Shown: positions 1 to 43,629 of the stretch, piece by piece
How the letters are laid out: every line of letters starts with the position of its first letter
Position numbering within the stretch: the stretch's first letter is position 1
Position numbers and translations under genes: made by a program
Notes under the pieces: generated by a model
Database searches by the model: none
The model's input: the letters and a program-made list of their open reading frames with translations, nothing else
Told to the model about the DNA's origin: nothing
Assembly: GCA_938048815.1 (NCBI GenBank)
Contig: CALIUI010000092.1
Location: 1-43,629, forward strand
Direction of reading: 5' to 3'
Length of the DNA stretch: 43,629 nt
Source of the DNA: an uncultured Aquificaceae bacterium
GTDB lineage: Bacteria; Aquificota; Aquificia; Aquificales; Aquificaceae

Positions 1-144
1 TAAGTCCTTTATATCTTTACCTTCCAGAAGTCTTTTATAGGCGTATCTCTCGGCAGATGACCATCTTCTCATAAGGTCTTTTAGTAGGGATAAGTCTTTG
101 TTGCTAAGTAAGATGAGCTTAGAGCAAATGGTTATTTTGCTCAT
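1..144 (-). CDS. TnpB-like transposon protein, N-terminal 48 residues (partial)
   Basis: An open frame starts at ATG 144 and runs off the left edge. The visible protein begins MSKITICSKL and contains RRWSSAERYAYKRLLEGK at about residues 26-43. That pattern resembles the N-terminal region of thermophile IS605 OrfB/TnpB-family proteins (RNA-guided nucleases of transposons). The catalytic RuvC-like part would lie outside the window, so the family call rests on this motif only. Copy C at 41555 encodes a clear homologue of the first 36 residues, which supports real coding. No good Shine-Dalgarno is seen; AAAGG directly abuts the ATG. Confidence 0.55.
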   Translation of the reverse strand, partial: MSKITICSKLILLSNKDLSLLKDLMRRWSSAERYAYKRLLEGKDIKDL

Positions 145-199
145 CCTTTAAAATTGTAGCATAGGGGCATGTTTAGATTGGAGTTTTTGACACACCCTC
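1..199 (-). mobile_element. Left part of a tnpB-type insertion element (copy A), cut by the window edge
   Basis: This is the end of an insertion element that continues beyond the left edge. Its outer end, around 185-199, carries the imperfect terminal inverted repeat (reading inward on the minus strand, AGGGTGTGTCAAAAA). About 40 nt inside it starts a transposon protein gene. The same end and gene start recur at 30057-30214 and 41321-41594 in internally deleted form, which is how the element was recognised. Copy A is the only one whose reading frame stays open to the window edge, so it may be the full-length parent. Confidence 0.7.
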
Positions 200-208
200 C
201 AGTGGTAC

Positions 209-236
209 TTGACATGGGAAAAATTTTGGTTATAAT
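209..236 (+). promoter_or_regulatory. Consensus sigma-70 promoter
   Basis: A perfect TTGACA (209-214) and a perfect TATAAT (231-236) are separated by 16 bp. It is the closest match to the housekeeping consensus noticed in the window. Transcription would start near 243 and run into the hairpin terminator at 323-346, with no plausible open reading frame between. It lies just outside the transposon end. Confidence 0.8.
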
Positions 237-294
237 ATATATACAGAAAAGGATGGTGGGATCAAGGAAGTTATAAGATGCGTGTTTAGAAACT

Positions 295-312
295 CCCTCC
301 CCCTCCCTCCCC
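295..312 (-). other. G-quadruplex motif with one-nucleotide loops
   Basis: On the minus strand the four G runs are 4, 3, 5 and 3 long, each separated by a single A. This fits the canonical G3+N1 quadruplex pattern with all loops of one base, the most stable class known. The plus strand has the matching C runs and could form an i-motif. It sits inside the candidate small RNA unit, where the G-rich strand is the transcription template. Confidence 0.7.
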
Positions 313-322
313 TAATTGTTTT

Positions 323-346
323 GCCCCACCGCCCGGTGGGGCTTTT
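323..346 (+). terminator. Rho-independent terminator
   Basis: An 8-bp perfect stem, GCCCCACC with GGTGGGGC, closes a GCCC loop (323-342) and is followed at once by TTTT. It ends the small RNA unit. Its 3' arm contains the only G-rich sequence before the sfsA start, so the hairpin could also hide that gene's ribosome binding site. Confidence 0.85.
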
Positions 347-352
347 CTAAAA

Positions 353-1000
353 ATGAAATTCTCGGAGTTAAAGCCTTCGAGGTTTATAAAAAGACTGAAC
401 AGGTTTGTAGGACTTGTAGAGTTGGAAGGAAAGGAATACACCGCTTACATAAGAAATACTGGAAGGCTAAAGGAGCTTCTCTTTGAAGGCAACGTTGTTT
501 ATGTGGCAAAAAAGGAAAACAAACATCCTTTTGAGGTAGTGCTTGCAAGCTTTGGTAAATTCTTGGTTTGTATAGATTCCCACATAGCCCCAAAGTTGTA
601 TGCAGAGTATTTGAGAACATCTCCTCAATTTGAGCCACGCTTTGGAAATAAAAGGTTTGACCTACTTCTGGATACAAGGCCTGTAGAGGTAAAGTCGGTA
701 AATTTGGCTGAAAAGGGCATAGCCCTCTTTCCTGACGCGCCCACCAAAAGAGGAAGGGAACACATAGAGAAACTTATAGAGCTTTCAAGGGAAGGCTATA
801 AGCCCCTTATAGTTTTTGTAGTGCAAAGGGAAGATGCAGAGGTTTTTTCTCCCAACTGGCGTGTAGACCCAAAGTTTTCAGAATCACTTTTAAAATACTC
901 CAAGCTTGGATTGGAGATAAAAGCTTATAGGTGTGAAGTTAGCTTTAAAGAGATTAAATTAAAAGAAGAGATACCTGTAGTTTTGGAGGGTATAACATGA
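353..1000 (+). CDS. sfsA: SfsA family DNA/RNA nuclease
   Basis: The 215-residue protein has the usual SfsA length. It shows the family marks in order: the N-terminal OB-like region with RFIKRLNRFVGLVELEGK and RNTGRLKELL, then RFDLLL, VEVKSVNL and FPDAPTKRG. SfsA proteins belong to the PD-(D/E)XK nuclease fold, and the acidic and lysine residues of RFDLLL and VEVKS form that core. The E. coli name (sugar fermentation stimulation) does not describe a confirmed role here. It begins 6 nt after a terminator hairpin without a clear separate ribosome binding site, and its stop overlaps the start of pncA (ATGA), so the two genes are cotranscribed. Confidence 0.88.
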   Translation: MKFSELKPSRFIKRLNRFVGLVELEGKEYTAYIRNTGRLKELLFEGNVVYVAKKENKHPFEVVLASFGKFLVCIDSHIAPKLYAEYLRTSPQFEPRFGNKRFDLLLDTRPVEVKSVNLAEKGIALFPDAPTKRGREHIEKLIELSREGYKPLIVFVVQREDAEVFSPNWRVDPKFSESLLKYSKLGLEIKAYRCEVSFKEIKLKEEIPVVLEGIT

Positions 1001-1581
1001 GGATAAAGATAGGATCAAAGGATGCCCTTGTGGTGGTTGATATGCAAAGGGATTTTATGCCGGGAGGCGCCCTACCGGTGCCCGATGGGGATAAGATAGT
1101 ACCGAGGCTTAACCAGTATATTGAGCTCTTTTTCAAAAAGGGGCATGCTATTTTCTTTACAAGGGATTGGCACCCAGCAGACCATATATCCTTCAAAGAC
1201 CAAGGAGGTATGTGGCCGCCCCATTGCGTGCAAAATACAGAAGGAGCCATGTTTCACAAAGACCTTTTTATCCCTCACGACAACCGTTTTATAATATCAA
1301 AGGGAACCAGTAGGGATTTTGATGCCTACTCTGGCTTTCAGGGCACCATCCTTGACAGCTTACTCAAAGAAAGAGGTGTAAAGAGGCTTTTTGTGGGAGG
1401 AGTGGCCACCGATTATTGCGTAAAAAACACTGCACTTGGAGGGATAAACCTTGGCTATCAGGTCTTTTTGCTTAGCGATGGGATAAAGGGGGTGGATGTA
1501 AATCCCGGAGACTCTCAGAGGGCAATTGAGGAGATGCTACAGGCAGGAGCTGTAGCAGTAAGCATAGAGGATCTAAGCTAA
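997..1581 (+). CDS. pncA: Nicotinamidase (isochorismatase superfamily)
   Basis: This enzyme hydrolyses nicotinamide to nicotinate and ammonia for NAD recycling in the cytoplasm. The catalytic triad is visible as Asp15 (VVDMQRDF), Lys102 (ISKGT) and Cys141 (ATDYCV). The metal site is Asp57, His59 (TRDWHPADH) and His76 (WPPHCV). The WPPHC and cis-peptide GVATDYC motifs separate it from generic isochorismatases. Length (194 residues) is normal. It overlaps sfsA by 4 nt and converges on hpt with one base between the stops. Confidence 0.92.
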   Translation: MRIKIGSKDALVVVDMQRDFMPGGALPVPDGDKIVPRLNQYIELFFKKGHAIFFTRDWHPADHISFKDQGGMWPPHCVQNTEGAMFHKDLFIPHDNRFIISKGTSRDFDAYSGFQGTILDSLLKERGVKRLFVGGVATDYCVKNTALGGINLGYQVFLLSDGIKGVDVNPGDSQRAIEEMLQAGAVAVSIEDLS

Positions 1582-1582
1582 T

Positions 1583-2107
1583 CTAATGTACTGCGTATAT
1601 ACCCCTTAAGTTCCTACCCTCCTCGTCCCAATCCAAGCCGTAGCCCACTAAAAAAAGGTTGGGCACCTCAAAGCCTATAAAATCTGCTTCAAAGGGTACC
1701 TTTCTCCTTTCTCTTTTATCAAGCAATACACAAGTCTTTATCTCTTTTGCTCCCTTTAGCTGTAGAAGCCTATAAACCTCTGCAAGGGTATAGCCCGTAT
1801 CCAAGATATCATCCACCAGTAAAACTTTAAGACCATCAATATCCCTTTCCAAATCCTTTACTACCTTTATATGACCTTGGCTTTCTTGGGAAGAGCCATA
1901 ACTGGAGACCCACATAAAATCCACTTGCACAGGAAAGTTAAAGCTTCTTATGAGGTCTGCGGTAAAGACAAAGGCTCCTTTTAGCAAGCTAACCACCAAA
2001 AAATCTCTACCAAAGTCCTCTTCTATCTCCCTTGCAAGCTCCTTAATTCTTTGTAAGAGTTTTTCCTCTGAGATCAAAAGCTCCAACTTCCTGCCCTTTA
2101 TCTCCAT
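1583..2107 (-). CDS. hpt: Hypoxanthine (guanine) phosphoribosyltransferase
   Basis: It makes IMP/GMP from hypoxanthine or guanine and PRPP in purine salvage. The PRPP-binding loop VLLVDDILDTGYTL is near residues 93-106, and an FVVSLLKGAFVF segment and the C-terminal FLVGYGLDWDE region are typical. I chose the ATG at 2107 because GGAGG lies about 6 nt upstream. A TTG at 2125 in frame would add six residues but has no such support. The upstream acetyltransferase gene overlaps this start by about 65 nt, so the two genes form one minus-strand unit. Confidence 0.9.
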   Translation of the reverse strand: MEIKGRKLELLISEEKLLQRIKELAREIEEDFGRDFLVVSLLKGAFVFTADLIRSFNFPVQVDFMWVSSYGSSQESQGHIKVVKDLERDIDGLKVLLVDDILDTGYTLAEVYRLLQLKGAKEIKTCVLLDKRERRKVPFEADFIGFEVPNLFLVGYGLDWDEEGRNLRGIYAVH

Positions 2108-2546
2108 TTTCTTCCTCCAAATCAAGGGACATTACAAAGGCGCTCTCGCCATCGGAGTAATACCCTTGTCTTTCATAGATTATTTTAAACCCAAGGGATT
2201 GATAAAGCCTTATAGCCCTAAGGTTAGACCTCCTCACATCCAAAATAAATTTTTTCGCCTTTCCTTTGAAATGGTCCACAAGGAAAGCCATAAGGCTTTT
2301 GCCAATGCCCTTTCCCCAAAGCTCTTTTTTTACGGCTATGGACATAAGCACCGCCTCGTCGTATATCTTCCAAACTACCGCATAGGCAACTATCTTTCCC
2401 TCTTCTTCCATAACAAACCTATAGGAATATGGGTGCTGGAACTCCCTTTCAAAGGCTTTTCTGCTCCATGCGTCCTTTCCAAAACACTCTTGGCTTATAT
2501 TGATAACTTCCTCAAGGTCATGAGGCTTCATATCCCTTATGGGCAT
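2043..2546 (-). CDS. rimI: GNAT acetyltransferase, RimI-like
   Basis: The protein starts with [16 protein letters not shown], the usual RimI/GNAT opening, has the acetyl-CoA loop [15 protein letters not shown] near residues 74-88, and ends the fold with LYQSLGFK and RQGYYSDGE, as in ribosomal protein S18 alanine N-acetyltransferases. The known RimI role is N-terminal acetylation; the substrate here is inferred. The last 25 residues lie beyond the fold, and their codons overlap the start of hpt. A TATAAT box lies 6 nt before the ATG and there is no Shine-Dalgarno, which suggests a leaderless mRNA. Confidence 0.75.
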
Positions 2547-2568
2547 TATGGTATTATATTTAAACTAC
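2547..2568. promoter_or_regulatory. 22-bp divergent promoter with overlapping -10 boxes
   Basis: Only 22 bp separate the acetyltransferase ATG (minus) from the prfB ATG (plus). Toward the minus gene the box is TATAAT (plus coordinates 2553-2558), 6 nt from its ATG. Toward prfB it is TATATT (2555-2560), 8 nt from its ATG. The two hexamers share four base pairs. Any -35 sequence must lie inside the opposite gene. Confidence 0.6.
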
Positions 2569-3684
2569 ATGCTGGCAGAAGTAAAAAGGAAAGTGGAAGA
2601 GATAAGAGAAAAGTTTGAGGATATAAAGTCTGCCTTTAATTTGGAGGCTCTCAGAGAAGAGTTGGAAAGCATAGACAGAAGAATGGCTTCTGCGGACTTT
2701 TGGAATGATAATGAAAGGGCAAAAAGCCTTACCCAAAGGAGAAGATGGATGGAGGAAAAGATAGAGGAAATTGAAAAATTAGAAAAGGGCATAAGGGATT
2801 TAGAGGAGCTTTTGGAGATAACTCCCGAGGAAGACCTTGAGACCCTCCAGATGGTCCGTGAGGAGGCAAAGAGCATAGAGGAAAATCTAAAAGGCTTGGA
2901 GATACAAGCCTTTCTCTCGGAGGAGATGGATCCAAAGAATGCCTATCTTACCATACAGGCGGGTGCAGGTGGTGTGGAAGCTTGTGATTGGGCAAGTATG
3001 CTTCTAAGGATGTACAGAAGGTGGGCGGAAAAGAAGGGCTATGAAGTGGAGGTGGTAGATATAAACCCCGACGATGTGGCGGGTATAAGAAGCGCCACCA
3101 TACTTATAAAGGGACCTTACGCCTATGGTTATCTGAAGGGAGAACAGGGTGTTCACAGACTTGTGAGAATATCACCCTTTGATGCCAACGCCCGAAGGCA
3201 TACTTCCTTTGCCTCTGTATCCGTTATACCCCAGATAGATGAAAGCATAAAGATAGAGATAAGGGAAGAGGACATAGAGATGGAAACCTTTAGGGCAAGC
3301 GGTGCGGGAGGTCAGTATGTTAATAAAACGGATACGGCAGTTAGAATAAGACACAAGCCAACGGGTATAGTGGTCTCTTGCCAACAAGAAAGGTCTCAAT
3401 TGCAAAACAGACTGAAGGCTTTGGAGCTTTTGAAGGCAAAGCTATATCAGTTGGAGCTTCAAAAGTTGGAAGAAAAGAAGAAAGCCCTCGAGGGAGAAAA
3501 GACAGACATAGGCTGGGGCCACCAAATAAGGTCTTATGTCTTTCAACCATACCAGCTTGTAAAGGACCTAAGAACGGAGCTTGAGGTAGGCAACGTATCT
3601 GCGGTTATGGATGGTGAAATAGACCCCTTTATTGAGGAATATCTAAGATGGAAGGCAAAGGAAAAGGCTACACAACAACGATAG
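2569..3684 (+). CDS. prfB: Peptide chain release factor 2
   Basis: The class I release factor recognises UGA/UAA stop codons and triggers peptide release. The recognition motif reads SPF (VRISPFDAN), typical of RF2 rather than RF1, and the catalytic GGQ is in [11 protein letters not shown]. An N-terminal coiled coil of roughly 100 residues precedes it. I start at the ATG at 2569, where the RF2 alignment begins; an in-frame upstream start at 2539 would run into the divergent gene. The frame is continuous, so the programmed frameshift known from many bacterial prfB genes is absent. Its last 37 nt overlap hyhB. Confidence 0.93.
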
Positions 3685-4727
3685 AAGGCTTAAAGGAACT
3701 CTTTGAGGAGCTAAAGAAGGACTACAAGGTTATCGCCCCCACCCTTAAGGATGGTGTAATCCTTTATAAAGAAGTTGGTAGCTTTGAGAACATAGCCTTT
3801 GGCTACAGAAATACAGAAGCACCCGGCTTTTATTCCTTAGAAAAGGCTGAAGGCTACTTTACCTATACCCATCCTGCCAATTCACCGAAGAGCTTTCTTC
3901 ATCCACCAGAATTGACCCTTATAAAGGCCAAGGCCTCCCAAGAGGGATTGGTCTTTGAAGAGGTATATCCAGAGGATAAAATGTGCCTCTTTGACCTTAG
4001 GGCTTGCGATCTTTGGGCTATAAAGATCCTTGATAGAGTCTTTCTTGAGGATCCTTACTACCAAAGGCTTAGGTCTAATCTTTTCCTAGTGGCGGTAGAA
4101 TGCACCTATGCCACTTTAACCTGCTTTTGTAAAACTATGGAAAAGGGGCCAGTTCCAAAGGAGGGCTATGACCTTCTTATAACAGAACTTGAAGGTCGCT
4201 TTCTTATAAGAGCAGGTTCTAAAAAGGGGGAGGAGCTTTTAGTATCCTTGAAAACAAAAAGGGAAGCAAAAAAGGAGGATTTTGAGGAAAGGGAAAAAAA
4301 GATAAGGGCTTTGGAAGAAGCTATGGAATCTTTCTTTAACATAAGAGAGGTTCCACAAAAGCTTTACAGCAGAATGGACAGCTCTTATTGGGAACCCGTA
4401 GAAAAGAGATGTCTTGCCTGTACCTCTTGTACACAGGTTTGCCCCACATGCTTTTGCTTTGATATCTTGGAGAAAAACACTATAGACCTAAGGGAAAGTG
4501 AAAGGGTAAGAGTTTGGGATTCTTGCTTTTCTCCTTCCTTTGCTACAGTTCATCGCTTTAACCTAAGGCAAAGCATACACTCCCGCTACAGACAATGGCT
4601 TATGCATAAGTTTGCCTATTGGATAGACCAATTTGATACCTTTGGGTGCGTTGGATGTGGAAGATGTATAACCTGGTGCCCTGTGGGTATAGATATAAGA
4701 CAGGAGGTAAAAAGAATTGCTGGTTAA
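3648..4727 (+). CDS. hyhB: [NiFe] hydrogenase beta subunit, two [4Fe-4S] clusters
   Basis: This is the iron-sulfur subunit of a cytoplasmic group 3 hydrogenase (HydB of Pyrococcus sulfhydrogenase, also related to AsrA of sulfite reductase). It passes electrons between the hydrogenase core and the flavin subunit. Two ferredoxin motifs are visible near the C terminus: Cys255, 258, 261 and 265, and Cys334, 337, 340 and 344. More cysteines sit around residues 150-166 and right after the first motif. The gene starts inside prfB with GAGG ahead of the ATG, and its stop overlaps hyhG, so prfB and the hydrogenase probably share a transcript. Confidence 0.88.
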
Positions 4728-5514
4728 AAACCCGTATCTTTTGAAGGCGGGAAGGGTAGAAAAGGTTATAAAGGAATGCGAAGGTATATATACCTTTCAT
4801 ATAGCTACGGAGGAGTCTGCGGTCTTTGGCCAGTATAACATGCTTTATGCCTTTGGGAAGGGAGAAGCTCCTATAACCATAGCCAGCAAAGGAGAAAACT
4901 ACGTGGTTCACACTGTAAGGGCTGTTGGAGATGTAACTAAGCATATAGACAGTCTAAAAGAGGGGGACCTTCTTTATTGGAGAGGTCCCTATGGAAATCG
5001 GTGGGATTTAGAGAGAGCTTATGGGAAAACCCTTCTTATAATTTCCGGTGGTTTGGGGCTTGCGGCAACGAGATGGGTTTTTGAAGAGGCCCAAAAAAGC
5101 CCTGTAAAAAGGCTTATACACCTATACGGCGCCAAGGATTACGATAGCTTACTGTACAGGTACCTTTACAAAGATTGGAACAATAGGGCAGATTTTAGAA
5201 TAGTATTAAGCAATCCCCACCCCCAATGGAAAGGTAAGGTAAGCTTAATAACAAACCTATTAAAGGAGCTTGATTTAGAAAAGGACACAATAGTCTTTAT
5301 GTGTGGTCCAGACCCGATGGTAAAAGCATGTATTCCCCTTTTGAAGGAAAAGGGTATAGATGAAGATAGCGTATACGCTTCCCTTGAAAGGCATATGAAG
5401 TGCTCTGTGGGCACGTGTGGCCATTGTATGATAGGTCCTTACTTTGTATGCAAGGATGGTCCCATATTTAGGTACGACCTTATAAAGGAGTACTTTGAGA
5501 GGAAGGAGGTATGA
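4717..5514 (+). CDS. hyhG: [NiFe] hydrogenase gamma subunit, FAD/NAD(P)-binding
   Basis: The protein is a ferredoxin-NADP reductase-like module that couples the hydrogenase to NAD(P). The N-terminal half is the FAD barrel, IISGGLGLAATRW near residues 108-120 is the nucleotide-binding loop, and FMCGPDPMVKA follows. The C terminus has Cys229, 234, 237 and 245, the [2Fe-2S] site of this family. The start is TTG, chosen because CAGGAGGT lies 8 nt upstream and the alignment begins here. It overlaps hyhB by 11 nt and hyhS by 4 nt. Confidence 0.88.
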   Translation: MLVKNPYLLKAGRVEKVIKECEGIYTFHIATEESAVFGQYNMLYAFGKGEAPITIASKGENYVVHTVRAVGDVTKHIDSLKEGDLLYWRGPYGNRWDLERAYGKTLLIISGGLGLAATRWVFEEAQKSPVKRLIHLYGAKDYDSLLYRYLYKDWNNRADFRIVLSNPHPQWKGKVSLITNLLKELDLEKDTIVFMCGPDPMVKACIPLLKEKGIDEDSVYASLERHMKCSVGTCGHCMIGPYFVCKDGPIFRYDLIKEYFERKEV

Positions 5515-6257
5515 AGGTAGGGGTCTTTAAGTTTTCCTCTTGCGACGGCTGTCAGCTTGCCTTCTTTGAGCTTGAAGAGGAGCTTTTGGAGCTTTCAAGG
5601 ATAATAAGTGTTGAATACTTCCTTGAGGCTTCTTCCTCAAACCGTTGGGAGCACTTTGACTTGGCTTTTGTAGAGGGCTCAATATCCACAAAGGAAGAAG
5701 AAGAAAGGATAAAAAAGATAAGGGAAAGTTCTAAGCTTTTGGTTGCCATAGGTGCCTGCGCTGTCTCCGGTGGTATCCAGTCGGCAAGGAACTTTGAGGA
5801 CTTCTCTCAAGTTTACTCTTCTGTATATTCTTACAAACATTACGAGACAAACCACTACTCCAAGCCCGTGGGAGACTTTGTAGAGGTAGATTTTGAACTA
5901 AGGGGATGCCCTATAAACAAGGAATCTTTAAAGGAGTTGATAGGGGCTATAATCCAAGGGAGAAGCTTCCAAATGCCTTCTTATCCTTTGTGCCTGGAGT
6001 GTAAGAGAAAAGGTAATCCCTGTGTGGTAGTTGCCCATGGCCTTTCTTGCCTTGGTCCCATAACCCTTGCAGGTTGCGGAGCCTTGTGTCCAAGCTACAA
6101 AAGGGGTTGTTATGGATGCTATGGACCCATAGAAAAGCCAAACCTTGAAGCATTGGAGGAAGGCTACAGAAGACTTGGAAAGGATGAGAGAGCTTTAAAG
6201 GAATCTTTGATACTTTCTTTTAATGCTTACAATAAGAATTGGAGGGGGCAGATATGA
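5511..6257 (+). CDS. hyhS: [NiFe] hydrogenase small (delta) subunit
   Basis: The small subunit carries the iron-sulfur relay of the hydrogenase core. The proximal cluster ligands are Cys11 and Cys14 (SSCDGCQ), Cys83 (IGACAVSGG) and Cys133 (RGCP). Further cysteines at 161, 164, 171, 180, 189, 193, 200 and 203 suit two more cubane clusters. There is no twin-arginine signal peptide, which fits a cytoplasmic group 3 enzyme rather than a membrane uptake hydrogenase. The 248-residue length is as expected. Start and stop overlap both neighbours by ATGA. Confidence 0.9.
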   Translation: MKVGVFKFSSCDGCQLAFFELEEELLELSRIISVEYFLEASSSNRWEHFDLAFVEGSISTKEEEERIKKIRESSKLLVAIGACAVSGGIQSARNFEDFSQVYSSVYSYKHYETNHYSKPVGDFVEVDFELRGCPINKESLKELIGAIIQGRSFQMPSYPLCLECKRKGNPCVVVAHGLSCLGPITLAGCGALCPSYKRGCYGCYGPIEKPNLEALEEGYRRLGKDERALKESLILSFNAYNKNWRGQI

Positions 6258-7528
6258 AGCTTAGGATAGATGCCCTTACTCGTGTGGAGGGCGAAGGTGC
6301 CCTTGAGGTCTATGTGGAAGAGGGAAGGGTTAAGGGCTTAAAGCTATCCATATACGAACCGCCAAGGTTTATAGAGGGCATATTAAAGGGAAAGCTCTAC
6401 CACGTTATCCCCGATATCACTGCAAGGATATGCGGTATATGCCCTATTGCCTACCAGATGAGCGGTGTCCAAGCCATAGAGGATGCCTTTGGCGTGGAAA
6501 TTCCGAAGGATATAGAAGAGATAAGAAGGCTTCTTTACTTTGGAGAATGGATACAAAGCCATGCTCTTCACGTTTTCTTTTTGCATTTACCAGACTTTTA
6601 CCGAATGCCTTCTATATTAGAGCTTGCTAATTTAGATAAGGAGCTTGTCATGGCAGGAATGGAGATAAAAAGGGCGGGAAGCTTGATTATTCAAACCCTT
6701 GGTGGAAGGACCTCTCACCCTGTATCGGTGGTGCCCGGTGGCTTTAGCGATCTTCCCGAAAGTCTTTCTTCTTTGCTTGAACCCTTGGAAAGGGCTCTTG
6801 AAAAAAGCCTTTGGGCTATACAAAGAATGAAAAACCTTAACTTTCCCTCCTTTGAACTAAAGGATGTGGTTTTTGTATCCCTTTGGGAAGAGGATTATCC
6901 CATACTAAAGGGTGATATATACCTTGAGGGCGAAAGAATACCATCCTCTCACTTCAAAGAGATCTTTGAGGAGTTTGAGGTTCCTTATTCTACCGCAAAG
7001 CATAGCAAGCTGAAAGACGGCAAAACCTATCTGGTGGGTGCATTGGCACGTTTTAACAAGGCCCACGAAAAACTCTCACCCCTTGCAAAAGAAACTGCAG
7101 AAAAGATAGGCATAGAACCCCCTATAAAGAATCCTTACAAAAGCCTTTTGGTAAGAATGTTGGAGATAACCCACTCCCTTGAAAGGGCTGTACATATGGT
7201 AAAGGGCTATAAAAAACCCAAAAGAAGCTTTGTGGAACTAAAACCAAAAAGGTCGGAGGGCTTTGGTGTTTCAGAAGCCCCAAGGGGTATTCTTTGGCAT
7301 AACTACGCCTTTGATGAGGAGGGAAGGATAACAAAGGCGGATATAATACCGCCGACCTCTCAAAACATGCCAGCCATAGAACTTTCCCTTTGGCAACTTC
7401 TGACGGTCTTGGATAACCTTATGGAAGAGTCTCTAAGAGATCTGGCAGAGCCCATGATAAGGAACTTTGACCCTTGTATATCCTGTGCTACCCATTTTCT
7501 AAGGGTAAAGGTAAAAGACAAGCCTTGA
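6254..7528 (+). CDS. hyhL: [NiFe] hydrogenase large (alpha) subunit
   Basis: The large subunit holds the Ni-Fe centre that splits or makes H2. The nickel ligands are Cys60 and Cys63 (ARICGICPIAYQ) and Cys408 and Cys411 (DPCISCATH). In the family a protease cuts after the His (His414), which here would release a 10-residue tail; no maturation protease or hyp gene is in the window. I chose the ATG at 6254, preceded by GGAGGGGG and overlapping the hyhS stop by 4 nt; a TTG at 6239 in frame is less likely. The gene order beta-gamma-delta-alpha matches group 3b NADP-linked hydrogenases, and the name hyhL follows the Hydrogenobacter usage. Confidence 0.92.
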   Translation: MKLRIDALTRVEGEGALEVYVEEGRVKGLKLSIYEPPRFIEGILKGKLYHVIPDITARICGICPIAYQMSGVQAIEDAFGVEIPKDIEEIRRLLYFGEWIQSHALHVFFLHLPDFYRMPSILELANLDKELVMAGMEIKRAGSLIIQTLGGRTSHPVSVVPGGFSDLPESLSSLLEPLERALEKSLWAIQRMKNLNFPSFELKDVVFVSLWEEDYPILKGDIYLEGERIPSSHFKEIFEEFEVPYSTAKHSKLKDGKTYLVGALARFNKAHEKLSPLAKETAEKIGIEPPIKNPYKSLLVRMLEITHSLERAVHMVKGYKKPKRSFVELKPKRSEGFGVSEAPRGILWHNYAFDEEGRITKADIIPPTSQNMPAIELSLWQLLTVLDNLMEESLRDLAEPMIRNFDPCISCATHFLRVKVKDKP

Positions 7529-7561
7529 AAAGGCAAAGGATCACCTTATATTTTTCTTTTT

Positions 7562-8926
7562 ATGATAGACACCCATTGCCACCTTGACCTTTTGAAAAAG
7601 GAAGACTTAGAGGAAACCCTTAGGGATAAAAGCTTGGAGTATCTTATAACGATAGGCTATGATAGAAAAACTATAAAAAATGCCATAAGGCTATCGGAGG
7701 AAAAGGATCATGTTTTCTGTGCCATAGGATTTCATCCTCACGAGGCAGACCATATAAAGGAAGAGGACTTTGAATGGCTAAAAAACATCGCAAGCTCCCG
7801 CCCAAAGGTAAAAGCCTTGGGGGAGATGGGCTTGGACTTTTACAAAGACTACGCCGACAGAAAAAGGCAGGAGGAGGTCTTTAGAAAGCAAATAGCCATA
7901 GCAAGAGAGCTTGGGCTTCCCATAGTGGTTCATTCAAGGGCTGCCGAAAAGGAAACTCTAAGGATACTAAAAGAGGAAAAGGCATACGAAGTGGGCGGTG
8001 TTATGCATTGCTTTACTGGATCCTATGAGTTTATGAAGGCTTGTGTAGACCTTGGCTTTTACATCTCCTACTCGGGCATAATCACATATCCCAATGCACA
8101 AGCCCTTAGAGAAGTGGCAAAAAAAACACCCACTTATAGGCTTTTGATAGAAACGGATGCGCCCTTTTTGGCGCCCCAGCCTGTAAGGGGAAAGCCCAAC
8201 AAGCCATCTTACCTACGCTACACAGCAGAGGTACTTGCCCAGCTTATACCCAATAGCTCCTTTGAAGATATAGAAAGAATGACCTCAGAGAATGCCAAGC
8301 TTCTTTTCAATCTTATGAGCGATGGAAAAAGGGAAACCATAACCTACACGATAAACAACAAGCTTTACATAAACCTAACCAACAAATGCAACCTTCATTG
8401 TGCCTTTTGTCAGAGGGAAAGGGAAAGGAATTTTATGGTAAAGGGCTATTGGGTTTGGATTTCCAGAGACCCAAGTGTGGAAGAGGTTATAAAAGAGATA
8501 GGAGATCCCCAAAAATATGAAGAGATAGTCTTTTGCGGTTATGGTGAGCCCACCTTGAGATTTTCCGCCCTCAAGGAGATAGCCCAATGGGTAAAGGAGA
8601 AGGGAGGGAAAGTAAGGGTGGATACAAACGGCCTTATGTTTACCTTTTTGCCAAAGGAGAAGCTAAGAGAATTAAAGGGACTTGTAGATGTTTGGTCTGT
8701 TAGTTTGAACGCCCAAGATAAGGAAACTTATAACCACATATGCAGGCCAGCACAAGAAGACGCCTTTGAGAAGGTAGTTGAGTTTATAAAGACAGCCTTG
8801 CAAGAGGGCTTTCAGGTGGTTGCCACGGCAGTGGATTATAATGGCGCGGACATGGAAAAAACACAAGAGCTTGCCCTGTCTTTGGGGGCAAAGTTTAGGG
8901 GAAGGATATACGAATCTGTAGGTTAA
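7562..8926 (+). CDS. TatD metal-dependent DNase fused to a radical SAM domain
   Basis: Residues 1-255 are a complete TatD hydrolase: His5 and His7 (DTHCH), Glu88 (LGEMGLD), His124, His149 and Asp199 (IETDAPFLAP) form the metal site. Residues 265-454 form a radical SAM domain with Cys276, 280 and 283 (CNLHCAFC) and CGYGEPT as the SAM-binding motif. TatD-linked radical SAM proteins are a described family; here the two parts are one polypeptide. The radical SAM reaction is unknown. A TATATT box at 7547-7552 lies 9 nt before the ATG and suggests its own promoter, although it follows hyhL by only 33 nt. Confidence 0.88.
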   Translation: MIDTHCHLDLLKKEDLEETLRDKSLEYLITIGYDRKTIKNAIRLSEEKDHVFCAIGFHPHEADHIKEEDFEWLKNIASSRPKVKALGEMGLDFYKDYADRKRQEEVFRKQIAIARELGLPIVVHSRAAEKETLRILKEEKAYEVGGVMHCFTGSYEFMKACVDLGFYISYSGIITYPNAQALREVAKKTPTYRLLIETDAPFLAPQPVRGKPNKPSYLRYTAEVLAQLIPNSSFEDIERMTSENAKLLFNLMSDGKRETITYTINNKLYINLTNKCNLHCAFCQRERERNFMVKGYWVWISRDPSVEEVIKEIGDPQKYEEIVFCGYGEPTLRFSALKEIAQWVKEKGGKVRVDTNGLMFTFLPKEKLRELKGLVDVWSVSLNAQDKETYNHICRPAQEDAFEKVVEFIKTALQEGFQVVATAVDYNGADMEKTQELALSLGAKFRGRIYESVG

Positions 8927-8940
8927 GATTACTCGCCATA

Positions 8941-9186
8941 GTGAACATGGTGGAAGGGATGAAAAACCTTATAGGAGATAAAGGAGCAAAGGCGGTAGAC
9001 GCTGGCAAGCAAGCGGGGCCAAAACTCTTGGAAAGCCTAATAGGGCACTTCCCACTGAAAAGGTCATGGGTCATATTGGAAGACCTTATAAACTCACCAG
9101 TGATTTACTTCTTTGCAGGTTTGATAGAGGGCTTTGTATCCTTTATGAGCCATGAAAAGGTTGTTTTATTGCCCAAGGATGTGTAA
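8941..9186 (+). CDS. Small protein of unknown function
   Basis: I do not recognise this 81-residue reading frame. It starts with GTG at 8941 (or ATG at 8947). The N-terminal third is charged and glycine-rich. Residues 51-70 (SPVIYFFAGLIEGFVSFM) form a hydrophobic stretch that could be one membrane segment. It sits 14 nt after the TatD fusion and 20 nt before the PAP2 gene in the same direction, filling the space between them, which is the main reason to keep it. No strong ribosome binding site is seen. Confidence 0.45.
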   Translation: MNMVEGMKNLIGDKGAKAVDAGKQAGPKLLESLIGHFPLKRSWVILEDLINSPVIYFFAGLIEGFVSFMSHEKVVLLPKDV

Positions 9187-9206
9187 AGGGGTAAAATAGT
9201 GTATAA

Positions 9207-9707
9207 ATGGATTTGGCAAGCATAGAAAGTTTCTCCCTAAACTACAAGCTTTTTTATGCCATAAACCACAGAAGGCATCCTTTACTTGATATTTTCTATC
9301 TTTATTTTTACAGGCTGGGCAAGGGGTCCTTTGGTGTTTTTGTGGGAGTATTGTTTTTTCTCTTTTGGAAGGAAAGCTTTATAAAGTATCTTTTGGTGAT
9401 GCTTTTTCAAGCTTTGGTGGTAAAAGCGTTAAAGTACACGGTAAGGGCAAAAAGGCCTGCATCTTTGTTATCGGAGGTCTATCTTTTGGAAGATCTAAGG
9501 TTAAAGTCCTTTCCCTCTGGGGATGCTTCCATGTCAATGGCTATAGCCTTGTGTCTTTACGGACACGTGCCTGTTGTTTTAATTGTTCTCTATCCACTTC
9601 TTATAGGCTACGGAAGGGTCTATATGGGTGCCCACTTTCCCCTTGATGTTTTGGTAGGCTTTGCTATAGGTGCGCTATGCTTTTTCGTAGTATCCCTTTA
9701 CTTTTGA
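9207..9707 (+). CDS. PAP2-family membrane phosphatase
   Basis: PAP2 enzymes remove phosphate from lipid phosphates or undecaprenyl pyrophosphate at the membrane. The three motifs are present: Lys76-x6-Arg83-Pro84, PSGD at 103-106, and Arg137-x5-His143-x3-Asp147. The middle motif is normally PSGH; the His-to-Asp change at 106 is notable because that His contributes to phosphate binding and transfer. Several hydrophobic helices are visible in 166 residues. The gene overlaps the following glycosyltransferase by 31 nt, so a role in envelope lipid modification is likely. A TAAAAT box sits 9 nt before the ATG. Confidence 0.82.
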   Translation: MDLASIESFSLNYKLFYAINHRRHPLLDIFYLYFYRLGKGSFGVFVGVLFFLFWKESFIKYLLVMLFQALVVKALKYTVRAKRPASLLSEVYLLEDLRLKSFPSGDASMSMAIALCLYGHVPVVLIVLYPLLIGYGRVYMGAHFPLDVLVGFAIGALCFFVVSLYF

Positions 9708-10942
9708 CCCTTTCCTTTTTTTATCTCCTTTGGGGCAACTGGATACTTTCCTTTACTTCCCTTGACGAAGGGAGGAATATGAGCGCCATTCTTCATATGC
9801 TAAAAAGCGGAGATTTTATCCGTCCCATGTACAACTGCCAACCACGCTTTGAAAAGCCCCCCATGTTATACTGGTCTGTAGCTCTTTTATCCCAAATATT
9901 GGGCATTAATGAATTTTCCGCAAGGTTGATCTCTGGTCTTTCCGCCTTTGGCATTGCTGTTTTGATCTATCTTTTGGCAAGGGACTTTTACTCCAAGGAA
10001 ATAGCCCTAAGGGCGAGCATAATATTTTTGACCTTTCCCCATGTTTGGATAGAGGCAAGGGCTGTTGTGCCCGAGATGTTAAACACTTTTTTTACCTTTT
10101 TGGGCTTGTATGCCTTTCTCAAAGAAAGATTCACATGGGGATGGGTAAGCCTTTCCTTTGCCTTTTTAACAAAAGGTCCTGTGGGTGTGGTGCTTGCGGT
10201 TGGGGTTTATCTTATTTGGAGGAGAAGACTTGACTTTTTAAGGGTAAAGGGACTTATCCTCTTTTCACTTCTTGGCTTTTCTTGGTATTTGGTTATGTTT
10301 TTCCAGTACGGCTATGAATACTTTTACCGGTTTTTCATCTATGAAAACGTAATGAGATACACAGGGCATCGCTCCACGCACCCTGCACCCTTCTATTACT
10401 ATCCCCTGGTTATAGCTGTAGGTAGCCTTTGGTACCTTCCCCTATACACAAGGCTTGTAAAGGGCTTCAAAAGAGAATGGTTGCCCTTGGTCTTTTGGTT
10501 TATCTTTGTGCTGGTCTTTTTCAGCCTTGCAAAAAACAAGCTCCATCACTATATCCTCTTTGCCTACCCACCCCTTGCCATACTCCTTGCTCACGTGGTA
10601 AGGGAAAGGTATATGAAGATTGCAGTTTGGATATCTTTGTTATCTCTTATAGCCCTTACTATGCTTTTGTACCTATACCAGCAAGAAAGGTTTGTGCCAA
10701 AGGCTTGGACTACAATAAGGACTTACCAAGGACCTGTTTATTTTTACAAGGCGGAGGATTCCGCACTAATCTATTACTCGGGAAGATGCATAAAAAACCT
10801 TGAAGACCCATCTTTGGCAAAGGGCTTGCTTATCACCAAGGAAAAGTATACCCAAGAGCTTGCAAATTGTAGAGTTATTCTCAGGGGTAGGGAATTTGAT
10901 GGAGATTATGTATTGCTAAAGTGCGATGAAGTTTTAAAATAA
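9677..10942 (+). CDS. ArnT-like membrane glycosyltransferase (GT39/GT83 family)
   Basis: The protein has the fold of lipid-linked sugar transferases such as ArnT. A signal-anchor helix leads to SLDEGRNMSAILHMLKSGDF (residues 28-47), where the acidic residues are the catalytic part, then QPRFEKPPMLYWSVAL at about 55-70 and many further membrane helices. FLTKGPVGV near residue 165 is typical. Such enzymes move a sugar from polyprenyl phosphate to lipid A or protein outside the membrane. The sugar and acceptor cannot be read from the sequence. It overlaps the PAP2 gene, and queF follows 6 nt after its stop. Confidence 0.82.
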   Translation: MLFRSIPLLLTLSFFYLLWGNWILSFTSLDEGRNMSAILHMLKSGDFIRPMYNCQPRFEKPPMLYWSVALLSQILGINEFSARLISGLSAFGIAVLIYLLARDFYSKEIALRASIIFLTFPHVWIEARAVVPEMLNTFFTFLGLYAFLKERFTWGWVSLSFAFLTKGPVGVVLAVGVYLIWRRRLDFLRVKGLILFSLLGFSWYLVMFFQYGYEYFYRFFIYENVMRYTGHRSTHPAPFYYYPLVIAVGSLWYLPLYTRLVKGFKREWLPLVFWFIFVLVFFSLAKNKLHHYILFAYPPLAILLAHVVRERYMKIAVWISLLSLIALTMLLYLYQQERFVPKAWTTIRTYQGPVYFYKAEDSALIYYSGRCIKNLEDPSLAKGLLITKEKYTQELANCRVILRGREFDGDYVLLKCDEVLK

Positions 10943-10948
10943 ATCTCT

Positions 10949-11329
10949 ATGGAAAAGAAGTACGGAGAGATAGCTATAGAAGAAGCCCAGCTTGAAGCTT
11001 GGGACAATCCTACGCCCCATAGGGATTATATGATAGAGATAACCTTTCCTGAGTTTTCTTGTCTTTGTCCAAGGTCTGGATATCCCGATTATGCCACCAT
11101 AAGGATAAGGTACATACCGGCAAAAAAGATAGTGGAGCTTAGGTCTTTGAAGCTTTGGCTAAACAAGTTTAGAAATAGGTACATATCCCACGAGCAAGCT
11201 ACCAACGAGATATACTCAGCCCTATATGAAGCATTACAGCCCAAGTTCCTTGAAGTTATAGGAGATTTTAACCCAAGGGGAAACGTACATACCATCATAA
11301 AGGTCAGGAGCGATCAGAACTACGGATGA
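10949..11329 (+). CDS. queF: NADPH-dependent 7-cyano-7-deazaguanine reductase
   Basis: QueF reduces preQ0 to preQ1 in queuosine biosynthesis, a tRNA modification pathway. This is the short unimodular type (126 residues). The catalytic cysteine is Cys40 in [15 protein letters not shown], with Asp47 as the acid. [14 protein letters not shown] and ISHEQATN are the binding motifs. The gene starts 6 nt after the glycosyltransferase stop and its 3' end overlaps the convergent transglutaminase gene by 26 nt. Its neighbours have no link to queuosine. Confidence 0.93.
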
Positions 11330-13229
11330 TTTCTTTTAACCTCTTTAAAGACCTGTAGCCCTCCCTTATCTCATCGGGATATATCTTATAGGGTGAGTAT
11401 CTGTGTCTTTGGTAGAGGGACAAGATAAACTTAACCAAAGGGTAGTACTCCTTCCCTTTGCAAGCGGAGATTATCTCCTCAGGTAGGGCATCTTCTTTTA
11501 TGATTCCTTCTTTTACCAAAAGGCTTTTTGTTTTCAAAAACAGGTTTTTTGGGGTTTTCCTAAGCCTTAACAGTAGATGGAAAACCATGTAAAGGGAAAG
11601 GAGAGAAAAGGCAAGAAATATAGCTTGTAAAAGCCTTTTCCTTATGTTTTCCACCTTTAACTCCCTTTTTATACCCTGTCTTAGGTTTGAAAAGAGTTTT
11701 ATCTGTTTTTCGGAGGAATAGCCCACTATGTTGGAATACCAAAAGCTAACTATAAAATCCCTTACCATAGCAAAGCGAGATATCCTTTTTACTGCAGGAG
11801 GTGTGTAGGGGGGCGTAGTATCCACCCTTAACCACCTTCCATTCACGTAAGCCTCAACCCATACATGGGCCATGGAGTTGGTTATGATGTGATAATTACC
11901 AAGGGGGTTCCACAAAGCACCCTTATAACCACCTACAACCCTTGCAGGTATTCCCATAAGCCTTAGGATCAGGGCTGTAGCGCTGGCATAGTACTCGCAG
12001 TTTCCCTTCTTTGCCACAAAAAGGAAGTATTCAAGGGGATCTCCTTCATACTTTTCAAGCTTTAAAGTATATTGGTAGCCATTGGAAAAGTATTCCACCA
12101 CCCTTTTAAGCCTTTCCTGGTCAGTTTTTGCATTCTTTGAGAGGCTTTCTGCCAAGCTTCTTATGGTAGGTCCTATGGTCTCTGGCACTTGAAGATAATT
12201 ATTTGGGTTTTCCTCAAGGTACAACTCCTTAGAAGAGCTAACTACCAATCTGATAGCTCTGTTTATATCCTTTTGGAGGCGCAGAACGTTGCCCGTGGTC
12301 ATGTAAGCATCGGCATTTAAGCCCTCTACTTTTAGCACCTTATAGGGATAGTCAAGGGCTGGTACGATGCGGTCAAAGGAGGGCTCAATCACCAAAGTAT
12401 AGATAAGGTCGCCTGTGTCCTTTGGCATAGGCAAGCTTTTTTCTGAAGCTCTTAGCCAGGTATCCTTTTCATATCGGTCAAAGACTATAGCCCTCCAGTA
12501 GGGATCCTTTAGATTCTGGGGCAAGCCATAGACTCTAAAAGCTACCGTGTTGTCCTCCTGTATATCACCCACCTTTCCCAAACTCACACTATCGGAAAGA
12601 CCCGTTTTTAGCCCTCCTCCCCTTCCAAAAAGGTCAAAAATAGGCGTTTGACTCCTTGGCAAAAGGAAGAAAAAGGGAAAGGTAAGAAAAAGTACAGAGA
12701 AGAAAAAGGCTAAGCTTACGAGGATATAGTTTTTGTAGGTAGCCCAATCAAGCCTTTTATCTCCAACTTTTTTGTATAGGTTTAAAAAAACCAAAGAGGA
12801 CACACCAAGGAAACTATGAAATAAAAATACCAGAAGGAAGCTAAGGCTTAGGTTGTAGGCGGTGGAGATGGAAAGGGCAAAAAGGCTAAGCAAAAGAATC
12901 TGATAAAGATCTCTAAGCTTTTTTTCTTCAAGGCTTTTTATGGAAAGAAGAAGCAAAACCACGTGGGAAAAGGGCTTTAACAGGTCTTCAAGACTTAAAA
13001 AGGAAAGAAAGTAAAGGCTAAGTAAAAAGCCAAAAAGGGTTAATAAAAACCTTCTAACGGGATAAACCTTTTTAAAGTCCAGGAATATACCAATTATATA
13101 AACGCCCAAAAAGATAAGAAAATACCGAACTTCGGACACGTTCCAAAGGGAAAGGATGCCCACAAGGGCTGTAAGATGCACAAGGGAATAGGTAAAGGTT
13201 CTGCAATTACTTAGATAGTTTAAGGGCAT
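11304..13229 (-). CDS. TgpA-type membrane transglutaminase-like protein
   Basis: The first 195 residues contain a cluster of hydrophobic helices (DUF3488 type). Then comes an extracytoplasmic region with a transglutaminase core whose triad is Cys411 (KGNCEYYAS), His455 (AHVWVEAY) and Asp470 (LRVDTTP). A further membrane helix is near residue 545 and a C-terminal cytoplasmic tail follows. Family members are often near MoxR/DUF58 genes; none are here. The true substrate is not known. The start overlaps the stop of the HD protein gene by 23 nt, so it is the last gene of a minus-strand unit. Confidence 0.85.
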
Positions 13230-14316
13230 ATTCCTTTACCTCTTCTTTATACTTGGGATGGGCGTAGATCCTATAAAAGTTAATATCCTTCAAAGAAGCT
13301 ACAAGAGAAGAGGCTTCCCAAAGGCTCAAAAACCTCCTTCCATCCCAAAGAAGTATATCCTCTTCCAAGACCTTCTTGCTTATGTGGTCAAACCTAAGAA
13401 GTTCCTTTTCATATCTTTCTAAAAGTCTTTCCTTCACATAACTAAGGATTTCCTTAGAAGTGGTAGAGAAAACCTCTCTGTAGTGTTCTCTCCCTATGAT
13501 CCTTCTTACCCTTTCCTCTTTGTATCTGTCCAAAAGGAGGGATATAAGGTGAGAGTCGGTTTTTCTGTGAAAGTAATCCCTGTTTAAAAGACCTTCTTGA
13601 AAGAATTCTTCAAGGAGTTCCTTTAGGTGTATGTTTAGTATGCGCACCACCTTGTGGAAATAAACCTGCGAATACATAAAGTACCTGCCAAGTATAAAGC
13701 TTTCCAAAGACCTAAGGGCGCTTATATGGACACACTTTTTACCCTCAACCAAGAGAATATTCTCAAGGAGCCTGCTATAGTCAAAAAATCCATAGGAAGT
13801 TCCACAAAAGTAAGCATCTCTTCTTAGATAATCCATCCTGTCCGCCCCAAATTCTCCCGTGATTATGTTGGGTAGATTTTCCGACTTTCTAAAGGCTATC
13901 TGTATAAGCACCTCAAGGTCTTCATGGGTATATCCACACTCCAAAAGGATATCCGCCAATCCCTCTTGGTGAAGCACCTTTTCTCCGATAACTTCATGGC
14001 TTTTGTTTCCCAAGAGTACCTCGGTGGTGTGGGAAAAGGGTGTATGCCCTATATCGTGGATAAGCCCTGCCAAACGAAACAGCTTGCACAATTTTTTATC
14101 CCCAAGCCCAAGGCTATTACAGATCCTGCCCGCAAGCTCCATGGTGCCAAGGGAATGTTCAAACCTGCTGTGCTGCGCAGAAGGGAAGACCAAATAGGCA
14201 ATGCCCAACTGGTTTATAAACCTAAGCCTTTGTAAGGGATAGCTGTTTATTATCTTTGTTTCCTCTTGGTCCGCCTTTATAAGTTGGTGAATAGGGTCCG
14301 AGAACTCTTTAAACAT
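13207..14316 (-). CDS. HD-domain phosphohydrolase (dGTPase/SAMHD1-like)
   Basis: Residues 45-100 hold the HD metal site: His54 (HSRFEHSLGT), His87-Asp88 (LIHDIGHTPFSHT) and a later Asp in GADRMDYLRRD near residue 160. That layout matches the dGTP triphosphohydrolase/SAMHD1 branch, and the length (369 residues) agrees. It may degrade nucleotides, but the substrate is inferred. It lies between an unknown gene that overlaps its start by 40 nt and the transglutaminase gene that overlaps its stop. AGAGGT sits immediately before the ATG. Confidence 0.85.
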   Translation of the reverse strand: MFKEFSDPIHQLIKADQEETKIINSYPLQRLRFINQLGIAYLVFPSAQHSRFEHSLGTMELAGRICNSLGLGDKKLCKLFRLAGLIHDIGHTPFSHTTEVLLGNKSHEVIGEKVLHQEGLADILLECGYTHEDLEVLIQIAFRKSENLPNIITGEFGADRMDYLRRDAYFCGTSYGFFDYSRLLENILLVEGKKCVHISALRSLESFILGRYFMYSQVYFHKVVRILNIHLKELLEEFFQEGLLNRDYFHRKTDSHLISLLLDRYKEERVRRIIGREHYREVFSTTSKEILSYVKERLLERYEKELLRFDHISKKVLEEDILLWDGRRFLSLWEASSLVASLKDINFYRIYAHPKYKEEVKEYALKLSK

Positions 14317-15155
14317 ACCTCTCCCTCAAAGGAATAAGCCTTTGTGTTTTTTCTGTCAAAGACCTTCACAAAAAGACCTTTGATAAATTTTATAACCCTA
14401 TCAAAGAAACCCCTTTTCCTTTCTTGGCTTACAAACTCAATCTTTATGGAGCTTAAAGAACTACCCTTTTCCATCCTTCTTATCAAGCCTTCTATGTCTT
14501 TTTTTAGCTTAAAGAGATTTATACCATAATAGACGTCACCAAGCTTTTCAAGGTCTTTCACAGACTGTTTTAGATCCTGCAAAAGGTCTGACTTTTCCCT
14601 TGAGTACAGCTTGGAAAGGTTGTATAAAACCCTAAGATAGACTTTTTCTGAGGGAAATCTTTCAAAACAAACTTCGCAGTAGCTTTCTACCTCCTCATAG
14701 AGCCCCTCATTAAACATGATGGAGGAGATCATTACCGCATCCTGAGGGGTGAGATATTTTCTATAGGTGTTTATCCTGCTTAAAAGATTCCACAGTTTTA
14801 AAACCTTGTGGTTTAACTCCTCTAATTGGTTTGTGTATTCATACCTTAGGCTTATGAAGTATATACCATCCTCCTCCACCTTGTATATGTCTTTGCCAGT
14901 ATAGAGGTTCCCATAAAGGTCTGATATTACAAAGAGGTTCATGCTTACCAAAAGATCTTTCCAATAGCTTCTTGCCCTTTGAAAGTTCCTATAGGCACAG
15001 GAGAGGAATCTGCTTAGTTCTATGGTGGGGCTTGCCTCTCTCCTTACAAGCTGTGAATAGCACATAAGGTAATAGACCATCTCCTTCTTGGAGGGGTCTT
15101 CCAAAACCTCCAGTATAAGGCTGCTTAGTGGGTCTCTTTCTTTTATCTCCAGCAT
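14277..15155 (-). CDS. Protein of unknown function, mostly helical
   Basis: I do not recognise this 292-residue protein. It has no signal peptide or membrane helix. Residues 110-240 read as repeated amphipathic helices rich in Leu, Tyr and Lys, loosely like TPR-type repeats (for example the ESYCEVCFERFPSEKVYLR stretch). The C-terminal 60 residues are basic, with FFDRVIKFIKGLFVKVF. It is the first gene of the unit with the HD hydrolase and overlaps it by 40 nt, hinting at a shared task. A TATATT box lies 7 nt before the ATG, with no ribosome binding site, so the mRNA is probably leaderless. Confidence 0.65.
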   Translation of the reverse strand: MLEIKERDPLSSLILEVLEDPSKKEMVYYLMCYSQLVRREASPTIELSRFLSCAYRNFQRARSYWKDLLVSMNLFVISDLYGNLYTGKDIYKVEEDGIYFISLRYEYTNQLEELNHKVLKLWNLLSRINTYRKYLTPQDAVMISSIMFNEGLYEEVESYCEVCFERFPSEKVYLRVLYNLSKLYSREKSDLLQDLKQSVKDLEKLGDVYYGINLFKLKKDIEGLIRRMEKGSSLSSIKIEFVSQERKRGFFDRVIKFIKGLFVKVFDRKNTKAYSFEGEVCLKSSRTLFTNL

Positions 15156-15185
15156 AAGTTATAATATAAACCTTATAACTTTCTT

Positions 15186-15888
15186 CTACGGGTGTTCTCC
15201 AGTCATCTCCTGCCAAATTTTATCCTTTCCCGCATACCGCCCTCCAAGCTCGCCAAAGCCCAAAGGCAATCCCTTATCTAATAGGTGCCAAAAGTGTGTA
15301 TCCCATATGGTGAGCATGTTTTCTGGAAAGGAAGGTCATTAAAGTAGCTAAGGTCCATTTTTGCTAAGGAAGATTATCCACCGTTATAGGAGAGGTCTCC
15401 CACACCGCTTACCGCTACTATCAAATTGGGGTTGATCCTTAAAACCACCTTTGCGCTTTTTTTACAAGCCCTTGTCATTCTTCCCAAGTTAGCTTATGGG
15501 GCTCGTTGAAAAGGTCTATACCAAACACGCTGGGAAAATCCAAAGAAAGCTCCGCCAGCCTTGTAAGATCTCCATGCCAATCTTCTTTTCTATAACCCCT
15601 ATTTGGGTCAAGGGGCTTTCCAGCAAGCGCCCCCCCTCTGAAGTTGCAATCGCAATTCTCAAAACCAAACCAATTTATCCCATAAAGCTTTAAAAGGCTC
15701 CCTTGCTTATATACTCCATCTTTTCCCGTAGTGTATAGTTCTGAGGAGTTTTCTTGATCTTGACCTGTATGCCCTGTGCTTTGCTTGCTATCACCACCAC
15801 CATATCCAAAGCTAATCAACAGAATAAAAAAGATGAGAGTTTTTAAGACAACCACATGAGAAATTATACACCGCCACAAAAAATTCAA
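15186..15888 (-). pseudogene. Decayed secreted GH5 endoglucanase
   Basis: Three frames together give pieces of one glycoside hydrolase family 5 protein. Frame one (15475-15888) has a signal peptide, the GH5 opening LKLYGINWFGFE, then an abrupt jump to YRKEDWHGDLTRLAE and the acid/base motif FGIDLFNEP. It stops at TGA 15475-15477, where homologues have Trp. A shift at the run of seven A (15457-15463) leads to VVLRINPNLIVAVSGV and a TAA at 15374-15376. Another one-base loss gives FPENMLTIWDTHFWHLL and the nucleophile motif GELGG (15240-15254), ending at 15186. Roughly a hundred residues of the barrel are missing. The upstream in-frame codon at 15888 is TTG. Confidence 0.85.
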
Positions 15889-15894
15889 AATTCT

Positions 15895-15937
15895 GGTAGC
15901 TCAGGCTTCCAGCCCGTATTTTTATGCCTGCGCTACC
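15895..15937. repeat. Palindromic REP-like element
   Basis: An inverted repeat of 12 bp with one mismatch (GGTAGCTCAGGC at 15895-15906 and GCCTGCGCTACC at 15926-15937) encloses 19 nt. Palindromes with this GGTAGC-CAGG-CTTCCAGCC wording resemble scattered REP-like elements of several bacterial genomes; that is recalled similarity, not tested. A short related string (GGGCTTCCAGCCTG) occurs near 43316. It lies between the start of the endoglucanase relic and the promoter of the next gene and could also act as a transcript-end hairpin. Confidence 0.5.
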
Positions 15938-16081
15938 GATAAAAGGGGATTTCTCACCCGGCGTATAGTTGAATAAGAATATAAAAACATTTTTATACTT
16001 TATGAAAGGATAAGAAAATCTAATAAAAAAGTTTTTCTCATAGTGTTATCCTTAAAGACAAAACCCGCAAGGAGGTAAAAG

Positions 16082-16564
16082 ATGAGGAAGCTTTTTCTAC
16101 TTTTAAGCCTAAGTAGTGTATCTATTGCAGCTCCCGTCTTTATGGACGGTGATTATGCAAAAGCCCTTTGTGAAGAGTGGAACAAAACACCCAAGCTTGT
16201 AGAAGAGCTTGGGAAAAGTGAAAGTTGGGTGGCAGTTCCAGAAAGGAAGATCTTTATCTACAGGGAGGATTGCACAGATAAAAAGCAGATACAGTTAACC
16301 ATGAAAAATGAAGGGGGTAAAGCCCTGTGTGTTTATGGTGGTCCCGCAAAGGATAAAAGAGGAAAAGATGATTTTCTTATGTATGCAGAGACAAACAGGT
16401 GGCTTGAAATGGGAAGAAAAGAGTATGGTCCTATGAAGGCTATGATGTTTGGAAGATTAAAGTTTGAAGGTCCAAAGGGTGTAGCCATGAAGAACATGAA
16501 TCCCTTTGAAGCCTTCCTTGATATAGTGGATAACCCACCCCACGATGCAAGCAAATGTCCTTAA
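16082..16564 (+). CDS. Secreted SCP2-like protein of unknown function
   Basis: The first 17 residues are a clean signal peptide (MRKLFLLLSLSSVSIAA), so the 160-residue protein is exported to the periplasm. The C-terminal half, with FGRLKFEGPKGVAMKNMNPF, resembles the SCP2 sterol-carrier-like fold that binds lipids in a hydrophobic pocket. The mature part has four cysteines, which could form disulfides. AAGGAGGT stands 5 nt before the ATG, the strongest ribosome binding site in this part. The upstream 140 nt are AT-rich, with TTGAAT at 15969-15974 and TATACT at 15994-15999 as a poorly spaced possible promoter. The stop overlaps the convergent truA gene by 4 nt. Confidence 0.65.
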   Translation: MRKLFLLLSLSSVSIAAPVFMDGDYAKALCEEWNKTPKLVEELGKSESWVAVPERKIFIYREDCTDKKQIQLTMKNEGGKALCVYGGPAKDKRGKDDFLMYAETNRWLEMGRKEYGPMKAMMFGRLKFEGPKGVAMKNMNPFEAFLDIVDNPPHDASKCP

Positions 16565-17283
16565 AAAATAATCCTCTCAAGGGTAAGTCCCTTTGCCTTT
16601 GCAGTATAGGGGCACTTGCCCTTCCCTTCCAAATAGTTTTTTATCTCTTCTATCCTTAGCTTTCCAAGTCCCAAATAGACAAGGCTTCCCACGATTCTTC
16701 TAACCATGTACCTTAAAAAGCTTGGTGCCCTTATTCTAAATTCTATAAGCTCACTTTCCTTGTAAAGGCTTACATCTTCTATGTTTATAAAAGTGTTTTT
16801 CTCCTCCTCCAACTTGGCAAAAGAAGAAAAGTCATGGGTGCCCAGAAAGAGTTCCACCGCAGAAAGCATCCTTTCATAGTCAAGTTTGTAGGGAATTCTC
16901 CAGCAAAAAGGGTCAAGGAAAGGATCCCTTGAAAAGCTATTAAAGATCCTATAAAGGTAAACCTTTCCTTTTACGCTGTAGCGGGCATTAAATCCCTCCT
17001 CTTGCCATACTTTTTTTATACCAATATCATCGGGCAGCATAGAGTTTAAAGCCTTTAAAAGGGTTTCATCTTTTATATCCTTGCTTGCTTGAAAGTTGGC
17101 TACGTATTCTTTTGCATGAACGCCCGAATCTGTCCTGCAACATCCTGTAAGTTTTATATGTTCTTGAAAGATCTTTTCTAAGCTTTCCTTTAAAGTGCCT
17201 TGCACCGTCCTTAATCCCGGTTGAACCTGCCAACCATGAAAATGGGTACCTACAAAGGATAAAAGAAGTACATAGTTGGGCAT
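16561..17283 (-). CDS. truA: tRNA pseudouridine(38-40) synthase
   Basis: TruA converts uridines 38-40 of the tRNA anticodon stem to pseudouridine. The nucleophile Asp52 lies in CRTDSGVHAKEYVANF. The FVGTHFHGWQVQPGLRTVQG opening and the C-terminal FLRYMVRRIVGSLVYLG motif are typical. Length (240 residues) is normal. It follows ybeY by 7 nt and ends the phoH-ybeY-truA unit. Confidence 0.93.
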   Translation of the reverse strand: MPNYVLLLSFVGTHFHGWQVQPGLRTVQGTLKESLEKIFQEHIKLTGCCRTDSGVHAKEYVANFQASKDIKDETLLKALNSMLPDDIGIKKVWQEEGFNARYSVKGKVYLYRIFNSFSRDPFLDPFCWRIPYKLDYERMLSAVELFLGTHDFSSFAKLEEEKNTFINIEDVSLYKESELIEFRIRAPSFLRYMVRRIVGSLVYLGLGKLRIEEIKNYLEGKGKCPYTAKAKGLTLERIIF

Positions 17284-17290
17284 AAAAAGA

Positions 17291-17734
17291 TTATAGAGAT
17301 TTTATGAGCTTTTCCTCTACCTGTTTAAAAACCCTTTCCTCTTCTTCCCCCAATTCGTGATCGTAGCCAAGCAAGTGCACAAAGCCATGCACCAACAATC
17401 TTTTTATCTCTTCCTCAAGACTATGCCCTAAATCCTTTGCCTGTCTTTCTGCCGTGTCCAAGGATATAACTATCTCGCCAAGCAAGTGATATTTACCCGC
17501 CGGTTCATCCAAAATAAAAGAGAGTACATCGGTGGCTTTATCCTTCCCTCTGTAGTTTTTGTTTAATTCCCTAATAACTTGGTCGTCCGTTAAATATATG
17601 CTTATCTCTATCCCTTGCATTCCTTGAAGGTTTAAGAGGCTTTCCGCTATGGTTTTTATCCACCCTGTGGAGATTTTCCCCTTATCCTTCCTTACCAGTA
17701 TTCTGTTCTTCCTTTGACCTCTCAAACTCTTCAT
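17291..17734 (-). CDS. ybeY: Endoribonuclease/rRNA maturation factor YbeY
   Basis: YbeY is a zinc-dependent protein needed for 16S rRNA 3'-end processing and ribosome quality control. The zinc site is His116, His120 and His126 in LVHGFVHLLGYDHE, and the KNYRGKDKATDVLSF segment is conserved. It overlaps the 3' end of phoH by 53 nt in another frame, the usual phoH-ybeY pairing. The exact start is uncertain because the ribosome binding site is weak; the first 20 residues are basic and may not all belong. Confidence 0.92.
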   Translation of the reverse strand: MKSLRGQRKNRILVRKDKGKISTGWIKTIAESLLNLQGMQGIEISIYLTDDQVIRELNKNYRGKDKATDVLSFILDEPAGKYHLLGEIVISLDTAERQAKDLGHSLEEEIKRLLVHGFVHLLGYDHELGEEEERVFKQVEEKLIKSL

Positions 17735-18671
17735 AGGCTTTTATTATCCTTGCCACTATGGGATGCCTTACCACATCTTCCTCTTTGAACCATACAAAGC
17801 TTATACCCTCTATGTCCCTAAGGACCTTTATTGCCTCCACAAGCCCCGATTGCTCCCTCTTTGGAAGGTCAATCTGGGTTATATCTCCCGTTATAACCAC
17901 CTTTGAGCCAAAGCCTATCCTTGTGAGAAACATCTTCATCTGTTCCTTTGTGGAGTTTTGGGCTTCATCCAGTATAATAAAGGCGTCGTTAAGGGTCTTG
18001 CCCCTCATGAAAGCAAGGGGGGCTATTTCTATTATGTTTCTTTCAAGCATATAGCCTGCCTTGTCATAATCTACCATATCATAAAGGGCATCGTACAAGG
18101 GCCTAAGGTAAGGGTCCACCTTTTCTGCTATTCCGCCGGGCAGAAAGCCCAACTTCTCTCCCGCTTCCACCGCAGGCCTTGTGAGAATTATCTTATTTAC
18201 CTTGTTAGTCTTCAGATGGGCAAGGGCCATAGCCATAGCCAAATAAGTCTTTCCCGTTCCCGCAGGTCCAATACCAAACACAATATCGTTATCCTTTATA
18301 GCATCTACGTATATCCTTTGAGTGTGGGTTTTTGGTACTATAGCCTTTTTCCTATGGGTTATCAGTATCACTTCTTCTTTCGGTGTAGTTTTTGCAACCT
18401 TTGCATTAAGGTAGTTCTTTGCCCTTTCTCTGACCTCTTGGGGTGTCAAAGGGGACTGGGTTAGTTCCTTTATAATATGTCTTAAAAACTCATATACAGC
18501 CTTTACCTTATCCTCTTCTCCCTTTATAAGAATCTCTGTGCCCTTGGCGGAGATTTTAACATCAAAGAGCTGTGAGAAGTACTTTAGGTTTTCGTCACCC
18601 CTGCCAACTATAGCATAAAACCTTTCATCAAAGCCACCAAGGTCTAACTTCTCTTCTGTTTTTTCCAACAT
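17682..18671 (-). CDS. phoH: PhoH-family ATPase (YbeZ-like)
   Basis: The protein has an N-terminal KH-like region (residues 15-70) and a PhoH ATPase domain with the P-loop GPAGTGKT at 135-142, the Walker B FIILDEAQNS and TGDITQIDLP as sensor. YbeZ-type proteins work with YbeY in rRNA processing, and the next gene is ybeY. The 329-residue length fits. The ATG follows GGGAAG, and a promoter with TTGACT and TATATT lies 21-48 bp upstream. Confidence 0.9.
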   Translation of the reverse strand: MLEKTEEKLDLGGFDERFYAIVGRGDENLKYFSQLFDVKISAKGTEILIKGEEDKVKAVYEFLRHIIKELTQSPLTPQEVRERAKNYLNAKVAKTTPKEEVILITHRKKAIVPKTHTQRIYVDAIKDNDIVFGIGPAGTGKTYLAMAMALAHLKTNKVNKIILTRPAVEAGEKLGFLPGGIAEKVDPYLRPLYDALYDMVDYDKAGYMLERNIIEIAPLAFMRGKTLNDAFIILDEAQNSTKEQMKMFLTRIGFGSKVVITGDITQIDLPKREQSGLVEAIKVLRDIEGISFVWFKEEDVVRHPIVARIIKAYEEFERSKEEQNTGKEG

Positions 18672-18691
18672 CTTCCCAACAGCTTACTATA

Positions 18692-18719
18692 AATATACCC
18701 TTTAATTGGTGGTAGTCAA
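18692..18719 (-). promoter_or_regulatory. Promoter of phoH-ybeY-truA
   Basis: On the minus strand TTGACT (plus coordinates 18714-18719) and TATATT (18692-18697) are 16 bp apart. Transcription would start near 18685, giving a short leader with a ribosome binding site before phoH. Confidence 0.6.
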
Positions 18720-18727
18720 TACACTAA

Positions 18728-18744
18728 AGAGGTTGCGTCAAAAA
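18728..18744 (+). repeat. Solo copy of the transposon terminal repeat
   Basis: AGAGGTTGCGTCAAAAA matches the outer end of the mini-transposon at 30198-30214 (minus strand) in 15 of 17 bases. No other part of that element is found beside it. The following 135 nt up to the membrane protein gene hold no recognisable gene. One plus-strand frame is open through it (with the phrase YFFNRALKYF near 18805-18835) and may be a gene remnant, but I cannot assign it. Confidence 0.4.
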
Positions 18745-18879
18745 TCTGCCTGAGGGCATACAGCACACGCTTCAACAGGTTAAAACACAGATCGCCCAAT
18801 TGTATTTCTTTAATAGGGCATTGAAATATTTTTGTGGGGGCGTTTTTACACGCAAAGCCACCAGAAATTTCACCATCGC

Positions 18880-19278
18880 CTATGCAAAAAAGACCAATCT
18901 TAACATCCAACCGGTGAAAAGTTGGAAAAGGGTCAATAAAATCCCCAAAGCTGGCAAAACTATAACCTTTTTACCTACACTATCGCCTTTGAACCAAAAC
19001 ACCAGAAAATTCACCAAAGATAAAAGAAGCAGGAACAGACCATTCCATTTATGGGGAAAAGCCCAGATAAAGGGTGCCTTTGATTGCACAAGGGGAACGT
19101 TGGACACGCCAAAACCAAAGATAACAGAAAGCACCAACAAGCCTATCAATACCAAGTTAAGATACAAGGCGGGTTTTATCAAACTTCTAAGCTTTAGCAC
19201 ACCAAGGGCATACAAAACAAAGACAAGCAAAGCCACCAACACCGCAGAATAAGAAAATAGTGGATGGAATACCATCAC
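18880..19278 (-). CDS. Small integral membrane protein, four predicted helices
   Basis: The 132-residue protein has hydrophobic stretches at about 8-27, 33-54, 75-95 and 103-125, and little outside them. The opening HPLFSYSAVLVALLVF is reminiscent of the DUF2231 type, where an N-terminal His-Pro starts the first helix, but the similarity is weak. Function is unknown. Its start overlaps the reverse gyrase stop by 4 nt, so it belongs to the der-reverse gyrase unit. Confidence 0.7.
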   Translation of the reverse strand: MMVFHPLFSYSAVLVALLVFVLYALGVLKLRSLIKPALYLNLVLIGLLVLSVIFGFGVSNVPLVQSKAPFIWAFPHKWNGLFLLLLSLVNFLVFWFKGDSVGKKVIVLPALGILLTLFQLFTGWMLRLVFFA

Positions 19279-22200
19279 AATACCTCCAAGCTTTTTTCCA
19301 CATCTATTATACTCTTATATAGCCTCATAAGTATATCTTCATAATTTTCCTCTCCCAACTCTACCCTATCCATGAGCTCTTCCAACCTTGTTGTAAATTC
19401 CTCTTTAAGAAACTGGCGTATAAGTTCCTTGCTTTGCAGATAGTTATAAACCTCTTTACCAAGCTTTGTGGGAATAAGAAAGCCTTTATTTTCTACCACA
19501 TAGCCCCTCTCTATAAGCTTTTCTATTATGGTAGCGTAAGTAGAAGGTCTTCCTATACCTCTTTTTTTCATCTCTTGAACCAACTCCCCATGAGTATATA
19601 GGTAAGCCTTTGGTTGAGAAAGAAATCTTTTTCTTTCAAGTACCTCCAAGGTTCCCAATATAGGCTTGTAGAGCTCCACGGGCAGGAACTTATTCCATCC
19701 TTCTTGTAGAATCTCCGTAGGCACTTCCAACTCAAAAACTTCCTCAAGGGCTTTTACCCTTAGCCTTAGGATTTTTAATCTTATTTCCTTAGTTTGGCTT
19801 GCCATGAAGCCTTTAAAGATCAATTCATAAAGCATAAGGTGTTCTTTTGATAAGCCCTCCACTTGCCCGCCATATACCAAGCTTCTTAACTCCTCTGGGT
19901 CTATGGGCTTTGTAGGTCTTATTCCTTCATGGGCTCCGCCCTCTGCCCACCTTCTTGGACGGAAAAAGTCTGGACCTAACTCCTCCTTTATATACTCTTG
20001 GGCTATGCCTATCCCATAATCGGAAACCCTTATGGAGTCTGTGCGGTGATAAGTTATATAACCAAGCTCAAAAAGGGTTTGGGCAATAGCCATAGTCTTT
20101 GGCAAAGACCATCTATATAGGTCGCTTGCAGCCTTAAGCATGGTATCGGTGCTAAAGGGCGGTGGTGGTAATCTTGTTTCTTCCTTTTCTTCCACAAGCT
20201 CCACATGGACCTTCCTTAACCTTTCGTAGAAGTCCTTTGCTGTATTTTCCTCCTTAAAAAGCTTTTCCACCTTTAGCCTTTCCTGTTGGTCTATGGGAAA
20301 AAGCACCTTGTAAACCTTTTGTCGGTATTCCCTTTCCCTTTCTATTATCCAGCCCAAAACAGGAGTTTGAACTCTACCTGCGGACAGCCAGCTTTTGCCA
20401 AAGGCCTTCTGCAAAGCCTTTGAAAACTCAAAGCCTACCCATCTGTCAGCCACCCTCCTTACTATCTGGGCTTTTACCAAGTTTATGTCTATATCTCTGT
20501 TTTCACTCAAAGCTCTCAGTATTGCCTTTCTGGTAACTTCGTGGAATTCCATCCTTTTTATATTGGGATTGTAAGGTTTTATAAGCTCCGCCAAGTCCCA
20601 CCCTATCTTTTCACCTTCTGTATCTGGGTCTGTGGCTATTAAAATCTCTTGGGCTTCCAAGGCCATACGCCTTAGGCCCTCTATTATCCTTTCCTTTCCT
20701 TCTATTACCTCATATACGGGTACGGGCTTTCCATCTAAGTAAACACCATGGAAACCCTCTTCCTTGTTAAGGTCCAGCACGTGCCCAAGGCTTGCGGTTA
20801 TCATAATATACCTGTCTCCTGCGGAAGTTTCCATAAGCTCGTGGTCTCCTACCCTTCTCCTTACCGCCTTACCGAAAAAGTTTGCTATGGTTTTCGCCTT
20901 GTTGGGAGACTCCACCACAATAAGCACAGGCTTTAGTATTTCCTTACTTTCTGGCTTTTCCTTTCCAGAAAGGAAAGTCCTTATCTTTTCCCTGTCCTTG
21001 TCTATTTCCCTTAGAACCTCTGAGAGTTCTATGTTTTGCAGGCTGCTAAAGTTTATATCCTCATTGAACCATTTGACCTTTTTTATAAGATGTTTAAAGG
21101 ACCTTCTGTCATCCACCAAAACAAGGCTAAGACCTTTGCTTATACCTCCCGCAAACATGCGAGAAGTCCTTCCGCTTGCTTGCAGGTACCCTGTGGCGTC
21201 GGAGACCACCATCTCATAGCCTTCTTCTGTCTTTCTAAGGGTTATCTCTTCGGAAGTTTGCATCAAAAGGATCAGCTCTTGCGAAGATAGAAAGCTTCCC
21301 ACCTCTTGTCTTAACTTATTTATCCTCTCTAATAGGTCTGGCTTGTCCTTTACATAATTTTCTCTAAGGAACTGATAGCTTTTAAGTTGCCTTAGCCAAG
21401 AGTCTAAGTCCCTTAGCTTTTGGGGAAAATGTTTGGCTACCAAGCTCCTTACGGACATCAAAGCCCAAAGGAGATGGGATAAACTTTCCTCAAAACGCAA
21501 GGATATTACTATCTTGGGAACTCCGTAAAAGATGGCATACCTTATCACGTGGGGAAGGTCTATACCCCTTGCAAGGGGATTTCTATAAGAGGCAATGCCC
21601 ACAAGAATATCTATATTTCCCTTTTCATAATCCCTTAGGGTTTCCTCGTCAAAGTCTTCGTAGGATGTTGCCCTTATACCCTTTTCCCTAAGGTATGCTA
21701 TCACCTCTTGTACAAATTCCTTTCCCCTATCGGAGGGTACAAAGATAAGCCCTCCCTTTCCCAGCAGCTTTACCCATTCCTCCAAGGGCTTTGAGCTTAT
21801 ATCCTCGTACACATCTAAAACATTCCTAAGGTAGAAGGTGGGCGTACCCACCTCAAAGCCAAGCAATTCCCTAAAAAGCTTTATTCTGCTGGAACGAGGA
21901 TTGGAAGTGGCAGAAGAGACCACCAGAACACCCCTTCTTTTGTTGGATATCTCTTTTACCTTCTGCGATAGCTCCCTTATTCCCCCCCAATCTTCTTCCT
22001 CTTTATTAAACTTTTCCTTTAACCTTATAAGCTTCATGGCTAAGTTTATATCCTCTTCCTCAAAGCCCAAAAGGAGCAGAAGCTTATCTATGTTCCTTGC
22101 AGTTTTCAAAAAGGAATCTACATCATCCACAAAAACAAAGTCAAAGGCTTTTGGTATAAACTCATAATTTTTGTATAAAAACATGGAAGTGGTTAAAAGA

Positions 22201-22712
22201 ACCTTGAAATCTCCAGCCTTTAGTCTTTCCCTTTTAGTTTCCCTATGCTTTTGACTTTCCTTTAAAAAATACAGAATATCTTCTTCCTTTAACCCAAAGT
22301 CCTTTAGCTTTTGTAGTGTAAGCTCCAAAAGAAGCGTGGTAGGCAGTATTATGTAGGATTTTTTCCCCTTCTTTGCCAAGTAGCTTGCCATGGATACGCC
22401 AAAGGAAGTTTTACCTACACCCGTAGGTGCCAAAAGTCCAAAGGAGTTTGCAAGAAATACCCTCTTTGCCCAGCTTTCCTGAAGGCTCCAAGGCTTTGAA
22501 CCAAGGTACTTCTCAAAGTGCTTTTCCCATTTTTTCAGCTCCTCTTCCATTGTGCATACTTTACTAAGATTCCCCTCCTTTACCATTCCCTCGCAATAAT
22601 TCCTGCCAATATTTGGCATACAGGATTCACAAGGCAATCCCAAGCTTAACCTTTCTGCACTTATGGTTCCTCCGCAGTTGGGACAAAGGTTTTTAAAGAA
22701 GCTTTCTATCAT
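19275..22712 (-). CDS. rgy: Reverse gyrase
   Basis: Reverse gyrase adds positive supercoils to DNA using ATP and is the one protein shared by nearly all hyperthermophiles. The 1145 residues show, in order: an N-terminal zinc finger (Cys10, 13, 28, 31), a helicase-like part with the P-loop APTGVGKT at 95-102 and DDVD at 196-199, an ASGRTSRM motif near 512-519, the Toprim part with Glu601 and DPD at 695-697, and the topoisomerase IA active-site Tyr888 in ITYHRTDS. All key residues are present, so it should be active. The gene starts 11 nt after the der stop. Confidence 0.96.
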   Translation of the reverse strand: MIESFFKNLCPNCGGTISAERLSLGLPCESCMPNIGRNYCEGMVKEGNLSKVCTMEEELKKWEKHFEKYLGSKPWSLQESWAKRVFLANSFGLLAPTGVGKTSFGVSMASYLAKKGKKSYIILPTTLLLELTLQKLKDFGLKEEDILYFLKESQKHRETKRERLKAGDFKVLLTTSMFLYKNYEFIPKAFDFVFVDDVDSFLKTARNIDKLLLLLGFEEEDINLAMKLIRLKEKFNKEEEDWGGIRELSQKVKEISNKRRGVLVVSSATSNPRSSRIKLFRELLGFEVGTPTFYLRNVLDVYEDISSKPLEEWVKLLGKGGLIFVPSDRGKEFVQEVIAYLREKGIRATSYEDFDEETLRDYEKGNIDILVGIASYRNPLARGIDLPHVIRYAIFYGVPKIVISLRFEESLSHLLWALMSVRSLVAKHFPQKLRDLDSWLRQLKSYQFLRENYVKDKPDLLERINKLRQEVGSFLSSQELILLMQTSEEITLRKTEEGYEMVVSDATGYLQASGRTSRMFAGGISKGLSLVLVDDRRSFKHLIKKVKWFNEDINFSSLQNIELSEVLREIDKDREKIRTFLSGKEKPESKEILKPVLIVVESPNKAKTIANFFGKAVRRRVGDHELMETSAGDRYIMITASLGHVLDLNKEEGFHGVYLDGKPVPVYEVIEGKERIIEGLRRMALEAQEILIATDPDTEGEKIGWDLAELIKPYNPNIKRMEFHEVTRKAILRALSENRDIDINLVKAQIVRRVADRWVGFEFSKALQKAFGKSWLSAGRVQTPVLGWIIEREREYRQKVYKVLFPIDQQERLKVEKLFKEENTAKDFYERLRKVHVELVEEKEETRLPPPPFSTDTMLKAASDLYRWSLPKTMAIAQTLFELGYITYHRTDSIRVSDYGIGIAQEYIKEELGPDFFRPRRWAEGGAHEGIRPTKPIDPEELRSLVYGGQVEGLSKEHLMLYELIFKGFMASQTKEIRLKILRLRVKALEEVFELEVPTEILQEGWNKFLPVELYKPILGTLEVLERKRFLSQPKAYLYTHGELVQEMKKRGIGRPSTYATIIEKLIERGYVVENKGFLIPTKLGKEVYNYLQSKELIRQFLKEEFTTRLEELMDRVELGEENYEDILMRLYKSIIDVEKSLEVL

Positions 22713-22723
22713 GGTTTTTTATT

Positions 22724-24025
22724 TTAATCCTCCTCCCTTCCCTTTAGTAAGAACCTAAGGGGGGCATGCCTTATGTTTAGATATTCCCTTAACTTCCTCA
22801 GGAAAAATCTTTTGTACTCGGACCTCCAAATTTCTGGGTCGTTGGTAAATACCACTATGGTAGGCGGTTTTGTACCCTCTTGGAAGGCGTAATATATCTT
22901 TACCTCTTTTCCCTTGTAGGATGGGGGATGCTTTTCCTTCAATATCCTTTCTATAGCCCTGTTTATAAAAGAAGTCTTGTGCTGTAAGTTATAGTCTTGC
23001 CAAACCAAATCAAAAGCCCTTAGAAGGTTTTCTATTCCTTGCCTTTTCAATGCAGAAGTTAGAACTATAGGAGCAAAGTCAAGGAAGGGAAGCTCCTTTC
23101 TTATGTAGGCTTCCAACTCTCCCTTGCTTGCCTTTACAAGGTCTATCTTGTTTCCCACTATAATACAACCCTTGTACCTTCTTTCTATCAAACCCCCTAT
23201 CTTCTTATCTTGGTCTGTGATACCCTCCGAAAGGTCAATCACAAGACAGGATATATCAGAAAGCTCAACAGCCTTTATAGACCTTCCCACGGAGAAAAAC
23301 TCCACGCCATACTCTACTTTGCTTTTTCTTCTTATACCCGCAGTGTCTATAAGGATATAGTCCTTTCCTTCAAAGGAAAAGGGAATCTCAATGGCGTCTC
23401 TGGTTGTGCCCGGTATGGGAGAGACTATAACCCTTTCCTCCTTTAAAAGGGCATTAATAAGGGAAGACTTACCCACGTTGGGCCTGCCTAAGAAGGCAAC
23501 CTTAACACCTTCTAAGATCCTTTCCTTTTCTTGGGGAATACGATCCACTATGTAATCTAAAAGCTCACCAACGCCAACACCATGCTGTGCAGATATGGGA
23601 AATACCTCTTCAAAGCCCAAAGAGTAAAACTCATAGATTCTATTTTGGAGTTTTTGGTTGTCTATTTTATTCACCGCAAGCACTACCTTTTCTTTATAAG
23701 GATACAAAAGCCTTGCCAGGTACTCATCGCCTGCGGTAAGACCTTCCCTTCCATCCACCACAAAGATGATAGCCTTCGCACTGTCCAAAACCCTTTGAAT
23801 CTGTCTTTTTATGGCTTCGGTTATATCATCTCCCTTTTCTAACACCCCACCCGTATCCGCCACTGTAAATACCTTATCCTTCCAACTTACCACGCCTTCC
23901 ACCATATCCCTTGTAACACCCGGAAGGTCATGAACTATGCTTTTTCGCTTCCTTACAAGCCTGTTAAAAAGGGTGGATTTTCCCACGTTAGGCCTTCCTA
24001 CTATCAAAACATCCGCCATGAGCAT
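22724..24025 (-). CDS. der: Ribosome-associated GTPase Der (EngA)
   Basis: Der is a double GTPase needed for 50S ribosome assembly. Two G domains are visible, with P-loops GRPNVGKS at about 10-17 and 180-187, G3 motifs DTGG and DTAG, and NKID twice. A KH-like C-terminal domain follows. Length (433 residues) is normal. Two ATG codons lie two codons apart (24025 and 24019); MADVLIVGRPN from the second is equally possible. No Shine-Dalgarno is seen. Confidence 0.95.
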   Translation of the reverse strand: MLMADVLIVGRPNVGKSTLFNRLVRKRKSIVHDLPGVTRDMVEGVVSWKDKVFTVADTGGVLEKGDDITEAIKRQIQRVLDSAKAIIFVVDGREGLTAGDEYLARLLYPYKEKVVLAVNKIDNQKLQNRIYEFYSLGFEEVFPISAQHGVGVGELLDYIVDRIPQEKERILEGVKVAFLGRPNVGKSSLINALLKEERVIVSPIPGTTRDAIEIPFSFEGKDYILIDTAGIRRKSKVEYGVEFFSVGRSIKAVELSDISCLVIDLSEGITDQDKKIGGLIERRYKGCIIVGNKIDLVKASKGELEAYIRKELPFLDFAPIVLTSALKRQGIENLLRAFDLVWQDYNLQHKTSFINRAIERILKEKHPPSYKGKEVKIYYAFQEGTKPPTIVVFTNDPEIWRSEYKRFFLRKLREYLNIRHAPLRFLLKGREED

Positions 24026-24086
24026 TAGAAGTTTATCACAATGACCTAAGAATTGCCCCTTTAGGAGTTTATGGGCATACGCTTAT

Positions 24087-24107
24087 AGAACTTTTCAATA
24101 AAGTTCT
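24087..24107 (-). terminator. Hairpin at the hemerythrin stop codon
   Basis: A 7-bp perfect stem (AGAACTT at 24087-24093 with AAGTTCT at 24101-24107) encloses 7 nt and begins at the last base of the hemerythrin stop codon. There is no T run behind it, so it may stabilise the 3' end rather than terminate by itself. The remaining 60 nt up to der hold nothing else I can identify. Confidence 0.35.
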
Positions 24108-24490
24108 TAATCGCCTATATGTATTGCAGTAATCGAGTCCCACCTTGATATATGAAGCAAAAGCCAGGGCACCATCTTTTTTTCAATTTCTTTTACGTTT
24201 TTTCCTATTTTCCAATTGTCGTATAGGTTTTTGATATCCCTTCTCATGCTGTCATGTTCCGCCTTGTGCATGGGATAGGCAAAAAATTCCGCTTCCCTCA
24301 TAAGCTCCTCTTCTGTTGAAAAATGGTCTTCTACATCATAGATTAGCAACTCCATAAGCCTGTCTATTTCTTGAAGGTTTTCTCTTTGGCAGGCTTGGTA
24401 AAGCTCCTCTATGATCTGCGCTTCATCTTCGTGAAGAGCGTTAAAAAGTTCATTGGCTACCTTTGGAAGCTTGTCGATTCCTAAAAGCAT
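24107..24490 (-). CDS. Bacteriohemerythrin
   Basis: This is a single-domain O2-binding di-iron protein. The full ligand set is visible: His20, His56, Glu60, His75, His79, His113 and Asp118. Length is 127 residues, with no membrane or signalling part. In a microaerophile it may store, deliver or sense oxygen; that role is inferred. AGGAGGT lies 5 nt before the ATG. The upstream region contains an inverted GTAAG/CTTAC (24513-24528) that could bind a regulator. Confidence 0.9.
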   Translation of the reverse strand: MLLGIDKLPKVANELFNALHEDEAQIIEELYQACQRENLQEIDRLMELLIYDVEDHFSTEEELMREAEFFAYPMHKAEHDSMRRDIKNLYDNWKIGKNVKEIEKKMVPWLLLHISRWDSITAIHIGD

Positions 24491-24606
24491 CTTTTAACCT
24501 CCTAAGTTTTATGTAAGTATGTGCTTACTTCATACGTTTTCTATGAGTATGATCATCTTTAAAGGCGCGAATTCTACTAACCCTTTACTTTGATATAATT
24601 GAAGAT
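24491..24606. promoter_or_regulatory. Divergent regulatory region between hemerythrin and lipoprotein genes
   Basis: The 116 bp hold the ribosome binding site of the hemerythrin gene, a GTAAG-6-CTTAC inverted repeat at 24513-24528 and, for the plus strand, TATAAT at 24594-24599 exactly 7 nt before the lipoprotein ATG. The lipoprotein mRNA would therefore start at or very near its A. Confidence 0.5.
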
Positions 24607-25161
24607 ATGCTTAAAGTAAAGCTTTTATTGCCCCTTTTCTTTTTAATCTTCTCCTGTGCCCCCATGGTGTGCCCGGAGGGAGAACAGATAAAAAGAGACT
24701 ACTCAGAGTATAACGCTCCTTCCTCCTACAAAGCTTCCTTGTCCCTAAGGCAGGGATTTTTGAGGATCCCCATAGAGGTTGCCAAAAGGGATGGCACATT
24801 TACCATAAGTGGAGAAGGGAGAACCTTTGAGCTAAACCTCGGCAATCTATGTATAGGTGGGGTATGCTTTGACCTTCCTGTGAATCCCGATGGCATCCTT
24901 TTTGGTAAGGTAATAAGAGGAGATGAAAAACTTGTATGCTCCTTTGGTGGTGTTTCCTTTGAAAGGGATGAAGGATTTTTTAAGTCAAAGTATGTTTTTA
25001 AAGATGGCAGACTAAGTTTTATAGAGTTCTACGATAAAAGAAGGGAAAAGGTTTTAAAGATCAACTACCTTGACTGGTCAAGGGAGGGCTATGTAAAAGC
25101 CATAAAGCTTGAAGGGGAAAACATAAGCGCCATCCTCACAGTGGATAGTATAAAATTTTAG
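24607..25161 (+). CDS. Lipoprotein of unknown function
   Basis: The 184-residue protein starts with a lipoprotein signal peptide whose lipobox ends IFSC near residue 17. The rest reads as beta strands (for example [18 protein letters not shown] and ILTVDSIKF), with a general likeness to outer-membrane lipoprotein assembly proteins such as LolB, but no motif proves it. The next gene is lgt, the enzyme that adds the lipid to such proteins, 2 nt downstream. The start is leaderless in design: TATAAT 7 nt before ATG. Confidence 0.7.
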
Positions 25162-25163
25162 CC

Positions 25164-25976
25164 ATGTACCCCGTATTGATTGAGCTCTTTGGTCTGAAGA
25201 TATACACCTACGGCCTTTTGGTAGCTTTGGGAGCTTTTGTTGCCTACTGGCTTGTGCTTAGGTTTGCAAAAAGGGAAGGTATAAATCCAAACCATGTGGA
25301 AAACACCTTGTTGTTTGCCCTTCTTTTGGGGATAGTGGGTGGCAGGATCTCCTACATAGTGGAACATCCAGAACAGGTGGAAGGTTTAAAGGACATAATA
25401 GCCATATGGAACGGCGGCATGGACTTCTTTGGCGGGCTTATGGGGGGCATAATTGGAGCTCTTATAGGAATACTTAAATATAAACTGCCCTTCTGGAAGA
25501 GCGCAGACATGGCGGTGGTTGCTCTTAGTATAGCCCATGCCATAGGAAGGCTTGGATGCACCTCCGCAGGCTGCTGTTATGGAAAGCCCTTTCCCGCTGA
25601 CGGCGTAAATATGCCGGGAATCCACCTCTCCGATAAATTTCCCTTTTTCTATGTGGTGTTTCCTCCGGGCGCGGTTGCTCCCCCTTACATGCCCCTATAT
25701 CCTACCCAGCTTATGGAGTTTTTGGGGCTTTTACTTATATTCCTTTTGCTTCTTTTTGCCTATGGCAAAAAGCCCTTTGACGGCTTTGTCTTTGCCTTGT
25801 ATGCCTTTTCCTATGGCCTTTTAAGGTTTATCCTTGAATTTTTCAGAGGAGTTACGCCGCCCATAAGTGGCATAGGTTTGTCCTGGAACCAGTTGGTGGC
25901 AATAAGCATGATGCTTTTTTCCATAGCCCTCATCCTTTGGCTTTTAAAAGAGAAAAGGCATGAAAAGATGGTTTAA
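25164..25976 (+). CDS. lgt: Prolipoprotein diacylglyceryl transferase
   Basis: Lgt transfers diacylglycerol from phosphatidylglycerol to the lipobox cysteine of prolipoproteins in the inner membrane. The 270 residues contain about seven membrane helices. Typical segments are [12 protein letters not shown] at the start, [22 protein letters not shown] and [19 protein letters not shown], the family signature region. It sits directly behind a lipoprotein gene, and sppA overlaps its end by 17 nt. TATAAA at 25149-25154 may give it an extra promoter. Confidence 0.93.
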
Positions 25977-26805
25977 AAGGTTATTTATCTTTGGAGTAAT
26001 ATTGGTGGTGGTTGGTATGCTTGGTTCAATGCTTGCAAAACTTCCTGTAGGGGACCGCATAGCGGTTATAAAGGTAAAGGGAGCCATAATAGAATCGGAT
26101 AGGGTTGTAGAAAAGATCCAAAGGGCGAAGGAAGACCAAAGCGTAAAAGCCCTTGTGCTAAGGGTGGATAGCCCCGGTGGTTCTGTAGGAGCTTCCCAAG
26201 AAATATACAGAGCCCTTGAGGACTTTAAAACCTCCGGAAAGCCCTTGGTGGTTTCCATGGGCAACGTGGCAGCGTCTGGAGGCTATTATATATCCACACC
26301 CGCAGACCTTATCTTTGCCAACCCTGGCACCATAACGGGCAGCATAGGTGTTATAGTGCAACACACCGAGATAAAGGATCTGCTCGAAAAACTTGGCATA
26401 AAAACTACAGCTATAAAGACGGGCAAGTTTAAAGATACCCTTTCTCCCTTCAGAGGTTTATCGGAAGAGGAAAAGGCATACATAGAAGCCACCATAAAGG
26501 ACGCTTATGAGCAGTTCTTAAAGGCTATATTAAGTTATAGGTCAAAGAAGATATCGGAAGAGAAGCTTAGAAGCGTGGCGGATGGAAGGATCTTTACTGG
26601 AAGAGAAGCAAGGGAGTTAGGTCTTGTAGATGAATTGGGAAACCTTCAAGATGCCATCAACAAGGCAAAAGAGATGGCTGGAGTGCCAAAGGCGAGGGTC
26701 TTTTACATGGAGGAAAGGCGAGGGCTTCTAAGAAGGCTTATGGAGGAAGATTTTAAGGGCTTTGGTTTTGAATATCCCTTTATGCTTTACTACCTTATGA
26801 AGTAA
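25960..26805 (+). CDS. sppA: Signal peptide peptidase SppA, short form
   Basis: SppA degrades leftover signal peptides in the membrane. The single N-terminal membrane helix covers about residues 8-26. The catalytic serine is Ser107 in [12 protein letters not shown], and the general-base lysine lies in [11 protein letters not shown] (about 156-158). [13 protein letters not shown] shapes the oxyanion region. The 281-residue size is that of the one-domain, Bacillus-like form. It follows lgt in the same operon, fitting lipoprotein export. Its last bases overlap a Memo-family relic on the other strand. Confidence 0.9.
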
Positions 26806-26988
26806 AGGCGTAAGCACCGTAGCCTACCACCCTTTTGTTATCGGAGCAGGTTTCTGCGGAGGATCCATCTATGGCAGTAGGTGTCCAATTTCCTTGCAAC
26901 TTCATCGGGATAATAATGGCTTAGGTCGGAGCTTATCACAAAAAGGGTATCCCCCGAAGAAAATCGTTCCAACAGGTGTTTGGTATTA
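26795..26988 (-). pseudogene. Remnant of a Memo-family (AmmeMemoRadiSam protein B) gene
   Basis: The minus strand behind the tRNA encodes LLERFSSGDTLFVISSDLSHYYPDEVARKLD, where SSDLSHY is the hallmark of Memo proteins. That frame then breaks. Another frame gives the typical C terminus, [13 protein letters not shown], ending at TAA 26795-26797. The N-terminal two thirds are missing, the join with the tRNA is abrupt, and a deletion plus frameshift separates the two parts. It is therefore a gene relic. Confidence 0.7.
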
Positions 26989-26990
26989 AG

Positions 26991-27064
26991 CGTGTCCGGG
27001 GGGACTTGAACCCCCGACCTTGGGTTCCGGAGACCCACGCTCTATCCAGCTGAGCTACGGACAC
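26991..27064 (-). tRNA. tRNA-Arg (anticodon CCG)
   Basis: The minus strand folds into a full cloverleaf. The acceptor arm GTGTCCG (27064-27058) pairs with CGGACAC (26998-26992), the D arm is GCTC/GAGC, the anticodon stem TGGGT/ACCCA carries loop CTCCGGA with anticodon CCG (27030-27028), and the T arm has the GTTCAAGTCC loop region. The discriminator is G, and no CCA is encoded (CTTAA follows). Confidence 0.95.
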
Positions 27065-27073
27065 TCCAAAGGG

Positions 27074-27079
27074 TATAAT
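27074..27079 (+). promoter_or_regulatory. -10 box of murC
   Basis: TATAAT ends 7 nt before the murC ATG, the same gap as in front of argG and the lipoprotein gene. There is no ribosome binding site, so a leaderless mRNA is predicted. The tRNA gene begins on the other strand 9 bp upstream of this box. Confidence 0.6.
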
Positions 27080-27086
27080 ATATCCA

Positions 27087-28448
27087 ATGTTTAGGGAAAG
27101 GGTCAAGAGCTTTCATTTTGTGGGCATAGGCGGTATAGGCATGAGTGGCATAGCCCAGATACTCCTTGAAATGGGCTATGAAGTCTCCGGTTCCGATCTA
27201 AGGGAAAACAAAAACACGGAAATTTTAAGGAAAAAAGGAGCAAAGGTCTTTATAGGTCATAAGGAAGAAAATGTTGGAAATGCCCAAGTGCTTGTTTATT
27301 CTTCTGCGGTTTCGGAAAACAATCCTGAGATCAAAAAAGCCAAAGAGCTTGGCATACCTATAATACCAAGGGGGGAGATGTTGGCAGAACTCTTTAGGCT
27401 TGGGGAAGGTATAGCGGTATGCGGATCCCACGGAAAGACCACAACCACTTCTATGATATCCCACACCTTTCATTGGGCAGGTTATGATCCCACCGTTCTA
27501 ATAGGTGGCATTCTACAAAGCCTTGGCTCCAACGCAAAGTTTGGAAAAGACAAGCTTATCATTTCAGAGGCGGACGAAAGCGATGGAAGTTTTCTTAAGC
27601 TTCTTCCCACGGTGGCGGTTATAACAAACATAGACAAGGAGCATATAGGTTTTTATAAGGACCTTGAGGAGATAAAGACTGCCTTTTTAAGGTTTGCGAA
27701 CGCAGTACCCTTTTATGGTTTTGTGGTTATAAACATAGATGACGAAGGAGGAAGATATGTGGCAGAAAGGACTCACAGAAAAACACTAACCTACACCATA
27801 GAAAGACAAGCAGACCTTAGGGCAAGGAATCCTAAACTTTTGGAGGGAAGGTATGCCTTTGAGGTTTATTACAAAGAAAAACCCTTGGGAGATATACATT
27901 TGGGAGTGCCAGGAATACACAACGTATATAACGCCCTGGCATGCATAGGGGTGTGTCTGGAGGCTGGAATAGATTTTTCAAAGATAAAAAAAGCCCTTGA
28001 AAGCTTTAAGAATGCGGAAAGAAGGTTGGAGTTAAAGGGCTATACAAGGGAAAGGGTACCCGTCTATGACGACTATGGACATCATCCCACTGAGATAAAG
28101 GCAGTTTTAAAGGCTGTTAAGGAAATGTATCCAGAGAGAAAAGTTCTCCTTATCTTCCAACCTCACAGGTACTCAAGGGTTTATCACCTTTTTGATGAGT
28201 TTGTGTCTGCTCTGAAGGAAGCGGATATATGCCTTTTGACGGATGTATACCCTGCGGGTGAGGAAAACACTTACGGAGTGAGGGTACAAGAGCTTTCTCA
28301 AAAGGCAAACTGTACCTTTTGCCCCACGAAAGAAAACCTTTTTGAAACCCTTGAAAACATGGTGGGGGAAGATATGGTGTTGCTCTTTATGGGTGCAGGC
28401 AATATATCCAAATGGTGTGAAGAGTTTATAACTTTTAAAAGAGTATGA
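27087..28448 (+). CDS. murC: UDP-N-acetylmuramate--L-alanine ligase
   Basis: MurC adds the first amino acid of the peptidoglycan peptide in the cytoplasm with ATP. The N-terminal nucleotide loop GIGGIGMSG is at 13-21, the ATP loop GSHGKTTTT at about 113-121, ISEADESDGSF carries the metal-binding acids, and DDYGHHPTEI and FQPHRYSR mark the C-terminal domain. The length of 453 residues is normal. Its stop overlaps the recJ start (ATGA). No other mur gene is in the window. Confidence 0.95.
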   Translation: MFRERVKSFHFVGIGGIGMSGIAQILLEMGYEVSGSDLRENKNTEILRKKGAKVFIGHKEENVGNAQVLVYSSAVSENNPEIKKAKELGIPIIPRGEMLAELFRLGEGIAVCGSHGKTTTTSMISHTFHWAGYDPTVLIGGILQSLGSNAKFGKDKLIISEADESDGSFLKLLPTVAVITNIDKEHIGFYKDLEEIKTAFLRFANAVPFYGFVVINIDDEGGRYVAERTHRKTLTYTIERQADLRARNPKLLEGRYAFEVYYKEKPLGDIHLGVPGIHNVYNALACIGVCLEAGIDFSKIKKALESFKNAERRLELKGYTRERVPVYDDYGHHPTEIKAVLKAVKEMYPERKVLLIFQPHRYSRVYHLFDEFVSALKEADICLLTDVYPAGEENTYGVRVQELSQKANCTFCPTKENLFETLENMVGEDMVLLFMGAGNISKWCEEFITFKRV

Positions 28449-30055
28449 AGGGAATTTCCGGAAGGGAATGGGTACTACTTGGCAGCAAGATTTATGGAAA
28501 GGATCGCATAAGGGAGCATATACTAAAAAGCAGAGGGGTTGGGGATGAGTTTTTAGAGGGGAAGTTAAAAAGCCTTGCACCACCCTTTGATATTCCCAAT
28601 ATACAGCCCGCAGTGGACCTCATAACAGATTACACAAAGAAAGGGAAAAGGATAGTTATCTATGGAGACTATGACGTGGATGGCATTACGGGCACTGCCA
28701 TACTTTTTGATCTTCTTAAGAAGGCTGGAGCTAAAGTTTTACCTTTGCTTCCCTCAAGGAAGAGGGGCTATGGGCTTACAAAGGATCTGGTGATAAAGCT
28801 TAACCGCTATGCAGACCTATTAATAACCGTTGATAACGGAACTACAGCAATAGAAGAGCTTAGCCTTGCTACCATACCCACCATAATCCTTGATCACCAC
28901 AACCCGGGAGAAAACCTGCCCAATTCCTTGGTGGTAAATCCAAAACTAAGCCCTAAGGAAAGGTGGGACCTAAGGGAATTGTCCTCATCGGGGCTTGCCT
29001 TTTACCTTTCTGCCCTTTTAAGAAGGTCTTTGAACTTTGAGGTGGATGTGCGCCATTATCTGCATTTTGCCTGCTTGGGAACTGTGGCGGACGTTATGCC
29101 CATGAACCCTACAAACCGAATAATAGTTTCAAAGGGGATAGAACTGCTTAACCACATATTAAAGGGGGGAGTATCAGCCCCCGGGCTCAAAATCCTTATG
29201 GAAAAATCTGGTATAAGGGATGAGATAACCTCAAGGGAAATAGCCTTTTCCTTGGCTCCAAGGTTGAACGCACCAGGAAGAATAGCAAAGCCCTACGTGG
29301 CTTTAAGACTTCTTTTGGAAAAAGATGAAAACAGGGCAAGGCTTTTAATGGATAAGATTGATAGACTTAACGAAAAAAGAAGGTATCTAAGCCAGAAAGC
29401 TTTTGAAGAAGCTTTGTTGCAGGTAGAAGATCAAAAGGACCAAAGCCTTTTGGTGGTCAAGTTGGAAGAAGGTGTGGGGGGAGTGGCAGGTATAGTAGCA
29501 GGTAGGCTTGCCAATCATTTTTCAAAGCCTGCTGTGGTTATGGCGGTTGGCAAAGAATACACCACCGCAAGCGTAAGGTCTGCAATGAACATGGATATAC
29601 ACTCTTCCCTTAAAGAGGTCTCTCACCTTTTTGTAAAGTGGGGAGGGCACCCTTCGGCGGTAGGTTTTACCATAAGAACCGATAAGATTGGAGAGTTTGA
29701 AGCTTTGGCAAAAGATATTTTTAAAAGCATCCCTACCCTTGATAGCCCTCTATACATAGATATGGAGCTTCCCCTTGAAGAGATAAACCAGGATATCTAC
29801 CAAGTACTAAGGGATTTAGAGCCCTTTGGCGAGGGCTTTCCAGAACCTCTTTTCATGTCAGAGCCCCTATCCCTTACCCTGTTGGAGGGAAACAAAGAAA
29901 GGCTTCGTCTGAAAGCAAAGGACTATTACATTTTATCATGGGATCCCACCATAAACCATAAACTTTTAAAGGGTAGTCTAAGCAACAAAAGGATAGTTTA
30001 TAAAATAGACAGGAAGAAGCCCAAGCTTATATTTTTGGTGGATGTGGAGGACTAG
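28445..30055 (+). CDS. recJ: Single-stranded-DNA-specific exonuclease RecJ
   Basis: RecJ degrades single-stranded DNA 5' to 3' in recombination and repair. The DHH phosphoesterase motifs are seen as YGDYDVDGITGTA near residue 78, LLITVDNGT, LDHHNPGE and CLGTVADVMP. The DHHA1 half has KWGGHPSAVGFTI, and an OB-like C-terminal part follows. 536 residues is typical. It is cotranscribed with murC. The mini-transposon copy B begins 2 nt after its stop. Confidence 0.93.
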   Translation: MKGISGREWVLLGSKIYGKDRIREHILKSRGVGDEFLEGKLKSLAPPFDIPNIQPAVDLITDYTKKGKRIVIYGDYDVDGITGTAILFDLLKKAGAKVLPLLPSRKRGYGLTKDLVIKLNRYADLLITVDNGTTAIEELSLATIPTIILDHHNPGENLPNSLVVNPKLSPKERWDLRELSSSGLAFYLSALLRRSLNFEVDVRHYLHFACLGTVADVMPMNPTNRIIVSKGIELLNHILKGGVSAPGLKILMEKSGIRDEITSREIAFSLAPRLNAPGRIAKPYVALRLLLEKDENRARLLMDKIDRLNEKRRYLSQKAFEEALLQVEDQKDQSLLVVKLEEGVGGVAGIVAGRLANHFSKPAVVMAVGKEYTTASVRSAMNMDIHSSLKEVSHLFVKWGGHPSAVGFTIRTDKIGEFEALAKDIFKSIPTLDSPLYIDMELPLEEINQDIYQVLRDLEPFGEGFPEPLFMSEPLSLTLLEGNKERLRLKAKDYYILSWDPTINHKLLKGSLSNKRIVYKIDRKKPKLIFLVDVED

Positions 30056-30056
30056 A

Positions 30057-30214
30057 CAGGGTATTTCAAAAATAGCCCTTTCACAGGCTACCGCCCCCAC
30101 CCCCTGTGGTAGGAGCTTAAGTAGGATGAGCTTGGAGCAGATGGTTATTTTACCCATCTTTTATGATTTTAGCATAGGGGCATGTTCAGATTGGGAGTTT
30201 TTGACACAGCCTCT
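30057..30214 (-). mobile_element. Mini-transposon (copy B), internally deleted tnpB-type element
   Basis: The 158-bp unit carries both element ends. The left end (minus strand) has the terminal repeat AGAGGCTGTGTCAAAAA and then the first 13 codons of the transposon protein (MGKITICSKLILL). That is joined directly to the right-end region, which finishes with the inverted repeat CAGGGTATTTCAAAAATAG. A hairpin CTACC (30088-30092) with GGTAG (30108-30112) takes the place of the CCTGCT/AGCAGG hairpin in copy C. It cannot code for its own movement and would need the protein of a full copy. Confidence 0.75.
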
Positions 30215-30222
30215 AATTTAAC

Positions 30223-30251
30223 TTGCCTTATTAAGGGCAGGTAAATATATT
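30223..30251 (+). promoter_or_regulatory. Likely rpoD promoter
   Basis: TTGCCT (30223-30228) and TATATT (30246-30251) are 17 bp apart. The segment between contains an imperfect palindrome around TGCC-TTATTAA-GGGCA (30224-30239) that could be an operator. The start point would be near 30258, leaving a leader of about 30 nt with AGGAGG before rpoD. The end of copy B, which contains an outward TTGACA (30201-30206), lies just upstream. Confidence 0.55.
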
Positions 30252-30288
30252 TTAAAAGTTATGAAAGTATGCACAGGAGGTCTGGTGG

Positions 30289-32001
30289 ATGATTTACAAA
30301 CAGCTTAAAAAGAAACTTATAGAACTTAGCGAGAAGGGCTACGTGACCTATGATGAAATTAACGAGATCCTCGGTACGGAAATTGTAGATACGGAGCTTT
30401 ATGAAGAGATAATGGACTTTTTGCAAGAAAGGGGAGTAAAGATAATGGATGGTGAGGATGCTATTGAAGAAGGTGAAAAGGAAGAATCCATAACCATCTC
30501 TACGGAAACCCTCCTTTTGAGTGGAAAGGATGGAGACCCTGTAAGGTTATACCTAAAGGACATGGGGAGAATCCCTCTCCTTAAAAGGGAAGAGGAGATC
30601 ATGTACGCAAAACAGATAGAGATGGGAAGAAAGATTATGAGAAGGGGGCTTTTGAGAACCTCCTTTTTAATAGACAGAGTCCTCAGAGAATGGGGAGAGG
30701 TATGCAATGGAAAACTAAGGGCAACAGACCTTATGGATACCATGGATGAAAGCAAAAGTCTTGAAGAATACGAAGAAAGCCATGAGCAATTGGAAAGGTA
30801 TTTTATAGAAAAGGGCTTGGAGCTTGCAAAGGCATACAAGGAAGCTCTCTATTGGAGAGACCTTTACCTTTCTTATGGAACGCCCGAATACAAAAGGGAA
30901 TATTTAGAAAGACATGCAAGGATGAATAGGATACTAAAGGATATGAAATTAAAGCACTCCAAATTTGAAAAGATTGCAGACGAGCTTTTAAACCTTTATA
31001 ACAAGTATACAAAAAGGTTAAAGGAGTTTGAATTTAGGAAAAACAAATTGGAAAGCATCCATCCCGATATAGAGGAGCTTTTAAACAAATACGACAAAGA
31101 TAAAAACCTACAGGAAAAGGCTGAAAGGTTTGGATATGGCTTTGCACGTTTTTGCATGTTAAGGGATGAATACCTAAGCCTAAAAAGGGAAATAGAAGAG
31201 CTAAGAAGGGAAATGGGAATACTTCCCGAGGAGCTTCAAAGAATAATCAACATAATAAAAGAGGGAAGGACAAAGGTAACCCAAGCAAAGCAAGTTATGG
31301 TAAAATGCAACCTAAGGCTTGTGGTGTCCATAGCCAAAAAGTATGTAAATAGAGGCTTGCACTTCCTTGACCTCATACAAGAGGGCAACATAGGGCTTAT
31401 GAAGGCGGTGGATAAATACGACTACAGAAAGGGATACAAGTTTTCCACTTATGCCACTTGGTGGATACGTCAAGCCATAACCAGAGCTATAGCAGACCAA
31501 GCAAGGACCATACGCATACCTGTGCATATGATAGAAACCATCAACGACATTACAAAAGTCCACAAAAAACTATTCCAAGAGCTTGGTAGAGAGCCCACCG
31601 CAGAGGAGATAGCCAAATACCTTGGCATATCCCCCGAGAAAGCAAGAAAGGTAATGCGTGTATCCCAAGAGCCCGTATCCCTTGAAACACCTATAGGAGA
31701 TGACGAAGATACACACCTTAAAGATTTCATAGAAGATAAAAGCGTGCCCTCTCCAGAAGATCAAGTATCAAGAAAGCTTTTGAGGGAGCAGTTAATAAAG
31801 GTTTTAAACACCTTGGGAGAAAAGGAAAGGGAGATTCTCATGTACAGGTACGGACTTGTGGATGGAATAGAATATACCCTTGAGCAAATAGGAAAGATGT
31901 TTAACGTTACAAGGGAAAGGATACGCCAGCTTGAGACCAAAGCGATTAGAAAGCTAAGACACCCCGCAAGGGCTAAATACCTTAAGGATTTTGAGTGGTA
32001 A
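30289..32001 (+). CDS. rpoD: Primary RNA polymerase sigma factor (sigma-70)
   Basis: This is the housekeeping sigma factor. Region 1.1 is at about residues 1-45 ([19 protein letters not shown]). Region 1.2 contains [21 protein letters not shown] large helical insert spans about 120-330. Then come region 2 ([21 protein letters not shown] and [20 protein letters not shown]), region 3 and region 4 ([20 protein letters not shown]). The full set of regions and 570 residues mark it as RpoD, not an alternative sigma. AGGAGG lies upstream of the ATG. Its 3' end overlaps a convergent gene by 20 nt. Confidence 0.95.
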
Positions 32002-32851
32002 GCCTTTTGTAGAGTTCTACGAGGACAGAGAAGTCCTCTTCTCCCATTCCCATATATTTAGCAAGGGCGTAGGCGCTCTTTACATTTTGTAAGCTAAAGG
32101 TAAAAGCACCCCTCTCTTTTACCATATCCTCCGCATAGTGAAGGTCTTTGTAAATTAGGTCTACGGAAAAATGAGTAGAATGTTCCCTTTCTAAGAGTTT
32201 TTTCTTTTTAACTTCCAAAAGGTAGGATTTACCCGCTCCCTTTTCAAGGATGTTTATCAAAAGCTCCCTATCAAAGCCACACAGCTCCCCTATTCCTATC
32301 GCTTCCGCCAGCACCTGCATAAAACCACCAAGCACCATGTTGTTTATAAGCTTTAGCTTTGATGCCTGCCCAGCCTCTCCCACATAAAAGATATTTTTAC
32401 AGAATTTTTCAAAAAGCTGATTGTTCTCCTCAAACTTTTCCTTATCACCACCCACAAGGATGGTTAATTCTCCTCTTTGGGCGGGGATTACACTTCCAAG
32501 CACTGGAGCATCAAGATAATAGGCTCCCAGCTTTTTCAGTTCCCTATAGGCTAAAGTGGCATAGGCATAGTGGTTTGTAGTCATGTCTATTATGGTTTTT
32601 CCCTTTATGGGACCCTTTGCCAAACCCTTTTCGCCAAAGATAACCTCCTCCGATGCATTAGAGTCAAAGACTATAAGGAAAACCCTATCTACCACTTCTA
32701 TAAGCTCTTTGGGGCTATCCACCACAGGCATGCCAAGTTCAAGAGCTTTTTCCCTTGTCCTGTTCCAAAGGACAAGCTCCACCCCCATTTCTATAAGCCT
32801 TTTAGCTATTGTTTTCCCAAGATGTCCCAGACCTATAAAACCTACTTTCAT
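31982..32851 (-). CDS. NAD(P)-dependent beta-hydroxyacid dehydrogenase family protein
   Basis: The Rossmann loop [14 protein letters not shown] is at the N terminus, followed by [29 protein letters not shown] (substrate loop) and the catalytic lysine in [14 protein letters not shown]. These match the 3-hydroxyisobutyrate dehydrogenase/glyoxylate-succinic semialdehyde reductase family. The substrate cannot be told; reduction of short semialdehydes is most common. It follows the small unknown gene with an ATGA overlap. Confidence 0.85.
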
Positions 32852-33159
32852 AGCAAATTCATTATAACAGGGCTTACCGCTTCCCAGTCTTCATAAGCAA
32901 GGCTCAAATATGCCCTTTCGTGGTCAGAAATTACCTCTTCGGGAAGAGCACCTATATTCTCCGCAAGCTTTTTTAGCCTTTCCTCCTTGCCCTTTGGTAC
33001 GCTTATGGTATAGGTTCTGCCAGACCATCCCTCTTCTCCCTTTTCAAGATAAACGTCTATCCATATATCTCCAAACTCATAAGAGAGCATAAAACCCAAA
33101 GGCTTTGCCAAGCCCAAAATTTTTGCTATCTGGGAAAGATGAAAATCCAAGTCATCCAT
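32848..33159 (-). CDS. Small protein of unknown function
   Basis: I do not recognise this 103-residue acidic soluble protein. It has no signal peptide, membrane helix or cysteine motif. It reads as an alpha/beta fold with GDIWIDVYLEKGEEGWSGR in the middle. It is translationally coupled to the dehydrogenase gene and divergent from the ACT protein gene, only 14 bp away. TAAGAT on the minus strand, 6 nt before the ATG, suggests a leaderless mRNA. Confidence 0.6.
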   Translation of the reverse strand: MDDLDFHLSQIAKILGLAKPLGFMLSYEFGDIWIDVYLEKGEEGWSGRTYTISVPKGKEERLKKLAENIGALPEEVISDHERAYLSLAYEDWEAVSPVIMNLL

Positions 33160-33173
33160 ATTAAAATCTTAGC
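33160..33173. promoter_or_regulatory. 14-bp gap between divergent start codons with two -10-like boxes
   Basis: The whole space between two opposite ATG codons is 14 bp. On the plus strand TAAAAT (33162-33167) lies 6 nt before the ACT gene start; on the minus strand TAAGAT (33171-33166) lies 6 nt before the other start. The two hexamers overlap by two bases. There is no room for a leader on either side. Confidence 0.55.
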
Positions 33174-33692
33174 ATGAAGTTTTTTATACTTTCCATCTTT
33201 GGTAAGGATAGACCGGGCATTGTAGCAAGCCTTTCAAAGGTTTTGTATGAGCTTGGCTTGAACCTTGAAGATTCTTCCATGACAAGGCTCAACGGAGAAT
33301 TTACCATAATGCTTATCGTTAGCGGAGAAAAAGATATCACTTCCGAGCAAATACTCCAAAGTCTTTCGCCCGTGGGAGAGGACTTTGACCTTTTCATGGT
33401 GTGTAAAGAGCTTCCAGAGGTGGTGTATCCTCGGGCAGAAAGTATCTACCGGATAGTGGTTTTTGGCTTTGACAAGCCAGGTATAGTCTATAATGTGGCT
33501 TCCAAATTGGCACAGCTTGGGCTAAACATAAGCGACCTAAGAACGGAAAAAAGGTCAAACCTTTATGTGATGCTCATTGAAGCGGAAGGAGAAGAAGACA
33601 AGGAACAAGCCCTAAGAGAAGCCTTGGAGGAGCTAAAAGAAAACCTTGGGCTGGATATAGCCCTTGAAAGGGAGGAAGGAGAAAGGTTGTGA
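33174..33692 (+). CDS. Double ACT-domain regulatory protein (GcvR-like)
   Basis: The 172 residues form two ACT domains, at about 1-75 (FILSIFGKDRPGIVASLSKVL) and 90-165 (RIVVFGFDKPGIVYNVASKLA). This is the layout of GcvR, the glycine-cleavage repressor accessory protein. ACT domains bind amino acids. No DNA-binding part is present. The gene overlaps def by 4 nt (GTGA). What it senses is not known. Confidence 0.8.
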   Translation: MKFFILSIFGKDRPGIVASLSKVLYELGLNLEDSSMTRLNGEFTIMLIVSGEKDITSEQILQSLSPVGEDFDLFMVCKELPEVVYPRAESIYRIVVFGFDKPGIVYNVASKLAQLGLNISDLRTEKRSNLYVMLIEAEGEEDKEQALREALEELKENLGLDIALEREEGERL

Positions 33693-34195
33693 GAAAACTT
33701 CCCATAATTACCTACCCTGACGAAAGGTTAAAGATCCCATCCCTTGAAGTGGTAGATTTTGGCAAGGATTTAGAATCCTTTGTGGAAGACCTTACCTACA
33801 CTATGAAAACTTCCCCCGGTTGCGTGGGTATAGCCTCTCCACAGGTAGGAGTCCATAAAAGGATAATCCTTGTAGATACTTCAAACTCCAAACACAAAGA
33901 AAACAAGGTAAGCCATGGTTTTATGGTGCTGATAAACCCCCGGATAGTTCAAAGGGAGGGAGAGTTAGTGGTAAGGGAAGGATGTCTAAGCGTGCCCGAT
34001 TACACGGGAAATGTGAAAAGGTACTATTGGATAAGGGTACAGGCTCTTGATGTAAAGGGGAACCCCGTAGAGTTTGAAACAGAGGGCTTTGAGGCTGTGG
34101 TGATACAGCACGAAATAGACCATCTTGAGGGAAAAGTCTTTTTGGAAAGGCTTGTATCACCAAGGGACCTATTTAGGAGAAAAGTCTACAAGTAG
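33689..34195 (+). CDS. def: Peptide deformylase
   Basis: The enzyme removes the formyl group from new proteins. The three motifs are GCVGIASPQVG (44-54), EGCLSVPD with metal ligand Cys99 and QHEIDH with His141, Glu142 and His145. The first motif has a Ser where Ala is common. The start is GTG with GGAGGAAGG upstream, overlapping the ACT gene stop. 168 residues is normal. The 3' end overlaps a convergent gene by 27 nt. Confidence 0.94.
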   Translation: MRKLPIITYPDERLKIPSLEVVDFGKDLESFVEDLTYTMKTSPGCVGIASPQVGVHKRIILVDTSNSKHKENKVSHGFMVLINPRIVQREGELVVREGCLSVPDYTGNVKRYYWIRVQALDVKGNPVEFETEGFEAVVIQHEIDHLEGKVFLERLVSPRDLFRRKVYK

Positions 34196-35272
34196 TTTGG
34201 GAATAGGGCTTAATCTTTTTAGTTTTTTCTCTATTATATCCTTTGAGTACTTTTCAAGGTAATAGACTATGGTTTCTACACGGATCTTAACACTGCCCGC
34301 AGGCTTTGTCTCATCAAGCTCGCCAAACTTGAAATACAAAGTGCCCGAGCTTTCCACTATCCTTTGCACCGGTGTAAAGGTAGGCTGGTCCATACCGCAC
34401 TCATAGCTTGAAAGCCTTATAACCCCTGTGATCCAAGGAAAGCGGGCGGCAAACTTAGAAGCCCAAAGGATCTCGTTGGTGTTGGCACTGTAAGAGGATG
34501 TCCAAACGTCCGATATGTCAAGAGGGCTTTTTATAAAGCCTTTCCTTAGGTCTTCTTCAAAAAGCCAATTTAAAAGCCAATCCTCTAAGGGAAGATAGTT
34601 GTACCAAAGGACAGGATAGCCATAGGCTTGAAACTCGCTGTCTATTTCGTGACCTATTCCCGGGTCCATATGGTAGGGACGCGCCAAAACAAGCAAAGCG
34701 GGCCTTTGATTTCTCACACACCACCTTATTATCTCAAGACTCTTTTCCCTCATTCTCTTTTCAAAGGCCTCAAGCTGGTTAAAGCCCTCCTTTACTGCCT
34801 TTGCAGTCTCTTCAAAGCTCAAATTGGGAATAACCTCTTTTAGAGATTCCCAAAGATACTTAGGTAGTATCTCGGGCTCCCCAAAGGGTACAAAGGGGGA
34901 AACAAAGCTTATACCCCTTTCCTTAAATTCATCCCTTTCCCTCAAAAAGCCCGCCTTTATGTTTTCTACGCTCATCATAACCCTTGTACAGGAAAGACTA
35001 TCTATAACATGCCCCCTTAAAAAGGAGGGTAAGGAGTATATCATAGGCACAAAAAGTAGGTTTATATCCTTTTGCAAAAGCTCTCCTATGTGCCCCGCCA
35101 AGGCTTTCACTGGATAGCAAGAGTCCATTGATATCCGTCCTTTTCCATAGGTTCTGTACTGCTCTTCGGAGGTATCCGAACTAAAGACTACCTTGCCAAC
35201 GCCCAAAGCTTGGAAAAAGCCCACCCAAAACTGGTGAGTACCCCATATGTTAAGAAACTTTGGAATACCCAC
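34169..35272 (-). CDS. DUF2229-type CoA-dehydratase activase-related protein
   Basis: This is the third part of a split activase system, matching the DUF2229 domain that in many bacteria follows the BadF-type ATPase in one giant protein. The opening VGIPKFLNIWGTHQFWVGFF and VLARPYHMDPGIGHEID are family marks, and cysteines in DSCYPVKALAGH, SLSCTR and SYECGMDQ may bind a cluster. I start at the GTG at 35272, where the domain begins and AAGGT lies 8 nt upstream, just after the previous stop. An ATG at 35347 would add 25 residues by overlapping the upstream gene. Confidence 0.78.
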   Translation of the reverse strand: MGIPKFLNIWGTHQFWVGFFQALGVGKVVFSSDTSEEQYRTYGKGRISMDSCYPVKALAGHIGELLQKDINLLFVPMIYSLPSFLRGHVIDSLSCTRVMMSVENIKAGFLRERDEFKERGISFVSPFVPFGEPEILPKYLWESLKEVIPNLSFEETAKAVKEGFNQLEAFEKRMREKSLEIIRWCVRNQRPALLVLARPYHMDPGIGHEIDSEFQAYGYPVLWYNYLPLEDWLLNWLFEEDLRKGFIKSPLDISDVWTSSYSANTNEILWASKFAARFPWITGVIRLSSYECGMDQPTFTPVQRIVESSGTLYFKFGELDETKPAGSVKIRVETIVYYLEKYSKDIIEKKLKRLSPIPKLLVDFSPK

Positions 35273-35273
35273 C

Positions 35274-37436
35274 TTAAGAGACCTTCGCCCTTGCGGGGTT
35301 TCTAAAGGCTTCCTTTTTAACAAAATCAGCGATGTTAGGAAATTCATCTTTTAACCTCTCTATCCTTTCTTTTATAACCTTTAACTCCCTTTCATCCTCC
35401 ACAAGCCCTTTGGGGCAGGCATTATTAACTATAAGCCTTGTCCAGCCTGGCTCTAAGGGCACCTTACTCCATTGCCTTCCTTCACCCTCTCCAACATACA
35501 CATCTATAAAGGTCCTTTGACAATTTATAGGACACCAATGGCACAGGGTTTCCTTTGAGGTGGTGGATCTGTAGGTTAGCTTTTCTATAGCTTCAAAGCC
35601 CCTAAAGGAGGTTTTTTGGTGTTTTTGATAATGTTCCAAGGCTATAAGGGCGGCGCCTATAGCTCCTGCCTCACCCGAATAGGGATGCACATAAATTTCC
35701 GCATCTGGCACTCGGGCTTTTATAAAGTCTATTTGGGCCTTTACCACCGCCAAGTTTTTGTGGGTTCCTCCTTGCAGGATAAACTTTTTGCCGACCTCTG
35801 CCAAGTTGTTTATACCACCCGCGTAGACCCAAACATTAAAGGGCAACACATAACAAAGTCCTGCCAGTATCTCTTCTGCCTTCCACCCCTTTCTCTGCTG
35901 GTTTACAATATCGCTCTGTAAAAAGACCCCACAGCCCATGGTGAAGCTTGGCATAGCTTTTGCGCAAAAGGCTTTGTCTGCTATTTCCCAGAGAGGAATG
36001 TTAAACCTTTCTGCCACACCTTGTAAAAAGGCACCGTTGCCCGAAGAACACTGAGAGTTTAGCCTAAAATCCACCACCGAACCTTGACGGATTATCATTA
36101 TCTTAACATCCACTCCTCCCACGTCGCATATACAGTCTGCATCGGGGAAAAAGTGAAGACCTGCGGTAGCATGGGCTACCGTTTCAACGATAGCCACATC
36201 CGCACCCAGTATATCCTTTAAAAGGTCTTTGCCATAGCCTGTAAGGCCCAAAGCGAGCACTTTACCCTCTTGTAGGTACTCCTTTATTTGTCTGAAGATC
36301 TCTTTTGCGTCTTCTATGGGGTTTCCCTTGCTTAGGGCATAACAAGAAAAGACGATCTCCTTCTGGGGTGTTATGCATACCGCCTTTGCGGTGGTGGATC
36401 CAAAATCACAGCCTATTATAACCTCTTGAACCTTTTTAGGTACTATGCGGTTTTCCACCACATAGGAATATTTCCTTTTGAACTCTTCCAGCTCCTCCTT
36501 AGATTTCACAAGCCCACCCTTGCCTTCCTTTAGCTTCTCTTGGTACTGTCCCTCTTCCACCCACCACCTTAGTTTTTCATGCCCTGCATACAAGCCACCT
36601 TCTTCTTCAAGGGCTGTATATATACATCCAAGGCTTGCGTAATAAAGGGAGTTTTCTGGCACAAAAACGAGCTCTTGCATCTGTTCTTTGGTAAAGTCTC
36701 CCACTCCCCTTTCCTTCCATAGCCTTTGGAGGTTTACCCTCCATGCTGACTGAAGACCTTTAAAAAAGAGGTTTGGACCTCCAAGAAGTAAAACTTTTGG
36801 AAGTGGAATATTACCCTTTGTAAGCTGTGCCAAGTTTTGATAAACTACCGCCTCAAAGAGAGAGGCTATTATCTCTTCCGAGGGCACTCCTGCCTTCAAA
36901 AGGGAATTTACATCCGCCTCTGCAAAGATGCCACACTTGGAGCTTATACGGTGAAGTGTATAGCCTTCGTATTCCATGGTAGAAAGGACCTCTGGAGGTA
37001 TGCGAAGCTTTCTTCCTATCTTTTCTATAAAGGTACCCGTACCGCCGGCGCATACGTTCTGCATATAAACCTGCTTGTTTTTTCTACCCCCCTTTTCCTT
37101 TATAAAGATGGTTTTCATATCCTCCCCGCCTATCTCACTTACAAACCTAACCTCTGGATGAAGTCTTTCTACTGCAGTGGCAACTGCCACCACCTCTTGC
37201 ACAAACCTTGCTCCTATTAAATTACCTATTAAGCCTCCGCCAGAGCCAGTTATATAAACCCTATCTTTTCCCTTTTTAAAACCGTACCTTTCTTCTAACC
37301 TAAGGAGAAACTCAAAAACCTTTTCCGCCTGCCTTGTGTTATGCCTCTCATAGGCTTTGTCAAGGATGTTTCCTTCTTTGTCCGTTAAAACATACTTACA
37401 GGTAGTGCTACCCACGTCAATCCCCAACAAAAGCAT
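35274..37436 (-). CDS. Tandem BadF/BadG/HgdC-type ATPase (CoA-dehydratase activase)
   Basis: Two actin-like ATPase domains are joined in 720 residues. The first starts LLGIDVGSTTCKYVLTD and has CAGGTGTFIEKIGRK and SSKCGIFAEAD; the second starts IIGCDFGSTTAKAV near residue 345 and has QCSSGNGAFLQ and MGCGVFLQSD. The cysteines of these segments hold the [4Fe-4S] cluster between two activase monomers. Known relatives use ATP to push an electron to very low potential for 2-hydroxyacyl-CoA dehydratases or benzoyl-CoA reductases. The C-terminal CHWCPINCQRT adds a Cys-rich site. The substrate is not known. Confidence 0.88.
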   Translation of the reverse strand: MLLLGIDVGSTTCKYVLTDKEGNILDKAYERHNTRQAEKVFEFLLRLEERYGFKKGKDRVYITGSGGGLIGNLIGARFVQEVVAVATAVERLHPEVRFVSEIGGEDMKTIFIKEKGGRKNKQVYMQNVCAGGTGTFIEKIGRKLRIPPEVLSTMEYEGYTLHRISSKCGIFAEADVNSLLKAGVPSEEIIASLFEAVVYQNLAQLTKGNIPLPKVLLLGGPNLFFKGLQSAWRVNLQRLWKERGVGDFTKEQMQELVFVPENSLYYASLGCIYTALEEEGGLYAGHEKLRWWVEEGQYQEKLKEGKGGLVKSKEELEEFKRKYSYVVENRIVPKKVQEVIIGCDFGSTTAKAVCITPQKEIVFSCYALSKGNPIEDAKEIFRQIKEYLQEGKVLALGLTGYGKDLLKDILGADVAIVETVAHATAGLHFFPDADCICDVGGVDVKIMIIRQGSVVDFRLNSQCSSGNGAFLQGVAERFNIPLWEIADKAFCAKAMPSFTMGCGVFLQSDIVNQQRKGWKAEEILAGLCYVLPFNVWVYAGGINNLAEVGKKFILQGGTHKNLAVVKAQIDFIKARVPDAEIYVHPYSGEAGAIGAALIALEHYQKHQKTSFRGFEAIEKLTYRSTTSKETLCHWCPINCQRTFIDVYVGEGEGRQWSKVPLEPGWTRLIVNNACPKGLVEDERELKVIKERIERLKDEFPNIADFVKKEAFRNPARAKVS

Positions 37437-37439
37437 GGC

Positions 37440-38960
37440 TTACTCCCTTATGGTTTTTCCCATAAGCTTTGCTATATGCATCACATAGTTGCTTGCGGTA
37501 CCAGCATATCCGTAGTGGGGTATTTTATAGGTAGCTTTCCTTATCTGCGGATGTTTCTCCTCAAAGTCCCTTATATCCTCTATGGAAAGTCCCGTCCTTT
37601 CAAGAACCTCTTCAAACTCTTCCTTTGCCCTTTTCTTTGCGGAAGTTAAAACCATCTGGCATCTTGAGTAGGCATGAACCTCTGCATCGCCCTTTATCTC
37701 AATGGGTGCATACAAAAGGTCTGGATAATCGCCCAAGACCTTCGCCATGGCACCTATCGACATGGTATTGGGAAGACATCCATAAGGGGATAACTCGCAT
37801 ATCATATGGGCGTACCTTTTCTTATAGGCATGAAGAGCCTTTCCTATAAGCATATACCCTTCTCCTCCCGTCAGGCGATAATAAAAGTAGGGCCTTGCTA
37901 ATTCCCTTAGTTCCCTTTGGTCGGGCAAGGGGTTGGGTATATTGTTTAAAGCTTTCCTCAGCCTGTTATAAAGGAACTTGTAAAGGTAGGCTATAGAACC
38001 TATGGCAAACTTCTTAAGATAATACCTTTTTACAAAGCCCTTTGAGTCTTCCAATTTGAAAAGCTCCATGTTTATCAAATAGTCCATCCACACCGCTATG
38101 GGCGGTGGAATTACCTCTGCACCTTCTTTTTCCAACCACCTTTTTATATTATAGTTGCCATTCCCTTCATGGGTCTGTAGCCAGAACTCTCCCGTTATCT
38201 TTACCCTTGGCTTTACTCTGAGCCTATCTACCTCTATTTCATCCCAAAGCCTTTTAACTTCTTTTAAAACATCTACAAAGTATCCTGTAAAAACATGCCA
38301 AAGGAGAGAATCTAACTTTTTACCTTTTATAGGTCTGTTTTTTAGCCTTTCGTAGAGCATCTCTACACTTTCCCTTACTACCTTGTCTGTTTGCCCTTCC
38401 ACTACTTCATAAGGTCTTGTGGCATACTCCATATCGGTTATAAGGTCTCCCAAAAACATGGCATAAACAAACCCAAAGGTCAAAGGCATGCCTATCTCAA
38501 GGCCCCCACCCGGTGCAGATTGCTCCATCTGAAGCAGGTCAAGGAGAAAGATCCTAAACTCCCTTAGGTTCATACCTTCAAGAACCCTCTCATAGGATTC
38601 ATGGTACTGTCCAAACCTACAAGGTCCGCAGGCGCCAACGGTGACGAAAAGGTATCTATTTTTAACCCCATCCTCTCCTTCCCTCTCCCTTATGGTCTTA
38701 AGGGCTCTTGCCAAGTTTCCTGCGGTAAAGGTGGTAGGACAGCAAGCACCGACGTCTATATACTCTTTGCCTATGTCAAGGTCTATTCTTTCTATCTGGG
38801 GCAAGGGCTGGCTTTTATATCCCATCCTCTCCAAAGAGCCCTGTATAAGCCTTTCATGCTTCCATGTTAAGCCACCAAAGAGTATGGTGGTGTAAGGCCT
38901 TTCCTCCTTTGTAAAGGGCCTTGGCCTGTAGGCTCTATAGTGAATATCCTTTACCTCCAT
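37440..38960 (-). CDS. 2-hydroxyacyl-CoA dehydratase-related protein, partner of the activase
   Basis: This 506-residue protein resembles the last domain of the giant CoA-dehydratase activase proteins. Conserved cysteine segments are VGACCPTTFTAGN, VGACGPCRFGQY, CELSPYGCLPN and YSRCQM, enough for one or two iron-sulfur clusters. It is the first gene of a unit with the tandem ATPase (3 nt gap) and the DUF2229 protein (1 nt overall spacing). AAGGAG stands about 9 nt before the ATG. The likely role is as electron acceptor or catalytic partner; no CoA-ester pathway gene is nearby. Confidence 0.8.
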   Translation of the reverse strand: MEVKDIHYRAYRPRPFTKEERPYTTILFGGLTWKHERLIQGSLERMGYKSQPLPQIERIDLDIGKEYIDVGACCPTTFTAGNLARALKTIREREGEDGVKNRYLFVTVGACGPCRFGQYHESYERVLEGMNLREFRIFLLDLLQMEQSAPGGGLEIGMPLTFGFVYAMFLGDLITDMEYATRPYEVVEGQTDKVVRESVEMLYERLKNRPIKGKKLDSLLWHVFTGYFVDVLKEVKRLWDEIEVDRLRVKPRVKITGEFWLQTHEGNGNYNIKRWLEKEGAEVIPPPIAVWMDYLINMELFKLEDSKGFVKRYYLKKFAIGSIAYLYKFLYNRLRKALNNIPNPLPDQRELRELARPYFYYRLTGGEGYMLIGKALHAYKKRYAHMICELSPYGCLPNTMSIGAMAKVLGDYPDLLYAPIEIKGDAEVHAYSRCQMVLTSAKKRAKEEFEEVLERTGLSIEDIRDFEEKHPQIRKATYKIPHYGYAGTASNYVMHIAKLMGKTIRE

Positions 38961-39040
38961 AATAAGCTCTCCTTTTTAGGTTTGCAATAAATTTATGCCC
39001 TGCTTGTCTTTTTTCCCTATGGTTTTTATCATAGGCGTGC

Positions 39041-39046
39041 TATAAT
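39041..39046 (+). promoter_or_regulatory. -10 box of argG
   Basis: TATAAT ends 7 nt before the argG ATG with no ribosome binding site, predicting a leaderless mRNA. No clear -35 box is found at the usual distance. The 93 bp between argG and the divergent activase unit also holds that unit's ribosome binding site at its left end. Confidence 0.6.
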
Positions 39047-39053
39047 AACCCTT

Positions 39054-40253
39054 ATGGCAAAAAAAGTTATCCTTGCTTATTCTGGTGGGCTTGATACCTC
39101 TGTTATCGTAAGATGGCTCACCGATAGGGGGTATGAGGTTATAACCTACACGGCAGATGTGGGACAAGGAGAAGAGCTAAAAGAGATACCTTCCAAGGCA
39201 AAGGCTTCTGGAGCAGTAGAAGCTATAGTGGAAGACCTAAAGGAAGAGTTCGCAAAGGAATACTGCCTTCCTACCCTTAGAGCTTTGGCTTTGTACGAAG
39301 GTAAATATCCCCTAACTGCAAGCCTGTCAAGGCCCCTAATATCCAAAAAGCTTGTAGAGTGTGCAGAAAAGTTCAATGCCAACTATGTAGCCCATGGGTC
39401 TACCGGTAAGGGAAATGACCAAGTAAGGTTTGAGCTTTCCGTATGGGCTCTAAAGCCAGATATTGAAGTCTTGGCACCCGTTAGAGAATGGGAGTTTAAG
39501 TCAAGGGAGGAAGAGGTAGAGTATGCCCTAAGACACCAGATACCTGTAAAAGCCACAAAGGATAAACCTTATTCCATAGATAAAAACCTGTGGGGAGTTT
39601 CCATAGAGTGTGGTCCTTTGGAAGATCCATGGCAAGAGCCACCGGAAGACGCCTTTGAATGGACTCAAAGCCCCCAAAAGGCTCCCCATGAGCCTGAATA
39701 CATAGAGATAGAATTCCAAAAGGGTACGCCCACAGCAATAAATGGCAAAACTTACGAAAAGCTAAGCCAGCTTATCCTTGATTTAAACGCCATAGCGGGT
39801 AGGCATGGTATAGGTCGCATAGATATGGTGGAAAACAGGCTTGTGGGTATAAAAAGTAGGGAAGTTTATGAGGCGCCTGGGGCGATGGTTCTGTATGAAG
39901 CCTACAGAGACCTACTTTCCTTGGTGCTTGATAGGTTTACCTTCCATTACTTTTTGAGCCATATACCCCACGAGTATGCCAAGGTGGTTTATGAGGGCTT
40001 GTGGTTTTCACCCCTCCGACAAGCTTTGGACGCCTTTACAAAAGAAATTGCCCAGTACGTAAACGGAAAGGTAAGGTTAAAGCTGTACAAGGGACATGTG
40101 CATGTGGTAGGCAGGACCTCACCCAACAGCTTATACGTGGAAGACCTTGCCACCTACTCGGAAAAGGACGCCTTTGACCACAGGGCAGGAGCCAACTTTA
40201 CAAAGGTCTTTGGCTTACCTTTAAAGGTTTTGGGAAGAGCTTTGGGAAGGTGA
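39054..40253 (+). CDS. argG: Argininosuccinate synthase
   Basis: ArgG joins citrulline and aspartate with ATP to argininosuccinate in arginine synthesis. The ATP loop YSGGLDTSV is at residues 9-17. YVAHGSTGKGNDQVRFE, DKNLWGVSIECG and ENRLVGIKSREVYEAPG are signature segments. The 399-residue length is as usual. The stop overlaps aroD, so arginine and shikimate genes are cotranscribed here. Confidence 0.96.
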   Translation: MAKKVILAYSGGLDTSVIVRWLTDRGYEVITYTADVGQGEELKEIPSKAKASGAVEAIVEDLKEEFAKEYCLPTLRALALYEGKYPLTASLSRPLISKKLVECAEKFNANYVAHGSTGKGNDQVRFELSVWALKPDIEVLAPVREWEFKSREEEVEYALRHQIPVKATKDKPYSIDKNLWGVSIECGPLEDPWQEPPEDAFEWTQSPQKAPHEPEYIEIEFQKGTPTAINGKTYEKLSQLILDLNAIAGRHGIGRIDMVENRLVGIKSREVYEAPGAMVLYEAYRDLLSLVLDRFTFHYFLSHIPHEYAKVVYEGLWFSPLRQALDAFTKEIAQYVNGKVRLKLYKGHVHVVGRTSPNSLYVEDLATYSEKDAFDHRAGANFTKVFGLPLKVLGRALGR

Positions 40254-40915
40254 TGCTTATTGCAGTGCCCCTTTCCGATAAAAACTTTGAAGAAAGCCTA
40301 AGGCTTTGCAAGGAAAAGGGAGCGGATTTAATAGAGTTAAGGGTAGACCTCTTTGAAAATAAAGATCCTTCCTTTGTGGTGGAATGCCTTCAAAAGGTCA
40401 AAGCCTTGGGCTTGGGCACCATACTTACTGTAAGGAGTGAAAAGGAAGGAGGTTCAAAGGTAGAAAACCGCATAGAGATTTTCAGAAAGGCATCACCTTA
40501 CAGTGATTACACCGATATAGAGCTTTCCTCAGAAGACCTTCTTTCGGAGGTAAGGGACATAGTAAAAGCCTCCGGAAAAAGGCTTATAATTTCTTACCAT
40601 AACTTTGAACTTACACCTCCCAATTGGATACTCAGGGAAATCTACAGGTCTGCCAAAAGGTGGGGAGCAGACCTTGTAAAGATAGCCTCTATGGCAAGGT
40701 CTTACGAGGATGTGGCAAGGCTTCTTTGCTTTGGAAAGGAGGAAGAAGGAGAAAAGATACTCATAGCCATGGGTGAGTACGGAAAAGCTTCAAGGGTTTT
40801 GGGCTTTATCTTTGGCTCTTTTATAAGCTATTCCTACATAGGCTCTGCGGTGGCACCAGGACAGATAGAGCTTGAAGAGATGATAAGGTTAAGAGCTTTC
40901 TTCTTTTCTCCTTAG
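40250..40915 (+). CDS. aroD: 3-dehydroquinate dehydratase, type I
   Basis: The enzyme dehydrates 3-dehydroquinate in the shikimate pathway through a Schiff base. ADLIELRVDLF binds substrate, SYHNFE holds the catalytic His, DLVKIASMA holds the Schiff-base Lys and IGSAVAPGQI closes the barrel. 221 residues is normal for type I. GTG at 40250 or ATG at 40253 may be the start; both overlap the argG stop. Its 3' end overlaps the convergent small gene by 27 nt. Confidence 0.92.
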   Translation: MMLIAVPLSDKNFEESLRLCKEKGADLIELRVDLFENKDPSFVVECLQKVKALGLGTILTVRSEKEGGSKVENRIEIFRKASPYSDYTDIELSSEDLLSEVRDIVKASGKRLIISYHNFELTPPNWILREIYRSAKRWGADLVKIASMARSYEDVARLLCFGKEEEGEKILIAMGEYGKASRVLGFIFGSFISYSYIGSAVAPGQIELEEMIRLRAFFFSP

Positions 40916-41227
40916 ATTTATAAACTCCACATCCTTGTAATATGTAGGCTTAAAGAATATCCAATGCTTCATGTTTTCTGGAGTTTTTGAATAACAAACC
41001 TCGCACAAAAGCCCCTTTTCTGTTAGCTTTGAATTGTCGTCGCAACAATCGGTTAGATTCCAAAACTCATAGTTATCATGTAGTATAAGCTTTCCGCAGC
41101 CTATGCACTCATAGACCCTGTAGCCCTTTGAGGCTAAAAAGCCTTCCAAGTCTTTGGGCAGCTCTTCTACCTCAAGGATGGTTTTTAAAAACTCTCTCTG
41201 TTTTTGGTTAAGGTCTTTTATACTCAT
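40889..41227 (-). CDS. Small zinc-ribbon-like protein of unknown function
   Basis: The 112 residues contain C-x2-C (YECIGCGK), a Cys pair (TDCCDD) and another C-x2-C (LLCEVCY). This looks like a zinc ribbon or rubredoxin-like knuckle with four or more ligands. The N-terminal part is helical and charged. I do not recognise the family. I chose the ATG at 41227 with AGGTG 6 nt upstream over an in-frame GTG at 41236. Confidence 0.6.
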   Translation of the reverse strand: MSIKDLNQKQREFLKTILEVEELPKDLEGFLASKGYRVYECIGCGKLILHDNYEFWNLTDCCDDNSKLTEKGLLCEVCYSKTPENMKHWIFFKPTYYKDVEFINLRRKEESS

Positions 41228-41260
41228 CTTTTTCACCTAAGGCTGGTAAAGGTTATCTTG

Positions 41261-41288
41261 CCCATTCTATAAAAAATATAATAATGGG
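41261..41288. promoter_or_regulatory. Inverted repeat around AT-rich promoter-like sequence
   Basis: CCCATT (41261-41266) and AATGGG (41283-41288) flank an AT-rich core that reads TATATT/TATTAT on the minus strand. It lies about 35-60 nt upstream of the zinc-ribbon gene and could hold its promoter and an operator. No further sign supports a particular regulator. Confidence 0.35.
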
Positions 41289-41320
41289 TGAAAAATTGTA
41301 TATAGGGATAATTTATCAAT

Positions 41321-41594
41321 CAGGGTGTTTCAAAAATAGCCCTCTCACAGGACCACCAACCCTGCTCCCTGCAGCAGGAGCTCGAGTCTCCCCACAAGCC
41401 CTGAAAGAGTTTTTCTTTCAGGACAGTACCTTAAGGACTTGCCAAGGATAAGCATATCTATAAGCAGAGGACCATTTTCTCATAAGGCCTTTTAGTAGGT
41501 CTAAATCTTTGTCGCTAAGTAAGATAAGTTTAGCACATAGGGTTACCTTGTCCATCTTTTATGATTTTAGCATAGAGGCATATTTAACTTGGGA
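41321..41594 (-). mobile_element. Mini-transposon (copy C), truncated tnpB-type element
   Basis: The right end is intact, beginning with the terminal repeat CAGGGTGTTTCAAAAATAG. On the minus strand ATG 41555 opens a frame of 45 codons whose first 36 residues match copy A (including RKWSSAYRYAY), then changes to unrelated sequence and ends at TGA 41418-41420. Two hairpins follow: CCTGAAAGA/TCTTTCAGG (41400-41422) and CCTGCT/AGCAGG (41361-41378). The left terminal repeat is lost; similarity stops near 41594 inside the end of the hydrolase gene. Confidence 0.75.
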
Positions 41595-42274
41595 TTAAAG
41601 TTCTCTACCAGATCTTTAAAGGTGTTGCTAAGCCTATGGTCATCCTCCACCTCCACATACCTTTGAACCTTAACCTCTTTAACAAAGAGCCTTGAATGGT
41701 CTATGGGAACTACATTATCAAAGGTTCCATGAAAGATATAAAGGGGATATGACAGATCTTTCGGAAAATCCACCTTAGAATCCTTAATTATCTCATAGCC
41801 CTTTTGAGTTATATCCACCGCAAAGTCCTTGTGAATGGTAAGCTCAAGCCCAGTTTCACATTCTACAAAGTGTAGCTCTTCTTCTCCCTTTAGCCATTTT
41901 TCACATTTATCCCTTCCTACCTCTTGAATGGTCAGGGAAAGGGTAGAATAGGAGGGGGAAAAGAGGAAAACCTTTCTTACCTTTTCTGCTGCGTAAAACC
42001 TTAAATAGTTCAAAAGAACATATCCACCGTGAGAGCTGCCCGAAAGCCATATTTCTTTAAACTTTTGGGAAAAGCCCTTTACGAGGGTATCAAGGACTTC
42101 CAAAGTTTTTGTGGTGGTAGTGGTTTGATAGTCCATATCCATGGCAAAGAAGGAAAATATACCCTTCCTTGACCTTTCCACCAAGAGCCTTACCTTGTTT
42201 CCCTTTACATCGCTGGCAAAACCATGAAGGTGTATTAAAATAACTTCGGGATGGGTGTTTTCGTAGATAAACAT
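41567..42274 (-). CDS. Alpha/beta hydrolase (esterase-like)
   Basis: The 235-residue protein has the hydrolase pattern: HLHGFASDVKGNK for the oxyanion loop, the nucleophile Ser in SGSSHGGYVLL, the acid in FHGTFDNVVP and the base His in VEDDHRLS. It resembles small esterases of the YqiA/YcfP kind. The substrate is unknown. The last residues, LNMPLC, and the stop come from the transposon copy C sequence, so the original C terminus has been replaced. The start codon overlaps that of the divergent gene; TATAAT (42287-42282) lies 7 nt before it. Confidence 0.8.
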   Translation of the reverse strand: MFIYENTHPEVILIHLHGFASDVKGNKVRLLVERSRKGIFSFFAMDMDYQTTTTTKTLEVLDTLVKGFSQKFKEIWLSGSSHGGYVLLNYLRFYAAEKVRKVFLFSPSYSTLSLTIQEVGRDKCEKWLKGEEELHFVECETGLELTIHKDFAVDITQKGYEIIKDSKVDFPKDLSYPLYIFHGTFDNVVPIDHSRLFVKEVKVQRYVEVEDDHRLSNTFKDLVENFNPKLNMPLC

Positions 42275-42275
42275 G
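42272..42275. promoter_or_regulatory. Divergent start codons sharing one CATG
   Basis: The minus-strand ATG (42274-42272) and the plus-strand ATG (42273-42275) overlap by two bases in a CATG. Toward the minus gene TATAAT lies 7 nt upstream, inside the first codons of the plus gene. Toward the plus gene only a weak TAGATA (about 42264-42269) is present. Neither gene has space for a ribosome binding site outside the other's coding region. Confidence 0.55.
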
Positions 42276-42845
42276 AGAAAAATTATATTAGACTTAGAGC
42301 TTCGTAGAAAAGTCTTTCACCTTTTTGCTCTATCCCTTTGGCTTGTTCCTATAGCCCTTTTACCTACACCTATTACCTTTTTGACCTTCCTTGTGGTTCT
42401 CTTTATAAACCTTTTGACGGTTTTTGGCGTTGGAAGGGAGAGGTTTTCTTTATATTACTTTATCATCTACAAGCTTGAAAGGGAGAAAAACTACTCAAAG
42501 CCTGCCATACAAGCCCTTTGGGCTAACCTTGGCATTTTTCTTAGCTTTTTGGCTTTTGGTAAAGGATCTACCTTGGTGGGCGTGTTGGTTTTAGCTGTGG
42601 GAGATGCCTTTGCGGGCTTGGTGGGCATAAGATACGGAAGGACAAGGATAGGTAATAAAAGCTTGGAGGGGAGTTTAGCCTTTTTCCTTTCCACTTTTTT
42701 GGTGCTTTCGCCCTTTGTGGGTATGATGAAGGCCTTTTGGATTTCTCTTGTTTGCGCCTTGGTTGAAGCTTTGCCCCTTAGGCTGGACGATAACTTTACC
42801 ATACCTTTAACGGCAAGCTTTCTTTACAAGGTTCTTAGCTCTTAA
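42273..42845 (+). CDS. Dolichol/phytol kinase-like membrane protein
   Basis: The 190 residues form several membrane helices with ELRRKVFHLFAL at the start and VGDAFAGLVGIRYGRTRIGNKSLEGSLAF in the second half. These are the marks of the dolichol kinase/phytol kinase/phosphatidate cytidylyltransferase-like family that uses CTP to phosphorylate lipid alcohols. A role with polyprenols or membrane lipids is likely, but the substrate is not known. The start shares a CATG with the divergent hydrolase gene. Confidence 0.75.
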   Translation: MRKIILDLELRRKVFHLFALSLWLVPIALLPTPITFLTFLVVLFINLLTVFGVGRERFSLYYFIIYKLEREKNYSKPAIQALWANLGIFLSFLAFGKGSTLVGVLVLAVGDAFAGLVGIRYGRTRIGNKSLEGSLAFFLSTFLVLSPFVGMMKAFWISLVCALVEALPLRLDDNFTIPLTASFLYKVLSS

Positions 42846-42898
42846 AGCCTTCCCACAATCCCCTTGCCTTTATCAAAACCTTAGCTTAGATTTTAACC

Positions 42899-43303
42899 AT
42901 GCCCCACTTGACCATTGATATCCTACAGCTATTGGAGGAAAAGCTGGGAAAAGAGGAAGCCAAAAAAGTGGCAGAGGCTATTGAGATAGCCTTGGAAAGC
43001 ATAGAGGAAAGGTCCAAGGAAGTAGCCCTACAGAAAAAGTTGGAGCTAAAAGAGGAACTAACCAAGGAATTGGTAACTAAAGCTGAGTTCTATGGAGAGA
43101 TAGGACTTTTGCGCCAAGAGATACAAAGTGTAAGACAGGAAATGCAAACCCTAAGGGTAGAGCTTGAAGCCAAGATAGAGAAGGAGATCCTAAGGCTTGA
43201 CAAGAAATTCACTATCATGTTTTTGATCCTTCTCTTTGCCATAATTTTCCTAAACAAGGATGCCTTGGAGTTTATAGCAAGGCTTTTGGGTCTTGTTAAA
43301 TGA
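42899..43303 (+). CDS. Coiled-coil protein with C-terminal membrane anchor (DUF1640-like)
   Basis: Residues 1-105 are a long charged coiled coil (for example LRQEIQSVRQEMQTLRVELE). Residues 107-123 (MFLILLFAIIFLN) form a membrane helix close to the C terminus. The arrangement resembles DUF1640 proteins. Function is unknown; such proteins may act as spacers or channel partners. It follows the kinase-like gene by 53 nt in the same direction, with only a weak AT-rich -10-like stretch before it. Confidence 0.65.
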   Translation: MPHLTIDILQLLEEKLGKEEAKKVAEAIEIALESIEERSKEVALQKKLELKEELTKELVTKAEFYGEIGLLRQEIQSVRQEMQTLRVELEAKIEKEILRLDKKFTIMFLILLFAIIFLNKDALEFIARLLGLVK

Positions 43304-43386
43304 TGATTGGCTTTGGGCTTCCAGCCTGGGCGGAGTTTAAATAAAACCATTGGCGTTTAAAGAAGAGCCCTTAAAGGGAAATTCCC

Positions 43387-43414
43387 CACTTTGAGTGCTA
43401 CAAAGTGTTATAAT
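43387..43414 (+). promoter_or_regulatory. Promoter with an operator-like inverted repeat
   Basis: TATAAT is at 43409-43414, and directly upstream lies a perfect inverted repeat, CACTTTG (43387-43393) and CAAAGTG (43401-43407), 7 bp arms with a 7-bp spacer. It covers the place of the -35 box, which has no good match, so a regulator could bind there. The aldolase-like gene starts 20 nt after the -10 box and has GGAG in the leader. The 80 nt before it contain a CCCTT-A-AAGGG palindrome but nothing else recognised. Confidence 0.5.
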
Positions 43415-43434
43415 TCTTTAAACTGGAGTCCAAC

Positions 43435-43629
43435 ATGAGCTTAGGAAAGATAGTAAGACTTGAAAGGCTTATGAACAGAGAAACAAATAAAACTATCATA
43501 GTGCCCATGGACCATGGTGTTAGCTCCGGTCCCATAGAGGGTATAGAGGACATAAAGAAGGCGGTAAGCGACGTGGCAGAGGGTGGCGCCAATGCGGTGG
43601 TCCTTCACAAGGGCATGGTAAGAGCGGGG
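43435..43629 (+). CDS. DhnA-type class I aldolase / ADH synthase, N-terminal part
   Basis: The gene runs off the right edge; 65 residues are visible. [20 protein letters not shown] and the [10 protein letters not shown] segment match the DhnA family, which includes archaeal-type class I fructose-1,6-bisphosphate aldolase and 2-amino-3,7-dideoxy-threo-hept-6-ulosonate synthase. The two activities cannot be separated from this part. The ATG has GGAG 7 nt upstream. The Schiff-base lysine would lie outside the window. Confidence 0.82.

Follow-up and report, generated by a model that had tools for sequence, protein, structure and literature searches.

A conserved small RNA gene of Aquificota with a C-rich tract that may pair with G-rich translation starts

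What does a promoter-terminator unit standing just before sfsA produce, and does its C-rich middle act on the neighbouring gene or elsewhere? The question is raised by one end of the window, by which we mean the whole 43,629-nucleotide stretch of DNA from an uncultured Aquificaceae bacterium that was analysed. A first-pass annotation had described here a perfect TTGACA-16-TATAAT promoter and a strong GC-rich terminator, and both are borne out. TTGACA at 209-214 and TATAAT at 231-236, separated by a 16-nt spacer, match the promoter consensus at 12/12 positions and form the sole perfect TTGACA-N16-18-TATAAT arrangement in the 43.6-kb window, where 0.04 would be expected from dinucleotide shuffles; the terminator stem arms at 323-330 and 335-342 form eight pairs, seven of them GC, and are followed by TTTTCTAA. 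In the aligned unit set, TTGACA (once TTGACT) lies upstream of all Aquificaceae units that have upstream sequence. The conserved unit ends with TTTTCTAA at position 350, and the first base of sfsA is 353, so the interval originally given, 209-346, can be extended by a few bases. The features of the locus are as follows.

209..214, + strand: -35 hexamer TTGACA, 12/12 consensus together with the -10 hexamer, unique in the window
231..236, + strand: -10 hexamer TATAAT, 12/12 consensus together with the -35 hexamer, unique in the window
243..350, + strand: predicted sRNA of ~104-108 nt, its start placed from the -10 hexamer and its end at the terminator tail
243..288, + strand: variable 5' extension, G-rich and C-poor, by fold and composition (34% G, 5% C)
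293..312, + strand: C-tract CUCCCUCCCCCUCCCUCCCC (complement GGGGAGGGAGGGGGAGGGAG), the putative seed, hardly varying over 44 aligned units and single-stranded in the consensus fold
323..342, + strand: terminator hairpin with an 8-bp stem and a GCCC loop, all cells paired, 5/8 pairs compensatory
343..350, + strand: terminator tail TTTTCTAA (most relatives have CTTTCTAA), from sequence and alignment
353..1000, + strand: sfsA (Pfam SfsA and SfsA_N), the downstream neighbour in the window's genus, outside the conserved unit

At the Rfam gathering threshold a tRNA is the sole match in the window and none falls on the sRNA unit, and a lax Rfam search of a sequence containing the window's unit returned sub-threshold matches alone, again none on the unit. 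The hairpin stem covaries. Its 8 bp stem is paired in 44/44 aligned units with compensatory changes at five of the eight pairs, the compensatory cells number 59 versus 13 in shuffles, and stem covariation is 0.496 versus 0.10 in shuffled alignments and 0.05-0.09 in slid controls. An outer stem, UUAGAAA/UUUCUAA, was rejected, being 85% paired, free of covariation and worse than shuffles. Between species the C-tract carries 1-nt and 4-nt indels, which exclude a shared ORF, and the first-pass view that the unit holds no credible reading frame stands, as these indels and the compensatory stem changes leave no conserved frame. The window does have an open frame of 22 codons at 282-350, from which a short peptide might be translated; the same changes break any frame shared across species, so that such a product is scarcely credible and, as a conserved feature, already refuted by the alignment.

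Conservation of the unit was followed by several routes. A blastn search with positions 236-352 against 61 genomes recovered tract, linker, hairpin and tail, which make up the 3' part, from most Aquificaceae at 77-99% identity, with a variable 5' part. The exact tract pattern, scanned over 84,980 species, gave 32 records in Aquificota only, although the scan may omit records very near the window's genome; the one of the 32 that bears an Acidobacteria label is a contig that also stands, within an Aquificaceae genome, in the GTDB-based set. A first family model, R1, extended the family to Hydrogenobaculum-like and Hydrogenothermaceae-like genomes and turned up another copy in the genus Aquifex. 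The window scores 94.7 bits with R1 and 69 bits with a second model, R2, and belongs to the training set, while its relatives came to light separately, through blastn. Members of three families went into R2, which was applied at E <= 0.001 with E-values that are rough and was trained on some of the genomes that it finds, the families f2 and f4 serving as a control within the search. On these terms it matched 111 of 136 Aquificota genomes: 56/64 in Aquificaceae (two weak), 34/41 in the Hydrogenothermaceae-like family f3 and 21/22 in f5, probably Desulfurobacteriaceae, with 0/7 in f2 and 0/2 in f4. The Aquificaceae genomes lacking a match are mostly fragmented drafts. Weak R1 matches in f2 look like chance and were not found by R2, and a poly-C match in genome G023 and two extra matches in P. 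marina were likewise judged to be chance. The covariance search that had been proposed thus recovers the unit in three Aquificota families with a covarying hairpin, and a unit kept across three families is clearly not a peculiarity of one strain.

Two members of the family coincide with reported transcripts of Aquifex aeolicus. The family-model match at 989729-989816 (+) coincides with n68 (989704-989840, +) and the match at 1168991-1169079 (-) with n75 (1168974-1169071, -), n68 and n75 being ncRNA candidates of Lechner 2014, where n68 is noted as Aae-65 (PMC4227106). The -10 box of n68 ends at 989696 and its published 5' boundary lies 8 nt on, at 989704, the same geometry as in the window, from 236 to about 243. 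Aae-65 is said to come first from Willkomm 2005. For n75, the same study gives northern bands larger and smaller than expected and on both strands, so that the northern evidence for this candidate is not clean (PMC4227106). In its main text, the two are separate candidates whose homologous regions were aligned in two to four species, and they are neither linked to each other nor described as a family or as having a C-tract or a polarity, although they are the same loci, on the same strands, as the two model matches. In the table of the same paper, aq_1392 and aq_1666 overlap n68 and n75; these may be spurious ORFs lying over sRNA genes. Conservation in three families, together with A. aeolicus homologues that match published transcripts, supports the original description of a free-standing small-RNA unit, and on comparative evidence the window's unit is almost certainly a real and deeply conserved sRNA gene.

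The neighbourhood of the unit bears on a cis-acting alternative, also raised in the first-pass annotation, by which the unit serves sfsA as a leader or attenuator, with the hairpin holding sfsA expression down through termination and readthrough allowing it. The sfsA start codon lies a few nucleotides from the terminator tail in four genera, and in the window no separate Shine-Dalgarno (SD) sequence lies between tail and gene, as this reading would have it; the remaining Aquificaceae genera and every Hydrogenothermaceae-like locus examined, however, keep the core but have no sfsA in the flank, and the neighbours found instead are unrelated and sometimes on the opposite strand. In detail, sfsA is directly downstream in genera g1, g2, g7 and g10 only. 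Elsewhere, by names read from translations, the next gene encodes a permease, a metallophosphatase, PurD, an ABC transporter component or a rhomboid-like protein or, on the opposite strand, a thymidylate kinase. Since the neighbours differ between genera, an sfsA leader cannot be the conserved role; as a general function it is already refuted by gene order, with adjacency in four genera and unrelated or convergent genes elsewhere, and as an account of the locus it is quite unlikely. Readthrough into sfsA in the window's own genus is possible. At 335-355 in the window, sfsA starts 2 nt past the terminator tail without a separate SD, and the 3' arm of the hairpin, GGTGGGGC, may serve as one.

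The runs of C spaced by single U residues that had been described are present as a 20-base tract at 293-312, CTCCCTCCCCCTCCCTCCCC, unique in the window even with three mismatches allowed (0.00 expected). As AAACUCCCUCCCCCUCCCUCCCC it is near-invariant in the 44 aligned units, the exceptions being CCCU-type insertions, one deletion and rare substitutions, and outside Aquificaceae its sequence varies and is interrupted yet stays C-rich. The tract is unpaired in the consensus structure, and in folds of individual Aquificaceae sequences some of its bases can be paired with the 5' extension. Folding predicts partial pairing of the window's own extension (243-288) with the tract; compared with shuffles this pairing has a z of about 0 in the window's genome, and duplex energies are not significant overall. 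On the minus strand, 293-312 reads as a G-quadruplex motif, GGGGAGGGAGGGGGAGGGAG. It is conceivable that this motif, with four G-runs of at least three and 1-nt loops, is what selection has kept near-invariant as DNA, with transcription incidental; the compensatory changes in the RNA hairpin, the promoter in front of the units, the transcripts in A. aeolicus and the interruption of the tract in other families all speak against it, and we regard a DNA element as very unlikely.

The best explanation, in our view, and a reasonably probable one on the sequence evidence, is that the gene encodes an sRNA acting in trans to repress translation that begins at G-rich sites. Transcribed from a sigma-70 promoter of its own and ended by an intrinsic terminator, this RNA would be about 105 nt long, and its functional part would be the conserved single-stranded CUCCCUCCCCCUCCCUCCCC tract. 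This tract most likely pairs with G-rich SD regions of the GGGAGG, GGGGAGG and GGAGGGG types in a limited set of mRNAs, and pairing at the SD would block ribosome binding; SD pairing as the mechanism is somewhat more probable than otherwise. The computations establish the structure of the gene, its conservation, the covarying hairpin, its freedom from any fixed neighbour and its match to known A. aeolicus transcripts, whereas we infer base pairing, translational repression, targets and the link to oxygen. In Aquificaceae the tract may be masked in part by the variable, G-rich 5' extension; in Hydrogenothermaceae-like genomes, where tract and terminator come nearly straight after the promoter, the predicted RNA would begin almost at the tract.

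Matches to start regions narrow the range of this proposal. Targets were ranked by ungapped scoring, which replaced an earlier RNAduplex ranking because the latter mixed in bulged duplexes and doubtful starts. The A. aeolicus start regions hold 73-75 matches at a score of 16 or more versus 27 in coding controls, as any SD would give, and in the start regions of A. aeolicus and P. marina the tract matches no better than C/U-shuffled tracts. A general regulator tuned to all SDs is therefore not supported; the anti-SD action first suggested for the C runs is plausible, and base pairing is possible. The accompanying claim that many genes of the window use GGAGG is only moderately true, this motif lying within 18 nt of the start in 9 of 46 crudely called genes. 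Among 466 orthologues compared between A. aeolicus and part of P. marina (800 kb), joint extended complementarity was found in 8 versus 4.3 expected (p about 0.05), little more than chance would give. In the target prediction against SD regions that had been suggested, coxI of P. marina comes out at the top of some 830 genes by ungapped scoring over the same 800 kb. A conserved target in flgC was considered and rejected: GGAGGG-type sites are common there but overlap the closing part of the frame before it, a plain SD is found in most Hydrogenobaculum-like genomes, and the Hydrogenobacter-like genus g7 is without flgC yet keeps the sRNA. In the window itself, 5511-7528 holds hydrogenase-like small and large subunit genes, named from translation, with G-rich starts (GGAGGGGG, score 23, the window's top).

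The same lack of tuning between tract and start sites counts in favour of a rival reading, by which the tract would bind a protein rather than mRNAs and the sRNA would be a decoy, for example for termination factor Rho. Rho prefers C-rich unstructured RNA. The tract consists almost wholly of YC dinucleotides, the window's genome has a gene for Rho, and near-invariance fits a protein ligand; 20 nt is, however, short for a full Rho site by established knowledge, and the variation of the tract in other families, where it is nonetheless C-rich, fits either view. A protein decoy seems to us improbable beside mRNA pairing. Hfq domains occur in 40 of the 41 Aquificota genomes searched, usually in two genes; nearly every genome searched has such a pair, one scoring about 100 bits and the other about 65-85, and in A. 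aeolicus the two genes lie at 66945-67130 and 1344084-1344257.

Among individual candidate targets of mRNA pairing, the cytochrome oxidase genes are the best in the Hydrogenothermaceae-like genomes. Extended complementarity is found at 12/12 coxI starts (scores 19-31) and 12/12 coxII starts (scores 20-28) of Persephonella-like loci, counts that come from related orthologues and are not independent, and at 7 of 89 other, crudely called starts in the same loci (L262-L273) at a score of 19 or more. The A. aeolicus cox genes have no extended complementary sites. Genomes of f3 and f5 often carry two sRNA classes, and with the class-B tract several coxI sites lengthen to 10-11 nt. All four f3 class-B copies read (L334, L335, L342, L339) have a TATGAT(A/G)AAAATCATT box upstream, before GCATCCCCC, and in three loci this FNR/CRP-type box lies 52 nt from a GCATCC motif, in the fourth 71 nt; over 800 kb of P. 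marina there are only 24 instances of TGATN4ATCA. The box suggests that an FNR/CRP-type regulator controls class B, and in these genomes the second copy would then link the predicted oxidase targets to oxygen. No FNR-type box was seen in the sequence read for the window's copy. In f5 the class-B copy (L337, L336, L326, L340) follows immediately on a tRNA-like 3' end, GGGGGTTCGAATCCCCC.

Bacterial trans-acting sRNAs are usually fast-evolving and conserved in narrow groups, and a 20-nt tract kept nearly invariant through the families of a thermophilic phylum that branches deeply would be unusual by comparison. Two A. aeolicus ncRNA candidates that had stood alone now become members of one family whose polarity and ends are defined and whose seed can be tested; how short RNA-RNA pairing works at 70-95 C is a question that this raises. 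As far as the literature searched shows, the sRNA family is new as a family, and its functional kind is already known.

Among known systems, sX13 of Xanthomonas resembles the family in having unpaired C-rich motifs directed against G-rich motifs near translation starts, and it provides a precedent for this mode of action on mRNAs with G-rich starts; it differs in having three stems with C-rich loops, whereas the family here has one linear tract and one terminator hairpin (PMC3771888). RoxS/RsaE and FsrA of Firmicutes likewise bind mRNA targets, many of them in central metabolism, through C-rich regions, and RoxS and FsrA are examples of C-rich motifs acting on mRNAs of this sort (PMC8216469). 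Their structure and phylum are different, and the window's unit has no Rfam match. A third likeness concerns the class-B paralogue of f3 and not the window's copy: with its FNR-type box and predicted oxidase targets it resembles FnrS of enterobacteria, a likeness that involves no sequence relation. One may speculate, tentatively and with the odds against it, that respiratory enzymes are controlled, by pairing at G-rich start sites, by a C-rich sRNA family whose age matches that of the main Aquificota lineages, and that its duplicated copies came under two kinds of promoter, one constitutive and one of the FNR type and responsive to oxygen. If this were true, deep-branching thermophiles would have arrived independently at an FnrS-like circuit.
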